Under the pieces are notes generated by a model that saw only the letters and a program-made list of their open reading frames with translations, did not search any database and was not told where the DNA came from. Positions 1-64,000 of a stretch of 64,000 bases of DNA are shown piece after piece; the first letter of the stretch is position 1, and every line of letters begins with the position of its first letter. This DNA comes from Legionella sp. (GTDB lineage: Bacteria; Pseudomonadota; Gammaproteobacteria; Legionellales; Legionellaceae). The stretch is taken from NCBI GenBank assembly GCA_013911415.1, contig JACETI010000005.1, forward strand, positions 1-64,000, written 5' to 3'. The translations under genes were made by a program, and so were the position numbers.

Positions 1-2
1 CT

Positions 3-3000
3 AGCGGTACGCCGGAGGAAGAAAAGCATAAGCACCCCTACCTCAAGTCCATTGAAAAAATCGTTTCCCATTTTGCAACCTACGGCAATGCACCCAAGAG
101 TGCCGAATATAAAGTGTTTGGTCATACCCCTTTTTCTTATGCGCGTGCGAGCGATAAGCCCCGGTTTATTTTGTTGGTTGGTATTACGAAGCAAAACGAA
201 GCAGCGTTAATCGTGGTCAACATTAATGAGGAACACCATTACAGTAAATACGCGGAAACAAAAACGACCGGTGAAGCCAACGATGCCTTTAATCAGTTTA
301 TTAAACAGCATGCCGAAACCTTGATGGCGCAAGGCATCGAGAAAATAAAAGGACCTGCGAACACCGTTTTACTAGAAAAAGCGTATGCAAAAATGACCGA
401 CCTACCCGTCAATGAGGCCGATACTCCTGTACACCAAGCAAACGATTCTGAATCACGCATCGTCCTTTCTGTCAAACAGCAGCAGGTAATTAACCGCATT
501 CATCTCAACAGCAAAGGGATAACCGTCGTCAATGGCCCGCCAGGTACCGGTAAAACCGTGCTCATCATGGAGAATTGTCTTGAGTTTGCACCGTCTCAAG
601 GACAAGTCGATATCATTCAACCAAGCACCGCTTTGTGTACTGCAACCAGGCAACTGTATGAAAACGTCAGGCCCGTCGATGCAAAGAGTGTCGTCCACTT
701 TAAGACATTTGCAGAGTGGTTACGTCCTTTTTTCCCCGATAAAACCGAGGTCGATTTCACCACCTTTGAAGCCTGGTTGACGAAAACAAACCATCTCAAA
801 ACGTTTGATAAAGAAGACAAGCGTTTCGCCCTTTACAATGAAATGCAAATCGCTGCTGGCTATGTGGAGCCCTCGTTATACCTAAAGACGGGTCAACGAA
901 GCACACGCTTTGAAAAGCAACCCCCCTCTCTTTCTGGTAAACCATTGCACACCCACAAAGACAAGGCATCGGACAACACGACAGCATCGCGTCAGACCGT
1001 TTTAGCCATTCTCAACGATTATCTCGAGGTGTTAGGTGAGACCCAGGTAGATTTTAACCTCTGTGAACCCCTCTTTCCCGAAGGCGCGTTTTCCAAGCAT
1101 CTCTTTATAGGCGTGGATGAGTGCCAAGCAGCGCCGCCGGTGATGCTCAAAGCCATCTTAAAAATAACCGACTGTGTCCGGGTCATGGCCGGCGATGAGA
1201 ATCAATCCAAAGGTCAGAACGCCTCGATTTCTTTTGTCCCTGCGTTGAAAGATAACCATTATTTATTAACCGAACAGCCCTTAGCGATTGAAACCCTTGA
1301 TAAAAGCTATCGCAACCCACAAGTGGTGATCGACTTCGCACAGATTTTTTTAGATTTAAAACTCAGTATCGATCACGGCAGACAGAGTAGAGAGCAGTAC
1401 ACGACCTATCAGGCCAATGCAGAAAACCGCCCGGGTCAGTTGACCGTGACCGATACACTCGCTTTTGAAAACCTGCCCTTTGACACGGCGGTTATCGTGC
1501 ATGATCAAACAACCAAGGACCTCCTGCATAAAGCCCATCCTACCTTATTTGTGCTGGCAGCCAATGAAGCCGAGGGATTGGAATTTGAACATGTGATACT
1601 TTATCATTTATTGGAAGATCCCAACCTCAGCGCGACCGAACAACACCTTAAATCCTTTTATAACAACGCGACAAAAACAGTGGCGTTGTCGATAGACGTC
1701 CACCCGCTTCATCAAACCAAAGAGAAAGCAGCACCGATTCAAAATAGCCTAAAAACGCAAGGTTTAAAGCAGTTATTTCTCGCAGCGACGCGAAGTAAAG
1801 ACGGCGTCACCCTTGTTCTAAACCCCCAGCCAGCAAACCCAATATTAAATCAATGGGTAAAAGAGCGCGTAGCAGCGATTATCTCTCCCGACAACGCGGT
1901 TGCCACCGCCCATGATAATGTCGATGACAAGCAAAACGAATCCTCGAAAGAACGGGAAGAATCGAAAGAAAATGATCGTAGGGAGGAACCCTCGGTCAAA
2001 ACAAAAAGGGTTGAACCCCCCGTTAATAGCGCGGAAAGAAAAGCCTTGATCGAACAAAAGATAACGACGTTGATCCGGCAGCATCAATTCACCTTCGCTG
2101 AAAATTATGTGCTCGCGAATCGTCAGTGGTGTGAAGGCTTCGATATGCAGGTCTTTGTGGAAGCATTGCTCAAAAAAACAACCGATAAAGAACTGCCTCT
2201 CATCTGGGCGCTCAGAGGTTTACTGCGTCACTTGCAAGGTGATCACAACGATCAACAAGCGCTGCTGAAAATGAGTGAAGAAAGTCAATACGAAGCTCTG
2301 TTTATCCGCATCGTGAAACTGGCACAAAACAATGAGACTGCGTTACCTACCCTGCTTTATTTAATCCAACAGGCGAACCCCTGCCGTTTAACCCTCGATA
2401 CGATTCAAATAGCGGTGGGCAAAAAAAAGAAAAGTGCCCTCGAATATATCGTTAATCTAATAAAAAATTATGCTAACAAGCAGAATGAACATATCCAGCA
2501 ATTAGCGATTGAAATGGATGCCTGGCAGAAAAAAAAGAAGACGCTAACGAGCAAAAACCCCAAGGAAACAGCTCTCAAAGAAACCGCTGTCAAAACGTCT
2601 CATCAGCCTCAGTATCTCCCTGCCTCAGAAATACAATCCGAGAAAGGAAAGAAACGTCAACAATTTATCGAAGCATTTTTAAAATTATCCGATGCCGTGT
2701 TGATTAAAGCCAATTTAGACAATCTTTATGTCAATAAGCATTTCACCCACATCATGTTTGAAACACCTCTACAGGGAAAAATGCTCATCGAACACCTGTT
2801 GATAAACGCTCAATTACGCGAGATTTTTATAAACTGGGCCTGTGAGCGGGATAAACAAGGACTCGATCTCACCGCCTTTTATGTCGGTATGCAAGAAAGA
2901 CCACTGCTTTTTAAAACCTATTTTAAAGACGACACCTTACAGCAAGATATCGGTCTGTTATTTTTACTGGGGTTACGCCATTTAGAGGATACGTCACTTT

Positions 3001-6000
3001 TAATTGAGTTAGAGCACCCAAGGGAATTGATGGCTTTCTTTATAGCACAGCTCGGGTCCCAGGTTTTTTCTAAAACAAATGACTCCTTATTGCTAAGGCT
3101 GGTAGACAAGCCCCTGTTTTTAGCACTCATTGAGAAAATGCGAAACCAACTGATTTCTCCGGAATCGCTGATGGCGGTTAGGCCTCGAGACAACATGTCT
3201 GCCCTTTATTTCTTAAGTGTATTCAAACAAAGACAAGCACTCTTTCTAAAGATCGTCAATGCCGATGAAAAATTGCTGGCGTCGATTCCTCTCGAAGTCT
3301 GGTGTGCGCCGAATAAAGACAATACTTCTGCCTTGTACGGCTTAGCAGGACAGCCCGATGGTCGCGTTATTTTAGAAAAATTGCTGACCTCACAAGAAGG
3401 ATTACAATGGCTGCATTCGCCGCTTTTTATCGAAGCACTTTGTAAGCTCCAACCGGATGGCAGCTCTGCGCTGTATTGGATTGCAGCAAATAGCGATGGA
3501 CGCCGATGGTTATATCAGTTACTAACAGAAAGTAAGCCATTGTGCGCTTTAATCCCTCTTAAAACATTAGGCGCTGTGAGCAAGCTTCATGGTCTGTCTA
3601 TCGTTTACTTCCTGTCAGGTAGCTTAGATGGGCAACTGTCGTTATGTGAGATATCAAAAGCGAATGACAAACTTACTTCCATACCTCTAGAAACGTGGTG
3701 TTTGCCTTATAAAAAAAACAACATGTCTGCCATTCATTGCTTAGCCATCGGTAGTGACGAGGGACGGGACCTCCTTAGAGATCTATTGGCCGCTAATAAA
3801 GCATCATTTACTTCACTTATTATTGAAACGCTGTATGCACCATCACAACCGAGAAACATATCGGCTCTAAATGGGCTAGCTTGCTCAAATAACGGCCAAA
3901 GCTTGCTGCTTGAATTATTAACCACGCATGAACCGTTATATTCTCCCCTCTTTATCCAAGCCTTGTGTCGGCTTTCCAGCGACGCGAACCAATCACCGCT
4001 TTATTGGCTCGCACGAGAGCCAAATGGCGTCAAAGTTTTAGAAATGCTATTAAATATGAATGAAACGTTGTTCTTCTCGATCCCTATTGAGGCCTGGTGC
4101 CAACGTGCTAAAGATGACAACGGATCGGCGTTTCATTATCTTGTATCATTGACCAAGGGAGAAGAACTCTTAAGAAAAATAATAACAGTCAATGAGGCGT
4201 TTTTCTTATCCATTCCCAATGAAGCGTGGTTTGCCACTTGCACAAACGATGATGTACCGGCAATTTATTATTTGCCAGGTAATCGTTCTGATGGACAAGT
4301 GATGTTTGAAAAGTTACTCACGAAGAATCAAGAAATTGCCTCGCTAATAACGATTGAAACATTACGTGCTACGACTAAATCAAGAGGTCTCTCGATGTTT
4401 TATTGGCTATCAGATAATGAGAGTAGCCAAAAGTTGTTACATTTATTAGTGGAATCCAATCCAGCGCTTCTCTCTTCAATAGATGTTAGCCTGTTGTGCA
4501 CGCGCGCTAAAGACGACCAAACGTCTCCTCTTTATAACTTAGCATCAACCGCAAGCGGGAGGCAATTTTTAGATAAATTATTTACGGTTAATGAGAAGCT
4601 TCTTTCCTTAATACCGCATGAAGAGCTTTGGGCTCTTTATGATAAGAATAATGATTCGGTACTCAGTTGGGTGTTATCACACCCTGACGACCGTGAATTA
4701 TTAGCAAAATTCTTGGCGGTAAAGAAGGATTTATTTTCCAGGATTCCCCAAGGGATATGGTTTGCTCCCAGCAAAGACGACAAGACGACCTTATTTTATT
4801 GGCTAGCAAGGAATAAAAGTTCAAGAGATCTGTTAAATCAATTTGTTCTCGAAAAAAGACAATTTCTTTCTTGGGTGCCTACTGAGGCACTCTGTGATAT
4901 CAACGAAACCTATAATATTTGTATACTTTATGTGCTTGCATCATCGATCAATGGACGACAATTCTTACAAGAATTATTTACGGCTAATGAGGAATTGCTT
5001 TCAACGATACCCGAAAAATCACTTTATAGGAGCTTTGGGACTGACAATGTTTCTACATTTTATTGGCTGCTAAAAAGTGACAGTGGTATACAATTATTAC
5101 AAAGGATATTGAATGCCAATAAGGCATTACTTTCTTTGATACCGGCGGAAACTCTCTATGCACGTCATTCAAGCGATAACACTTGTGCGTTTTATTGGCT
5201 ACTAAGCAGCGACCTAAGACATCAATGGTTAGTAGAAATATTGACGGCCAATGAAGAATTGCTTTCGCTGATACCTGCAGAAACGCTCTATGCACTTAAC
5301 ACAGAGGATAACTCCTCTATTTTATTTAAGTTATCAGCAAAACAGCCTCAAATAGGATGGTTACAAAAAATATTTAACGCGAATAAAAAATTGTATGCTT
5401 TGATGCCCGAGGAAAGCTTGTGTGGATTAACTCCCTATAATCAGTCAAGCGCTATTTATTGGTTGGCAGGTAATGACGGAGGCCGAGAAACATTAAATGC
5501 GTTAGCAATGGAGAATGAAACGATACTTTCATCAATTCCTATTAAAACACTGTGCTCACCTCAAAAAATGTCTACTCTTTATTACCTAGCAGGTAATGTA
5601 CAACAGAACTACTTCTTTTTAGAAAAATTACTCGATAAGAATCCGGCACTCGTATCCTCCGACTTTATAGAAGCTTTAAGTGTTAGACATCCGCCCACTA
5701 ATCAATCAGGGCTTTATTGGCTATCAAAGTTAAAAAAAGGAGTAGAGTTTTTAGAAAAATTATTTAACAAAAATCCAAAACTGTTTTCATTCGTCCCCGA
5801 GGATACCTGGAATGCAGTGGAAGCTAATGACAACGGTTCAATATGGTATTGGTTGGCAGCGACGAGCTATGGGCAAACGTTCTTACCAAAATTGATATTC
5901 GAGAATCCACAACTCATCTTTTTAATATCACTTGATGTCTTGTGTGCACGCGTTTGCCCCAATAATTATTCTTTATTTTTTTGGTTGGCATCCACAAAAT

Positions 6001-7079
6001 ATGGGCTTGAACTTTTAGAAAAAATACTATCAAACACAGGCCAGTTACTCTCGCCTGCGCATATTGAAACATTATGTACAGTTAATAAAAAGGACAATAC
6101 CTCGGTATTTTCTGCTCTCGCATCTTCGCAAAAAGGCAGAATACTGTTAGAAAAAATCATGGCTGAGAATAAGGATTTACTCTTCTCAATTCCAATCGAA
6201 ACTTGGTGTTCGGTGAATAAAAATCAAGGTAATCCGGCGATTTATGAGTTGGCTTCCACAGATGGGCGGGTGTTTCTAGAAAAATTAATGCCTTCAAACA
6301 TCGCTTTATCGGTAAGTTTAAAGCAGCAGATAACCACACTGATGGAAGAGGCCGAGGATCAGCTGCTCAAAGCTAAGTATCGAGCTTTACTTTGGGTTCT
6401 TAAAGAAATTAATAATGAACTCACTATTGATGAAATACCGCTTGAGGAGAATGAAAATTCTATAAAAAATACACTCGATCATTGTGCCAGAATTGGATTT
6501 AAGAATACATTGCAATTATTACTGCAGAGCAGCGATAAAGCACAACCTATTACTGACAACTGTAAATCGTCCTTACTTTGTACTGCAGTTGCAAATAATC
6601 AAAGAACAATTGTTGATTTTTTTCTAGAACAAAAAGTTGACGTTAACTGCTTAGAGAAAGATGGTGCAACCCCGCTTCTGATCGCGCTCCAAAATGGTCA
6701 TGAAAAACTCGTTGAGTTATTGTTAAATCATGGAGCAGATCCGACGATTCCCATTGAATTAACGGAAAGCGCATTTCTAGATTTTGGTCGTGACAAGACG
6801 GAATTTATTCACAAAAACATTGCAGAATATATTTCAGAGCATAAGAATTCAAACAGTCAGAGTGAAGGTAAAATAAGGTTATTACCTTACCATCTAGCGC
6901 TGATTATGGGTAATCAACAGATTGCGCATCGGCTTAATTCCTTCAAACAAAACAATTCCTCCGTAAATCAAAGCTATTCTTCAATTTTCTCATTGCGGAA
7001 TGTGGCGAATAAAGAGGTAGATGAGCCTCACATACATAATAATGCTTCAGCTACATCAAGCAGGCTTAATCCGGGTTAA
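3..7079 (+). CDS. SF1 helicase fused to 24 tandem 44-residue repeats and ankyrin repeats (5' end outside window)
   Basis: The frame is open from the first base, so the true start lies upstream; the GTG at 114 is not needed as a start. Superfamily 1 helicase motifs are seen in order: Walker A GPPGTGKT (534-557), Walker B DECQ (near 1116), SYRNPQ (near 1302), EAEGLEFE (near 1569) and LAATRSKD (near 1782). The stretch before the helicase (FSYARASDKPRFILLVGI, then a HHYSKY end) resembles a RelE/ParE-type fold; that is inference. A charged Lys/Glu linker near 1920-2050 leads to an unassigned helical part, then the repeat array at 3156-6320, then ankyrin-like repeats at about 6460-6760 (DGATPLLIALQNGHEKLVEL). 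The helicase part is clearly paralogous to the gene at 20428-26031. Role unknown; a translocated effector or a nucleic-acid-acting defence protein are both possible. No signal peptide can be judged. Confidence 0.88.
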   Translation, partial: SGTPEEEKHKHPYLKSIEKIVSHFATYGNAPKSAEYKVFGHTPFSYARASDKPRFILLVGITKQNEAALIVVNINEEHHYSKYAETKTTGEANDAFNQFIKQHAETLMAQGIEKIKGPANTVLLEKAYAKMTDLPVNEADTPVHQANDSESRIVLSVKQQQVINRIHLNSKGITVVNGPPGTGKTVLIMENCLEFAPSQGQVDIIQPSTALCTATRQLYENVRPVDAKSVVHFKTFAEWLRPFFPDKTEVDFTTFEAWLTKTNHLKTFDKEDKRFALYNEMQIAAGYVEPSLYLKTGQRSTRFEKQPPSLSGKPLHTHKDKASDNTTASRQTVLAILNDYLEVLGETQVDFNLCEPLFPEGAFSKHLFIGVDECQAAPPVMLKAILKITDCVRVMAGDENQSKGQNASISFVPALKDNHYLLTEQPLAIETLDKSYRNPQVVIDFAQIFLDLKLSIDHGRQSREQYTTYQANAENRPGQLTVTDTLAFENLPFDTAVIVHDQTTKDLLHKAHPTLFVLAANEAEGLEFEHVILYHLLEDPNLSATEQHLKSFYNNATKTVALSIDVHPLHQTKEKAAPIQNSLKTQGLKQLFLAATRSKDGVTLVLNPQPANPILNQWVKERVAAIISPDNAVATAHDNVDDKQNESSKEREESKENDRREEPSVKTKRVEPPVNSAERKALIEQKITTLIRQHQFTFAENYVLANRQWCEGFDMQVFVEALLKKTTDKELPLIWALRGLLRHLQGDHNDQQALLKMSEESQYEALFIRIVKLAQNNETALPTLLYLIQQANPCRLTLDTIQIAVGKKKKSALEYIVNLIKNYANKQNEHIQQLAIEMDAWQKKKKTLTSKNPKETALKETAVKTSHQPQYLPASEIQSEKGKKRQQFIEAFLKLSDAVLIKANLDNLYVNKHFTHIMFETPLQGKMLIEHLLINAQLREIFINWACERDKQGLDLTAFYVGMQERPLLFKTYFKDDTLQQDIGLLFLLGLRHLEDTSLLIELEHPRELMAFFIAQLGSQVFSKTNDSLLLRLVDKPLFLALIEKMRNQLISPESLMAVRPRDNMSALYFLSVFKQRQALFLKIVNADEKLLASIPLEVWCAPNKDNTSALYGLAGQPDGRVILEKLLTSQEGLQWLHSPLFIEALCKLQPDGSSALYWIAANSDGRRWLYQLLTESKPLCALIPLKTLGAVSKLHGLSIVYFLSGSLDGQLSLCEISKANDKLTSIPLETWCLPYKKNNMSAIHCLAIGSDEGRDLLRDLLAANKASFTSLIIETLYAPSQPRNISALNGLACSNNGQSLLLELLTTHEPLYSPLFIQALCRLSSDANQSPLYWLAREPNGVKVLEMLLNMNETLFFSIPIEAWCQRAKDDNGSAFHYLVSLTKGEELLRKIITVNEAFFLSIPNEAWFATCTNDDVPAIYYLPGNRSDGQVMFEKLLTKNQEIASLITIETLRATTKSRGLSMFYWLSDNESSQKLLHLLVESNPALLSSIDVSLLCTRAKDDQTSPLYNLASTASGRQFLDKLFTVNEKLLSLIPHEELWALYDKNNDSVLSWVLSHPDDRELLAKFLAVKKDLFSRIPQGIWFAPSKDDKTTLFYWLARNKSSRDLLNQFVLEKRQFLSWVPTEALCDINETYNICILYVLASSINGRQFLQELFTANEELLSTIPEKSLYRSFGTDNVSTFYWLLKSDSGIQLLQRILNANKALLSLIPAETLYARHSSDNTCAFYWLLSSDLRHQWLVEILTANEELLSLIPAETLYALNTEDNSSILFKLSAKQPQIGWLQKIFNANKKLYALMPEESLCGLTPYNQSSAIYWLAGNDGGRETLNALAMENETILSSIPIKTLCSPQKMSTLYYLAGNVQQNYFFLEKLLDKNPALVSSDFIEALSVRHPPTNQSGLYWLSKLKKGVEFLEKLFNKNPKLFSFVPEDTWNAVEANDNGSIWYWLAATSYGQTFLPKLIFENPQLIFLISLDVLCARVCPNNYSLFFWLASTKYGLELLEKILSNTGQLLSPAHIETLCTVNKKDNTSVFSALASSQKGRILLEKIMAENKDLLFSIPIETWCSVNKNQGNPAIYELASTDGRVFLEKLMPSNIALSVSLKQQITTLMEEAEDQLLKAKYRALLWVLKEINNELTIDEIPLEENENSIKNTLDHCARIGFKNTLQLLLQSSDKAQPITDNCKSSLLCTAVANNQRTIVDFFLEQKVDVNCLEKDGATPLLIALQNGHEKLVELLLNHGADPTIPIELTESAFLDFGRDKTEFIHKNIAEYISEHKNSNSQSEGKIRLLPYHLALIMGNQQIAHRLNSFKQNNSSVNQSYSSIFSLRNVANKEVDEPHIHNNASATSSRLNPG
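3156..6320 (+). repeat. 24 tandem coding repeats of about 132 bp (44 residues)
   Basis: Read by eye from the protein, 24 units follow one another without spacers. 3165 bases divided by 132 gives almost exactly 24. The consensus is roughly [PI]xETLCAxxxxDNxSAxYWLAxxxxGRxLLEKLLxANExLLSLI. The most constant positions are the DN/S pair, the YWL core, the LLEKL helix, the AN/EN turn and the SIP/LIP junction. Units differ by several substitutions each, so the array is old rather than a recent expansion. The unit resembles an ankyrin helix-turn-helix with about 11 additional residues, but it does not fit the 33-residue ankyrin pattern. Confidence 0.85.
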
Positions 7080-7702
7080 TTTCGTGGCTTTCTCGAAGGG
7101 ATGAAAAGTAGAAGAAATCTAACACTCTTCTCAAACTAAAAAAATGTACGGTGATGAGCCTGATATTTTGCTTGTTTTTGATTGAATCTTATGTACATCA
7201 AGACTATCGGATGCCCTGAAAATTCGGGCTCTATGGCAGTAGTAACGCAATGCGGGGCTTAGCGGGGCTTACTGCCTGGAAGCCTTATACCCTGATGCGT
7301 ATCGCTTTTTCTGAATTATCACGAATGGAACAATCACTTTTAGCTTCTTTGGTGAAAGGTTTAAGAATAATACTCAAGTGTAACCCTAGTAATGTAATGG
7401 AGGTGCAACAAGCTATGGAGGTACAACAAGCTGCTGTGGAATGTTCCTAACTTGAATTGTCCAAACGGATTGATGAGTCGTTGCGCACCGGTTGATCTAC
7501 ATGTTGTTGATATTTTAAACCAGTCCTATTTAGATATCCATTTTCTTGTCAAAAAGTCTACCCCTAAATCATTAGGAAACTATTAATGCTTTTAAGAAGT
7601 ACTGCACTTAGACAAATAACTTGGATGCTAACAATGAGCTAAGTTCTCTAAAAAAGTATGATCTGAAATACAGATGCTACATTAGCCAGATAAATTCAAA
7701 AA
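7080..7702. other. Non-coding gap with a short 18-bp tandem duplication
   Basis: No convincing gene is seen in these 620 bases. A 66-codon open frame at 7250-7450 has low-complexity content and no family resemblance. Two adjacent 18-base copies of atggaggtgcaacaagct, differing at one base, lie at 7397-7414 and 7415-7432. The region separates the giant helicase gene from a convergent unknown gene and probably holds decayed DNA. Confidence 0.4.
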
Positions 7703-8614
7703 CTAGGGATGATGCCGGGAGTTTTCGGACAGATCATCATAACATTTTTTTATAATAGCCATTTTATCTGATTTGCTAAATTTTCCACTTACATCTACTG
7801 AGTCAACAATAATTTCTTGTAATAAAGGAGTTCCTATTTGCGTAAATGATGAAAAATGGGGAGATGTTTTTAATGCGGTAGCAAAAACACTAGCTGTGTT
7901 GTATAGGTATGCGCGAACGCTTTCTTTCTTAATCCATTCTGAAATTTGTATCTGAATTTCTTTAGAATTTTTTTCTACGATTTCTGGAAGCATCTCTTCA
8001 ATCGCTTTCTGAATTCGAGATAATAAGGGGAGCGATCTTAAATGTAAGATCTGTTCTATGTAGCGCTTTATTTCTGTTTGTCTATTTGTTTTTTCTATTT
8101 CAGAAGTAAGGGCAAATTTTTTGGCTTCTCGGGAACAAGAATAAAGACATTCTACCAAGTGACTAAATGCAATATTTTCCCTGGATTTTATAACCCTCAA
8201 CTGAGCAATCTTATCGTTTTTAAAGTCAATTATTTTTGCAGCTTCTATTAATTCTTTTTTTAACGAAAAGTAATCAAAATAACTTTCTGAGGCCCAGATC
8301 ACTTCTTTTACAGTGATAAATGAATTTTCCACAAGATATTTAATTTCAGGTACGCTTAATAAATTAAAGAAGGGGCCTAAACCAGGTACCTTTCGATCAA
8401 TAATTTCTTGAGAGGTAACTATTCCTTTTTTTATAAGATCATATATCAAAGGGTGTTTTAAGTCATTGATAACTGGCTCAAAACCATGCAAAGCCACAAA
8501 TCCCATGTCGTAGCACCGTCCAGTCATAAGATACTCTTGTTGCTGTAATGTTAATAATCCTTCTGCAATGAGCTTTTCTATTTCCGCATCTTCATCAATT
8601 TCTTTGTAATACAT
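7703..8614 (-). CDS. Hypothetical alpha-helical protein
   Basis: A 303-residue protein that I do not recognise. The first half holds loosely repeated helical units of the form KLIAEGLLTLQQ, DLIKKGIVTSQEIID and YLVENSFITVKEVI, each a Leu/Ile-rich helix, a Gly or Asn turn and a Thr/Ser-x-(Q/E)-E helix cap. This suggests a small solenoid. The second half is rich in Lys/Glu and predicted helical. There is no signal peptide or membrane segment. Converging with the giant helicase gene and lying among unknown genes, it may be a secreted effector, but nothing in the sequence proves that. Confidence 0.6.
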   Translation of the reverse strand: MYYKEIDEDAEIEKLIAEGLLTLQQQEYLMTGRCYDMGFVALHGFEPVINDLKHPLIYDLIKKGIVTSQEIIDRKVPGLGPFFNLLSVPEIKYLVENSFITVKEVIWASESYFDYFSLKKELIEAAKIIDFKNDKIAQLRVIKSRENIAFSHLVECLYSCSREAKKFALTSEIEKTNRQTEIKRYIEQILHLRSLPLLSRIQKAIEEMLPEIVEKNSKEIQIQISEWIKKESVRAYLYNTASVFATALKTSPHFSSFTQIGTPLLQEIIVDSVDVSGKFSKSDKMAIIKKCYDDLSENSRHHP

Positions 8615-8729
8615 AATTCGCCTTCTAATTTATTGTTATTTTTAAGTGGCTTATAATTCTTGCGTCAACTAACTAGGTTTCTTATTGAGCCCAAAATAAT
8701 TTAAGTGTCTTTATCTTCAAATCTAAATA

Positions 8730-8864
8730 ATGTCTTTTCAGCATCACGTTAGATGTAGGATTCAACTTCACGATAGAGTGAGAGTAACACCAGAAGAAAA
8801 AGATCCCAAGGACTTAAAGGATGCACTAAGAAATTCAGAAGATATTTCCAAGCATGATCAATAA
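8730..8864 (+). CDS. Small ORF or gene remnant
   Basis: A 44-codon frame with an ATG start encodes a charged peptide whose second half (RVTPEEKDPKDLKDALRNSE) reads like real protein. No good ribosome binding site precedes it. It may be the 3' remnant of a larger gene or a small gene placed before the 8913 gene. It is not recognised. Confidence 0.25.
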   Translation: MSFQHHVRCRIQLHDRVRVTPEEKDPKDLKDALRNSEDISKHDQ

Positions 8865-8912
8865 TTTAATCATTTTGAATTAAAACTGACAAATTAGACG
8901 AATTAAATTATA

Positions 8913-9431
8913 ATGATATTTTTTTTAATCAATGAAAAAATGCGAAAATTTTCCTCGTTTTTCAATCTAAAAAAATTTATTTTTGTGAGCTATCCTCAAT
9001 TGCCATATTTCATATGGACGCGCTTTTTAAAGGTGCTTGATCGCTCTTCAAATAGCTATTCTTCTCCAATCACAATCAGTGGAAAACAATTTTCTCCTCT
9101 GATGGAAAGATTGTATTATCCACTGGGAAATGATAATAAAACCCACTTTGATCAAAACATTTTGCTTAACAAAATCAAGGAACATCCTGAGCAAAACATT
9201 AAATTTTCATCCCACCTTGGCATGTGCGGTGGTTTAACTCATTATTGGTTTTTATACCATTTATTAGGGCAAGAGGAAAAACCCATACATACACCAGCTC
9301 GAGGACATGATCGCAATATAATCTACAAATTAGATGATATTAATTTTGATGCAATTTCTGAGGAAGACCGCCAGATTATTTCTGATATTGATTCGGACAG
9401 AAAAAATATTTATTTTACACTGCGCAACTGA
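8913..9431 (+). CDS. Hypothetical protein with a YopT-like Cys motif, possibly truncated
   Basis: A 172-residue product; an ATG at 8940 is an alternative start and neither has a strong ribosome binding site. Around residues 104-120 it carries SSHLGMCGGLTHYWFLYHLL. A G-x-C-x-G-L run entering a hydrophobic helix resembles the Cys motif of YopT/C58-type cysteine proteases. The later His and Asp motifs expected of that family are not evident and the protein ends soon after, so the gene may be cut short. This is a motif-level guess only. AT content is high and codon use looks foreign. Confidence 0.5.
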   Translation: MIFFLINEKMRKFSSFFNLKKFIFVSYPQLPYFIWTRFLKVLDRSSNSYSSPITISGKQFSPLMERLYYPLGNDNKTHFDQNILLNKIKEHPEQNIKFSSHLGMCGGLTHYWFLYHLLGQEEKPIHTPARGHDRNIIYKLDDINFDAISEEDRQIISDIDSDRKNIYFTLRN

Positions 9432-9592
9432 ATATAGGAGAAAATCGTTGAATAAATAAACCCATGAGAAGTCAACTAAGTCACGTTGATGATCTGACGC
9501 ATTCGAGCACGGCTGCTTTAATAATCAAACAGCTTCAATCAATTTGAGATATTATGTCACCACCATGCCTATAAACCTTTTAGATCTGCAAG

Positions 9593-9904
9593 CTATAACA
9601 ATTCAAACGCATGAGCACGCATAATAATTTTTTCTTGTTGAAACCGTTTCTCTAACAGCATTCGATACTCGGCCCACTCAGTTCTCGATAAATCCTTAAC
9701 CATAATCTCCAAAACGATTAATTCATCCACCACGGTCCCTGTCTGCTGCTCAGGTTTCCAAAACCCTTTAGCCGGGGAACGGATATAGGCGGTTAATCCT
9801 CCAAGTTTTTGTATTAATTCTTCGGAAGTTTGTTCAAAAAGCGTGTCTGATAATTTATTGCCTTGTGAATCAAAGAGTGGTAAAAATATTTCAACTAAAT
9901 GCAT
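9593..9904 (-). CDS. Conserved hypothetical protein (MHLVEI family)
   Basis: About 103 residues starting at MHLVEIFLPLFD; an ATG ten codons upstream (9934) is in frame but the family-like start is 9904. The pattern of an N-terminal beta strand, LFDSQGNKL, a GGLTAYIRSPAKG segment, a V-V-D-E-L-I-V-L-E strand and a C-terminal EKRFQQEKIIMRAHA helix matches a small conserved hypothetical family that I recall in proteobacteria. Function is unknown; the alternation suggests a ferredoxin-like alpha/beta fold. No membrane or export signals are present. It lies next to stress-type genes. Confidence 0.65.
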   Translation of the reverse strand: MHLVEIFLPLFDSQGNKLSDTLFEQTSEELIQKLGGLTAYIRSPAKGFWKPEQQTGTVVDELIVLEIMVKDLSRTEWAEYRMLLEKRFQQEKIIMRAHAFELL

Positions 9905-10039
9905 ATTGCTCTCAAATTTCATTAACAAAAACATTATTGAATATTATCGGTTAAACGCTTGCAGAATCAATCACTTAAAGAATAATTTACATTTGTTTCC
10001 CTCATAAAGCGAGTTTTACCACCGGTAACATTCCCTTTA

Positions 10040-10294
10040 TTGGGCATTAAAAAAATAGGGATACATTTAAAAGCCCCGATTTCCCTTGTAAAAAAAATCA
10101 CGACCGACTTAGAAAGCCTAAAACCGCACCGGCTGACGAAAACGTACAGGGCATCGCCCTACGACGAGATTGATAATTTTTTAGAAGGTAAAACCGTATC
10201 CGAAGATGCTGTTAATCCAACACTCACTGCATTTAACAAAAGTCGGCATAAATGTCTATCACCCATAGGACCGGTGGATCAGGATAGAATCTAA
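10040..10294 (+). pseudogene. Fragmentary ORF, probably a gene remnant
   Basis: The frame stays open upstream to 9986 but offers only a TTG start at 10040 with no ribosome binding site. The product (GIKKIGIHLKAPISLVKKI, later SPYDEIDNFLEGK and CLSPIGPVDQD) has natural amino-acid composition but resembles no family I can name. The lack of a start signal and the setting among decayed genes argue for a remnant. Confidence 0.3.
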
Positions 10295-10363
10295 ATTTTT
10301 AATGCTTTGTCTCTATGGTTCAGACCTCGTCACTATTGTGAAAGGCCTGAACACGCTAAAGTA

Positions 10364-10555
10364 TTACTTGAATAAATCATCAATTTTTTTCTTGGCTTCG
10401 TCTTTAGAATAACCGTAATGCTTTTGAAGCTGACCATAAATTTCTTGGTGATTACCTTCAATGACTTTTAAATCATCATCGGTCAATTTTCCCCAAGCTT
10501 GCTTTATCTTACCTTTCGTTTCTTCCCACTTACCTTTAAAAATATCTTCGTTCAT
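10364..10555 (-). CDS. CsbD family stress protein
   Basis: The chosen ATG at 10555 follows AAGGAG at good spacing; an in-frame extension to 10600 would overlap the next gene. The 63-residue product begins MNEDIFKGKWEETKGKIKQ and has the CsbD core: W-G-K-L-T-D-D-D-L-K-V-I-E-G, then a YGYSKDEAKKKIDDL tail. CsbD-like proteins are small, soluble, hydrophilic proteins raised in general stress and osmotic responses; their biochemical role is not known. It lies directly downstream of the glycine-zipper protein gene, so the two are probably co-transcribed. Confidence 0.92.
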   Translation of the reverse strand: MNEDIFKGKWEETKGKIKQAWGKLTDDDLKVIEGNHQEIYGQLQKHYGYSKDEAKKKIDDLFK

Positions 10556-10578
10556 AGCTACTCCTTCGTTAAAAAAAA

Positions 10579-11076
10579 TTAGTCGCGATACGTTTTCCAA
10601 GTCGATGATAATTGAGAATCAGGTAACGTTTCATGGACACCTAATACAACACCACCCGATTTAATACCTAACTCAAAGGCTTTTGCTTTTTCTTCGGGAA
10701 TACCCCAACCAATGAGTGCGCCGACCATGCCGCCCGCAATACTGCCAGCGCCTGCACCTGCTAAGCCTGCTGCTAAAGGACCTGCGATGACCAACCCTGC
10801 ACCTGGAATCACCAACGCAGTTCCTACGGCAGCAATGGCCGCTGCAATTCCCCCTAAAACAGCACCCGTTGCACTACCGACACCTAATCCAGTGGATGCC
10901 TTGGATCCTTCTTTCACTAAGACAGAATCATGATACTTTTTGTGCGTTTCTTCTGACATAAGAACGTTAATGTCTTCCGGCTTGTACCCTGCCTTAATCG
11001 CATCTTGATAGGCTTTTTCAGCCGAGGCTTGATCTTTAAAAATCTCAGTGGTGAGATGAATATCTTTATTACTCAT
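10579..11076 (-). CDS. General stress protein 17M/YflT-like protein with glycine zipper
   Basis: The start at 11076 has AAGGAAGG in front. Residues 1-60 form an alpha/beta domain (TTEIFKDQASAEKAYQDAIKAGYKPEDINVLM) like the YflT/17M general stress domain. Residues 62-130 are a long Gly/Ala-rich hydrophobic zipper (TGLGVGSATGAVLGGIAAA and GAGAGSIAGGMVGALIGWG) that can insert in a membrane. The C-terminus (KSGGVVLGVHE) repeats the alpha/beta pattern. It is probably the first gene of a two-gene stress operon with CsbD. Its role is inferred from similar stress-induced inner-membrane proteins. Confidence 0.8.
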   Translation of the reverse strand: MSNKDIHLTTEIFKDQASAEKAYQDAIKAGYKPEDINVLMSEETHKKYHDSVLVKEGSKASTGLGVGSATGAVLGGIAAAIAAVGTALVIPGAGLVIAGPLAAGLAGAGAGSIAGGMVGALIGWGIPEEKAKAFELGIKSGGVVLGVHETLPDSQLSSTWKTYRD

Positions 11077-11275
11077 AACCTTCCTTATATTTGAGGCAGT
11101 CTAATAGTATACACAAAAATCCATTTATTTTCTCAAGGCTAATCGAATGTTTTTCAAATAATGGAAAAGGCCTGCCTTGTGGGTGTTCATCTATTGCGAA
11201 TGAAAGGATGCTTTTCTCTTTTGCAAGGTTTGCAATAGAAAGTGATTCATCTTCCCCTAAAATTAAGCACTGTTA

Positions 11276-11443
11276 TTTATCTGCGAGCAAATAGAACAAA
11301 CGTTTAAAACCAATTTATTTTCCTATTTCTACATGATCAGAGCCGTACTGCCCCACTTGGATCAAGGCGCAGCGATTGTTAATACCGCTGTTGCTTTTAC
11401 TCGCTCACTCTCTCAAAACTTGATTAAAAAAATGAGTCCATAA
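11276..11443 (+). pseudogene. Remnant of a short-chain dehydrogenase/reductase
   Basis: The frame reads EQIEQTFKTNLFSYFYM, then VLPHLDQGAAIVNTA, then directly VAFTRSLSQNLIKK and a stop. These are consecutive blocks of the stress-associated SDR family (glucose/ribitol dehydrogenase-like, YhdF/YdaD type). The segment expected between INT and VAFT, which holds the catalytic Tyr-x-x-x-Lys, is missing, and both ends are lost. It is therefore an internally deleted, truncated gene. It sits in the stress cluster just upstream of hsp20. Confidence 0.75.
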
Positions 11444-11489
11444 TTCTCGTATTCTGTCGTCAGTTTAACTCAAGCTATATTGTTTCCTT

Positions 11490-11520
11490 AAGGTCGGTTG
11501 AAATTTAAAAAACCGACCTT
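11490..11520. terminator. Perfect 10-bp hairpin ahead of hsp20
   Basis: AAGGTCGGTT at 11490-11499 pairs perfectly with AACCGACCTT at 11511-11520 across an AT-rich 11-base loop. The run after it (attgttat) is only weakly T-rich, so it could be a terminator for upstream transcription or a structure in the hsp20 leader, 36 bases before the start codon. A weak heat-shock-promoter-like pair (CTTGATT at 11419, CCATAAT at 11438, 12 bases apart) lies further upstream. Confidence 0.45.
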
Positions 11521-11556
11521 ATTGTTATACGTAACGGTTTATAAAAGGAGATAATC

Positions 11557-11994
11557 ATGTCTAGAAACACGTTTTCAATGCAGCCCAACGCGATGAAATC
11601 TTTGCTGGAACAATTATTTCAAACGCATAACAGAGAAGATGGTTCATACATTGAAACCAGCACTTGGGCCCCTTTAGTTGATATTAAAGAAGATCACAAT
11701 GGATTTTTAGTGATTGCCGACATTCCTGGCGTTAAGAAGGAAGATATTTCTATTACTCTTGAAAATCACGTACTCACGTTAAAAGGAGAGCGTCACTCTG
11801 AAAACGCAAATGAAAAAGAAGGCTATACTCGAATAGAACGGCCGGAAGGATCCTTTTACCGGCGTTTTAGCCTTCCCCAGACAGCCGATGATGATAATAT
11901 TAGTGCTCGATATACTCAAGGGGTTCTTGAAATACGCATCCCTAAAAAAGAAAAGCGTGAGAAAAAAATTGATATCGCGTCAGATGATTTATAA
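11557..11994 (+). CDS. Hsp20 small heat-shock protein
   Basis: A 145-residue alpha-crystallin-type chaperone. It has a short N-terminal arm, then the crystallin domain at residues about 35-135: WAPLVDIKEDHNGFLVIADIPG, KKEDISITLENHVLTLKGER, FYRRFSLPQ, and the conserved A-x-Y-x-x-G-V-L-E-I-R-I-P ending with the I-x-I-type KKIDIA tail. It holds unfolding proteins in an ATP-independent way in the cytoplasm. The start has AAAGGAG at good spacing. The downstream ElaB-like gene follows after 55 bases and a strong terminator ends the pair. Length and motifs are complete. Confidence 0.96.
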   Translation: MSRNTFSMQPNAMKSLLEQLFQTHNREDGSYIETSTWAPLVDIKEDHNGFLVIADIPGVKKEDISITLENHVLTLKGERHSENANEKEGYTRIERPEGSFYRRFSLPQTADDDNISARYTQGVLEIRIPKKEKREKKIDIASDDL

Positions 11995-12049
11995 AGATTT
12001 TAATCCATTGCCTGCTTATAAATACAACTAACGATTAGGAGATAAGAGC

Positions 12050-12256
12050 ATGAATCACTCAAATGATTTTTCAGACATGGCCCGCAAAGGAAAAGAATAT
12101 CTACAAGAAGAAGGTCAGCATGTTTTAGAACAAAGCCAAAAACACATAAAAAAAAGTGGGAAAGACTGGTTGGATTACGTTGAAACTCACCCTTTCCAAA
12201 CGCTCATTTTTGGCGTAATCGGATACTTTGCTCTAAAGGGAATGATAAAAGATTAA
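12050..12256 (+). CDS. ElaB/YqjD (DUF883)-like membrane-anchored protein
   Basis: A 68-residue protein with a hydrophilic, helical N-terminal part (ARKGKEYLQEEGQHVLEQSQKHIKK) and a single C-terminal hydrophobic segment (HPFQTLIFGVIGYFALKGMI). The architecture is that of YqjD/ElaB, stationary-phase inner-membrane proteins that tether ribosomes in E. coli. The sequence is short for the family, so assignment rests on architecture and the V-x-x-H-P-x-x-x-x junction. GGAG lies before the ATG. It is likely co-transcribed with hsp20. Confidence 0.7.
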   Translation: MNHSNDFSDMARKGKEYLQEEGQHVLEQSQKHIKKSGKDWLDYVETHPFQTLIFGVIGYFALKGMIKD

Positions 12257-12285
12257 CACTTATCGCCATACTAAAGAAAAATTAT

Positions 12286-12308
12286 AAGCCCAACTAGTTG
12301 GGCTTTTT
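12286..12308 (+). terminator. Rho-independent terminator after the hsp20 pair
   Basis: The 20-base perfect palindrome AAGCCCAACTAGTTGGGCTT is followed by a T run (ttt after the stem, five T in all). It lies 29 bases after the ElaB-like stop codon and closes the hsp20 transcription unit. Confidence 0.9.
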
Positions 12309-12615
12309 AATGCTATACTACTTTGATAAGGTAAATCCCTAGATTGGGTCGACCCTTGAAAATCATTCCCTGCACACTGTTTTCCGTATGATTGCCTTCC
12401 ATCATAGAAAAAAAAAGATCGTAAACCTCATCTACTAACCAAAAATAAAAACGCTTCGTTAAGGAAACAGCTATTTTAATCTAACAAATGCATCTGTCAT
12501 TAAGTTTCATGACGGCTCACCTAAAGAGCTAGAGACATAAAAAACAGCTCTAGTCTGAGGCCTACTGAATAGGTTCTAGTAATCTTTTAATCTAAGTAGT
12601 TGTTTTAAATAATAT

Positions 12616-12783
12616 CTACTTTTTCTTTTCGTGTTTGGGCCGCCCTTTTTCTTGACGCTCCTGGGCATCTTTTTCTTTTAATGTAGAGGGTGGATTTACA
12701 TTTTTTGGCGAAGAAATAGGATCATTGCCTTTACGATCTGATCGCTCAACCGCGTGTGGTTGAGGGCTTTGTTTCTTTGTCAT
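12616..12783 (-). CDS. Small lysine-rich hydrophilic protein, copy 1
   Basis: 55 residues from the ATG at 12783, which follows GGGAGA. The product starts MTKKQSPQPHAVERSDRKG, continues with DPISSPKNVNPPSTLKEKDAQE and ends in a Lys/Glu tail. It lacks hydrophobic core residues and is surely disordered. It is a paralogue of the gene at 17867-18064, sharing KKQSPQPHAVER, a DP(I/F)SS block, PP(S/A)TL and a (D/E)-x-Q-E block. Function unknown; its company (CsbD, Hsp20) suggests a stress-related peptide. Confidence 0.65.
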   Translation of the reverse strand: MTKKQSPQPHAVERSDRKGNDPISSPKNVNPPSTLKEKDAQERQEKGRPKHEKKK

Positions 12784-13011
12784 AAATATTTCTCCCGAAA
12801 GGTTTACTATCACTATAGTAATATATTTTTAGCAATTCATCTTTAATTGGTCCACTTCAGCTATATCGGCATTGTTTTTTGCAACCTCATCACTACTGAT
12901 TAACTTATCCTTCTTGTCGAGGCCATTTATGGTTATCAATCTTCCTGCAAGAGCACACAAGGCGGCCTTCTAACCGTAAATTTTGACAAGGCCAATCGCA
13001 CTATCCCTTAA

Positions 13012-13713
13012 TTAACGCTTGTTTTTTTTGTTACCATTTTCTAATTCTTCTAACAATTTTTCATCATATTGATCTTCAGAAGAAGGAGTATCATCTAAGC
13101 TGGGAGAATGGTTGTTGTTCAATACAGTATTTTGTGACATGCTACTGAAACTTTGAAAAAAACTTAGAATATTTGCCGTGTCTTTATACATTTGCATTTG
13201 ATTAAAAACTTCTGGTTCTTTTTTCAAAGCAAACACAACACAAGGGTTATTCTGTCCCTTACTGGACTCTTCGCTATCTTTTGTAGTTACCAAGTGAATG
13301 CTGTTATTTTTTTCTGCTTGATTAACCCTCTGTGAAAAATCAAAAGAATTTCCATTGACTGGGAGTTTATCCTTGGGTTCTTTTTTGATGAGCAACTTGA
13401 AGTCATTTGAAACATCACAATAAACACCTCGCGGTATTGAAAAACTAATCCCCTCTTCCGAATTATCGATCCCCTCATATTTACAAGTAGAATCACCTGC
13501 AGCAATTTTGCCTTTCATTACTTCCCGCACATTGTCGATCTCAATCCCAGTGATCTCAATAAAAGCCATAAGGGCATTCTCTAGACTAGTATCGAATCCA
13601 ATAAACTGAACCGTACTCATTTCATCATTAACAACAGGTTTTAAAAAGCCAAACAAAGGCCGAGGTTCTTGATAGCTCGTGCTCATAAAAGTAGTCATAT
13701 TCACAAAGGACAT
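13012..13713 (-). CDS. Hypothetical protein
   Basis: 233 residues, not recognised. The N-terminal two thirds look like a soluble alpha/beta domain (STVQFIGFDTSLENALMAFIEI, SFSIPRGVYCDVSNDFKLLIK). The C-terminus is a Ser/Asp/Glu-rich tail ending in KKNKR, predicted disordered. Start choice is uncertain: ATG codons at 13713, 13698 and 13686 are all possible and none has a clear ribosome binding site. No signal peptide or membrane segment. An acidic, Ser-rich C-terminal tail is compatible with a type IV secretion signal, but that is speculation. Confidence 0.55.
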   Translation of the reverse strand: MSFVNMTTFMSTSYQEPRPLFGFLKPVVNDEMSTVQFIGFDTSLENALMAFIEITGIEIDNVREVMKGKIAAGDSTCKYEGIDNSEEGISFSIPRGVYCDVSNDFKLLIKKEPKDKLPVNGNSFDFSQRVNQAEKNNSIHLVTTKDSEESSKGQNNPCVVFALKKEPEVFNQMQMYKDTANILSFFQSFSSMSQNTVLNNNHSPSLDDTPSSEDQYDEKLLEELENGNKKNKR

Positions 13714-14363
13714 TAAAGTTGGAGGTGTTCTTTATCGTCAAAAAACACGGTATTTTGAGAAATAAATTTGTTCATTTCTTTAAAAAATAATTTATTTTAA
13801 TTAAATGTATACCAAAATATTAAAATACAAGAAATTGACTTTTTATTTGACATATAGTGATCTGCTACCCAAGATAACTTCAAATCTTCAATAGAGTACA
13901 TCCCTGTGATAATTTTTATTCTCATTAAAAGCTTTTGATATTTTCTATCGATAGAATTGACTGAATGATTAAGTAGATTCAAATCGCAGTATCTAACATT
14001 GATTGATATAGATGAACCTTTACATTCAGACTACTGCCCCTCCTTTTAGTATTTTAATCAGAATATATTCTTTTATTGAAGATAAAAACCGATATTAAAG
14101 CTGCTTCCCCTAAGATTTTAGAAAAAGCACCTTAAATGCCTTACAGTAAATTTATATTCAAATGGCCCTGCTAGCTCTACATACTGGCAATATTTTAAAC
14201 ATATACCACTTTCTATGAAAAGAGAGCGCAATCTTTTTCTGGCAAGTATTTCAAGCTAATTTTAATAGCAATATGAACGACTTATAAAATACCCGACCAA
14301 AAAATATAAATTATTTTTACATTATGATCTATAATTAATCATTATTTATTGATAAGAAAGTTT
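13714..14363. other. AT-rich gap without a supported gene
   Basis: No convincing gene, RNA or repeat is seen in about 650 bases. A 61-codon minus-strand frame at 13797-13982 has natural-looking composition (RKYQKLLMRIKIITGMYSIEDLK) but no start signal. It could be a remnant. Confidence 0.35.
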
Positions 14364-15269
14364 ATGAAACAGAAAACGCATAAGATGGTGGAAAAAAGAC
14401 AAGGTTATTTAAAAACCATCAAAAAAAATTACCCAGACTACACTGAAGAATTACTAGCTTCTTTAGATAAAGAAGCCCTTCGCACCATCGCAACAGATCT
14501 CAAGCTTGATCTTAAATCTCTTTTATTTGTTGCGAACCAGTTAAAACGCAAGTTAAATCCAGACGATGAAAAACTCCAGCGTAAAATAAAACCACCTATC
14601 ATGAGAACGTTGCGTGAGGGCATAGAAAGCGCAAAATTAAATAACACGCCGTTCAATTTAGAATTGTTTATCCAGAAACATGCTATCCAGGACCAGGCTG
14701 TCCAGGACAGTACCCTTCAATTTGCGGAGTCAAGTATTCGTTCATCTTACAGCAAACTATTGCGAGCAAAAAAAATGGATGACCACGGTTATTCAAAGGA
14801 TCTAACAAAAATTAAAAATATTTTTTCAGGTACTGGACCGCAAATTATTCAAAATATATTTAAAGGGGAAATAACCGTCGATAAATATTACGGGATTATT
14901 AATAGAGAGAAACTCAATCCTAGCACTGTTGGCAATTATCTGTATTCTCAAGGAATAATTTTTCCAAAAGAAATGAAAAAGCGCCGTAAAAATTTATTCT
15001 TCTCAGTAAAAAACGAGATGCCTCAGAAAAAGTTCTGTGGGACGGGTCCTACAGCCATTAACGAAAATAAAAACGTTATTCCCACTAAGAACGCCTCTAT
15101 TCTGCCTCCTATAGAAAATCTAGAATCTTTTGGAAAAAATACTACCCCTTCTCAACAGCGTTGTAATACTTTTTTTAAAACTCACATCCTAAAATTAAAC
15201 GCATTAGTAGACAAACAAAGACTGCAGACAAACCAACAAACAGTATTTTCATTCTCTCAATGCTCTTAA
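14364..15269 (+). CDS. Hypothetical basic protein
   Basis: 301 residues from ATG 14364 (AAGAAAG upstream); an in-frame TTG at 14349 is less likely. The protein is highly basic and helical at the N-terminus (KQKTHKMVEKRQGYLKTI). It contains two similar FSGTGPQ / FCGTGPTAI motifs, about 75 residues apart, and ends in a low-complexity Gln/Asn/Thr tail. I recognise no family. It might bind nucleic acid given the charge, or be an effector given the setting. No membrane or signal segments. Confidence 0.55.
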   Translation: MKQKTHKMVEKRQGYLKTIKKNYPDYTEELLASLDKEALRTIATDLKLDLKSLLFVANQLKRKLNPDDEKLQRKIKPPIMRTLREGIESAKLNNTPFNLELFIQKHAIQDQAVQDSTLQFAESSIRSSYSKLLRAKKMDDHGYSKDLTKIKNIFSGTGPQIIQNIFKGEITVDKYYGIINREKLNPSTVGNYLYSQGIIFPKEMKKRRKNLFFSVKNEMPQKKFCGTGPTAINENKNVIPTKNASILPPIENLESFGKNTTPSQQRCNTFFKTHILKLNALVDKQRLQTNQQTVFSFSQCS

Positions 15270-15490
15270 GCAATGGTTTGAAGTCCAATGCTAATTAGCA
15301 AGAGCGGCTAGTCACCTAGCTCGCTCCACAGTTAGAACCATCGTGCTCAATTAAGGCAATGGGCTCAAGATAATTCCATTCGCGTATTTATACCATCAGA
15401 ATAATCGGTGAATTATTTTTGTTTCTGGTAGAGGGTGACTAAACATCGTTAAAACTTTTACTAAAAGGCCTTATCATCTCGGAGCTTACG

Positions 15491-15810
15491 CTAAAAAGTA
15501 GTAAGGGGACGAAGTTTCAATGATCCAATGATGGTTGCTAATCGAGAGGTCGCTGTACTATGAAGCGCCGTGTATCCAAAAACCAAATTCCAATTCTACG
15601 TCTTTAGATAATATCATGTAAAACAGCGACACTTTTTTTGTATACATCGTGCTCTTCGTCTGCATATTGCTTCGGTATCATGTAATTATCAATACTGGGT
15701 ATAAGCACGCGCAAAGATTTAAGCATTTTTTTTGATATCCCAGGCTGAAGGTTTTTTTCAACTTTATTGCACATAAAAATATATTTATGATAACAAATAG
15801 ACAGTTGAGA
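15491..15810 (-). pseudogene. Decayed gene, possibly an ankyrin-repeat protein
   Basis: Two adjacent minus-strand frames read as protein. 15810-15604 gives CYHKYIFMCNKVEKNLQPG ... LRVLIPSIDNYMIPKQYADE up to a TAA; a 56-codon piece from ATG 15774 is the only possible gene start. 15586-15491, in another frame, gives FGYTALHSTATSRLATIIGS, which resembles one ankyrin repeat (G-x-TALH-x-x-A-x-x-x-x-L). A frameshift near 15590-15605 would join them. The remainder of 15270-15885 shows nothing further. Confidence 0.35.
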
Positions 15811-15885
15811 TTAGGCGATGACTGCTTTGCCTTCCCCTGGAAAAGCTTTCACTATAACAAAGAAGAATAATGCTTCATCTTAAAC

Positions 15886-15990
15886 GTGGATAAAGATAAA
15901 TTAAAACAAGAAAATGGCTTTGATAAAGAGGCCTGGCCTGACATGAGCCGTGAACATTGGCAAACCACCGTCGATGAAATGTATTTATAA
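15886..15990 (+). CDS. Short ORF, possibly a gene fragment
   Basis: A 34-codon frame from a GTG reads VDKDKLKQENGFDKEAWPDM then SREHWQTTVDEMYL and stop. The composition (Trp, acidic and Lys residues) looks like genuine protein, perhaps the end or whole of a small stress peptide. There is no clear ribosome binding site and no family match. Confidence 0.25.
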   Translation: MDKDKLKQENGFDKEAWPDMSREHWQTTVDEMYL

Positions 15991-16057
15991 AAGTTGCTTG
16001 GTCAGTTTTTACGGGTCAATGCTCTTAGAACTTGCAATGAAAAACAGGGAGCTGACG

Positions 16058-16231
16058 ATGCCTACTGCTAATCCCTCTAAGAAGTCTACACAGCCTTCTC
16101 AAACATCAGGTAAACCGACGAATCAAGATCGATTAAACCCATCCAAAAAAAGAGACCAAACCTTAAAAGATTCTTTTCCAGCCAGCGATCCACCGCCGCC
16201 TAATCCCTCAAGTAACGAGCACAATCAATAA
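16058..16231 (+). CDS. Small disordered protein with SFPASDPPP motif
   Basis: 57 residues from ATG 16058, preceded by AGGGAG; longer in-frame starts at 16040 and 15950 lack such a site. The product is Ser/Thr/Pro/Lys-rich and ends with DQTLKDSFPASDPPPPNPS. The (L)KDSFPASDPP block is a motif I know from small uncharacterised stress-associated proteins of proteobacteria. No fold or enzyme activity is expected. It belongs with the other small hydrophilic proteins of this stress cluster. Confidence 0.65.
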   Translation: MPTANPSKKSTQPSQTSGKPTNQDRLNPSKKRDQTLKDSFPASDPPPPNPSSNEHNQ

Positions 16232-16912
16232 CGAAAGTGTAAGACGTTAAGAAGTGCGCCCTACTTGTTTGAGAAAAAGCTTACAAAAAGATAAGCCAAA
16301 TGCGCTTTTATTCGACATCAAATAACCGTAATCTGTCCTTGCTAACAAAGGATTGTCAGGGCTCTTGTTGCAATGGCATGCTGCTTCTTAACGAGGATCA
16401 AGAGCCTTTTTATTATTGAATGATCTCCCTTTTTTCGACATTTGATACCCTTCTGATTATCTCAAAACAAACATCTAAAACTTCCCCATAAAGCCGGTTA
16501 TTGCTAGCAATCAAGGTTGCAAAGGCCGATCTAAAATAGCAAAGAAAGGCCCCTGTTCGTTATTCATAAAAAATTGATGTCTCTTTGATCGCTAGCTATT
16601 CCCCATGAAAATTAAGGATTTTTCCTGCTTTCGGTCATCTTCTTAACACAGTTATCCACAGAAATTGGGGACAAAAGCAAGGTTTATGTCGCATAACCTT
16701 TTTTTGCACCCATCCACTGCATCGTCACAAGGTGTCGACAAGAAAGCCTCAGGGTTTTTCACAGGTTTCTTCTTAAGACTAACTCATGCAATCACGATGG
16801 AGGCTAAGGCCCCTTTGAAGGTCGCAAAATTTACCCTCTAGCCAACATTTCTTCTCAATGAAGAAAAATAGCAGTAGGTAATTGGTATATGCAGCTCTTA
16901 AAAATAGACGAC
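16232..16912. other. Intergenic region with one perfect DnaA-box sequence
   Basis: No gene is supported in this 680-base gap. TTATCCACA, the consensus DnaA box, occurs at 16652-16660 within cagttatccacagaaatt. A long-loop hairpin GGCTCTTG/CAAGAGCC with a following T run (about 16360-16413) might be a terminator for the 16058 gene. No cluster of further DnaA boxes is seen, so an origin is not claimed. Confidence 0.35.
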
Positions 16913-17566
16913 CTATAAAAATGATTTTTTGTTTTCTGATGTTTCCTGAACATCCTCTTTGTTAGTGGTTTTATAAAAAAAGCCATTATTGAAACCTCGA
17001 GTGAATGAATTCACAGGATTTTTATCATCAGCCCTTTTTGAAGGATCATCAAGTTTTAAAAGTGCTTCATTGATTAATGCTTCATTATTGAATAACGTTA
17101 AATTCAAAATATTAAGGCCAACCGATCCAGATGATTTTTGTTTTAATGTGTCATTGTAATTATCAAAGGTAATGGTTGAGTTATGATCTAAATTTTGCAG
17201 TAAAGATTCAAACCCATTCAGAAACCTTTCTTCACTATAAGATGATGAAGAAGCATCATCCATTTTCTTGACTTGCATAGCGCCTTGATCTAAGGATATT
17301 TTGAAGGCACCCTTTCGGTAAAACTCTGATGAACTATCCTGGCAAGTACATAACCATCGAGATTTATCAAGCGTTCTCAGTTGAAAATGCACATTTGAAT
17401 CCAAAAATCCAAAATAAGCCAACAAAAGATTAGCATCTTTTTTTATCATTCCAAACTGTGAACCTTTAGATGCTGCTCCGCGGTTAACAGGCCCATTCAA
17501 AATTGATGTTGAATCCAATAAGAAGGACATCATTTTTTTATTTATAACATTTTTAAGAGTAAACAC
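16913..17566 (-). CDS. Hypothetical protein
   Basis: 217 residues from a GTG at 17566, or about 206 from ATG 17533. Not recognised. It appears soluble, with alternating strands and helices (KKDANLLLAYFGFLDSNVHF, LRTLDKSRWLCTCQD), a Ser-rich loop (DDASSSSYSEE) and a Lys/Glu/Asn-rich C-terminal end. No transmembrane segment. The isolated position among gene remnants suggests accessory, fast-evolving DNA. It is similar in size and style to the unknown gene at 13012-13713, but I cannot show homology. Confidence 0.5.
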   Translation of the reverse strand: MFTLKNVINKKMMSFLLDSTSILNGPVNRGAASKGSQFGMIKKDANLLLAYFGFLDSNVHFQLRTLDKSRWLCTCQDSSSEFYRKGAFKISLDQGAMQVKKMDDASSSSYSEERFLNGFESLLQNLDHNSTITFDNYNDTLKQKSSGSVGLNILNLTLFNNEALINEALLKLDDPSKRADDKNPVNSFTRGFNNGFFYKTTNKEDVQETSENKKSFL

Positions 17567-17699
17567 ATCAAAAACCTAGTGATAATTTTAGGAAATGGCA
17601 GTATATTATAATCAATAAAAATACGCTATGTTTTTTTTAAATCCTTAGTGGATTTAAAAACTCCATCAATTAGTTAACTTGACAGCACCCTTTCAACTT

Positions 17700-17828
17700 T
17701 CAAAGCTCTTTGTTGATCTCCAAAGGGTCGCTGTCGGTTACCCCTGGGGTTTTTAAGATGGCTTCTTGCGCACGAATGAGTATTTTACGATAAATGGGTG
17801 CGAGAGCTGCCAAAGCTTTACTCCTGGC
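17700..17828 (-). pseudogene. 3' remnant of an unidentified gene
   Basis: The minus strand reads SKALAALAPIYRKILIRAQE, then AILKTPGVTDSDPLEINKEL and a TGA stop, with an in-frame stop just upstream. This is a plausible helical C-terminus without a start codon, so a truncated gene. The family is not recognised. Confidence 0.4.
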
Positions 17829-17866
17829 TTATAAGGCAGTTTGCCACTAATTACAAAGTGCAACTA

Positions 17867-18064
17867 TTACTTTTTGTTTTTGCGTTCACAATGTGCCCGT
17901 TCTTGGGGCGATTTCGGTAATCCTTTGTTATTACATTCTTGAGACTCTTTCTCAGCAAGGGTTGCAGGCGGATGTTGGTTTTTTTTTGATGAAGAAAATG
18001 GATCCGTACCCTGCTTTTCAATACGCTCTACTGCATGCGGTTGTGGGCTCTGTTTTTTAGACAT
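17867..18064 (-). CDS. Small lysine-rich hydrophilic protein, copy 2
   Basis: 65 residues from ATG 18064, which has GAGAG in front; the longer in-frame start at 18148 has no such site. It starts MSKKQSPQPHAVERIEKQG and is a paralogue of the 12616-12783 gene, with ten extra residues near its end (KSPQERAHCE) before the Lys-rich tail. No hydrophobic core, hence disordered. Keeping two copies 5 kb apart in the same orientation suggests selection for a real product. Confidence 0.65.
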   Translation of the reverse strand: MSKKQSPQPHAVERIEKQGTDPFSSSKKNQHPPATLAEKESQECNNKGLPKSPQERAHCERKNKK

Positions 18065-18240
18065 GCTTCTCTCGCTATCAGAAAAAGGTATCTTTACTAT
18101 AGCAAAACTTACACCACATAAAAAAATAGCCCTTATCAGCTTTGTCATTTCTCATTTGTGGACTTCGGTTTGGCCTTTTGGTTTCAAGATTAAAGCAAAC
18201 AGTGTAAAATACGTCCTTAAACGATTTAAAATTTTAAATA

Positions 18241-19482
18241 ATGAAAAAATCTTATAAAACCAAGCAAGGTGTTACAAGCTTAAATGCGCTCAACTTTTTT
18301 TTGGCAGAAGTTGGCGTTATCCTTCCATTTCTAGCAACTTATTTAAAGGAACATCACTGGACCTACGCTCAAATTGGTATTGCTCTTTCACTCGGAGCTG
18401 CAGGTAGTTTCTTGTTTCAGATCTTAGCAGGTATTATTTCTGACCGCGTTAGAAACAAGAAAAATTTGATGGCTTCTTCAGCTATCGCTTTTGGCATTAC
18501 CTATTTTATTATTATTCATTGCCCCGACTCCGTTGGCTTCGTTTCTTTTTTAATCTTTTTAACGGGCTTATGGGGAACCTTTTTTATACCGTTGTTAGGG
18601 GCTCTCGCTTTAGCTTTATCTAAAAAAGATGAAGAATATGAACGACTGATTGGAAAAAATCGTACTTGGTATCATATTGGTAATTTGGCTGTTGCCAGCC
18701 TTGCTATGCGGTTGATTGATCATTACGGCATCGCATCTGTCTTTGTTTTAGTAACTATTATCTCTCTCTTAGCAGCTTGCATGACTCTTTTTATGACGAA
18801 TGAAGAGGCACGAGCTAAAGAGAAAGTAAAATCTTTTAAATTACCTCCTCTATCAGAAATTTATAAGGATACAAAAACAGTTCTTCAAAAAAAGACCGTC
18901 CTTATTTTGTTTTTATTTATTACCATCTTTCACACTATCAATGCGCCGCTTATGCCTATGGTTGGGCTATATTTAAAACAATGGGTGAATGATCCGAGTC
19001 CCTGGATTTCTGCTGCCGTGATGCTCACTCAAGGTCTTATGATTTTTGTGGCATTATTCAGTGGCAATGCTTGTCAAGCGTATGGCCGGAAATCATTATT
19101 AGGTGTCGCTTTCCTAGCAATTCCAATTCGCGCCTTACTTTGTTCTTTAACCAGCGATCCTTATGCCTTGGTTGCGATCCAGTGTCTCGATAGCTTAACT
19201 GCCGGGCTTTATGGCATCGTTATTTGTTTAATTGCTGGCGATTTATCCCAAGGTAAAAAGGGCTTTAGTACTCTTTTAGGTGTCTTTCAAACGGCGCTGG
19301 CATTAGGAGGCATCTTAGGTCCTTTCATTCAAGGCTTTTTAACAACCTACTTCGGTTTCAAAATAACCTTCATTATCTTTTTTGTATTTTCTTTGGTGGC
19401 CTTTATTGGATTTGTATTTTTCATGCCTGAAACAAGGAAAGCTAGACAGGAGCCGCTCGCTTTGGGTCTAAAAACAACCTAA
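18241..19482 (+). CDS. MFS transporter
   Basis: 413 residues with about 12 hydrophobic segments. The loop between segments 2 and 3 has the MFS signature form (AGIISDRVRNKKNLM, equivalent to G-x-x-x-D-R-x-x-x-R/K-x). A longer cytoplasmic loop near residues 196-220 splits the protein into two six-helix halves, and PETRKARQ ends the last helix. It is an inner-membrane secondary transporter; substrate cannot be read from the sequence, a drug or sugar-like substrate being equally possible. The ATG lacks a clear ribosome binding site. The gene stands alone. Confidence 0.88.
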   Translation: MKKSYKTKQGVTSLNALNFFLAEVGVILPFLATYLKEHHWTYAQIGIALSLGAAGSFLFQILAGIISDRVRNKKNLMASSAIAFGITYFIIIHCPDSVGFVSFLIFLTGLWGTFFIPLLGALALALSKKDEEYERLIGKNRTWYHIGNLAVASLAMRLIDHYGIASVFVLVTIISLLAACMTLFMTNEEARAKEKVKSFKLPPLSEIYKDTKTVLQKKTVLILFLFITIFHTINAPLMPMVGLYLKQWVNDPSPWISAAVMLTQGLMIFVALFSGNACQAYGRKSLLGVAFLAIPIRALLCSLTSDPYALVAIQCLDSLTAGLYGIVICLIAGDLSQGKKGFSTLLGVFQTALALGGILGPFIQGFLTTYFGFKITFIIFFVFSLVAFIGFVFFMPETRKARQEPLALGLKTT

Positions 19483-19666
19483 ATAGGGTCTTAAAATTTT
19501 AGATAAGAACTGAGGTCTCCTGCTGAGCAGCCAACTGCATGCAGGTAAGATTATCTTCATGCGAAAATACAGAGAATAAAAACACAAAGAATACTTTCTA
19601 TCATAGCGATGATTCGTTATTCTTTGGGGGCACCCGCATCATCTAATAATCAATAAGAGGTATTAA

Positions 19667-19969
19667 ATGAATAAGTTCTTAACAACGATCATCGGCACTC
19701 TGTTTCTTGCAACGAGCGGCTGTCAGGTTATCTCTGGGGATAGGACCATCAACGAATATGGCTCAGATGCTGCAATGACAGCTAACGTAAAAGCAGAATT
19801 GCTAGCCGACAAACGAGTAACTTCGCTACCTATTCATGTGGCAACAGAAAAAGGCATGGTAGTTTTAAGTGGTTTCGTAAAAACGAATCGACAAAAACTA
19901 GCGGCAAGCCAAGCAGCGCATCGAGCTAAAGACGTTAAAGAAGTAAAAAACAATCTTATTATTAGATAA
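19667..19969 (+). CDS. BON-domain lipoprotein
   Basis: 100 residues with GAGG before the ATG. A signal peptide ends in a lipobox-like A-T-S-G-C at residues 15-19, predicting an acylated periplasmic lipoprotein. Residues about 36-100 form one BON domain: MTANVKAELLADKRV, then the strand pair HVATEKGMVVLSGFV and AHRAKDVKEVKNNLII. BON proteins (OsmY, DolP-like) bind phospholipid surfaces and support envelope integrity under stress. Only one BON domain is present where OsmY and DolP have two. Confidence 0.85.
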   Translation: MNKFLTTIIGTLFLATSGCQVISGDRTINEYGSDAAMTANVKAELLADKRVTSLPIHVATEKGMVVLSGFVKTNRQKLAASQAAHRAKDVKEVKNNLIIR

Positions 19970-20020
19970 TTAGACGCCAGCTCAATATAATTCCTACACG
20001 TAAGAGATGATGGAGAAAAA

Positions 20021-20335
20021 ATGGCCTGGGTTTATTTAATCATTGCTGGAATCTTTGAAATTATCTGGGCATTCACCATGAAACAATCGTTAGGCTTTAC
20101 ACGTCTTATGCCTACATTGATTACTTTCGTCACAATGGTTTTAAGCGTTTTTTTTCTATCGATCTCAATGAAGAGCCTTCCTTTAGGAACTGCCTATGCC
20201 ATATGGACAGGCATAGGCACCGTGGGCGCTTTTCTAATCGGCCTTTTCGTATTAGGCGAACCTGCAAACGCCCTACGAATGCTCGCTGCTGCGCTCATCG
20301 TATTTGGATTGTTGCTAATGAAGTGGAGCGCTTAA
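20021..20335 (+). CDS. sugE: SMR-family guanidinium exporter SugE/Gdx
   Basis: 104 residues, four transmembrane helices. The first helix carries the essential Glu (AGIFEIIWAFTMKQS, E13), and helix 3 has the SugE-type signature GTAYAIWTGIGTVGAFLIG that separates this branch from EmrE. It works as an antiparallel dimer exchanging guanidinium for protons. No guanidine riboswitch fits in the 51 bases between this gene and the BON gene, so regulation is probably different here. Confidence 0.92.
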   Translation: MAWVYLIIAGIFEIIWAFTMKQSLGFTRLMPTLITFVTMVLSVFFLSISMKSLPLGTAYAIWTGIGTVGAFLIGLFVLGEPANALRMLAAALIVFGLLLMKWSA

Positions 20336-20338
20336 ATA

Positions 20339-20363
20339 CTGAGGTAATATCTAATCACCTCAG
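20339..20363. terminator. Hairpin after sugE
   Basis: CTGAGGT and ACCTCAG form a perfect 7-bp stem with an 11-base loop just after the stop codon. No strong T run follows, so termination is likely but weak; it lies between convergent genes. Confidence 0.4.
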
Positions 20364-20427
20364 AGTATATCGATGGCTTTAAAATTCTATAGAAAAATTC
20401 ACGCCTTAAGCGAAGTGTTTCTCTCCA

Positions 20428-23400
20428 TTAAGGACCTTTAGGCAATTCTGTTTGAGAAATCACATTTTCTGGGACAGCGTTTTCGTGTGCATTAACTTTA
20501 ATATCGTTGCTTGGGAATAAGGTAGACATCGACGATAATGTTTGCGATTTGCTCGAAGAAGCGAGAGGTTCTTCGTTTACTTGTGCTCTAGCTTCTTTAA
20601 GTAAGTCAATAATGCGCATGCAGGTAAAAGCGCTCGGCTCGTTATTTGCTAAATTTTCCAATCTCATGGTTTCTGCCCAATTCAAAAGTGAATAGGTATG
20701 CTTATTACCGAAATCATAACTAGGTTTTACCTCCGGGTTCCATTCTTTGGAATACACGAGCAGATAACTCCAATGCTTCATCAATTCCGTTTTCTTTTCA
20801 TCTAAGTCGATGCCTTTTTGCAATAATAGCTTTAACAGAGGCAAATTCTTTTGAAAAATGGCTTCAAATGCTGGGGAAAAAGAAATAATCTGATCATACT
20901 TTATCAAAACGTACTTCGACACAGGCTCTTGTATATATGGAATGTTATTTTTTTCATAAGCCGTGAAAAAAGCGTCGAGAACATCTACATTGCCTTTTTG
21001 GAAGGCAAACGTAAGTTCATTCCTGCTATATTGATCCGAGTTCATCAGCAATGTTTGCTTTAATTCATTTGGTGAAAGATTTTGCAAAAATATTTTAACC
21101 AATGCTATGTTTTCTTGATCAATAGCGATTTCGAGCGCATTCGAATAAGAATAATGTATTAAGTGATAAGGAACAGGTGCAGGATAGTAACGCTCCTTCG
21201 CTAGGATGGGTGATTGCTTTTTTTCTATCAACGGCCCTGTTTCCATGATCTCGGCATACAAAGATAAAAGATCGTTCACAACATGGCTGATAAGTTCTTG
21301 ATGTTTTTCTGGTGCTAGCTCACTGGCTACGTTTTTGGAAAGCAGATAATGAAAAAGGTTGCCGTAACCGATCGCCGAGTGTTTGGGAGATTGCTGTGTT
21401 GTTCCTTGAGCCAAGGTATCAGCTAGGGTTTTTTCTTCAACTGCGATCCGGGTAAAATTAAATCGGCGTGTTAATACACGCAACAAGCCGATTGAGTCAT
21501 TTTGGTAGTACTTTCTTAGTACTTGAGAAAAATTGATATCAGTAAGGCTCTGCGGATCTGATACAGCCTTTTTAATCAACTGCACGAGATTATTAACGCA
21601 TTCATAATCGGTCTCAAAGGGATCGGTTTTCTCTTCAAAATTAGATAAAAGGTCATAGGCACTCACTCCCTTTAATATAGTCATAGTTCTATTTAAAAGA
21701 GATTCAAGATTGCTCGGGTGCACATTTTCTTTAAGATATATGTCAAGGACTGCCTCAAACTTCTTATGCATAGTCATTATTTCCACGGCTTTAGGTAGGT
21801 GCCTCAGATAAGTGTCTAACGCATGGTCTAAAATATTCATATTCTGCGGATCTTTTGACTCGAGCTGCTGCTTGGAAGCACACTCTAGAACCGAGGCGAA
21901 TTTTTGAGGATGCTGCTCATCATCTATCAAGTATAACCTTACAAATGCCCGAAAATAACTCGTTGTTACCTCTTCATAGTTCCATGTAAGTTTCAAAGCG
22001 ATGTTCGTAGAAACGTCCTGCACCCGCGGAAATAGAGCATTAATGAACGCTTCTCCTCCTGGTCTGTCAGCAACCATCATCGGTGTAGCACCCGCATTAT
22101 TCTTACGTGTTAGTAACTGCAACGTCAAATCATTCGAGTAGTTAAATAAAAGGTTTATTAAAGAATCGGCCATTGACTGCTTGCAATCATTTCTCATCAG
22201 CACATGTAAAGCAGTTTCTCCAAGCGCATTTTGTTGAGATAGCAGATCTTGGAGTTCATTTTTGCATACCTTTAAGAAACAGGTCCAAAAATCTTTAAGG
22301 CTTTCAGGAAATTCCATTAATTTTTGAAATACAGTTGCTCCTATCGATTCTTCGGAGGAATTAACGGGCGCTTTAGCGCTTAACAGAGCAAAAGCGACCT
22401 TGGATATCATTGGTTTATTCATAAATTCTTGAATAAAATCGTAGACCTTACTGACTGATAAAGTACCTTTTTTAGAGTTTGTAAAGCAACGAAGTGGTTT
22501 TTCCCCGTCTTCAGTAGAAGGGTATAGTAATTCAACAGGGTTTTCTGACAAACTAAGTAGCGAATAAAAACATTGGGGAGCTAGCTGCTTACGCGATACA
22601 AGGTGGGTTAAAGTAAGCCCCTTATCGTCAATTTTTTTAACAAATATAGGGTTGATAGGTTGTCCTGTGCTTGCACATAGTTCTAATAATGCCGCGAAAG
22701 CTTCTATATTATAAGCATTTAAAGCATATTCTATCGCACTTTTACTCTCTTTTGATTTCTTAGAAATAAGTGTCATGATCTCTACAGGATCATATTTTTT
22801 AGCGTCTTCTGTTTTTTTGAAAGACTCTAAAATGATCCGAAGCATTTTATCTTTAAACCTGTCCTCGGTCGCCTGTTTAAATATCACCGGATCTAGCGCT
22901 AATTTTGAATGATAACTCATGCTATTCAATAATAGTTTCACCGCATAGGGGAGATCTTCTGCAATAAGGCACTGTAAAATTGTCTGTGCGCCTTGTGCCT
23001 CACAATTGGCCAGTTTATCCAATGCGTTATCTTTCTTAAAAACGTCTATACAAAATTCGATAAGATTGTAATTCTGTTTCCTGCAGACGATGATAAATAT
23101 TGGAAGTTCTGTTCCTGTACTTTTATCCGAAATATTTGCCGTTATAAGATGCTGTAATTGCATAGGTGTAAGCAGTTTTTTCGCGTTTTCAAACGTTTTT
23201 ATTGTAGCTATGTTATTGTTTTTAGACAGTTTATTTGAAACTTCGTTTTTAGCTTTTGCATATTTTTCATCTAAAATTATCTCGATTTTCTCAGCTAACA
23301 AAGGTTGTGCAGGATATAAATAATTTTTAAATGCTTGTAAAGACGTCACCACTGGCTTGCCTTTTTGATTTTTAACAATATTATCTATCAATTGCGAAAA

Positions 23401-26031
23401 TTGCATGCGATCTTGATCCGTACTGAAGTCTTCCAAACTAATCTCAAAATAATCAGTGTGTTTTTCAACGATTTTTAAAGTCTCTTCTAGCATAGGCAAC
23501 CACCTTGGATCATCAATAGCTATATCAGCAAGCGCGATCATCAATTGTGTGATTAGATTTTTAAAATTATTTGACGCTACAATAGGTGACAGCCCATTAC
23601 TAGATGATTCTAAAGCGCTCTCTATCGTATTTAACGCTGTCAGTGTCTGCTGAATCGCCAGTCGTTTTTTAATGGCACTTTCCGAATATTTTTCAGTGGT
23701 AATTGATTGATTTTTAGGGAATAATTCTTCCTTAAGCCCCTGCAAAATAGGCTGTAAACGATTGATAGAAATATATTGCTTGAGATCAAAGCTCGGTAAA
23801 AAAGGTTGATTGGCTTTGACATAATTCAATAACTCGTTGTTTAAAGCTGAGTTCATTAATAAACCATCAATTTGTTCTCTCGCATGAACTGCTTGATTCA
23901 AGGGTCCTTGAGTTTGTTGACTAAATTGAAACTCAACGTCAGAAGATTTCTGTTCTTCGACAATATTAGACGTTTGCACCTTCCCTTTGGTTTTTGTGGC
24001 TTCTACCTTCGATAAAATTGTTTCTTTCGGCTCCGCTACTGTATTGTACGCAGCGGTCGCTTTTACCATCACTTTTTGACAGGCTGTTTTCCAAAAATTC
24101 GGAATACGTTTATCTTTTTGGGGTAAACTCCCTTCGTAGATCAAAACGTCTCGCATACCCCGGCTAATACCTACAAATAAAGCTTTTGTAATGCTGCCAA
24201 TTTTTTGTTGAATTTCTATTAAATTTTCTTTGGACGCACGGTTATATACATTGTCCTCCATGAGACTTTCAAAGAGTGCTTCATCTCTTAAGTAGGGTTT
24301 TAACAAAGAGCCAATTTCTGCAAGTTTTTTGGTAAAACCAAAGAGAATCACTGTTTCAAATTCTAACCCTTGGGCCTCTTGAACCGTTAATGTCGGGTAA
24401 GGTAATTCTTTAGGGCTTTCCTTTTTAAACGTTTCATCGGGCACGATGATAACTGCGTCAAATAACTTATCTAATCGTTTAACATCTTCAATATATTCAA
24501 CTTGACCGAGTTCCGACGATTTTGAAGAAAAAGTCACTGGCAGTTGCGTTTTACTTTGTGTACCACCAGTTAATTCAAAACCTAAATTAGCAAATAGTTT
24601 CAGCAGTAAAAAAACTGATTGAGAATTTCTAAAGTTGGTGGACAATATTTCTCTTTTAACGTTTGCCGAGGAGTTCTCTTTTAGCCGTAGATAAGCAATA
24701 TTACTCTCAAGAATCTCAAACGAAGGTAAGGTTGTGTGCTGCGCATCCGACTGATTAAAATCACCCAAAACAAGCATACCACCTACCCCGGCGTCAATTG
24801 TACGCTCATCAAAGTAATCTTTAGCAACCGTACTAATAATAGCAGGGGGAATATTTTGAGCTTCATCAAACATAAAGAATTTTTTTTCTTTTATATCAAA
24901 TTTTTTAAAATTTGGTTGGCAGAGATTAATATCGATCATGCAATTATTTGTTAAGAATTCGGTGTATTGTTCGTATAAAGCTGAAAGATCTTGCTTCGTA
25001 TGACCCGTGAGGATTTTTTCTCTCAGTCCACCCTCTACATAATTGCTTTCTTCAAGATAAGCACCTCTCATTTGGAATTCACGGTAAAGCAACGGCCTAT
25101 CTTCTTTTTTAATCTGTTCCTGGTTCTTATACGTGGCATTTGCGCACCATTGCTCAAATTCGGGAAATCCTACTTTCACGGACCAATCAGCTGTTTCATC
25201 ACATTTATTGAGTAAATCCTCAACAGTTAATCCGATAAATTTTACGTTCTGTGGTAAATCTATACTCCCACAAGATCGACTGAAATGATCAACGAGTTTT
25301 TTGCTGGGAGCAACATAAATAATGCGGACCGCTTGATCACTCTCTTGAGCCGAGTTACAGATACTTTTCAGTGCTTCTCTGGCTGCTGTTGATTTACCAG
25401 CACCGGCTATCCCGAGCACATATAATAGTGTTTTTTCTTGACCCATTTTATGGATGCTATTGATAATGACTTCTTGTTCACTGGATAATTGAACTTTTGC
25501 AGAGGGTCGATATTTCTTCTTTGAAACGTGCGCTACCTTGGGTCGAATGTCTTTTTCAAAACTCAAGTTCGGTGGACGTTTGACGGAAAGTATTCCTTGT
25601 TCAGACTGAATAACACGTATGCCCATGCTATAGAGTAAATCATTATGATCTTTCAAATAGGAGGGAATACTATCGGGACCAACACTTTGAAAGAAACCGG
25701 TGTAATCATGGGTTGGTAGGTATTTGATGGGTAGTAATACCAGCTCCCATTGAGGTAGCCCATGCTCATTCATTCTAAAACGTTTTGCAGGGATCATCAT
25801 GAGTCGTGGCGTAATACCAACACGAGCAGAATAATACGGTTCGTGATCTTTAAATTTTTCAATGCTATTACCTCGAGTGAACTGATTTAATAGCAGTTGG
25901 TTTAAGAAATCGGCGGTCGGCTTGAAGTCGAGTTTCGCACATAAGGCTTCTAATTGAAGGCTAGACTCTTGTAGAAAGGTTAAAGGATCGCGTGGGTCGC
26001 ATTCATGGCCAGTAAGGTATTTTTGTTTCAT
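20428..26031 (-). CDS. SF1 helicase with long ankyrin-like helical repeat tail
   Basis: 1867 residues. Helicase motifs: Walker A GIAGAGKST (207-215), Walker B FDEAQ, NFRNSQSV, QEAQGLEFE and a final FVGISRGMRD. The N-terminal 150 residues include ARVGITPRLMMI ... VLLPIKYLPTHDY, reminiscent of a RelE-like fold (inference). After about residue 690 come low-similarity helical repeats, some ankyrin-like (ETALHVLMRNDCKQS, NALEIAIDQENIALVKIFL), then a Ser/Asn-rich tail. The helicase and the segment DINLC before Walker B align with the 3-7079 gene, so both belong to one modular family with exchanged C-termini. No signal peptide. The start codon is followed by a normal N-terminus; no clear ribosome binding site. 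Confidence 0.88.
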   Translation of the reverse strand: MKQKYLTGHECDPRDPLTFLQESSLQLEALCAKLDFKPTADFLNQLLLNQFTRGNSIEKFKDHEPYYSARVGITPRLMMIPAKRFRMNEHGLPQWELVLLPIKYLPTHDYTGFFQSVGPDSIPSYLKDHNDLLYSMGIRVIQSEQGILSVKRPPNLSFEKDIRPKVAHVSKKKYRPSAKVQLSSEQEVIINSIHKMGQEKTLLYVLGIAGAGKSTAAREALKSICNSAQESDQAVRIIYVAPSKKLVDHFSRSCGSIDLPQNVKFIGLTVEDLLNKCDETADWSVKVGFPEFEQWCANATYKNQEQIKKEDRPLLYREFQMRGAYLEESNYVEGGLREKILTGHTKQDLSALYEQYTEFLTNNCMIDINLCQPNFKKFDIKEKKFFMFDEAQNIPPAIISTVAKDYFDERTIDAGVGGMLVLGDFNQSDAQHTTLPSFEILESNIAYLRLKENSSANVKREILSTNFRNSQSVFLLLKLFANLGFELTGGTQSKTQLPVTFSSKSSELGQVEYIEDVKRLDKLFDAVIIVPDETFKKESPKELPYPTLTVQEAQGLEFETVILFGFTKKLAEIGSLLKPYLRDEALFESLMEDNVYNRASKENLIEIQQKIGSITKALFVGISRGMRDVLIYEGSLPQKDKRIPNFWKTACQKVMVKATAAYNTVAEPKETILSKVEATKTKGKVQTSNIVEEQKSSDVEFQFSQQTQGPLNQAVHAREQIDGLLMNSALNNELLNYVKANQPFLPSFDLKQYISINRLQPILQGLKEELFPKNQSITTEKYSESAIKKRLAIQQTLTALNTIESALESSSNGLSPIVASNNFKNLITQLMIALADIAIDDPRWLPMLEETLKIVEKHTDYFEISLEDFSTDQDRMQFSQLIDNIVKNQKGKPVVTSLQAFKNYLYPAQPLLAEKIEIILDEKYAKAKNEVSNKLSKNNNIATIKTFENAKKLLTPMQLQHLITANISDKSTGTELPIFIIVCRKQNYNLIEFCIDVFKKDNALDKLANCEAQGAQTILQCLIAEDLPYAVKLLLNSMSYHSKLALDPVIFKQATEDRFKDKMLRIILESFKKTEDAKKYDPVEIMTLISKKSKESKSAIEYALNAYNIEAFAALLELCASTGQPINPIFVKKIDDKGLTLTHLVSRKQLAPQCFYSLLSLSENPVELLYPSTEDGEKPLRCFTNSKKGTLSVSKVYDFIQEFMNKPMISKVAFALLSAKAPVNSSEESIGATVFQKLMEFPESLKDFWTCFLKVCKNELQDLLSQQNALGETALHVLMRNDCKQSMADSLINLLFNYSNDLTLQLLTRKNNAGATPMMVADRPGGEAFINALFPRVQDVSTNIALKLTWNYEEVTTSYFRAFVRLYLIDDEQHPQKFASVLECASKQQLESKDPQNMNILDHALDTYLRHLPKAVEIMTMHKKFEAVLDIYLKENVHPSNLESLLNRTMTILKGVSAYDLLSNFEEKTDPFETDYECVNNLVQLIKKAVSDPQSLTDINFSQVLRKYYQNDSIGLLRVLTRRFNFTRIAVEEKTLADTLAQGTTQQSPKHSAIGYGNLFHYLLSKNVASELAPEKHQELISHVVNDLLSLYAEIMETGPLIEKKQSPILAKERYYPAPVPYHLIHYSYSNALEIAIDQENIALVKIFLQNLSPNELKQTLLMNSDQYSRNELTFAFQKGNVDVLDAFFTAYEKNNIPYIQEPVSKYVLIKYDQIISFSPAFEAIFQKNLPLLKLLLQKGIDLDEKKTELMKHWSYLLVYSKEWNPEVKPSYDFGNKHTYSLLNWAETMRLENLANNEPSAFTCMRIIDLLKEARAQVNEEPLASSSKSQTLSSMSTLFPSNDIKVNAHENAVPENVISQTELPKGP

Positions 26032-26255
26032 TTGTACACAACGTTTTATAAATCAGTATTCATACTATTTTATCATAATTTGTTCAATTTTTATAAATTA
26101 TATTTTTTTTATTCATTTATTACATGCATTCACTTAGATCTATCGAAACATCGACGGAGACATTCGTAATTCACTGTAGATAGCTGCTTTTATTTCAAGA
26201 TGAAAAATGAAATATATGCGAAAAATATTGAAAACTTGCACAATATGTATTATAA

Positions 26256-27490
26256 TTATCGATTATTTTAGCTAGAATCTATATTTATGAAGCAACTTTA
26301 GACAAACGCAACGACGAGGCATTGGACGAAGGCACTCTATCACTTATATCATTAAACGATATATACAATAGCACTATAGTTGATATACACGCCAAGTATC
26401 TTAATGCTGGTTAATGGCCAAGGGCGTTTGGCGAAAAAGTTGGCCCCTGCTTAAGTACCAAATTAAGAAACATGGCTAAAACGTTCAAACTAACTTGTTT
26501 GAGTAACAGTACTATCGCTAAAACCGTTTCCTAGCTGAACGAGAACGCCTTATTCAGGTTAAAAAAGATATAGCACGTGAAAGCTGGGGTGTGTACTACG
26601 AGACTCCCTATAAAGATCTTTGTGAGTTACGAAAAGCGCGCGGAAAAAATCAAGCGCTTTTAAACGAGCAGTTATGGGCGAAACAAAAAGCAATTTCTGA
26701 CTATTATCAAGTGAATATAAACTTCAGTTCTCCTCCATTAGATATTGTCTCCTTCAATTTTAACCAAAGCTCTTTATTTAAGAACGCTGATAGAGTACAT
26801 CTTTATCAAGACCCCTTAAAAAATCTATCTGCTCGGCCTCTGATCCCATTGGATCTAAACGATAAGCGCTCACTTTTTCCAAACTGACAAGGTCGGGCTG
26901 CCACAATTGTTGAACAAGTTCGCTCCAGAGACAAAGGACTTGACCTAAAAGTCGGTGCTCAACGGAGCATTAAACTTCAAATGCTTTCTGAGAAAGATTG
27001 TGCATTATTATTTTTGGAACATAAATCGATGGATGCTTTAATCGTCGCCCTCGGTTTAGCACCTTATACGAAGGATCAACTTAAGACAGCACAACCTCAC
27101 TTAGACGACACTAAGATTATCGCCAGCATTGATCGGATGATCGTTGAACTGAAAACGAAGCCATTAGACATACTAAATGAAAATCCAGTGTCTAATCAGC
27201 AAACTATTGCTAATTTTTTCTATAATCTTCGTTTAAAACTTGATTATCATGTCATGCACGCAAAGGTTAGGCCTCTAACGGATAAAGCAAATGAAACGTT
27301 TTTATCTTCATCCGACAAACTGTTATTAACCGAAATCTTTAAAGAATATACTCCAGCCGATATTATGGCCCAACTAGCAATGGCTACTCTCGATGCAGAA
27401 CAATTATCGCTTGATTCTTTTTTAACCCAAAAAGAAGAGGAGTTACTCAATCAACCTAGACTTCTAACGTTCGGAGGCAATTCATTTTAA
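26256..27490 (+). pseudogene. Broken gene of unknown function
   Basis: Three open pieces follow one another. 26256-26414 reads ARIYIYEATLDKRNDEALDE and stops at TAA. After a frame disruption, 26522-26887 reads REWSG-like text (KKDIARESWGVYYETPYKDL). An in-frame TGA at 26885-26887 follows, and the same frame then continues to 27490 (VEQVRSRDKGLDLKVGAQRS ... LFLEHKSMDALIVALGLAPY). The internal stop and the frameshift show decay of a once larger gene, perhaps 400 codons. The family is not recognised. Confidence 0.65.
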
Positions 27491-27601
27491 GATCTCCCGT
27501 AAACAAGCACAAACACGCCATAATAGATTTAGCTATCTAGCCCAATATAGGGGCTGAACTAATTTTATTGAAGCTTCCAACATGGCTGGCATGCACTCAA
27601 G

Positions 27602-29557
27602 CTACACTGTCTTGAAAGAAAAGTGCTCATCGCTTGTTTGTGTAGATTTGCTCTCGTTTTGATAATTTTCGCTAACACCCTCTTTTTTTTGTATCCGTTC
27701 ACCAACAAAGGCTGGCTCTTTTTCAATCGTTTTAGGCTTCATTAACATCATATTTAACATGCCTGCACACAAGTAAGGTTGTGGCTGACTTGGTTTTGTG
27801 AGAGCCGAGGTTGTCTCGGGTAATGTTTTTTCCTGCATCAACCGATCATTCTGCTTGATCTTATCTTCGATGAGGTAGTTAAATGCACCCAAGTTTATTT
27901 TTAACCCTAAAGGCATATGTCCAGGAATTAATGTATCCGCAATTAATTTTGCACCTTTTTCACTGAGAGGATTCGGCTCGCGATCGTTCATTATTTTTTT
28001 TGTAATGATTAGCTCTAGCCCCTCTGGACAACGACCTGAGGCTAACGCATCAGCAATCGCTTTAGCACCATCGTCACTGATCACATTATCTGTCAGATTA
28101 ATTTTTAAACCTGGAGGGCAATTCCCTGATGCGATCGCAGATGCCAATGCTTTGATTCCTACATCTTTACAATCAGTCGCCCGCAAATTAAGTTCTAATC
28201 CTTTAGGACATCTACCGGAAGATAATGCAATTGCAATGGCTTTAATGCCAAAATCACCAAAGGGATTAAATGCTAAATTTAGTTTTAATCCTTCTGGGCA
28301 CTTGCCTGAAAGCAACATCTCTGTAATAGAAAATGCTTCTTCTGGTCCCATGATCGGATAATCCAGTCCGAACCCTCGCACCCTAATGCCCTTTAATGAA
28401 ATCTTTAATCCTTTAGGACATTTGCCCGAGGCGATGGCAGCTAGCAGAGCGTCCATCCCCTCTTTCTCAAAATAATTCTCTGATAAATTAAGGTATAAAT
28501 CTTCAGGACAATTACCTGAAACTAAAGCAGCTGCAATTGCTTTCAGTCCTTTTGTTTTTATACTGTTTAGCGTTAAATTCAGTTTTAATCTTTTCGGGCA
28601 ATTGCCAGACATCAGTGCCTTAGCAAGGAATTCTACACCATCGTCTCCCATGTGGTCAGCCTGGAATTTGAGCACTAAACCCTCGGGACAGAAGCCTGAG
28701 CCCAGAGCTTCTGCAAATTTTTTAATCGTTTCTTTTTTCCAATGATGGTTACTATTGCACTGAAAATTAATTTGTAAATCGCGTGGGCATTTTCCTGACT
28801 TTAATACATCGGAGAGGATTTGGGCACCTTTGGCGTTAAGTTTATTAGCAGAGACGTCTAAGACTAACCCATCTGGACAGTTTCCTGAGACAAGGGCTTT
28901 GGCAATCGCTTCGAGCCCAACGATTCCAATGTTTGTATCACTTAAATTAAGCTTCAACCCTTTTGGACAAGCACCTGACGCTAACGCTTCTGCTAATTTT
29001 TTTGCACCTTGTTTACCGAGACGATTTCCCCTCAAGTCTAGCCTTAACCCATTGGGGCAGTTACCCGACTTAAGTGCATCTGTAATATATTCAAACTCAT
29101 TAGGTTTCAAAGACAGAGCACTTATCACAAGCGATAACCCCTCTGGACATTGACCAGAGCGTAACGCTCTTGCTAAGCTTGCGATTGACTCTTTTTTTAT
29201 GTAGTGAGCACCTAAGGAAAGGTATAAATCTTTAGCGCACTTTCCTGATTCAAGTGCTTGTGCGATTGCCTCGATTCCTTCATGAGGTAATCTCCAATTG
29301 AAATTACAAATAATACCAAACTGGGTAGGAGCTTTGCCCGACAATAAGATTCTTGCGCCTGTTTTCAACGCCTCTTCGCAAAGCCCTCCAAAAAAATTTA
29401 AATCTAGACCAATTTTTTTTGGCACTTGCGTACGATAAAAAATCTCTTCGAGCACCTTTAGCCCTTCCAGGCTCTTCTCATTTTCGCCAAACATAATAGC
29501 TGCCTTTTCAGGCCATCGATTTGATTTACTACAGTTTATAACGTCAGATAACTTCAT
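27602..29557 (-). CDS. Leucine-rich-repeat protein (ribonuclease-inhibitor type)
   Basis: 651 residues. From about residue 100 to 530 it consists of some 15 LRRs of about 28 residues, each of the form SGxCPxGLxLNLxxNxIGxxGxxAIAxAL. This is the ribonuclease-inhibitor/RanGAP-like LRR with an almost invariant Ser-Gly-x-Cys-Pro in front of the beta strand. The last 100 residues are non-repetitive and Lys/Ser/Glu-rich. Such proteins are common in Legionellales and often translocated into the host, where the curved solenoid binds proteins; export is inferred, not shown. No signal peptide. A spacer longer than the norm breaks the pattern near residue 380. Confidence 0.85.
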   Translation of the reverse strand: MKLSDVINCSKSNRWPEKAAIMFGENEKSLEGLKVLEEIFYRTQVPKKIGLDLNFFGGLCEEALKTGARILLSGKAPTQFGIICNFNWRLPHEGIEAIAQALESGKCAKDLYLSLGAHYIKKESIASLARALRSGQCPEGLSLVISALSLKPNEFEYITDALKSGNCPNGLRLDLRGNRLGKQGAKKLAEALASGACPKGLKLNLSDTNIGIVGLEAIAKALVSGNCPDGLVLDVSANKLNAKGAQILSDVLKSGKCPRDLQINFQCNSNHHWKKETIKKFAEALGSGFCPEGLVLKFQADHMGDDGVEFLAKALMSGNCPKRLKLNLTLNSIKTKGLKAIAAALVSGNCPEDLYLNLSENYFEKEGMDALLAAIASGKCPKGLKISLKGIRVRGFGLDYPIMGPEEAFSITEMLLSGKCPEGLKLNLAFNPFGDFGIKAIAIALSSGRCPKGLELNLRATDCKDVGIKALASAIASGNCPPGLKINLTDNVISDDGAKAIADALASGRCPEGLELIITKKIMNDREPNPLSEKGAKLIADTLIPGHMPLGLKINLGAFNYLIEDKIKQNDRLMQEKTLPETTSALTKPSQPQPYLCAGMLNMMLMKPKTIEKEPAFVGERIQKKEGVSENYQNESKSTQTSDEHFSFKTV

Positions 29558-29599
29558 AAAATTTATTATTCCAAATGCTGAGTGGTATTCGTTTGAAAA

Positions 29600-31102
29600 T
29601 TAATACGCTTTTGCAAAAATGGTTTTTTTGTTAACTTGTTGACCCGTGAAAATACACTTGCCCGGCGCGTATTCTTCCGTTTCTTGTAGAGGGATACAAC
29701 GAGCTGTTACTTTTAAGGGTTTAAGCGTTGCTTCAATGCTGGCATCGTCAATTGCGTAACAAGAAACAAAACCGGTTTTTATATGGCGCTTATCGAATGC
29801 ATCATGAAAATCATTAAGGTTTGAAATCACTTTGGTATTATCTTCTTTATAAGCTTTAGCACGCATGAGCAAGCATTGCTGGATCTCTTGTAATACAGCC
29901 TCAATTGTCTCAATGAATTTTCCTTGCGAAAGATGATGCTTTTCTTTTGGTGACTGGTCGCGTCGAGCAAATGTTATCTGTCCACTTTCTATATCTCTAG
30001 GGCCAATTTCTAAACGCAGTGGCACCCCTTTTTTTATCCACTGCCAATTTTTTTCACCACCTCTGATATCGCGCTTATCCACCTGTACACGAATACTTTG
30101 CCCCTGAAAAAATTTTTCACGCAATTGTTTCTCTAAGATTTCACAATATTCAAAAACCTTTAGACGCTCTTCATCTGTTCGATAAATAGGTAAAATGATG
30201 ATTTGCTTCGGTGCTACTGCCGGTGGCAGTACAAGGCCGTCATCATCGCTGTGCGTCATTATTAAACCGCCAATAAGACGAGTAGAGACCCCCCACGAGG
30301 TAGTCCATGCATGTTGCACCTCACCCTCTTGGTCGGTGAATTGAATATCATAGGCTTTAGAAAAATTCTGCCCAAGAAAATGTGAAGTACCTGCCTGCAA
30401 TGCTTTACCATCTTGCATCATGGCTTCAATGCAATAAGTAGATATTGCGCCTGGAAATCGCTCACTGGCGGTTTTCTCACCTTTAATCACAGGCATTGCG
30501 AGGATGTGTTCTGCAAATTCCGCATATAAATCTAAAACACTTAACGTTTCTGTAACAGCTTCATCAGAAGTCGCGTGAGCTGTATGTCCTTCTTGCCAGA
30601 GGAATTCAGCGGTTCTCAAGAATAAACGCGTGCGCATTTCCCAACGCATCACGTTAGCCCATTGATTAATGAGCAAGGGTAAATCACGATAAGACTGAAT
30701 CCATTTCGCATAAACAGCCCCTACCATCGTCTCACTGGTGGGACGAATGATGTATGGCTCTTCAAGCAGGCCATCTGGCTTTAGCCCCCCCTCACCATCA
30801 CTTGTCAGACGGTGGTGAGTGACCACTGCACATTCTTTTGCAAAACCTTCGATGTGCTTTGCTTCTTTTTCTAATTGAGAAAGCGGAATTAAAAGAGGAA
30901 AATAGGCGTTAACATGTCCAGTATCTTTTAAGCGCTTATCAAGTGCCGCTTGGATATTTTCCCAAATGGCATAGCCCCATGGTTTCATTACCATACATCC
31001 ACGAACAGGAGAAACCTCTGCCAAATCAGCAGCAGCGATCACTTGCTGATACCATTCAGGATAATTTTCAGCGCGAGTTGGGCTAATGGCTGTTTTGGTC
31101 AT
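29600..31102 (-). CDS. proS: Proline-tRNA ligase, archaeal/eukaryotic-like type
   Basis: 500 residues. It is a class II aminoacyl-tRNA synthetase charging tRNA-Pro. Seen: N-terminal YPEWYQQVI and VRGCMVMKPWGYAIWENIQ, the RPTSETMVGAVYAKW motif, RWEMRTRLFLRTAEFLWQEG, a C-terminal anticodon domain (APKQIIILPIY) and the short zinc-fold-like end terminating in AKAY. This is the layout of the short type without the YbaK-like editing insertion, whereas most gammaproteobacteria use the longer (about 570 residue) bacterial type. The gene follows mreD after 37 bases on the same strand and may be co-transcribed with mreBCD. Confidence 0.95.
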   Translation of the reverse strand: MTKTAISPTRAENYPEWYQQVIAAADLAEVSPVRGCMVMKPWGYAIWENIQAALDKRLKDTGHVNAYFPLLIPLSQLEKEAKHIEGFAKECAVVTHHRLTSDGEGGLKPDGLLEEPYIIRPTSETMVGAVYAKWIQSYRDLPLLINQWANVMRWEMRTRLFLRTAEFLWQEGHTAHATSDEAVTETLSVLDLYAEFAEHILAMPVIKGEKTASERFPGAISTYCIEAMMQDGKALQAGTSHFLGQNFSKAYDIQFTDQEGEVQHAWTTSWGVSTRLIGGLIMTHSDDDGLVLPPAVAPKQIIILPIYRTDEERLKVFEYCEILEKQLREKFFQGQSIRVQVDKRDIRGGEKNWQWIKKGVPLRLEIGPRDIESGQITFARRDQSPKEKHHLSQGKFIETIEAVLQEIQQCLLMRAKAYKEDNTKVISNLNDFHDAFDKRHIKTGFVSCYAIDDASIEATLKPLKVTARCIPLQETEEYAPGKCIFTGQQVNKKTIFAKAY

Positions 31103-31139
31103 GTAGGACTACCTCTTAGATCTGATCGACAATACCTAA

Positions 31140-31627
31140 TTAATTCAGTCGGCTAGAATACCTGATAGTAAGTGTGTCGTCACCTAAGAGTTTCATCCAG
31201 GGCCATAAGACCATACTGATCAATGAACTCTGAGCGATGCTCATAAAAGAACTGGGATACCCAAGAAACGATTCGATTAATAACAATAATGATTGATAAA
31301 GAAAACACAACAAGCCTATAACAACAATCTGTTGGCCCATGTAATAAAACGTAAATCGCCTTCTCCATCGACTTGCAATCCATACCACTACAAGTAATGC
31401 AAAAGCGTGCTCTCCTAGTACAGTTACCAATAATGCATCCAAGATAAATCCAAGGAGTAACAGTAAAAAAGGATGGCAATATGCCGTCAAAAAGAACTGC
31501 AAGTATAAAACGAACATTAAAACCCATTGCGGCTTAAAATTCGCAGCCCATTGCGGTAAAGGTAAAATCGTCAAAGCACAGCTCAACACAAGAGCTATAA
31601 CGACACGAAATATGTGAACGGGCGCTG

Positions 31628-31631
<4 letters not shown>
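31140..31631 (-). CDS. mreD: Rod shape-determining protein MreD
   Basis: 163 residues, nearly all hydrophobic, with about five to six membrane segments and the family-like WILMF-type start region (PQWVLMFVLYLQFFL), LGFILDALLVTVLGEHAF and a C-terminal RYSS end. It is an inner-membrane partner of MreC in the elongasome. Its ATG overlaps the mreC stop by four bases (ATGA), indicating translational coupling in the mreBCD operon. Confidence 0.93.
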
Positions 31632-33566
<1,935 letters not shown>

Positions 33567-33825
33567 TTTGTTTTTTACCAAAGAATGTACCCCAAATTCT
33601 CCTAAAATTCTATATTTTTCTTGGGAATCGTGCTTGCATTTTCAAAATGATAAAGAGCACTGATTAACATCCATCGGTAAATCAATCCTTCCACTTTTTT
33701 AACAATAAAATTACGTTTGGCTTACATCAAAGCGATTATAATTGATTAATTAATTATCTTGTTGTATTTTTTTAAAAAAAAATGTTAGGATATTTTTATA
33801 TGTGCATTTTAGAGACAACAATTCG

Positions 33826-34032
33826 ATGAATAGCAAAGAAGAGCAAGTCTTAAATCTTTCCGATGAGCTTGATAAAGAACCCTCGTCAGGGTTAAATCAA
33901 CGGCAGGCGGCTACGACGCCATCTTTTGAGGATGAATTTTTTAATCGTATCGATTTATTCCAAGAAAGCTTCACGCCCACTATTGAAAAAGATTCTGCGA
34001 ATGCAATTGACTTATTGATCGAAAAAACATAA
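33826..34032 (+). CDS. Small acidic hypothetical protein
   Basis: 68 residues from ATG 33826 (a GTG at 33802 is also in frame). The sequence is hydrophilic and acidic (EEQVLNLSDELDKEPSS, FEDEFFNRIDLFQESF), probably mostly disordered with a short amphipathic helix. It precedes the 34056 gene by 23 bases on the same strand, but in another frame. It could be a partner of that protein or its detached N-terminus after a frameshift; the sequence cannot decide. Confidence 0.5.
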   Translation: MNSKEEQVLNLSDELDKEPSSGLNQRQAATTPSFEDEFFNRIDLFQESFTPTIEKDSANAIDLLIEKT

Positions 34033-34055
34033 TTCTTGAGCGTAAAAAAATTGTT

Positions 34056-35708
34056 ATGGAACTTAAAAAATATTTTATGACAGAGATTGCTAAGGCGTAT
34101 CTATCAAAAAATAAGATAATCCTCATAGCCAAGAATAAAATTCAGCAATCTTTCCATAGAACGTTAAGAAATTTGTTTACATCTTGTAGCCGTGAAGATT
34201 TTAGGCTTTTAGCGATTTCCTATCCAACAAAAAAAACATTTTTTAAAGCACTCGGACTTAAGGAAAAAACTTTCAATGATGCAATTGCACATTATATCAG
34301 TGGCCTTCGAAGGAACGACGAGCTCGCTAAGAAATTTCGCCTCAATACAGTGGTCACCGCGCTTAAAACAGCCACTCAAGATAGACTGAGCGAGTATTTA
34401 GATAATTTTGTGCCACAAAGTTTAAAGCATTCCGATCGAGGGCGATACATTAAAGCCTGCCTGGACTTGATTAGCACAGAATGGGCCCCTAATGATCTTA
34501 AAATAATTGCTATGTACTATTCAATGTTGTCTGAGGAAGATATAAAAACTTTCGTTGATTATAGCAAAAGAGAGGGTTTCCCTATCGATCAGAACCTACT
34601 AAAGAACCTTGTTGGTATTGCAGTGAATGAATCAAATAGCTTAGATCGAAGTTACCCGTTGGAAAACGCTAACTATCCTTTATGCCCAACTCCAAATGAT
34701 AACAATGAAAATCATCTTTTCGGATCACTCACATCAGCCTTTATGAACCAAGACGATTTTTTTACCCTCCTAGAAGCGCAACATTGGAATAACATTGGAG
34801 CAATTCCCTCCAACGAAACCATCCCTGGTTACCAGCAACAACTTTTGGTGGAAGAAATCCTCATTCGGGAGAGAAATGAAAAAGTAAGGAATCTTAGATC
34901 GGCGCTCTATAAAGCATGTACCAACAAAACATTTATTAATAATAATAGAACATACTATTCTCACTTGAGAAAAAATTTTATGCGATGTAATTCTGCAGAT
35001 TTCCAATTGCTAGTTACTTCTTACCCTACGTCTGATAATTTCTTTGAAGCGATTGGCCTTAGTCAAGATACGTTTCACGACGCCTTTGTCATTTATAAAA
35101 AACGCCTATCAAGCGATAATTTGGACTCAGATCGAGTAATATTAGACTTTATCATCAAAACGGTGCAGATGAAGCCCGCAGACAGAATAAGATGCTACCT
35201 CACAAATTTTGTGCAAAGCTCTCTCTACCAGATCGATGATATTCAATATATGGAAACTTGCTTAGAGGCAATAAAAAAATGGTCAAATAATAACCGCACC
35301 ATGATAGCAAGGTATCTTTCTGATCTACCCGAAAAGGCCTTCAGAAAACTTGTAGGATTTTATACTCAACATGGTGTCGATTTTGGAAAAGAAATTTGTA
35401 ATATGGCTGACATGAAATGTTTAATAGACTCAAATCTAACGTTCTATAATCTTTTCCAAAAAGTTCTTCAGGAACCACATACCCAAGAGATCGGAAGGCG
35501 AACACCAGACTGTTTTGCTCACACCAGCCATCGCCCTCAGAATTTTTCTTTTATACCTATCCAGCCTTTTCCTTTTTTCAGTAAGAGCATGATCAGTTCC
35601 ACCTGTAACACACACTCTAGTCCTCAAAATGTATTAGACATTTCGAACCCATCATGTTCATCTGTCAATAGTAAACGACCCTTAGTACTTTATGACAATC
35701 CCAATTAA
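34056..35708 (+). CDS. Unknown protein built from two copies of a ~160-residue domain
   Basis: 550 residues, not recognised. Residues about 30-190 and 290-450 are homologous to each other: LRNLFTSCSREDFRLLAISYPT pairs with LRKNFMRCNSADFQLLVTSYPT, FFKALGLKEKTFNDA with FFEAIGLSQDTFHDA, and EYLDNFVPQSL with CYLTNFVQSSL. This is an old internal duplication. The domain is helical and Leu/Phe-rich, without signals or membrane segments. The stop TAA at 35706-35708 is followed in the same frame by 30 further sense codons (SSRDNAVNLNESNQDTEDTL ... KKLKP) up to TAA at 35799-35801, so the current stop may be a recent nonsense change. Possible effector; not established. Confidence 0.65.
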   Translation: MELKKYFMTEIAKAYLSKNKIILIAKNKIQQSFHRTLRNLFTSCSREDFRLLAISYPTKKTFFKALGLKEKTFNDAIAHYISGLRRNDELAKKFRLNTVVTALKTATQDRLSEYLDNFVPQSLKHSDRGRYIKACLDLISTEWAPNDLKIIAMYYSMLSEEDIKTFVDYSKREGFPIDQNLLKNLVGIAVNESNSLDRSYPLENANYPLCPTPNDNNENHLFGSLTSAFMNQDDFFTLLEAQHWNNIGAIPSNETIPGYQQQLLVEEILIRERNEKVRNLRSALYKACTNKTFINNNRTYYSHLRKNFMRCNSADFQLLVTSYPTSDNFFEAIGLSQDTFHDAFVIYKKRLSSDNLDSDRVILDFIIKTVQMKPADRIRCYLTNFVQSSLYQIDDIQYMETCLEAIKKWSNNNRTMIARYLSDLPEKAFRKLVGFYTQHGVDFGKEICNMADMKCLIDSNLTFYNLFQKVLQEPHTQEIGRRTPDCFAHTSHRPQNFSFIPIQPFPFFSKSMISSTCNTHSSPQNVLDISNPSCSSVNSKRPLVLYDNPN

Positions 35709-35793
35709 AGCTCCCGAGATAATGCAGTCAACTTAAATGAAAGTAACCAAGATACCGAAGATACCTTAGATGATATTGTAATAAAAAAATTAA

Positions 35794-35810
35794 AGCCTTA
35801 AGTTAAGGCT
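35794..35810. terminator. Short perfect inverted repeat between convergent genes
   Basis: AGCCTTAA-G-TTAAGGCT is a perfect 8-bp inverted repeat at the end of the 34056 unit, facing the 3' end of the RiPP-type operon. The one-base centre means only part of it can form a loop. No strong T run. Confidence 0.35.
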
Positions 35811-35861
35811 CAGCAAACTTTTACTGAGGCTGCCTTAGCTAGGCGAAAAAATCATATACCC

Positions 35862-37067
35862 TTAATACGCTTGAAACCAATTTCTAAGCACAAACGATTC
35901 TTTTAAACCTTGATAACAATGCAAGGCCTCTTTTCCCAGTTGGCTAATTTTCCTTTCGATTTCTGCATCCGTTTCATCCCTTGCTAAAATGTTGACCAAT
36001 GCATTTAGTTGGTTACAACTTTTAAAACCAACGCCCCCTATACGTGATATCTTTTCGATAAAGCCTGTCAATACGTTGATTAACCTATCGTTGGTTTCAC
36101 ACTGAAACAATTCACCCAAATGCTTTAGAATATTTTGTTTACCTGGTGTGTTTCGCAGCACAGCAAGAAAAATCCTCTGCTCTTCATCTTTTATAAATCC
36201 TCTTAAGCTGTTGAGACGACGTGCCTGATACTGATTTTCCAAGGTTGCTAGTAATTCGTTTCCATAAGGCATTTTGCAAATATGCGTCGACAGCAGCCCC
36301 CTCTGTGTTAAATCAAAATCAAAAAAAGAAATCTCGGAAAATAAAACATACAACTCATAGAAAGAACATTGCATCACAAATTGATGCAACAGACGATAGC
36401 CTTCCTCTTTTTGATGATTGAGCATCAATTGAATAGATTTTATTTTTCGGTATAGAGCGATTTGTTGATCTTTTGCATTAAAGGCTACATATGGGGCGTA
36501 ATAACCGAGTTGAGGGTGGTGCTCTATACTTGTATTGTTACGAATAACAAGAGTAACGGAAGGCGAATCCAAATGAAAAACAGAGTGAATGAAACTTTTC
36601 CCCGCGGTGATTTTTTTTACATCGCCAGTGTGTAGGATAGATGTCTTCGATACCTTTAAATCACCGATGTAAAAAAAGGCATTAAATCGCTTTTTTGAAT
36701 GAAAATCATATTCAGTATGAATACTTCTCCCATGCAGCAACGAAAAAGCACCACTAAAACCATGTTGATGAATTGCGGTTGTGCCGTCCATCCAATAAAG
36801 CGCTTCAATGTAAAATTTTTGATGCTGATAAAGTGTCCATTGTAAGTCGCTAAATTTACATTTGATCTGGCAAACATCCAACGAAGTATTTAGAATCACA
36901 TATTGCAAAACATCTAAATAAGATACAGAATCAACAGTTGTAAAGTGTAACAGTGCCTCTTCTGCAATCTGGTTGAAGTTTTCCTCATTATAGTTAACCG
37001 CTCGCCATCTTTTTTCAACGTATTCACCCAACTCTTTGAAATATTCTTGAACATCGACAGAAGGCAT
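35862..37067 (-). CDS. Cupin-domain protein (cysteine-dioxygenase-like), last gene of the RiPP-type operon
   Basis: 401 residues, AAGGGG before the ATG. Residues about 80-190 form a cupin with the metal-binding pattern H-x-H-(x)n-G (AIHQHGFSGAFSLLHGRSIH) and a later His strand (GKSFIHSVFHLDSPSVTLVI), as in thiol dioxygenases and related iron enzymes. The remaining 200 residues are helical and unassigned. It starts 13 bases after the ATP-grasp gene, so it belongs to the same transcript. It may oxidise or otherwise tailor the product, but an immunity or sensing role cannot be excluded. Confidence 0.65.
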   Translation of the reverse strand: MPSVDVQEYFKELGEYVEKRWRAVNYNEENFNQIAEEALLHFTTVDSVSYLDVLQYVILNTSLDVCQIKCKFSDLQWTLYQHQKFYIEALYWMDGTTAIHQHGFSGAFSLLHGRSIHTEYDFHSKKRFNAFFYIGDLKVSKTSILHTGDVKKITAGKSFIHSVFHLDSPSVTLVIRNNTSIEHHPQLGYYAPYVAFNAKDQQIALYRKIKSIQLMLNHQKEEGYRLLHQFVMQCSFYELYVLFSEISFFDFDLTQRGLLSTHICKMPYGNELLATLENQYQARRLNSLRGFIKDEEQRIFLAVLRNTPGKQNILKHLGELFQCETNDRLINVLTGFIEKISRIGGVGFKSCNQLNALVNILARDETDAEIERKISQLGKEALHCYQGLKESFVLRNWFQAY

Positions 37068-37080
37068 TTCGTTACCCCTT

Positions 37081-38376
37081 TTATTGAATAATTTCCAGCA
37101 TTACCGACTTTAACCAGCGAGACGAAGGATGATTGGACTGATGATGCAAAGGGCCTAGCGGTTCGACATAAGCAAAATAATCCAATGACCAATGCGAATT
37201 ACCTTCTAAAATCATTGGCCCGTCTTCGCCTATGACAACATCAAAGGCTACGGTTCTTAAATCTAACAGCATCTTATGCGCCTGTAGGCAATTTGCAATA
37301 CTACCTCGAAGCAGTTTCTTAAGCTCAATTGAAATGGTTACATCAGTTTTTTGATCAAAAAACGGTTGTTTCTTAAACTCTAAATCCACATCGAGTGTCT
37401 CTAAGTCCAAAGGTAAGGTGGTATAACGTTTTGTCATTTTATTTGTCGTAATCGTACTGCTGATATTTGCTTGTGGAATTTCAAGTTGAATATAGAGCAG
37501 CTCTGAGTCTAAATCGATCGAAGATGTTTTTTTTGCGGTGATGATACGCACTGTCGAAACTGCGTTTTGAGTATTCATCTGCTTCATTGCAAAATGATCG
37601 GTGACAAAAGGCTGTATTAATATTTTTTGATGACGCTTTGCAATTTTATTTAAATAACTTTCAATCCCAACAGGACATGTGATTATATCGCCACGCATTG
37701 GAAGCAGTTGATAAACTTGGTCAATAGCACAACGTTTGATTAAAAAAGCATCCTCACTTCTAGCTCCTTTATTAGGCTTACAAAAAATAGCCCTTTTTAT
37801 AGCCTCTCTTTCTGCAACCGATTTTATATTAAATTTATCCGTCTCAATGCATACCCCCGTAACAGTTGGAATACCTTTGTTTTGCAATAGTGAGGAAAAA
37901 TGATGTTTATCTGCTAATAATTCCACAGCGCGGTGGTAATTTCTAAAGCATTGATTAATCCGATGGTGGAAATAGCCAAGCTCTTGTGTGTAAAGGTAAT
38001 CGAATAGATTTTTCTCCTTATTGTATAAACGAAACTCGAAGTAATCGCGCGCTGAAATAAGATGACAAATGCTGTAACGCAAAAGATCAAAAAATAAAGC
38101 CCACCTGGATAACCCATAATACTCTAATTGCGCTTCGGTTTGATGTTTACAGGCCCGATAACTACCAAGCCATGCCTCATAGCTCACCCAGCGTATATAA
38201 ATCAAACCATAGAAAAGCAACTTTAATGGGTTGTTACAATTTGCTAAAAAAATACGTCGGTGAAGCTGAATATTTTGGCAGGACTTAGGATACAAATAAC
38301 GGAGACTGAGAATAAAAGGAGGTATTCGAGCCTGTGCAAATCGAGCAAACAAAAGCAAAGAGCTACGAAGTATCAT
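37081..38376 (-). CDS. ATP-grasp enzyme (sugar-transfer-associated type) of the RiPP-type operon
   Basis: 431 residues from ATG 38376, which overlaps the stop of the preceding gene as ATGA; a longer TTG start at 38406 is unnecessary. The ATP-grasp fold shows KRAIFCKPNKGARSEDAFLI (nucleotide-binding strand/loop), IQPFVTDHFAMKQMN, TVRIITAKK, VAFDVVIGEDGPMILEGNSH (metal-binding end with E-x-N) as in the family first named for sugar-transfer loci. ATP-grasp enzymes activate carboxylates to join them to amines or other nucleophiles. Here the substrate may be the modified peptide. An N-terminal 150-residue helical part is unassigned. Confidence 0.75.
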   Translation of the reverse strand: MILRSSLLLFARFAQARIPPFILSLRYLYPKSCQNIQLHRRIFLANCNNPLKLLFYGLIYIRWVSYEAWLGSYRACKHQTEAQLEYYGLSRWALFFDLLRYSICHLISARDYFEFRLYNKEKNLFDYLYTQELGYFHHRINQCFRNYHRAVELLADKHHFSSLLQNKGIPTVTGVCIETDKFNIKSVAEREAIKRAIFCKPNKGARSEDAFLIKRCAIDQVYQLLPMRGDIITCPVGIESYLNKIAKRHQKILIQPFVTDHFAMKQMNTQNAVSTVRIITAKKTSSIDLDSELLYIQLEIPQANISSTITTNKMTKRYTTLPLDLETLDVDLEFKKQPFFDQKTDVTISIELKKLLRGSIANCLQAHKMLLDLRTVAFDVVIGEDGPMILEGNSHWSLDYFAYVEPLGPLHHQSNHPSSRWLKSVMLEIIQ

Positions 38377-40244
38377 GCGTCTACTGCATCCGGTGTATTC
38401 GCCCAATGACAGCCATTTGAGAAGTAATACTTTAACCAGTTATCGAGCTGATTAACCTTGATAATGTTCATCCATTTTTGCAGTGAAAGCGATAAATTCG
38501 TAAGATCAAGGTTTTTTGTTTGTGCATATAATTTGCCTATGTCAATGAGTGCGGATAAATCAGGGTGTAAATCCTCATTTAAAACCGGATAAGGCCATGT
38601 CCAAGATGGAGAAGAACCTCCCATACTGCCTTTGCTGGGTTGCCAGACAATTTCCTTGGGTAAGATATGTTCAATAGCGCGACGGTGTAAATATCGTTCA
38701 ACCCCGCGATACGTTTTTTCTGCACTAGGAATGGATAAAAAGCACTGAATCAAACGAGGATCAAGTAACGGCCACCGGTAATCCACGCCATACGAAGCAG
38801 CCAAGAGCGTGCAGTTTTCCATACGGGTCGTTACGTATGGCACCCAACCTTGTTCTAAAGTAAATTTATCGAGATTGTGATAACCATGGTCATTAACTCC
38901 AAGACGATCGTACGCTTCTTTAAGCGAATATCTGGCCAGCAACCTTGATTTCACAATGACATCTGGCCAGCGTGATTGCATCGCATTTTGCAAGGAAGGA
39001 CTAATTTTTCCCCCATTAGCATCGGTTCTGAAATATAGACGAATGAGCCTTAACAGTCGTGTTAAAGCGTTACCTTTTAAAACGTTATAAAGCGTCAGAA
39101 ATTGCTTATTTTTTAATAACTCATAGAGGCTTAAATCATCAACAATAGCTGTTACAAATTCATCGCCTCCAAAACCAGAGAGTAATGTCCGAATCCCATG
39201 CTTCTCAGCGATTTCATAAAAATTTTCTTGCTCGCAGGCAACCCTATGCTCAACGGGCGCCCCCAACGCTTGGAGCGCCCTTTCTTCTGGATAATTAGCG
39301 AGAGAGTGCGCGTATGAAATAAAGCTCTGTGAAATTTGATAATGCTGATTAACAAGCCCCACATAGAGAGGCTCATCTTTTAATACAGCGTAACTGAAAG
39401 TAAAAAATTTTTCCCGGGATGCAGTGTAAAATTGAGCGGCGTAAGCAGTGACTGCTGATGAATCAAGGCCACCGCTGAGTTCTGATGCGAGTGGGTCGCA
39501 GGTATCTACTCTGTTTTTGATCGCTTGCGCTAGCGTCGATTGATACAGTTCTACATAAGCTTCTCTAGAGGGCAAAATTGTTTTTCGCGTATGAAACTGA
39601 TGGTATTGATGCCTAACCAAGCCTCGAGAAGAGAGGGTTAATTCTTCTGATGGAGGTAGTTTAAAGATTTTATGATAAGCCGTTTTATAAAAATCCATAG
39701 ACGTTTCTGCCAGTAAAAATTTACAAGCCCAATCCATGTTCGGTCTAACATGTATACATTCTAGAAGATGAAATAATGCTAACGAAGAAGAGAATACAAA
39801 AACGTGCTCATCATCATAATAATAAAAGGGTTTAGTGCCCATATGATCACGTACGCAAACGATTTTCTTAGTCCGGGCATTATAAATAGCGAAACAAAAA
39901 TCCCCGAACAAATAGCTTGTAAAGGATTCACCAAAATGTCTATATGCTTTTAAAATCAGTTGCGTGTCTCTAAGCGCTTTTAATAAATGGTGGTCTATTC
40001 CTAATACCTGTGCTAATTCAAGACGGTTATCCAAACGAGCCCAAGCAACAATAACAAGATCGTCTAACTTATCAATCATTGTTCTTTGAGAATGATTTGC
40101 TGCTTGTGCCAACCAACAGTTTTCATGACGCCAGATAAGGATATGTTGGTGGTTCGGTGCAATATTTAAAGCAGGATGCGACCCATGTAAAATCGACGGT
40201 TGATGGGTAAACTTTGTTGTTTTATAAAAAATACCGTGAATCAA
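38373..40244 (-). CDS. Asparagine-synthetase-like protein, probable lasso cyclase (C protein)
   Basis: 623 residues from a TTG preceded by AAGGAGG. Residues 1-190 form the glutamine-amidotransferase-like domain (LVIVAWARLDNRLELAQVLG, GDFCFAIYN, VCVRDHMGTKPFYY), but the protein begins MIHGIF and lacks the Cys at position 2 needed for glutaminase activity. The synthetase domain carries the PPi loop ELSGGLDSSAV (near residue 255). Loss of the N-terminal Cys is the usual state of lasso cyclases (McjC type), which adenylate an Asp/Glu side chain and close the ring on Gly1. Placement next to B1/B2 genes and a kinase supports this role. Confidence 0.82.
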   Translation of the reverse strand: MIHGIFYKTTKFTHQPSILHGSHPALNIAPNHQHILIWRHENCWLAQAANHSQRTMIDKLDDLVIVAWARLDNRLELAQVLGIDHHLLKALRDTQLILKAYRHFGESFTSYLFGDFCFAIYNARTKKIVCVRDHMGTKPFYYYDDEHVFVFSSSLALFHLLECIHVRPNMDWACKFLLAETSMDFYKTAYHKIFKLPPSEELTLSSRGLVRHQYHQFHTRKTILPSREAYVELYQSTLAQAIKNRVDTCDPLASELSGGLDSSAVTAYAAQFYTASREKFFTFSYAVLKDEPLYVGLVNQHYQISQSFISYAHSLANYPEERALQALGAPVEHRVACEQENFYEIAEKHGIRTLLSGFGGDEFVTAIVDDLSLYELLKNKQFLTLYNVLKGNALTRLLRLIRLYFRTDANGGKISPSLQNAMQSRWPDVIVKSRLLARYSLKEAYDRLGVNDHGYHNLDKFTLEQGWVPYVTTRMENCTLLAASYGVDYRWPLLDPRLIQCFLSIPSAEKTYRGVERYLHRRAIEHILPKEIVWQPSKGSMGGSSPSWTWPYPVLNEDLHPDLSALIDIGKLYAQTKNLDLTNLSLSLQKWMNIIKVNQLDNWLKYYFSNGCHWANTPDAVDA

Positions 40245-40280
40245 GTGATTCCCTCCTTAGTTTCAAGCTTGATCTTTCCG

Positions 40281-41198
40281 TTAATGCGCTCTAGCTAATA
40301 ATCCTCGCGCTTGCAAGTCATTTTCAATGGCAGATACTAAAGCATCCAATTGAAAACCTGAGATTGGTCGTTTGATATGAACAACTGCAATCTCTGAAGC
40401 TATTTGCGCACATCTGGTAAAATAGAAATGCTCTTTTTGCAATACCTTTAAAAATTCTTTCCTGTATACATGGTAGTGCAGCGGCTGAATTTTTTGTGGC
40501 CCAGAAACAGATTCAAGTGTTACATCTTTTTTTTCGTGCACATTTAAAACATAAACAAGGGCCAGCGACAAGGGGTCACTGTGATATTGATTGCCTAAGG
40601 GTACAGCAAATTTCTCAAGGCGGGGCATGATTGGTTCTAAAGCTTCTGTCGACATGCCCAGTTCAGCGACTGCATCGGTACATAATTTAATCTGGGGGAA
40701 ACTCGGTAAGACATGATTTTGCCTGTTAATAGCACAAATATCGTCTGCTAAAATAGAATATCCTCTCTTCATGAACGCGCCAGACAGGGTCGATTTACCT
40801 AACCCCGAATCGGCCACAATAGAAATGCATCGATCCCCTACGCAAATCGCATTGCCATGTAATAAAAGCAGATCCCGCTGCATGAGTAAAATGCCCATAC
40901 AGGATCCTAATAAAAATAAACGCAATGTTGCCGAATTTACATTATTCAGTGGTTCAACGATTACTGTATTACCATTTTCAATCCAAAAACGAGCAACATC
41001 CGGGATATACAACCAAGTTCGCATTGGGGTGCTTTGAAAATGAGGATCATTAAAACCTAGGCCGTCGGGATTGACTGTACCGAGCTGAATCCTTATAAGA
41101 TTCGTGTCTGTCAGCCCTGTAGAACTTTCCCCGTTTGTTAGTTCGGGTAAAAATAGATCACTAAGAATCGATAGCTGAAAAGCTTGATAAGTGTACAC
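40281..41198 (-). CDS. HPr-kinase-like protein, probable peptide kinase of the RiPP-type operon
   Basis: 305 residues from a GTG with GAGG upstream. The C-terminal half is an HprK-type kinase: LLLLHGNAICVGDRCISIVA leads to the P-loop ADSGLGKSTLSGAF, followed by the G-Y-x-x-L-A-D-D-I-C strand with the catalytic/metal Asp pair. The bacillary HPr-phosphorylation partner system is not expected here. Related stand-alone kinases in lasso-peptide clusters phosphorylate the C-terminal Ser of the precursor (established for paeninodin-type clusters). The N-terminal 120 residues resemble the matching recognition part of those proteins. Confidence 0.8.
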   Translation of the reverse strand: MYTYQAFQLSILSDLFLPELTNGESSTGLTDTNLIRIQLGTVNPDGLGFNDPHFQSTPMRTWLYIPDVARFWIENGNTVIVEPLNNVNSATLRLFLLGSCMGILLMQRDLLLLHGNAICVGDRCISIVADSGLGKSTLSGAFMKRGYSILADDICAINRQNHVLPSFPQIKLCTDAVAELGMSTEALEPIMPRLEKFAVPLGNQYHSDPLSLALVYVLNVHEKKDVTLESVSGPQKIQPLHYHVYRKEFLKVLQKEHFYFTRCAQIASEIAVVHIKRPISGFQLDALVSAIENDLQARGLLARAH

Positions 41199-41281
41199 AA
41201 AGAACCTCTAAAGAATCTCTAAAGAACCTCTACTGGAGCTGCTTACGCTCTTATGAAAAGAGAGACAGACGCCAACTCGAA

Positions 41282-41827
41282 TTAGTAACTATAAATTGAT
41301 GGTTGTTTTGGCCATAAATAGGTAGATACAACGGTAAAAGCACAGCACGTATCCCCGCCGGTAATATTTACTGGTCCTGAGGTTAGCCATACATGCCCCT
41401 TTAACCCCTCATTTTTTTCTCTTGACTGAGCAAAGCCTAGGTATAGTACGTGAGGAATTTTGTAGTATTGACACCACATTTTTGCAATTAACGCTTGGGT
41501 TAAGCAATTGGATTCCCAAGGCGTATATTTTGATGATAATTTTACCATGCGGCCAATTTTTATTGCTCGTTGTAACTGCATAGGAGGAATTAGCGTTGAC
41601 AATCTTAAGGCTTGATGAAATTGACCAAAGTACCTTACAAAACGAGACAGCGGTAGCGTTAACGTCAAAAATCTAAAAACACCGCAAAGTATAAAATTTA
41701 AACCAAATGCAAACTTGTCTGGAGCAGATAGTTTCCAGTACGACAAAGACAGTCGCCTCATTTTTTTTAATCGTTCCCTAATGTTTCTTTTAGAATCCAT
41801 GGATGTACCAATTACAAAGGTGCTCAA
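41282..41827 (-). CDS. Transglutaminase-like lasso B2 leader protease
   Basis: 181 residues from a TTG at 41827, or 172 from ATG 41800. Catalytic triad of the B2/McjB C-terminal family is visible: Cys in WESNCLTQALIAKMW, His in GHVWLTSG, and a following acidic residue in NITGGD. An N-terminal helical part (YWKLSAPDKFAFGLNFILCG) with some hydrophobic character precedes. The family cleaves the leader peptide of the precursor with help from the PqqD-like B1 protein, which is encoded just upstream here. Confidence 0.85.
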   Translation of the reverse strand: MSTFVIGTSMDSKRNIRERLKKMRRLSLSYWKLSAPDKFAFGLNFILCGVFRFLTLTLPLSRFVRYFGQFHQALRLSTLIPPMQLQRAIKIGRMVKLSSKYTPWESNCLTQALIAKMWCQYYKIPHVLYLGFAQSREKNEGLKGHVWLTSGPVNITGGDTCCAFTVVSTYLWPKQPSIYSY

Positions 41828-41829
41828 AT

Positions 41830-41931
41830 TTAGTTAATTAACTTCTTTGTTGTCAATTTTCTCTTAGACTGTTGGTTTCTAGGAATGCAACTACAGCTGA
41901 TAAACACATGGTCATATTTATAGGCTTTCAT
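41830..41931 (-). CDS. Candidate small peptide gene between B1 and B2
   Basis: A 33-residue frame (MKAYKYDHVFISCSCIPRN then a Lys/Gln-rich end) whose ATG overlaps the PqqD stop as ATGA and whose stop lies two bases before the B2 start. The tight fit suggests it might be translated by coupling. It has no leader motif or core typical of lasso peptides, so a chance frame is equally possible. Confidence 0.25.
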   Translation of the reverse strand: MKAYKYDHVFISCSCIPRNQQSKRKLTTKKLIN

Positions 41932-42464
41932 GAAACTCTGCCCAAAATAAGCGTTGTCTCGGCAGGATTGCCTGGTTTACTTAGAGCCAACGTTGTTGGC
42001 AGAATATATGTCATTATAGGAGGCTCGTATGGGATTACATCTCCCTGAAAGAATATAGGTTCAGCATTTTTTAATAAGCATGCTTCTTTTGATTCAGAGC
42101 ATACTTCTTTCATTTCCTCATTAAGCAATCCTGCTTTGTACAACGACAGGATAAAAGTTGTCACATCTGCTGCAGCAATGTCCTGCTCTAACAAAAACTC
42201 AGCGCTTACCTTGAGAATAATTGTTGCGATGGATAAAGATTCTTGGAGTAAATCCCAGACAAACCTTCCCGTTGCATTAAGATGATAATAATTACCGGTC
42301 GCTTCATCAAAACAAATCAAATTATCTTCGAAGGGTGCTGAAAATATTTGGTTGTTTCTTATAAAGACACTATCAAGTGATAAATCATTCGTTGTCAGTG
42401 CTTGAATGAAAGGTGCTTGATGGTCTGGTTGCGTTGATAGGGTTGGTACAAGATCCTTTTGCAT
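41928..42464 (-). CDS. PqqD-family RiPP recognition protein (B1) with unusual C-terminal tail
   Basis: 178 residues, about twice the usual PqqD length. Residues 30-115 form the RiPP recognition element: VFIRNNQIFSAPFEDNLICF, the DEATGNYYHLNATGRFVWDLL core, then two helices ending YKAGLL. Residues 116-178 are an added tail containing PYEPPIMTYILPTTL and ending LILGRVS. The PYEPP-hydrophobic stretch resembles the Y-x-x-P-x-L leader motif that B1 proteins bind in lasso precursors, which raises the possibility of a fused or leader-mimicking segment (inference). It is the first gene of the operon, divergent from the acyltransferases. Confidence 0.82.
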   Translation of the reverse strand: MQKDLVPTLSTQPDHQAPFIQALTTNDLSLDSVFIRNNQIFSAPFEDNLICFDEATGNYYHLNATGRFVWDLLQESLSIATIILKVSAEFLLEQDIAAADVTTFILSLYKAGLLNEEMKEVCSESKEACLLKNAEPIFFQGDVIPYEPPIMTYILPTTLALSKPGNPAETTLILGRVS

Positions 42465-42720
42465 AAAACATTTCCAAAAATTGTTTATGTACGAGCGCGT
42501 TTCATTATACGTACCTGCATATCAAAGTAAACTTAGATGCGTCCTACCCTAAGGATTTAAATCTGGTGTTAAACATTCCAACATCTGCTTTATACCCAAG
42601 CACGATCATCCGCTTCGAGAAAATATCGTTGCCAGTCTCAAGCTAGCATCTTACACTTATCATTCATCTAAAGACGCAGGAAAAATGTTTTTTTATTGAA
42701 AGCACTATACAGGAAGTTTA

Positions 42721-43920
42721 ATGATGCTTCATAGCCTGACCTCGCTGCGTTTTTTTGCTGCAATAGTAGTTTTTCTCTCTCATCTAGGTGGATGTCTACG
42801 GCTTCATCCCGATAATATTCTTCTGACTCAAATCTTTTTTAAACTACACGGCGTGGGGGTTTTGTTTACAAGGCTTGGTATTCCAGTGCTCTCTTTATTT
42901 TTTATTTTAACGGGGTTTGTAATAACCTACTCTTATGAAAATAAGATAAAAATGCAGCACATTACAAAAGCTCAATTTCTTTTTTTAAGGTTTGCAAGAA
43001 TATACCCAACCTATTTGCTCACTATGCTGTTAATTTTTCCCTTACTCTTGTTTCAATTTATTAAGGAGTTACCGAGTGAACTTCATCCGTTCATTATATT
43101 GATTAAGGCTCTGACTAACCTAACATTATTGCACGGGTTTATTCCTGATCATTTTGCTTTACTAGAAAATCCTAACATACCGAGCTGGGGTCTCTCTGTT
43201 GATTTGTTTTTTTATTTTACTTTTTTTCATCTCGTTTCATTAAGTAAAAGGAAATTCTCTCTCCTTTCTGCTTCTCTTTTATTCTTCACGCTGACCTGGA
43301 TAATCTTAAAATTCAATCACTCAACAATGAATGAAACGTATGTCAAAGAGATATATTTGTTACTGACAAGCCCCTTTTTTCGGATCATTGATTTTTTAAC
43401 AGGAATGAGCTTAGCTAGGTTATTTATTTCCATGAAGGGCAAAATTTCTTACCCCTTGCTCTTTAATATTTTAGAGCCAGTCGCTATCGGATTGTATTTT
43501 TTATTTTTTTATCTCGAAGTGAAACTAAAGATTCATATCTTCTTTGCAATTGATCTGTATTACTTATTTCCAATGGGCCTGATAATTTTTGTATTTGCTT
43601 TTCAAAGAGGATTTATATCAAAACTGCTTCAAAATCGGCTACTTGTTTTTTTGGGTCACACATCCTTCGCAATATTTATCTACCATTGGATTATTCTCAC
43701 TTATGCGAGCAGAATAATTAGGCATTTTGATATTCAGATCCATACGACTTCCGCGGTTTTAGCAACGATAGCCACTGTTCTAGGCAGTACGATCCTCGTT
43801 TCCATTATCAATTATAAATATTTTGAACAGCCGTTATACCGCCTTGCACGTCGGTGGTGTGTTAATTTTGAAAATCCAAGGAACATACGTCGAGAGCAGA
43901 GCATCCCTTTAACCCTCTAA
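42721..43920 (+). CDS. Membrane acyltransferase (Acyltransferase_3/OafA family), copy 1
   Basis: 399 residues, AGGAAG before the ATG. About ten membrane segments. The N-terminus holds the family motif (LTSLRFFAAIVVFLSHLGG with the R-F-x-A-A and catalytic His), FILTGFVITYSYE, LRFARIYPTYLL and a late H-T-S-F-A-I-F-I-Y-H-W pair. Members transfer acyl groups to sugars of LPS, peptidoglycan or secondary metabolites at the inner membrane. The next gene is a close tandem paralogue. It is divergent from the RiPP-type operon, so acyl tailoring of that product is possible but unproven. Confidence 0.9.
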   Translation: MMLHSLTSLRFFAAIVVFLSHLGGCLRLHPDNILLTQIFFKLHGVGVLFTRLGIPVLSLFFILTGFVITYSYENKIKMQHITKAQFLFLRFARIYPTYLLTMLLIFPLLLFQFIKELPSELHPFIILIKALTNLTLLHGFIPDHFALLENPNIPSWGLSVDLFFYFTFFHLVSLSKRKFSLLSASLLFFTLTWIILKFNHSTMNETYVKEIYLLLTSPFFRIIDFLTGMSLARLFISMKGKISYPLLFNILEPVAIGLYFLFFYLEVKLKIHIFFAIDLYYLFPMGLIIFVFAFQRGFISKLLQNRLLVFLGHTSFAIFIYHWIILTYASRIIRHFDIQIHTTSAVLATIATVLGSTILVSIINYKYFEQPLYRLARRWCVNFENPRNIRREQSIPLTL

Positions 43921-43955
43921 TAGAATACATAACAATTAAAAAAGATAAATAAATT

Positions 43956-45125
43956 ATGATTTACAGCCTAACTTCAATGCGATTTTTCGCGTCAATGATC
44001 ATCGTTATTTCCCACATCGGTTATTATCTAAACCTACATCCTGAAAATTATTTAATTCATACTCTTTTCTTTCAAACACACGGTCGAGCACCCTTATTTA
44101 CTTTGCTCGGTACGCCTTTAATGACGTTATTTTTTATCCTTACGGGCTTTGTTATCACTTATCGTTATGAATATCAAATAAAAAATCAATCAATCACTAA
44201 TCATCATTTTCTGATTGCACGTTTTGCAAGGCTATATCCCACTTACTTACTGACTTTAGGCTTAAGCCTTCCCCTTCTATTTATCAATAACATCTACACC
44301 GATGATTACTTTAATACTTTGAATGTAATCTCAAAAACACTTTTGAATTTGTGTTTATTGCATAGTTATGTTCCCTATTACGATATTATGTCCAACGTTA
44401 ACCCGCCTATTTGGACGCTTTCAGTCGATGTTCTCTTTTATTTATCCTTTCCGTTCCTTATCAAAATGCGACCGAGTAAGTTGTATGTATTCACCCTTTT
44501 ACTGCTCTTAATTGTTTTCACATGTGCCACCTTAGAGTTTTATCAAGAAATAATTATTTCTCGTATATTCTCTTTTATAACCAGTCCATTCTTTCGGATC
44601 GTTGACTTTATCATAGGCATTCATTTAGCAAGGTTATTTATTGCTTTAAAGGATCGTGCTCCTGGCTCGGGGCTTTTTCATGTCTTTGAGCCTTTGTCTA
44701 TTGGCGTTTATTTGCTGTTCTTTTGCCTTGAAAGAAAATTCATCATACCTGTTGTTTACGCCTTTGATTTGTTTTATTTATTGCCAATTGGCTTCATCGT
44801 GCTCACCTTTGCTTTTCAAAAAGGATTTATTTCGAGGTTCCTTCAACTTCGATCACTTGTCTTGCTGGGTAATGCCTCTTACGCAATTTATATTTACCAC
44901 TGGATGATTATTTCTTACACAAACTATTGGTTGAAAATTTTTAATATTCCGACACATGCCACGTTACTTGTCGTATCTCTCATGTTATTAGTCATTGGCG
45001 CTTCCATAGGGGTAGCATTATTAAGTTATACCTATTTTGAACAACCGCTAAATAATTTTATACGTCGGAGATATACCGACCACAGGCCTACGTTGTCTCA
45101 ACAAAAAGCAGTGTTTCCAACTTAA
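43956..45125 (+). CDS. Membrane acyltransferase (Acyltransferase_3/OafA family), copy 2
   Basis: 389 residues, starting 35 bases after copy 1 and aligned with it along its whole length (LTSMRFFASMIIVISHIGYY, LIARFARLYPTYLLTLGLSL, SPFFRIVDFIIGIHLARLFI, NASYAIYIYHWMI), so a tandem duplication that has since diverged. Catalytic His and the R-F-x-A motif are kept. Its last four bases overlap the convergent oxygenase gene. Substrate unknown; surface glycan O-acylation is the usual role. Confidence 0.9.
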   Translation: MIYSLTSMRFFASMIIVISHIGYYLNLHPENYLIHTLFFQTHGRAPLFTLLGTPLMTLFFILTGFVITYRYEYQIKNQSITNHHFLIARFARLYPTYLLTLGLSLPLLFINNIYTDDYFNTLNVISKTLLNLCLLHSYVPYYDIMSNVNPPIWTLSVDVLFYLSFPFLIKMRPSKLYVFTLLLLLIVFTCATLEFYQEIIISRIFSFITSPFFRIVDFIIGIHLARLFIALKDRAPGSGLFHVFEPLSIGVYLLFFCLERKFIIPVVYAFDLFYLLPIGFIVLTFAFQKGFISRFLQLRSLVLLGNASYAIYIYHWMIISYTNYWLKIFNIPTHATLLVVSLMLLVIGASIGVALLSYTYFEQPLNNFIRRRYTDHRPTLSQQKAVFPT

Positions 45126-45745
45126 CCAGTTTTCGACCTTTTTAATTTTGCAAAATTTTTTTGCCACTCTAGACTTTGAATATAATGTTGCAAACGTCTT
45201 TGTTTTTCCTCTTGATAAGCAAACGCATTGACACCCTCTTTTATTACATAATGCATAAATACTTGGGTCACGAAATCGGCATGAACCAGCTCTTCTCGCC
45301 AATGTATCAGATCACAACCTCGATAAATGATAGCGTCACCAGGCTCTAATAAGATGTGATGTACTTTTTTATCATAATCAATCAGGTGGAAACCCCAAGG
45401 CTCTCCTTGACGCCCTATGTTTATTGTCATTGATATTTCACAAGCAGGACGATCTGTATGTTGGGATAAACGCGCTCCTTTTCGATAAGTGCGGTAATAG
45501 CAATAAGTGGGTAATAATTTGAGAGCCGTTAATTGTTCGAGATTAATTCGTAGGGTTTTATGTAGAACTGCAAATTTTTGATCATGATAAAAGGAAGGTG
45601 AACCTGGTGCTTGTCTATCCTGTAAATCACCGCCAGCCATATTATCAAGTGCATATTGATAATATTCAGTTAGTTGAGGCTCGCAGACCATCTTTCGTAG
45701 GCTAGCAAAACCTTTCTGTTTAAATAATTTAGCGATTTCTGTCAT
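45122..45745 (-). CDS. 2-oxoglutarate/Fe(II)-dependent oxygenase-like protein
   Basis: 207 residues from ATG 45745 (AAAGG upstream); an in-frame ATG at 45793 gives a longer form. The double-stranded beta-helix motifs are visible: Q-H-T-D-R (HxD iron ligands), EISMTINIG, then LEPGDAIIYRGCDLIHWREE with the distal His. The R/K for 2-oxoglutarate is not certain by eye. Family members hydroxylate amino acids, peptides or lipids. Placement next to acyltransferases and the RiPP operon makes a tailoring role possible. Confidence 0.75.
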   Translation of the reverse strand: MTEIAKLFKQKGFASLRKMVCEPQLTEYYQYALDNMAGGDLQDRQAPGSPSFYHDQKFAVLHKTLRINLEQLTALKLLPTYCYYRTYRKGARLSQHTDRPACEISMTINIGRQGEPWGFHLIDYDKKVHHILLEPGDAIIYRGCDLIHWREELVHADFVTQVFMHYVIKEGVNAFAYQEEKQRRLQHYIQSLEWQKNFAKLKRSKTG

Positions 45746-45842
45746 AGTTATATAACCTTTTCCTTGTCCTATTAAACTGGCCGCATAAAGCACACTATAT
45801 TGATTAAGAACTTTTGTAGACGCTAGAAGGATTTATTTTACC

Positions 45843-46307
45843 GTGAGAATAGCGAAGTTACTTAGTATTTACTGCCCTTGTTACCTTTTGTTTGAGATGA
45901 TTGTCTTTGTTTGGATTTTTGGCACTCACGAAAGTTTAAAGATTTTAAAAAAATCACCCTTGTCCGTCGATTTCAATGGAGCAATTATTTTATTTTCATC
46001 CCTACTCGCCGGCCTATTAGTCATCCTATTGATGAGAAAACGTTTATCACTACAACCCTATCCTTATTTTATGTTGGGGTTTTATGTTGGAAATTTAACA
46101 TTGTTACTTATTTCTTTCACGCAAGCGTTGCTCAACAAATTTATTATTTGGAAATTTCCAGAATGTTTACTCCTGTTCTTCGCGCCCTTTATGGAGTTAT
46201 TTATCGATTATCTTTTTGGTTTCGCGTTTTTGGTATTAATTCCTGCCTGGTTAAGTGCCTACGTCCTTTTTAAGCTAGTAAAAATGCAGAAAGCGGAAGG
46301 GCTCTGA
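45843..46307 (+). CDS. Hypothetical multi-pass membrane protein
   Basis: 154 residues from a GTG. Four hydrophobic segments are seen (LLFEMIVFVWIFG, AIILFSSLLAGLLVILLM, YFMLGFYVGNLTLLLISF, and LFGFAFLVLIPAWLSAYVLF). No family is recognised and no transporter motif or ATPase is present. It is divergent from the oxygenase gene and followed by a small ORF. Confidence 0.55.
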   Translation: MRIAKLLSIYCPCYLLFEMIVFVWIFGTHESLKILKKSPLSVDFNGAIILFSSLLAGLLVILLMRKRLSLQPYPYFMLGFYVGNLTLLLISFTQALLNKFIIWKFPECLLLFFAPFMELFIDYLFGFAFLVLIPAWLSAYVLFKLVKMQKAEGL

Positions 46308-46323
46308 TGTGCAGGAATTATTC

Positions 46324-46467
46324 ATGTTATCAAAGCGCCTAGAAAAATATAACCTATTGAATAGTACTTTACCAACCAGTTATTTTTTCTCAGGTACTGC
46401 AATAGATGCGGCTTCAGAGAACGCAACGCAAACTAATCAGAGCAACAATGGACTTAAGAACAGTTAA
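46324..46467 (+). CDS. Candidate small peptide gene
   Basis: A 47-residue frame with AGGA seven bases before the ATG, 16 bases after the membrane protein gene. The N-terminal half is basic/hydrophobic (LSKRLEKYNLLNSTLPTSYF) and the C-terminal half (GTAIDAASENATQTNQSNNG plus LKNS) is small and polar. A Gly at residue 24 is followed by Glu at the ninth position, the spacing of a lasso ring, but the usual Thr at -2 is absent. It may be a RiPP precursor, an unrelated peptide or a chance frame. Confidence 0.3.
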   Translation: MLSKRLEKYNLLNSTLPTSYFFSGTAIDAASENATQTNQSNNGLKNS

Positions 46468-46626
46468 TTGGCGCTCGGTCCTAGCAGGGCATAGCCCTGA
46501 AAACATTCCCTTCTTTCAAAAGGGCTTTAAAAGTGAGCACCAAGGTATCTTTTAAAGCGCTCCTGCAGATGGCATTTCCACGTATTTTGCGTATAATAAT
46601 GACTAAAGACATTAATCTGCAAAAAA
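46468..46626. other. Non-coding leader region of erpA
   Basis: Between the small ORF and erpA no gene is seen. It must contain the erpA promoter; a TATAAT-like stretch (gtataataatg near 46590-46600) about 30 bases before the start is a plausible -10 element. No IscR-type site could be identified by eye. Confidence 0.3.
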
Positions 46627-47025
46627 ATGACTATTTCCGCTCCTACACCACCCGCTCCATCAGCAACTGGCATCCAATTTTCGGTCACTGCAGCCGATAA
46701 AGTGGCTGCTTTAATCGCTGAAGAAGGCAATCCTAATCTAAACTTACGCGTTTTTGTAACTGGTGGCGGTTGTTCAGGCTTTCAATATGGCTTCACTTTT
46801 GATGAGACAATTCAACACGATGACATCGTTGTTACACAAACTTGCGCCGATGGAAGTACAGAAATTAAGCTGTTAATAGACCCTATGAGCTATCAGTATT
46901 TAAGTATGGCTGAGATAGATTATGTGAATAATATCCAAGGCGAACAATTTCTGATTAGAAATCCGCATGCCAAAACCACTTGTGGTTGTGGTTCTTCTTT
47001 TAGTGTGGATGACGAAGATTTTTAG
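46627..47025 (+). CDS. erpA: Iron-sulfur insertion protein ErpA
   Basis: 132 residues of the A-type carrier family. The three conserved Cys are present: [11 protein letters not shown] (near residue 49) and the C-terminal TTCGCGSSF pair. The intervening [18 protein letters not shown] block is typical of ErpA rather than IscA. It delivers 4Fe-4S clusters to target enzymes such as those of isoprenoid synthesis. The Pro/Ala-rich first 15 residues are a short extension. Monocistronic or followed by the AhpD-like gene 68 bases later. Confidence 0.95.
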
Positions 47026-47093
47026 CAACTCGTTGTTATATCCTCTGTCGCTCTGCCTTTTAATTTTTAATTTTATATAAAAGGAATTATTTT

Positions 47094-47435
47094 ATGTCTA
47101 AGAAATACAAAGAAATTACCCAAGATATCTCCGCCATGTTGGGTAAACTGCGTCAAGAACTTCCTGATGTGATGAACGGTTTTGGCAAGCTTTCTCAAGC
47201 TGCAACAAAAGACGGTAGTTTAGATAAAAAAACCAAGGAGTTAATTGCGCTCGCACTGGGTGTCGCTGCTCGCTGCGATGGATGTATCGGTTTTCATTCA
47301 CAAGCTTTGGTTAAACTAGGAACAAGCCGAGAAGAATTTCTAGAAACCTTAGGTATGGCCGTTTACATGGGCGGTGGCCCTTCTTTGATGTATGCTGCAG
47401 AAGCATTATCAGCCTTTGAAGAATTCAGCGAATAA
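47094..47435 (+). CDS. Carboxymuconolactone decarboxylase/AhpD-like protein
   Basis: 113 residues, AAAGGAA before the ATG. The all-helical CMD fold holds the peroxidase-type motif CDGCIGFH (Cys-x-x-Cys with His five residues on), preceded by DKKTKELIALALGVAA and followed by EEFLETLGMAVYMGGGP. Proteins with this motif act as thiol-dependent alkylhydroperoxidases. Small single-domain version as usual. Probably an oxidative-stress protein; its exact partner is unknown. Confidence 0.9.
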   Translation: MSKKYKEITQDISAMLGKLRQELPDVMNGFGKLSQAATKDGSLDKKTKELIALALGVAARCDGCIGFHSQALVKLGTSREEFLETLGMAVYMGGGPSLMYAAEALSAFEEFSE

Positions 47436-47550
47436 ACTTTAACACTTAAGTATATATGCAGGTTGCTTTTTTAGACGTTACTTTTTTCTATTTTAGAAGG
47501 AAACGCTTTAAAGACCTGCATAATTTTACCGTGGGATACCAATCCCGCTA

Positions 47551-48063
47551 TCAATATGATTTCACAATTACCTTTGTTCCTATGCGCATAAAAGAATGAT
47601 TTAACCATTGCGCATCCGACGATCGAATTCGTATACAACCGTGACTTGCATTATATCGAGCCACCTCATGATAGCCATGTATGGCGTAATATTTACTGAA
47701 GAACATGCAATAGGGCATTCGGGCACCCCCTACCCCCACTGGATAGGAGCTAGAGCGGCAACTTGCATCTCCTTTACTAATTACATGAAAGGTCCCCGTA
47801 GGCGTTCGACAGGCACGACCTGTGTCGGGACAGTAATGACGTCCACCTGACGCTGGGCCACTTCGAATAACTCGGCCATTTTGTATAGCTGACCAACTGT
47901 GGGTACGAGGGTTAAACACAAAAGCATCGTTTGACGCTAGGTTCATGTAACCTAAATCCCTATTGAAAGTTGAAGTATCTGCGAAAGCGGTATTTGATAG
48001 AAATAAAAACGATCCTATTGTCAGACAAAATGCCTTGGAATAAAGTGACATAATTCCACTCAT
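47551..48063 (-). CDS. Secreted L,D-transpeptidase (YkuD fold)
   Basis: 170 residues, AAGGAG before the ATG. A signal peptide (LYSKAFCLTIGSFLFLSNTAFA) ends near residue 28. The YkuD domain covers the rest: strands from SWSAIQNGRVIRSGPASGG, TPTGTFHVISKG, and the catalytic H-G-(x)n-S-H-G-C-I-R-I with Cys at about 147. Such enzymes cross-link peptidoglycan (3-3 links) or attach proteins in the periplasm. Three further Cys residues in the mature part could form disulfides. No LysM domain. It stands alone. Confidence 0.9.
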   Translation of the reverse strand: MSGIMSLYSKAFCLTIGSFLFLSNTAFADTSTFNRDLGYMNLASNDAFVFNPRTHSWSAIQNGRVIRSGPASGGRHYCPDTGRACRTPTGTFHVISKGDASCRSSSYPVGVGGARMPYCMFFSKYYAIHGYHEVARYNASHGCIRIRSSDAQWLNHSFMRIGTKVIVKSY

Positions 48064-48224
48064 GATGATCTCCTTATGCTCTGCATCTATAGTAAATATA
48101 GACCATTTGACCTGAAAATTAATTTTATGAACTAAAAATGACCGGTTATTTGATTTTTGTTAAAAATATAAAAATTTTTCGAAAATTTTGATGGTTATGA
48201 TTTTTTATGGTTCATTATTATTAA

Positions 48225-49646
48225 ATGAGCCACGTTTGGGTTAAAGTGATGAGAAGTCAATCTGAACAAATCGAAGCCTCTGAAAATTTAGTTTTGCAGA
48301 TAGACAAGACTATCGCTGATGGTTTATGTCGATTTCATGCTACCTTAGGAAACCCATCAGGGAGGGGTTACTATTACCCTTACTGCACTCAACTCAAGGA
48401 ATTTTTTAGAAACTTGTTGGATTTATTCAGTAGTAATGAAGACCTTGAAAAGAAAGCATCGGGGTTGGCTGTCTACCTTTCGCCTTCTACTTTTTACAGC
48501 ATCATTCAAGCGCATTTAAATGGTTTAAATATTACACAGCAAGAATTAGATGATCATTTTCTTGTTGGCTACCCTACCTATGCTTTAAAACCGGAAAAAG
48601 CCCAGAATTTTTATAAGCTTTACCAAAGAACGTGGGACCAGAACTTTAAACGTAGCGTTGTCAGAACCACCGAATTTAAAGTCATTTCTTCTTTTTTGGG
48701 TATCGATTTTTTTGAAGAATTGCTCGGTAATGAAGATAATATGATAAATCATGGCAGCGACGAGGCCTCCTCAAGGTCATTTAGATTTACATCGGATAGC
48801 ACCCTTTCAGAACACCCGCTACTTCAGCTTAAATCAAGATTTGCTCATATAGGGGCTGATTCAAGGCTTGTCGAAGAAGCTCAAAAGGAAGCCCGCCGTC
48901 AAAACAAATCTCTAGCGCTTTCTCGCGAGGTTCGCTTATACAGTGCTGAAAGTAATGCAACTCCTTTCATCACTACCAGAAACGGACATACCTCTCACGT
49001 TACTGTTACCAATATATCTGCTGAGTTAAAAGACCTTTTAAAACAATCTCAACGATCTATCTCCACAGTGATAGAGAAAACTTATGCTCAAGAAGACTGC
49101 TCCCGGCCTAATTTTCCCATCGGTCAGATTGATCAAAAAACGGGGGCTTCCCTCTTAAAAGCAACACCGCCCCCGGATGATGCTACTGCCTTGATCCATG
49201 CTTTAAATTCGCATTCGGTTGCAAATGTTCTAGACGTCGTTTTCTCTCGGATCAATTCTGCAGGAAAGACACTACAACGTGAGGCATTGGAAACGTATTT
49301 CGATCAATATCAAATGGCATTGAGAAGTAAAAGAGAGCGCAATACAAATACCCAATCGCCCCCTGATTGCGCAGCAATCCGTCCTACCCTGCGCGCTCAA
49401 CGTAATTGCCAACAGAACAAGACCCTTCATGTTCGTGAAGTCGCTAATGAAGTCCATTGTGTGCAACAACTCTCGAAAAGCATCGGTACTTTTTTTTCGG
49501 ATGAGCGACTTCGACAAATGAAAAATAATCCAAACCTCAATGAGATCATTGCACGTGATGACTCAATTTTAGCGGCACTTCTTCAAGCCGAAGAAGATGA
49601 TGCCCATCGAACTCAATCCCTTGAAACTCGGATTAACCCTAAGTGA
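48225..49646 (+). CDS. Hypothetical protein, possible effector
   Basis: 473 residues, not recognised. ATG 48225 has no ribosome binding site; ATG 48249 is an alternative. The first 180 residues are helical with aromatic clusters (RGYYYPYCTQLKEFFRNLLD, KAQNFYKLYQRTWDQNFKR). The rest is hydrophilic, with basic/Gln-rich and Ser-rich regions and an acidic end (QAEEDDAHRTQS). No signal peptide or membrane segment. Its size, isolation and polar C-terminus would suit a type IV-secreted effector, but there is no direct evidence. Confidence 0.55.
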   Translation: MSHVWVKVMRSQSEQIEASENLVLQIDKTIADGLCRFHATLGNPSGRGYYYPYCTQLKEFFRNLLDLFSSNEDLEKKASGLAVYLSPSTFYSIIQAHLNGLNITQQELDDHFLVGYPTYALKPEKAQNFYKLYQRTWDQNFKRSVVRTTEFKVISSFLGIDFFEELLGNEDNMINHGSDEASSRSFRFTSDSTLSEHPLLQLKSRFAHIGADSRLVEEAQKEARRQNKSLALSREVRLYSAESNATPFITTRNGHTSHVTVTNISAELKDLLKQSQRSISTVIEKTYAQEDCSRPNFPIGQIDQKTGASLLKATPPPDDATALIHALNSHSVANVLDVVFSRINSAGKTLQREALETYFDQYQMALRSKRERNTNTQSPPDCAAIRPTLRAQRNCQQNKTLHVREVANEVHCVQQLSKSIGTFFSDERLRQMKNNPNLNEIIARDDSILAALLQAEEDDAHRTQSLETRINPK

Positions 49647-49716
49647 CATTGCCCAAGTAATCTGCCTGCCCCTTGCGAGATATAATAAAAGCCATCATCC
49701 GCATCGGCATTAGCAA

Positions 49717-51057
49717 TTAAAGCTGTTGAAAACGATAGAAAGAGCCAAGTTGAAGCAACTGGCTTAATTCATCTAACGCTGTTAATGACTCATTCATTAA
49801 AGTAACATCCCTTAAATCATTTGATGTCAGTTCTGTTCGATAATGCTTCTTGACCCAGGCCTCGAGCTTTGCCAACAAAGTATCATCGATTAAAACGCCT
49901 TGATGCATCGCTTTCAGTTCAGCATTAGTAAGAGGGACTCTTAACCGTAAACAGGCAGGTCCTCCCCCATTACGCATGCTTTGCTTTAAATCTAAATAGT
50001 ACACGGCATCGATTGGATTTTTAGTATCTTCAATGAAACTAGCTATTAAAGAAGCAGTAGCCTGTGAGTGTTCACATTCTACGGGTGCGATCAAAGCCAT
50101 GCGGCAGTCTGAAGACGGCAATGTTACAAGTTGTGAATTAAAAAGATAAGTGCGTACAGCCTCTTGCACACTTAAGTGTTCTTGCTTAATTTCAACGATC
50201 ACAGACGAAAAATCTACCTGTTGGCGAATGGATTCTAACACGCTGGCTTGATCCACAAAGGCCTCTTCATGCAACAAAAAAACCGTGTTATTGGCAACAG
50301 CAATAACATCATTGTGGAAAACACCTTGATCAATGACGTTCGGGTTTTGTTGAACAAATATTGTTTTTTCAGGACGTAACCTGTGAGCGCGCGCTATAGC
50401 TTGAGAGGCTTCTAGGGTTTGCCGGGCTGGGAATTTCGTGGGGGCTAATACAGAGCTTTTTATGCCCGTTTTGTCATAAACAAAAATATTCAGCCCCTCT
50501 TGAACATGATCTACACACAAACGATTGTGGTTTGCAGCGCCTTCATCCATGGTTACTAAGGATGAAGGAAGCGGCGGATGATGTGTAAAATGGGCTGGAT
50601 TCTCAAAGAGCCTTTGTAATAAAAGCGACGAAAAATAGGCTTCTTGATGTCGATGAAAATTACTGATGAGATTAGCGGGGGTAAAATGAACCTTACGATC
50701 CAACGTATCTAAACTCGAAGAAACCGTGGCTGTATTAGCAGCCCACATGCTTGAAGCTGAGTAAACCGCACTGAGTAATTGAGGCGCTGTACGATAGGCT
50801 GCATCTATTTGCTGAGCCGGTGTTCCTGTAAACCCCATTTGAAACAACAATGCTAAATTAGGTCGCAAAGGAGGCGGAAAAAGCGCTTGCCTTAAGCCTA
50901 ACTGGTGCAATAACCGCATTTTAGCCAAGCCTTGAAGTGCAGCTTCTTGTGGATTTGAAGTTAAAAAGGCATGGGTAGTAGAAGCAAGGTTTCCTTCTGA
51001 CAATCCTGCGTAATGATGCGTCGGACCAACTAAGCCATCAATATTTAATTCAATCAC
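49717..51057 (-). CDS. astB: N-succinylarginine dihydrolase AstB
   Basis: 446 residues, complete. AstB hydrolyses N2-succinylarginine to succinylornithine, CO2 and ammonia in the arginine succinyltransferase (AST) pathway. Seen: the N-terminal [40 protein letters not shown], and the catalytic Cys block [17 protein letters not shown]. It is the last gene of the M20-astA-astD-astB operon, 8 bases after astD. Confidence 0.97.
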
Positions 51058-51065
51058 AACAATCC

Positions 51066-52562
51066 TTAGTTAGGATGTTTCATATTTGATAAGTGAATGC
51101 CTGGTAACCGGTCCAATGGTTTGGTTAAAAAAGGTTGTTCCAAGCTCGCTATTGGATAAACACAGTAATCGGCAGCGAAATAGCCACTTGGACGATTATT
51201 ACCGCTCAAACCCACGCCTCCGAAAGGCAAAGAACTACTGGCACCGGTTGTTGGTCGATTCCAATTAATAAGGCCGGCCCGCATAGCATGATAAAATTGC
51301 GTGTATCGGCTTTGACTATCGCTAAACAATCCAGCAACTAAACCATATCGCGTATCATTTGCTTTCGCTAATGCATCTTCAAAGGTTTTATAACGGTAAA
51401 CTTGTATAAGAGGGGCAAAAAACTCTTCATCCAATGTGTTCTCGACCGTTGTCATATCGATAAGCCCCGGTGTTAAAAACCCTGTTCCTTGCATCAAATG
51501 ATGCATCGTTAACAAAGGTTTCCCTCCTTGTGCGATCAATAATGCCTGTTTTCCCAAGTACACCTTTGCTTGTGCTTCGCCAATGATAGGCCCCATGAAA
51601 GGCTCTGGATTTTCTTCGAAAGCCCCAATTTTTGTTGCTTGTAATGTCTCTAAAAAATCAGTAAGGAAACGATCACCCCAACTGTTTTGAGGAAGAAAAA
51701 TACGACGTGCACAGGTACAACGCTGACCTGCACTAATGATGGTAGAAAGCACTGCTCCGTATAGCGCTGCTTCTTTGTTCTCAACCTCATCGATGATGAG
51801 CGGATTATTTCCACCCATTTCTAAGGCTAAGATAACATCAGGCCTGTCAGAGAGTTGTTGATGAATTTTCTTTCCCGTTTGATAACTACCTGTAAAACAA
51901 ACCCCATGAATAGGCATCGACAAGAGCATCGATCCTATTTTGCCACCGCCTTGGATGCCATTTAGCACGCCCGCTGGCAAACCGATGGCATGCCAGCACT
52001 CTAAAATCCACTGGGAAACAGCTGGTGCTAATTCACTCGGTTTAAAGACAACGGTATTACCCGCCAGCAACGCTGGTACAATATGCCCATTACTCAGATG
52101 GGCCGGAAAATTAAACGCACCTAAAACGGCCAAAATGCCTTGAGGTTTATATCGTAAACAGGCATTCGTTTCTGCTTGAGGAGTGATTTTTTCCGCGTTA
52201 CGCTCTTGATAGGCTTGGAAAGAAAGATTCACTTTGTTCACTACAGCAGTGACTTCTGTTTGTGATTCCCACAATGGTTTGCCCGTTTCTTTTGCAATGA
52301 GCCTTGCAAGCGCTAACCGATTAGCCTCAACCCGTTTTGCAAAGCGTAATAAATATTGAAAGCGCTCATCAAGGCTTAATGCGGACCAACTTGGTAATGC
52401 AGCCGAAGCAGCCTCTACCGCGCGTTTTACCTCTGGCTCAGTCGCGTGACATCCTTCCCATACGATCGCTCCATTAGCTGGATTATAAGAGTAAAAGATA
52501 TCCCCTGCTCCCTCCTGCCAACGACCTGCAATATAATGCTGTCTCGACTGTAAGTTTTCCAT
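51066..52562 (-). CDS. astD: Succinylglutamate-semialdehyde dehydrogenase AstD
   Basis: 498 residues of the aldehyde dehydrogenase superfamily. Catalytic Glu in [13 protein letters not shown] and catalytic Cys in [14 protein letters not shown]-site features [20 protein letters not shown] and FTGSYQTG. It oxidises N-succinylglutamate 5-semialdehyde to N-succinylglutamate, step four of the AST pathway. The spacing to astA (8 bases) and astB (8 bases) shows one operon. Confidence 0.96.
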
Positions 52563-52570
52563 TTTTTTTC

Positions 52571-53608
52571 CTATGCAAAAACAGATAAACGTATGACATC
52601 ATTTATCTGTACCTGCAGTAATGTGGCTGTCTGTCGGTCTATGACGATGGTTTGCGTTTCACTTGCCTCATCAACATTAACGCCAGCAATCGACGCCAGC
52701 GTTGCACGAAAATTACTCGCAGAACCATGTGCAACTAAATAAAGCTCACCGGCAACCTCTGTTGCAATGTCAGCGATTCTAGCTGGCTTAGTTTGAGCAA
52801 TGGTTCGGATGTGATCAAACGAAACTTCAATCGTTGGTCCCGCATCAAAAATATCGACGTAACGTTTATATTGAAAACCTTCACGCTCTAAAATTTTTAG
52901 CGCAGATACGGTTGACGCATGCGGTTGACCAATAGCAGCTTGTGCTTCTTCTGAAAGAAGGGGAACATAAATAGGATGCCGTGGCATTAAATCCGAAATA
53001 AACTGCTTATCTGTCAATAACGTCAGATGATCGGCTTCTGCAAAAGACATTTGAAAAAAATGTTTCCCGACATTATTCCAGAAAGGAGACTCTCCCCAAT
53101 TGTCTGAAACTCCTCGCATTTCTGCGATAACCCGAGAGGAAAAGCGACTTGGGAAGGCTGCCATGAATAAAAATCTTGCGCGAGACAACAACAGCCCGTG
53201 ATGCAGACGCCTAAAATCAGGCGATAAAAATAAGGTACACAGTTCACTGCTGCCTTGGTAGTCATTAACCAAGTTTAGAGTGTCATAATCTCTACGGATG
53301 CCCAGCGCGCGCGATAATCGCGTCTGATGAGAAATTTTATAGGAATAAAAAGGCAGTTCATAGCCAACCGATGCCTCGATACCCGAAGTACCAACCAGCC
53401 GTCCACTACTCGGATCTTCGAGTACAAACAAATAGTATTCGCTGGTCGGAGTGGCAACGTCTATTTTTTTGAAGGATTCATCGACTGCTCGCAAGCGCTC
53501 TTCTAGGCAAACTTTGTCTTTCGAGAGAGTGGTAATACCAATCCCACAACGTTGTGCCAAAGCGTAAATCCCTTCCAAATCCGATAATACGGCATTCCTG
53601 AAAAGCAT
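52571..53608 (-). CDS. astA: Arginine N-succinyltransferase AstA
   Basis: 345 residues, the usual length. A GNAT-like acyltransferase fold with ELCTLFLSPDFRR, AEMRGVSDNWGESPFWNNVG (the family hallmark) and GPTIEV near residue 250. It starts the AST pathway by succinylating arginine with succinyl-CoA. The start ATG shares one base with the stop of the M20 gene upstream (TAATG), so the two are translationally coupled. The pathway's transaminase astC is not in this window. Confidence 0.96.
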   Translation of the reverse strand: MLFRNAVLSDLEGIYALAQRCGIGITTLSKDKVCLEERLRAVDESFKKIDVATPTSEYYLFVLEDPSSGRLVGTSGIEASVGYELPFYSYKISHQTRLSRALGIRRDYDTLNLVNDYQGSSELCTLFLSPDFRRLHHGLLLSRARFLFMAAFPSRFSSRVIAEMRGVSDNWGESPFWNNVGKHFFQMSFAEADHLTLLTDKQFISDLMPRHPIYVPLLSEEAQAAIGQPHASTVSALKILEREGFQYKRYVDIFDAGPTIEVSFDHIRTIAQTKPARIADIATEVAGELYLVAHGSASNFRATLASIAGVNVDEASETQTIVIDRQTATLLQVQINDVIRLSVFA

Positions 53609-54828
53609 TATGGCTGCAGCTCCTCCAATAAACCCTCCGCCAAACGACTTAACAAGACAGTGCTCAGTGATGCTCTTTCTACCAGGCTATCTAATATTAT
53701 ATATTCATCAGGGGTATGAATGCTCCCCCCCCTGGCACCGAGCGTATCAATAACCGCTAAACCATGTTTAGCTAAATTATTCCCATCACAACAGCCACCA
53801 CTGTCTTCCCAATTAATTTGCCGACCAAAACTTTCTTCGATCGTTTGAATTTCTTGAAACAATCGACGCGTTGATTCGTTCACTCGTTTGACAGGACGAC
53901 CAAATCCACCTTCCAAAGTTAGCGAATAATCCGGTCGTTTTAATCGATCAATCATCTCATTTAGCTGGTGAAAGACCCAATGTTCATCATCTGGATCGGC
54001 AATACGAACATCCATTTTAACCACCGCTTTATCAGGCACCATATTTAGTGCATCACCCCCGGCAATTTTTCCGACATTGATCGTCACATCTTTTTTCAAA
54101 TCGTTTAGCGCTTTAATCTCCAACAATGCTTCCGCCAAATAACAGATAGCATTTCTTCCTTGATCAAAGGCACGACCAGCATGGGCCGTTTTTCCTGTCG
54201 CAATTAATGTTAATTTTCCGTTGCCTCGACGATTTTTAGCGAGATCACCGTTGGCATTTAAAGATGGCTCGTACACTAAACCTAATGAATATTTGTTTGC
54301 GATTTCTTCATAGAAAGCGCTTGAAGCCGTGGACCCTATCTCTTCGTCTGCATTAATGAGTACATCCCATCCAAGGGTAGAAGCAACCGGCAAAGTTTCA
54401 AACGCTTTAAGTGCCTCCAATAAGATAATAAGGCCACCTTTCATGTCAGCAACGCCGGGGCCATTTAAGCGATGTTCGTCGAGGTAGGTAAGCTGTTGAA
54501 AAGGGCTTGTCTCTGAATATACCGTATCCATGTGCCCCATCAGAAGGACGCGCCTTTTCAGGTGTGGACGTTTACGTATCCACAATGCTTGTCCGTATTG
54601 ATGTGTTTTTCTTTCACCCTGCATTGTAACCATGGGTGTCGGAGGAAATGAAAGCACCTGGGTATCGTCGGCAACCGGCTCAAATGCTTCCTTAAGCATT
54701 TGCAACAGGGTGGACAACCCTTTAAGATTTTCGGTCCCTGAATTTACCTCACAGAGCCGATGCAGTTGCGTTATCATGCGCGGCTTGCACCCAGCGAATG
54801 AATTTAGTAGGCTGTGCAAAGTTTTCAT
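53608..54828 (-). CDS. M20-family metallopeptidase, first gene of the AST operon
   Basis: 406 residues of the carboxypeptidase G2-like M20 family. All metal ligands are visible: LLMGHMDTVY (His, Asp), GPGVADMKGG (Asp), NADEEIGS (Glu base and ligand), LVYEPS (Glu/Asp) and SIHTPDEY (last His). The dimerisation lid domain lies between. It is coupled to astA by TAATG. Because a typical astE is absent from the window, it may remove the succinyl group from succinylglutamate, the last AST step; this is inference from position. No signal peptide is seen, so it acts in the cytoplasm. Confidence 0.88.
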   Translation of the reverse strand: MKTLHSLLNSFAGCKPRMITQLHRLCEVNSGTENLKGLSTLLQMLKEAFEPVADDTQVLSFPPTPMVTMQGERKTHQYGQALWIRKRPHLKRRVLLMGHMDTVYSETSPFQQLTYLDEHRLNGPGVADMKGGLIILLEALKAFETLPVASTLGWDVLINADEEIGSTASSAFYEEIANKYSLGLVYEPSLNANGDLAKNRRGNGKLTLIATGKTAHAGRAFDQGRNAICYLAEALLEIKALNDLKKDVTINVGKIAGGDALNMVPDKAVVKMDVRIADPDDEHWVFHQLNEMIDRLKRPDYSLTLEGGFGRPVKRVNESTRRLFQEIQTIEESFGRQINWEDSGGCCDGNNLAKHGLAVIDTLGARGGSIHTPDEYIILDSLVERASLSTVLLSRLAEGLLEELQP

Positions 54829-54848
54829 ATACGCGCGATCATAGCAAG

Positions 54849-55565
54849 ATGCGAAATCTTCTTCAACAGGCTCATCCCCAATGGCAGCCGCTTCTGCAAG
54901 AAGCCCTTCGTTATGTGTCCCCTTCTTATTTGAAAGCTTTAGAAGATGAACCTCTTTGGCTACCGGGTTATGCGCGTATTTTTGCAGCTTTTAGCATGCC
55001 ATTACAAAATCTTCGATATATTTTGTTTGGCGAGTCCCCCTATCCGCGCCCACAGTCGGCAAACGGCTATGCTTTCTGGGATGAGGCAGTGGGCGAACTT
55101 TGGAGCAGCACAGGTTTTAGTAAAGCTGTTAATCGTGCCACATCTTTAAGAAACTGGCTAAAAATGCTTTTAGTTGCGAGAGGCGATTTAAAAGAAGATC
55201 TTTCACAAGGTGCAATTGCTGATCTACCCAAAGCGACGCTTTGTAAAACTGCTCATGACTTTTTTGAGCATTTAATTGACCAAGGCTTCCTACTCTTAAA
55301 TGCTTCTTTGGTCTACCGCCAAGGCGAAGTGGCCATGCATGCAAAGGCTTGGCGCCCATTTATGCAAGCCTTGTTAATTCAACTTGCTGAAAAAAATCCC
55401 TCTTTACAGTTAATTTTTTTTGGAAAGATTGCCCAAATCCTTGAATATCCTCCGCATCTGCCCACATTGATAGCTGAACATCCTTATAACCTTAGTTTTA
55501 TCAAAAATCCGCAGGTATTAAATTTTTTTAGACCCTTGGATTTGTTAAACTGTCATAAGAAATAA
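54849..55565 (+). CDS. Uracil-DNA glycosylase-like protein with altered active site
   Basis: 238 residues from ATG 54849, chosen because an earlier ATG at 54798 would run into the divergent M20 gene. The UDG fold is recognisable: ILFGESPYPRPQSANGYAFW occupies the place of the GQDPYH water-activating motif, LLNASLVYRQGEVAMHAKAW equals the LLNTVLTV block, LIFFGKIAQ the LLWG strand, and AEHPYNLS the HPSPLS leucine loop. The catalytic Asp is replaced by Ser and the Tyr-His by Tyr-Pro. It may therefore lack uracil excision and act in another way. Confidence 0.75.
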   Translation: MRNLLQQAHPQWQPLLQEALRYVSPSYLKALEDEPLWLPGYARIFAAFSMPLQNLRYILFGESPYPRPQSANGYAFWDEAVGELWSSTGFSKAVNRATSLRNWLKMLLVARGDLKEDLSQGAIADLPKATLCKTAHDFFEHLIDQGFLLLNASLVYRQGEVAMHAKAWRPFMQALLIQLAEKNPSLQLIFFGKIAQILEYPPHLPTLIAEHPYNLSFIKNPQVLNFFRPLDLLNCHKK

Positions 55566-55590
55566 CCCGAACATAGACGGTCCTTCAGTA

Positions 55591-56283
55591 ATGACCCAGC
55601 AATTGAATATTAATCCGCAAGAAATTGAAAATTTCGCACAGCACTCCTCTGAGTGGTGGGATAAAGAGGGTGCGTTCAAAACCTTGCACGCGATTAATCC
55701 CACTCGTCTTGAATTTGTCCTCGCACATACATCTCTTAAGGGAAAGCGTGTATTGGATGTCGGCTGCGGCGGCGGCATTTTATCTGAAAGCTTGGCGCGC
55801 AAAGAAGCTGAGGTCACAGGTCTTGACGTAGAAATAGGCGCTTTAGCAGTAGCACGGCCGCATGCCGCTCAACAGCAGTTGGCTATTGACTATGTTAATT
55901 CTCCCATTGAAAACTTCTCTGCCGATCCGTTTGATATCGTAACTTGCATGGAGATGCTTGAACATGTACCTGATCCCGCGCAGATCATTCATCACTGCGC
56001 GCGTCTTTTGAAGCCGGGCGGATATCTTTTTGTTTCCACCATTAATAGAACATTGTCTGCTTATTTAACCGTGATTTTAGCCGCGGAATACCTTCTTAAA
56101 TTGCTGCCCCGACAGACACATTCTTTTCAAAAATTTATTAAACCAAGTGAGCTTATGGGGATGATGCGAAGGGAAAATCTTCAGCAAGTGGCTTTGAAAG
56201 GAATACACTATAGACCCTGGACGGCTGCTAGTTTAGTTGCGGACCCAAGTGCTAACTACGTATTGGCGTGCAGAAAAGAGTAA
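55591..56283 (+). CDS. ubiG: Ubiquinone biosynthesis O-methyltransferase UbiG
   Basis: 230 residues, complete. The SAM-binding motifs are GKRVLDVGCGGGILSESLAR, then TGLDVE, DIVTCMEMLEHVPDPAQII and LKPGGYLFVSTINRT. The start region NINPQEIENFAQHSSEWWD is diagnostic of UbiG. It performs both O-methylations in ubiquinone synthesis at the inner membrane. It lies 25 bases after the UDG-like gene and ends at a strong bidirectional terminator. Confidence 0.97.
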   Translation: MTQQLNINPQEIENFAQHSSEWWDKEGAFKTLHAINPTRLEFVLAHTSLKGKRVLDVGCGGGILSESLARKEAEVTGLDVEIGALAVARPHAAQQQLAIDYVNSPIENFSADPFDIVTCMEMLEHVPDPAQIIHHCARLLKPGGYLFVSTINRTLSAYLTVILAAEYLLKLLPRQTHSFQKFIKPSELMGMMRRENLQQVALKGIHYRPWTAASLVADPSANYVLACRKE

Positions 56284-56292
56284 GGGATTAAT

Positions 56293-56337
56293 ATTAGAGT
56301 TGAAGTTAATTCAAGGATTAACGCTTTCAACTCTAAT
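56293..56337. terminator. Bidirectional terminator between ubiG and proQ
   Basis: ATTAGAGTTGAA at 56293-56304 and TTCAACTCTAAT at 56326-56337 form a perfect 12-bp stem with a 21-base loop, lying between two convergent stop codons. T-rich DNA lies at both flanks. Confidence 0.8.
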
Positions 56338-56341
56338 AAGA

Positions 56342-57010
56342 TTATAAATTTTCTTGGTCTTCTGGTTGTTGAATCTTCCTGTGCTCATCTTCTTTCGATG
56401 ATGAATTTTCAATCGTATGATTATCCAGTGCATCTTCTGAGGTTAAAACTGAGCATTTCATTTCTTCAGAAGCAGCAGAAGTCAAGGAATTTTCTGTTAC
56501 TGGATCACTTGTATCCGTACCAAGCAACGCATCCTCTTTATGTTGGTCGTCCTTTTCCAAAACCTGGTTTGGGGCACTCTCTACTACTTCAGAGACAATC
56601 GAATCCGTCTTATCAGCCTTTAATTCTTTATTTTGACTTTTTTTAGCATGAAGATACCGCGATTCATAGCGCTGCTGAGCATACGTTGCCTGTTCTTCTG
56701 TGACTTCATCAACGATCGCACCAAAGAGATCTAAGCGCGGCGCATCTGCTGCCTGGCAGCGTAAATAGGCAGGAGAAGCACTGTAATAATTGAGTGCTTC
56801 CCTTAATGCTTTTCGACTAAACGGCGGCGTCGTTAAACGCGCTTGAAAAAGAAGAATTTCATCAAAAATGCCAATTTGCAGTGGCCGTACCTCGCGGCTA
56901 CGCGAAAAAAAAGCATTGGGAAACGTTTCAATTAACCATTGCAAGGCAAGTGGTGGTTGATTTTTTTTAGCGTGTATTGTTTTTTTTGTCGAAGGCATTG
57001 AATTTTGCAT
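56342..57010 (-). CDS. proQ: ProQ/FinO-domain RNA chaperone
   Basis: 222 residues. Residues about 20-115 are the FinO/ProQ RNA-binding domain: LQWLIETFPNAFF, REVRPLQIGIFDEIL, SRKALREALNYYSASPAYLR and PRLDLFGAIVDEV. In contrast to E. coli ProQ, the second half is a long acidic, Ser/Glu-rich tail (residues 125-222) with no sign of the Tudor-like C-terminal domain. It should bind structured small RNAs and 3' ends. It starts 17 bases after infA on the same strand, an operon with a translation factor. Confidence 0.9.
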   Translation of the reverse strand: MQNSMPSTKKTIHAKKNQPPLALQWLIETFPNAFFSRSREVRPLQIGIFDEILLFQARLTTPPFSRKALREALNYYSASPAYLRCQAADAPRLDLFGAIVDEVTEEQATYAQQRYESRYLHAKKSQNKELKADKTDSIVSEVVESAPNQVLEKDDQHKEDALLGTDTSDPVTENSLTSAASEEMKCSVLTSEDALDNHTIENSSSKEDEHRKIQQPEDQENL

Positions 57011-57026
57011 AACAATAGTAAAAAAA

Positions 57027-57248
57027 TTAGTTCTTATCGCGAAAGGTAATACGACCTTTCGTTAAATCGTAAGGAGTCAGTTCAACCTTGACTTTGTCAC
57101 CGGTTAAAATACGAATATAATTTTTTCGCATGCGACCAGAAATATGAGCTGTCACGACATGCCCATTTTCGAGTTCAACACGAAACATCGTATTAGGCAG
57201 GGTATCAATAACCGTACCTGCCATTTCAATATGATCTTCTTTTGCCAT
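57027..57248 (-). CDS. infA: Translation initiation factor IF-1
   Basis: 73 residues, normal length. The OB-fold sequence [40 protein letters not shown] and [20 protein letters not shown] with the final KGRITFR is that of bacterial IF-1, which occupies the ribosomal A site during initiation. It is followed by proQ. The gap of 207 bases to trxB upstream holds nothing recognised apart from presumably its promoter. Confidence 0.98.
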
Positions 57249-57455
57249 AAATCTCTCTGTAAAATAAATCCATTCTATAAAAATAATATATGCTTAATAC
57301 TACAAAAAAATTGCTCAAAATACCAATATGTTCAAAATAATTATCTCATTTCTAGATACGGTAATCTTTACATTTTCTACCCGCTACGTACAAAGCTAAC
57401 TTTTTTAGAACTCTTCTCAGCCTGAAGCTGATGTCATTGCAATAAAAAATCTCTT

Positions 57456-61070
<3,615 letters not shown>

Positions 61071-61119
61071 TCTCTCTCATAATTAATGATTTATTGATTG
61101 CAAAAGGTTTAATTTTTTA

Positions 61120-62976
61120 ATGATATACCCTCTTTTAAGATTTTTTATGCAACGACTCTCCCTGCTATTTTTTTGTATATTTTCCTCTTCGTTATGGTCA
61201 AAAGCACTTGTTGATCCAGACGTCGAATTCTTAATTAACAAAGAATGTAAGCAATCCTATCATTCTGACCGTGATGTCTGTGTAAATAAAAATATATTGA
61301 TTTTTCTTGTAAAAAAATCTTTAGGCACACAGCTTATCAAAGATTTTGCAAACTATACTGACATTAAATTTCAATCCTATCATTCACTTCCCGTGATCGT
61401 TGCTACGGGATCAATTGATAATGTATTTCTTAAAGCGTTATCTCAGCATCCAGCCGTGGCCCAACTCTCCTTATTAGGTAGCAGTCACGAAGAATTAGAA
61501 GTCACTGAACAAGCTATTTTACTGCGCCCTAGTGAGACATATCCACTAGTCAATAATTGGTGGGCTCATGGTTATAGCGGGAAAGGAGGGATCATCGGCA
61601 TTCTTGATTCGGGCATTGCTACTGATCATCCAAGCCTAAAAGATAAAAAAATTTATGTCCGAAAGGAAATAGGTTCCCAGTATGAAGTGTTTAAAAATGG
61701 AGTACGCTCACCTCATGGCACAGGCGTTGCCTGCATTTATTCAGGAATGGGTAGTGAACTCTTTCCCAAAGACTTAGGCATCGCCTATGGCGCTTCTAAA
61801 ATAATCTCGGGTTTATCTGGCGAAAGTGTTGACAAGGCAAAGGAAATCGTTCAAACGATTAGTACGCTCGATTGGATGCTAGATCGCGCACCGGAGCGAC
61901 CCAACATTATTAACTATAGTATCGGACATAACTTATCGGGCCTTGATAACGCTCCCGACTGGAGTGGGTTGGGAAGAATCGTTGATTATGTGATTAATCA
62001 CTACCATATCTTATGGGTAAAATCGGCTGGAAACAACGGCTTTGTCGAAAGTCAGAATGGCTCTTCAATGACAGTACCTGCTGATAACTACAACGGATTA
62101 ACTATAGCCAATATGAATAGCAGTATGACAGAAGAGACTACTAATCTATATGGTTTTCCTCAACCTAATCGCCGTTTTCATGCTATTTATCCTACAAGCA
62201 GTCGTGGCCCTACTAAAGCAGGACGGAAGAAGCCGGACATCACCGCTCCAGGTAACCAAACGTGGACTTGCGCGCCTGATCCCAGTATTTATCCTTTTGA
62301 ATACACAGAAAGTATGAACTATCATGACGGTTATCGCTTTATGGGAGGAACGAGCGCTGCAACCCCACACGTCGGGGCGGCAACATTATTATTGCATCAA
62401 GCGGGCATCACAAATCCGATGGCGCAAAAAGCTTTATTAATTAATTCCGCAGATGCCTGGACAGATAACAATCTCCCGGGGCCAGATGATCCCAAGCACC
62501 CCACTAAAGGTAAACATTATCCCGTCATGGGATCTGAATGGAACAGAACTTATGGTTGGGGCTACTTGAATATGCAATCTGCTTATCAGCAGCGTCATTA
62601 TTTAAAAATAGACGCTCTTACTCCGGATGCTCCTATAAAAAGCTATACGGTTCACTTATCGGTAGGCGCTAAAATCACCTTGGTACATGAAAGACGAGTA
62701 GGATACCATTCTGATGGTACACCCTGGAAACTAAGCCATCTAAAATTAGAAATTTTTGACAAAAATAGCCAACAATTACTTTTTTCTGATAACAGCAAGA
62801 TCGATACGGTCCACCAAGTCTCGAATTGCACAAGATCATTCGGAGAAGCTGTTTGTACCAATCAGAAATCAGTGGATGCTTTGGTTAAAGTTACGCTTAT
62901 GGATACAACGATTGATGGCAGCGACAATGAACCCTATGCATTGAGCTTTTCTGAACCAGCAATTTCTGCTTTTTAG
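61120..62976 (+). CDS. Secreted subtilisin-like serine protease (S8)
   Basis: 618 residues; ATG 61147 would give a tidier signal peptide (QRLSLLFFCIFSSSLWSKA). The catalytic triad is complete: Asp in GILDSGIATDHPSL, His in SPHGTGVACIYSG, Ser in MGGTSAATPHVGAA, with the oxyanion Asn in KSAGNNG. An N-terminal pro-region of about 130 residues includes an inhibitor-like fold (NILIFLVKKSLGTQLIKDFA). A C-terminal beta-rich domain of about 130 residues with Cys pairs follows. It is likely exported to the periplasm or outside; targets unknown. Separated from ftsK by 49 bases and not obviously co-regulated. Confidence 0.9.
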   Translation: MIYPLLRFFMQRLSLLFFCIFSSSLWSKALVDPDVEFLINKECKQSYHSDRDVCVNKNILIFLVKKSLGTQLIKDFANYTDIKFQSYHSLPVIVATGSIDNVFLKALSQHPAVAQLSLLGSSHEELEVTEQAILLRPSETYPLVNNWWAHGYSGKGGIIGILDSGIATDHPSLKDKKIYVRKEIGSQYEVFKNGVRSPHGTGVACIYSGMGSELFPKDLGIAYGASKIISGLSGESVDKAKEIVQTISTLDWMLDRAPERPNIINYSIGHNLSGLDNAPDWSGLGRIVDYVINHYHILWVKSAGNNGFVESQNGSSMTVPADNYNGLTIANMNSSMTEETTNLYGFPQPNRRFHAIYPTSSRGPTKAGRKKPDITAPGNQTWTCAPDPSIYPFEYTESMNYHDGYRFMGGTSAATPHVGAATLLLHQAGITNPMAQKALLINSADAWTDNNLPGPDDPKHPTKGKHYPVMGSEWNRTYGWGYLNMQSAYQQRHYLKIDALTPDAPIKSYTVHLSVGAKITLVHERRVGYHSDGTPWKLSHLKLEIFDKNSQQLLFSDNSKIDTVHQVSNCTRSFGEAVCTNQKSVDALVKVTLMDTTIDGSDNEPYALSFSEPAISAF

Positions 62977-63057
62977 GTGGGATATGTTGTACTAAGACTT
63001 GAATAATTTTTAAATGTGAAGGTTTATTTTTTTAATATTATTTATAAGGATTATAAT

Positions 63058-63834
63058 ATGTACAGTCAACCTTTCTTTAAGTTACCCACAACAATTGAAT
63101 GTGCACCTTTAGCTAACACTTGTGGATATGATATTCATTATGCCCTTGCGCCTGATGAAAAAGCAGAAGATACGCTTAGATTACAAAATCGCATCGCCAA
63201 TTTCATTGAAGATTATCAATCCGATCATCCTAATGCACCCATTTACCTTTCGAAAGGTAATGTCACTAAAAAGCCGGTAGGTCCTTGGGAAAACAGAATG
63301 TGGGAAATACAAATAAGTACAGCCAGTGATATCACACAACCCTATGATCCTGATGTGGTCGCCCCTTCTAAAATTAAAATGATGCATGATCTGATGCTTT
63401 CCATCGGGGAGTTCGCCAAGCAACAAGTCAATCCTTTACAGCTGAGAGGTACTTTAATCATTCATGCCAATGGTTGGCCGATGAACGCTAATATGGTGGA
63501 TGAACGTTCTATGCATTTCGATACCTCATGGCACGTTTTTGGTCCCAAAGTAGCATTTAAAGATATTTGGACAACCCTTATTGCCATCGAAAAACATTTA
63601 ACCAAACAACTAGAACAAGCAGATGAGGAGTGGCATGAAAGTGAATCTTATTTAGCAGCTCTTAAAGATAATTTGCGAGAAACATTTAAAGGTAATACAG
63701 CCTACCCTGCTGAAAATGGCGAACTGGATAGAGCCATTAACTTTATAATAGAAGGACAGCACAATCTACATCGCATGCAAAAATCAAGTCAAGCACAGGA
63801 TTCTTTCGATAAAGCGCTTGATTATCAACCCTAA
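63058..63834 (+). CDS. Hypothetical protein
   Basis: 258 residues from ATG 63058, which has AAGGAT upstream; an in-frame ATG at 63016 adds 14 hydrophobic residues. Not recognised. The first 150 residues look like a soluble alpha/beta domain with several His and Trp (GYDIHYALAPDEKAEDTLR, GPWENRMWEIQIS, GTLIIHANGWPMN, HFDTSWHVFGP). The remainder is helical (AIEKHLTKQLEQADEEWHES). The His-rich core could bind metal, but no known motif is certain. Confidence 0.55.
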   Translation: MYSQPFFKLPTTIECAPLANTCGYDIHYALAPDEKAEDTLRLQNRIANFIEDYQSDHPNAPIYLSKGNVTKKPVGPWENRMWEIQISTASDITQPYDPDVVAPSKIKMMHDLMLSIGEFAKQQVNPLQLRGTLIIHANGWPMNANMVDERSMHFDTSWHVFGPKVAFKDIWTTLIAIEKHLTKQLEQADEEWHESESYLAALKDNLRETFKGNTAYPAENGELDRAINFIIEGQHNLHRMQKSSQAQDSFDKALDYQP

Positions 63835-63888
63835 CACACTCGGTAGAGCTGCTTACTAAACAGACTACAGTAGAGAACCTAATGTGTT

Positions 63889-63917
63889 GGTGAAGGAAAA
63901 TTATTCTATCCTTCACC
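63889..63917. terminator. Hairpin after the last gene
   Basis: GGTGAAGGA and TCCTTCACC form a perfect 9-bp stem with an 11-base loop, 55 bases after the 63834 stop. Only a short T run follows, so Rho-independent action is plausible rather than certain. Confidence 0.5.
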
Positions 63918-64000
63918 CTTTGCGACGCTTTTCAATCCCTTAAATATTCGGATCAATTTTTGATCGTTTACTCATTTCTTAATGATTTTTGAAACCCTGC

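What the first reader, a model, noticed from the sequence alone, without database searches (positions are those of the whole stretch)
35862..42464. Lasso-type RiPP operon with kinase, ATP-grasp and cupin, but no certain precursor or exporter
The six genes in order encode PqqD, transglutaminase-like B2, HprK-like kinase, Asn-synthetase-like cyclase, ATP-grasp and cupin. The first four are the established lasso set with a tailoring kinase. The ATP-grasp gene is coupled to the cyclase by ATGA and the cupin follows 13 bases later, so both belong to the pathway by position. I know of no described lasso cluster with this pair. The lack of an ABC exporter in a presumed intracellular organism is also odd.
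Basis: partly seen in the sequence, partly recalled or inferred. Interest (0 to 1): 0.85.

Follow-up and report, generated by a model that had tools for sequence, protein, structure and literature searches.

The report
Lasso peptide fused to its chaperone
A relative of Legionella carries a gene set for making a knotted 'lasso' peptide, and the raw peptide appears to be built as the tail of the very protein that normally has to find and deliver it, which would be easy to miss when looking for a separate small gene.

Summary
The six genes are real and intact and form a kinase-bearing (paeninodin-like) lasso-peptide operon in a Legionellaceae genome. The 'missing' precursor is most likely the C-terminal tail of the first gene. 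B1 is 178 aa: an RRE/PqqD domain whose model matches lasso B1 structures, then about 60 residues with a YxxP leader, a glutamate at ring position 8 and a C-terminal Ser. A second genome of the family (G024) has the same architecture. Elsewhere in the family B1 has no such tail, and small separate precursors of the same anatomy occur. A register-anchored profile from 14 separate precursors ranks the two tails 1st and 4th of 12,569 frames; plain HMMER does not detect the window tail. The ATP-grasp is tied to the pathway: in 3 of 3 loci with both genes on one contig its start overlaps the cyclase stop (ATGA), but only 4 of 9 genomes with such a cyclase have it. The 'cupin' is an orphan (only hit in 143 order and 369 class genomes). 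The operon has no exporter; some relatives have one beside B1. Product, threading, phosphorylation and ATP-grasp chemistry are inferred, not shown.

The parts
41928..42464 (-). B1-A fusion: RRE/PqqD chaperone with a C-terminal lasso-precursor-like tail (178 aa)
   Evidence: PF05402; 62 residues beyond the domain, against 14 or fewer in 38 of 41 PqqD frames compared
42123..42311 (-). RRE/PqqD domain
   Evidence: Foldseek best six hits are lasso B1-leader complexes
41982..42029 (-). predicted leader segment, residues 146-161, YEPPIMTYILPTTLAL
   Evidence: YxxP motif and register
41931..41981 (-). predicted core, residues 162-178, SKPGNPAETTLILGRVS (ring Ser162-Glu169; alternative start Leu161, ring of 9)
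   Evidence: register with separate precursors; inferred
41282..41827 (-). B2 leader peptidase (in-frame ATG at 41800)
   Evidence: NF033537 61.7 bits; Cys and His aligned with relatives
40281..41198 (-). HprK-like kinase K
   Evidence: His, Lys, Asp-Asp positions kept
38373..40244 (-). lasso-type macrolactam cyclase C (TTG start)
   Evidence: lass_lactam_cya 286 bits; no Cys2, SGGLDSS and SGFGGDE kept
37081..38376 (-). ATP-grasp ligase (PF14397), start overlapping the C stop (ATGA)
   Evidence: same overlap in L027 and L028
35862..37067 (-). cupin-like orphan protein, last gene
   Evidence: HxH...H by eye; no family; no relative found
42504..42531 (-). sigma-70-like site TTTACT-16-TATAAT before B1
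   Evidence: the number of such sites in the region is at chance level
41827..41856 (-). promoter-like site TTGACA-18-TAAATT in the B1-B2 gap
   Evidence: weak
35793..35811 (-). terminator-like hairpin with T run after the cupin-like gene
   Evidence: 8 found in the region, 5.5 in shuffles; 8-nt perfect inverted repeat

Best explanation
This is a paeninodin-like lasso-peptide operon in which the recognition protein B1 and the precursor A are one polypeptide. Shown: the genes, their families and catalytic residues, the RRE fold, the anatomy of the tail, the same kind of fusion in a second genome, tail-less B1 and separate precursors elsewhere in the family, and the repeated cyclase/ATP-grasp overlap. 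Inferred: the YxxP stretch docks in the B1 groove in cis (or on a neighbouring copy); K phosphorylates the C-terminal Ser178 (less likely another Ser) while the core is still attached; B2 cuts before Ser162 and leaves a spent B1-leader protein; C joins the Ser162 amino group to the Glu169 side chain; the ATP-grasp makes a further amide or ester bond. B1 would then be used once per peptide instead of serving as a reusable chaperone.
For: (1) Of 43 PqqD places in 143 order genomes, 42 frames were recovered; one is part of a long membrane protein; of the other 41, 38 end within 14 residues of the domain, and only window (62), G024:C90 (53) and G018:C170 (53, another motif) have longer tails. (2) Window tail YEPP and G024 tail YQAP both have Glu at Tyr+23 and a C-terminal Ser. 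(3) Separate precursor-like frames in relatives have the same layout. (4) A register-anchored score from 14 separate precursors ranks the G024 tail 1st (24.3) and the window tail 4th (12.2) of 12,569 other frames; left-out members score 9.9 to 49.4. (5) The loose pattern arises in 1138 of 200,000 shuffles of the window tail and 617 of 200,000 of the G024 tail. (6) RRE model: best six PDB hits are lasso B1 with leader, two of them at E<=0.001. (7) The own genome has one PqqD, one B2-type match and no match to the separate-precursor profile at E<=1. (8) Catalytic residues of B2, K and C kept. (9) C/ATP-grasp ATGA overlap in 3 of 3 loci with both on one contig.
Against: HMMER with the separate-precursor alignment does not detect the window tail (rank 2354 of the non-training frames; G024 tail rank 29), and the A4 profile finds nothing in the own genome, the tail included. 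Residue -2 would be Ala, not Thr or Ile/Val (Ala also in the G031:C12 precursor). AF2 leaves the tail disordered (only three sequences in the alignment). No genome of the window's genus was in the set, so conservation of the tail is untested. The pattern was settled after I had seen both tails, and the 14 precursors were picked and aligned by hand. Two other of 702 window frames and 4 other of 582 long frames match the loose pattern. ATG codon 118 could allow separate in-frame translation. In two described systems the kinase targets Ser3 of the core, not the last Ser (PMC10368454, PMC13381572, passages); the predicted window core has no Ser3.
Confidence: 0.62

Rival explanations
1. The true precursor is a separate gene elsewhere in the genome, acting in trans; the B1 tail is a decayed or regulatory copy, for instance a cis pseudo-leader that occupies and controls the RRE.
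For: In relatives several precursor-like genes lie on contigs other than those of the B2-C or K-B1 genes (G033:C21, G031:C12, G032:C18). The window tail is a weak match and fails HMMER.
Against: The own genome (98% complete) has no match to the separate-precursor profile at E<=1. The tail keeps the ring Glu and the terminal Ser besides the leader motif. G024 has the same architecture.
Confidence: 0.2
2. Two products from one frame: the precursor is also, or only, made by translation from the in-frame ATG at codon 118, so the 'fusion' is an overlapping gene whose free 61-residue precursor does the work.
For: ATG at codon 118; a product of 61 aa is close to the separate precursors of 42-60 aa.
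Against: GAGG lies only about 2 nt before that ATG; the G024 linker has no ATG, only GTG/TTG codons.
Confidence: 0.12
3. The tail is an ordinary disordered extension with a chance resemblance, and the operon is decaying or makes something other than a lasso peptide.
For: The loose pattern alone is not rare enough: 4 other of 582 long frames match. No exporter in the operon.
Against: All six frames and the catalytic residues are intact. The anchored score ranks 4th of 12,569, and only 3 of 41 PqqD frames have a free tail at all.
Confidence: 0.06

Closest known systems
Paeninodin-type phosphorylated lasso clusters (PadeK, ThcoK, SyanK, PsmK/PsmN; PMC8498205 and PMC9266682, passages)
   Same: Split B1/B2, C, HprK-like kinase with His-Lys-Asp-Asp, C-terminal Ser in the precursor
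   Different: Precursor fused to B1; extra ATP-grasp and cupin-like gene; no exporter or nucleotidyltransferase in the operon
bsf cluster of Bradymonas sediminis (PMC10368454, passages)
   Same: YxxPxL leader, ring of eight (Gly1-Asp8), residue other than Thr at -2, B1 + B2 + kinase
   Different: Separate precursor; Ile(-2); the kinase acts on Ser3
LPP family of Bacillota (PMC13381572, passages)
   Same: Discrete RRE plus HprK-like kinase acting on a precursor bound through a W/YxxP-type leader
   Different: SpI-type peptidase, mostly no lasso cyclase; precursor not fused
McjB-type fused B proteins (RRE joined to the B2 protease; PMC12710340, passages)
   Same: Lasso RRE fused to another part of the pathway
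   Different: There the RRE is joined to the protease, here to the substrate
PqqD proteins with a DPIHDV...GWP tail (seen here: L121, L089, L204)
   Same: PqqD domain with a free C-terminal peptide
   Different: Tail motif is not of lasso type; function unknown to me

Membership tests
Lasso peptide biosynthesis | B1 with RRE domain | tested here: met
   PF05402 over cut-off; Foldseek best six hits lasso B1-leader complexes
Lasso peptide biosynthesis | B2 transglutaminase-like leader peptidase | tested here: met
   NF033537 61.7 bits, cut-off 33; Cys/His kept
Lasso peptide biosynthesis | Asn-synthetase-like macrolactam cyclase, not a glutamine-using synthetase | tested here: met
   Best model lass_lactam_cya (286 bits; below its cut-off 525), AsnB-type model 152 bits; no Cys2
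Lasso peptide biosynthesis | Precursor with W/YxxP leader and Asp/Glu at core position 7-9 | tested here: inconclusive
   B1 tail fits in the anchored profile (rank 4 of 12,569) but not in HMMER (rank 2354)
Lasso peptide biosynthesis | Threaded lariat product | not testable with these tools
   needs mass spectrometry or NMR
Paeninodin-like phosphorylated lasso peptides | HprK-like kinase with His-Lys-Asp-Asp | tested here: met
   LLHGN, GKST and ADD aligned with relatives; motif named in PMC9266682 (passage)
Paeninodin-like phosphorylated lasso peptides | C-terminal Ser in the precursor | tested here: met
   Ser178 ends the B1 tail, if the tail is the precursor
Paeninodin-like phosphorylated lasso peptides | D exporter in the cluster | tested here: not met
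   no ABC frame in the operon; some described kinase clusters also lack it (mmv lacks D, PMC10368454, passage)
Graspetides | Graspetide-type ATP-grasp ligase and core motif | tested here: not met
   only PF14397 over cut-off; no PDB sequence match up to E 1; no curated graspetide model over cut-off

The most novel reading that the evidence does not exclude
Single-use, self-presenting lasso biosynthesis: the recognition element and its substrate are one protein, so leader binding is intramolecular, B1 is consumed with each peptide, and the exposed C-terminus is phosphorylated and further ligated by a cyclase-coupled ATP-grasp, giving a lasso peptide with a tailoring step that I have not seen described.
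Probability: 0.45. Interest if true: 0.75.

Novelty: new variant of a known kind. Interest (0 to 1): 0.62.

Why it matters
A search for a short separate precursor gene would call this cluster precursor-less. If B1-A fusions are real, 'orphan' lasso clusters should be re-read for long B1 proteins, and nature offers a ready design for leader-in-cis lasso engineering. The repeated cyclase/ATP-grasp pair points to an unexplored tailoring reaction. It also draws attention to Legionellaceae as a source of many kinase-associated, partly sulfotransferase-associated lasso-like clusters.

Tried and rejected
HMMER with the separate-precursor alignment: does not find the window tail and finds nothing in the own genome. 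Structure of the ATP-grasp: mean pLDDT 44.9, not used for a fold search. PDB sequence search for the ATP-grasp: no match up to E 1. Cupin-like protein: no family, no relative in 143 order or 369 class genomes or in the plasmid collection (phages not searched); whole-protein phmmer gave one chance hit, the middle part six chance-level cysteine dioxygenase entries. Exporter elsewhere: 15 ABC matches in the own genome; for the best (C1, 31%) none of the 25 models shown is over its cut-off, the second (C9) is MsbA; the other 13 were not named; an unlinked exporter is neither shown nor excluded. Common origin of the two fusions: in a tree of 41 RRE domains they fall on different sides of a 96/90 branch, but G024's row is long and its place unsure. 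More fusions in the phylum: 178 of 398 genomes have a PqqD match; the list shown was cut. I fetched 40 of the 43 other places shown with open frames of 130-280 aa; my profile found the domain in 26 of these 40; none has a lasso-type tail, one has a DPVHD...GWP tail. Frames above 300 aa and the unlisted matches were not looked at. Class sample with the G024 fusion as query: 10 of 369 genomes matched, among them no further lasso-type fusion in the 7 loci printed. Prior report of such a fusion: searches listed none by title or abstract; I read only passages of seven papers. ATP-grasp in lasso clusters: one search gave one review with a single mention, which was not among the passages shown. Lasso peptides in Legionella: 20 papers hold both terms, none has it in the title; they were not opened (PMC9576775 names Legionella once).

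Rows left out: of the pattern hits I kept 14 as precursors by eye (place beside pathway genes, YxxP, acid, end); others, such as L032 815-1090, L036 2229-2450 and L128 5856-6083, were left out. One of the patterns asked for a terminal Ser/Thr, so the shared terminal Ser is in part selection; those did not ask for it. Seven further precursors found with the profile all end in Ser, but the profile itself models it.
Full report
What is there. Six intact genes lie head to tail on the minus strand from 42464 down to 35862: PqqD/RRE (B1), lasso B2 protease, HprK-like kinase (K), Asn-synthetase-like cyclase (C), ATP-grasp of the PF14397 kind, and a protein without family match that reads like a cupin. 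Cyclase and ATP-grasp overlap by ATGA; the last gene follows after 13 bases. A terminator-like hairpin lies 50 bases after it and a promoter-like site about 40 bases before B1; the number of promoter-like sites in the region is at chance and that of terminators only slightly above, so this is weak support. The genome (2.5 Mb, 15 contigs, 98% complete) has one match each to the B2 family and the PqqD family. The genus is not known to me.

The machinery is of lasso type and looks functional. B2 passes the curated cut-off of NF033537. C scores best with the lasso cyclase model (286 bits against 152 for the asparagine synthase model), though below that model's own cut-off of 525. It lacks the Cys2 of glutamine-using enzymes and keeps SGGLDSS and SGFGGDE; K keeps the His, Lys and Asp-Asp positions; B2 keeps Cys and His (the roles are recalled or from PMC9266682). 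The predicted RRE domain (block pLDDT 70-91 for residues 41-120) has as its best six PDB matches TbiB1 (5v1u, 5v1v) and a second lasso B1 (6jx3), each solved with its leader (E 1e-4 to 1e-2).

The precursor. B1 is 178 aa long. Of 43 PqqD places in 143 genomes of the order, 42 frames were recovered; one is part of a long membrane protein. In 38 of the other 41 the frame ends within 14 residues of the domain. The exceptions are the window (62 residues), G024:C90 (53) and G018:C170 (53, of another kind). The window and G024 tails share an anatomy: Tyr-x-x-Pro, a glutamate 23 residues after the Tyr, and a C-terminal Ser. Separate precursor-like genes with this anatomy lie in relatives' clusters and, found with a profile, also on other contigs: for example G004 ...IYHKPQTTLFLLESLDIQ/SGVESVDE/SNNGTLIS, G031 ...VYQPPQLITLESIEAE/GGLNNVIE/NNSGVLMS, G034 ...NYVTPKLIELEKIQPKN/GDTTSNPE/NTSGTIS (slashes: predicted cut and ring end). 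In this register the window tail reads YEPPIMTYILPTTLAL/SKPGNPAE/TTLILGRVS. A ring of eight and a residue other than Thr at -2 are known from the bsf cluster (PMC10368454, passages); kinases that modify the C-terminal Ser are described in PMC8498205 and PMC9266682 (passages), while the bsf and lpp kinases act on Ser3 (PMC10368454, PMC13381572, passages).

How strong is it? A position score made only from 14 separate precursors puts the G024 tail first (24.3) and the window tail fourth (12.2) of 12,569 other frames; its own members score 9.9 to 49.4 when left out in turn. Shuffled tails show the loose pattern in 1138 and 617 of 200,000. Against this, a HMMER profile does not see the window tail (rank 2354) and sees the G024 tail only at rank 29, and the A4 profile finds nothing in the own genome. 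The pattern was settled after I had seen both tails, and the precursors were chosen and aligned by hand. I hold the fusion as likely, not proven. An in-frame ATG at codon 118 could give a separate precursor, but its GAGG is only about 2 nt away, and the G024 linker has no ATG (it has GTG and TTG codons); GC content does not differ between domain and tail. The two fusions may be separate events (21% identity; different sides of a 96/90 branch, with a long G024 row of unsure place).

The ATP-grasp. Four of 143 genomes have it (window, G030, G033, G038). In the first three it starts inside the cyclase stop. In G038 it lies on a contig where I recognise no lasso gene, while the cyclase of that genome ends at a contig edge. 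Nine genomes have a cyclase match at E<=1e-30; 4 of the 9 have the ATP-grasp. The relatives are 36-38% identical to the window's protein, with D379, E391 and N393 among the invariant residues, as expected of an active ligase (recalled). The substrate is unknown; joining an amine or amino acid to a carboxylate of the peptide is the natural guess.

The cupin-like protein and the exporter. The last protein has no match in the 142 other genomes of the order, in the 368 others of a class sample or in plasmids. Position, the 13-base gap and the hairpin after it make it likely part of the transcript; nothing more can be said. In some relatives an ABC exporter gene follows B1: L027 (Pfam), L122 (tblastn), L028 (by frame order). 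The window operon has none; of the 15 own-genome ABC matches the two best are unspecific and MsbA.

Proposed working. B1-A is translated; its YxxP stretch pairs with the RRE groove of the same or a neighbouring molecule; K phosphorylates the terminal Ser; B2 cuts before Ser162; C closes the Ser162-Glu169 lactam around the tail; the ATP-grasp adds a further bond. Only the parts are shown; each step is inferred from the named families. Searches of the held library listed no paper whose title or shown abstract describes a B1-precursor fusion or a Legionellaceae lasso peptide; passages of seven papers were read, none whole.

Noticed in passing
L027 8952-13849, L028 5072-10537; also L122, L125, L126, L135, L137, L138, L140: Many loci of the family pair the HprK-like kinase and B1 with a sulfotransferase (PF00685 in L027, tblastn in the seven others), some also with an ABC exporter, an NTP_transf_5 protein or a fused ATP-sulfurylase/APS-kinase: a cassette that would make and use activated sulfate, pointing to sulfated and phosphorylated lasso-like peptides.
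   Followed up: partly
L121 457-930; L089 382-819; L204 763-1275: Another kind of PqqD protein carries a free C-terminal peptide of the form ...DLqdLilvDPIHDV...GWP; in L089 genes that look by eye like an HprK-type kinase and glycosyltransferases follow. It may be a second RRE-substrate fusion family.
   Followed up: no
L030 2941-5773, L033 3754-6510: A separate precursor-like gene is followed by a secreted-looking protein of about 450 aa (NHL repeat match in L030), then kinase and B1; no B2 or C hit in the 15 kb of L030, and L033 ends at a contig edge.
   Followed up: no
L154, L155, L157 (G033:C21, G031:C12, G032:C18): Precursor-like genes lie on contigs other than those of the K-B1 genes of the same genomes, so several precursors may share one enzyme set.
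   Followed up: partly
L077 1289-1459 and 1432-1767: In a genome of another family of the class, a WxxP precursor-like frame ending in Ser stands just before a tail-less PqqD gene.
   Followed up: no
window 42721-43920 and 43956-45125, plus strand: Two tandem, similar membrane proteins stand divergent to the operon; the first matches Acyl_transf_3, the second was not scanned.
   Followed up: no
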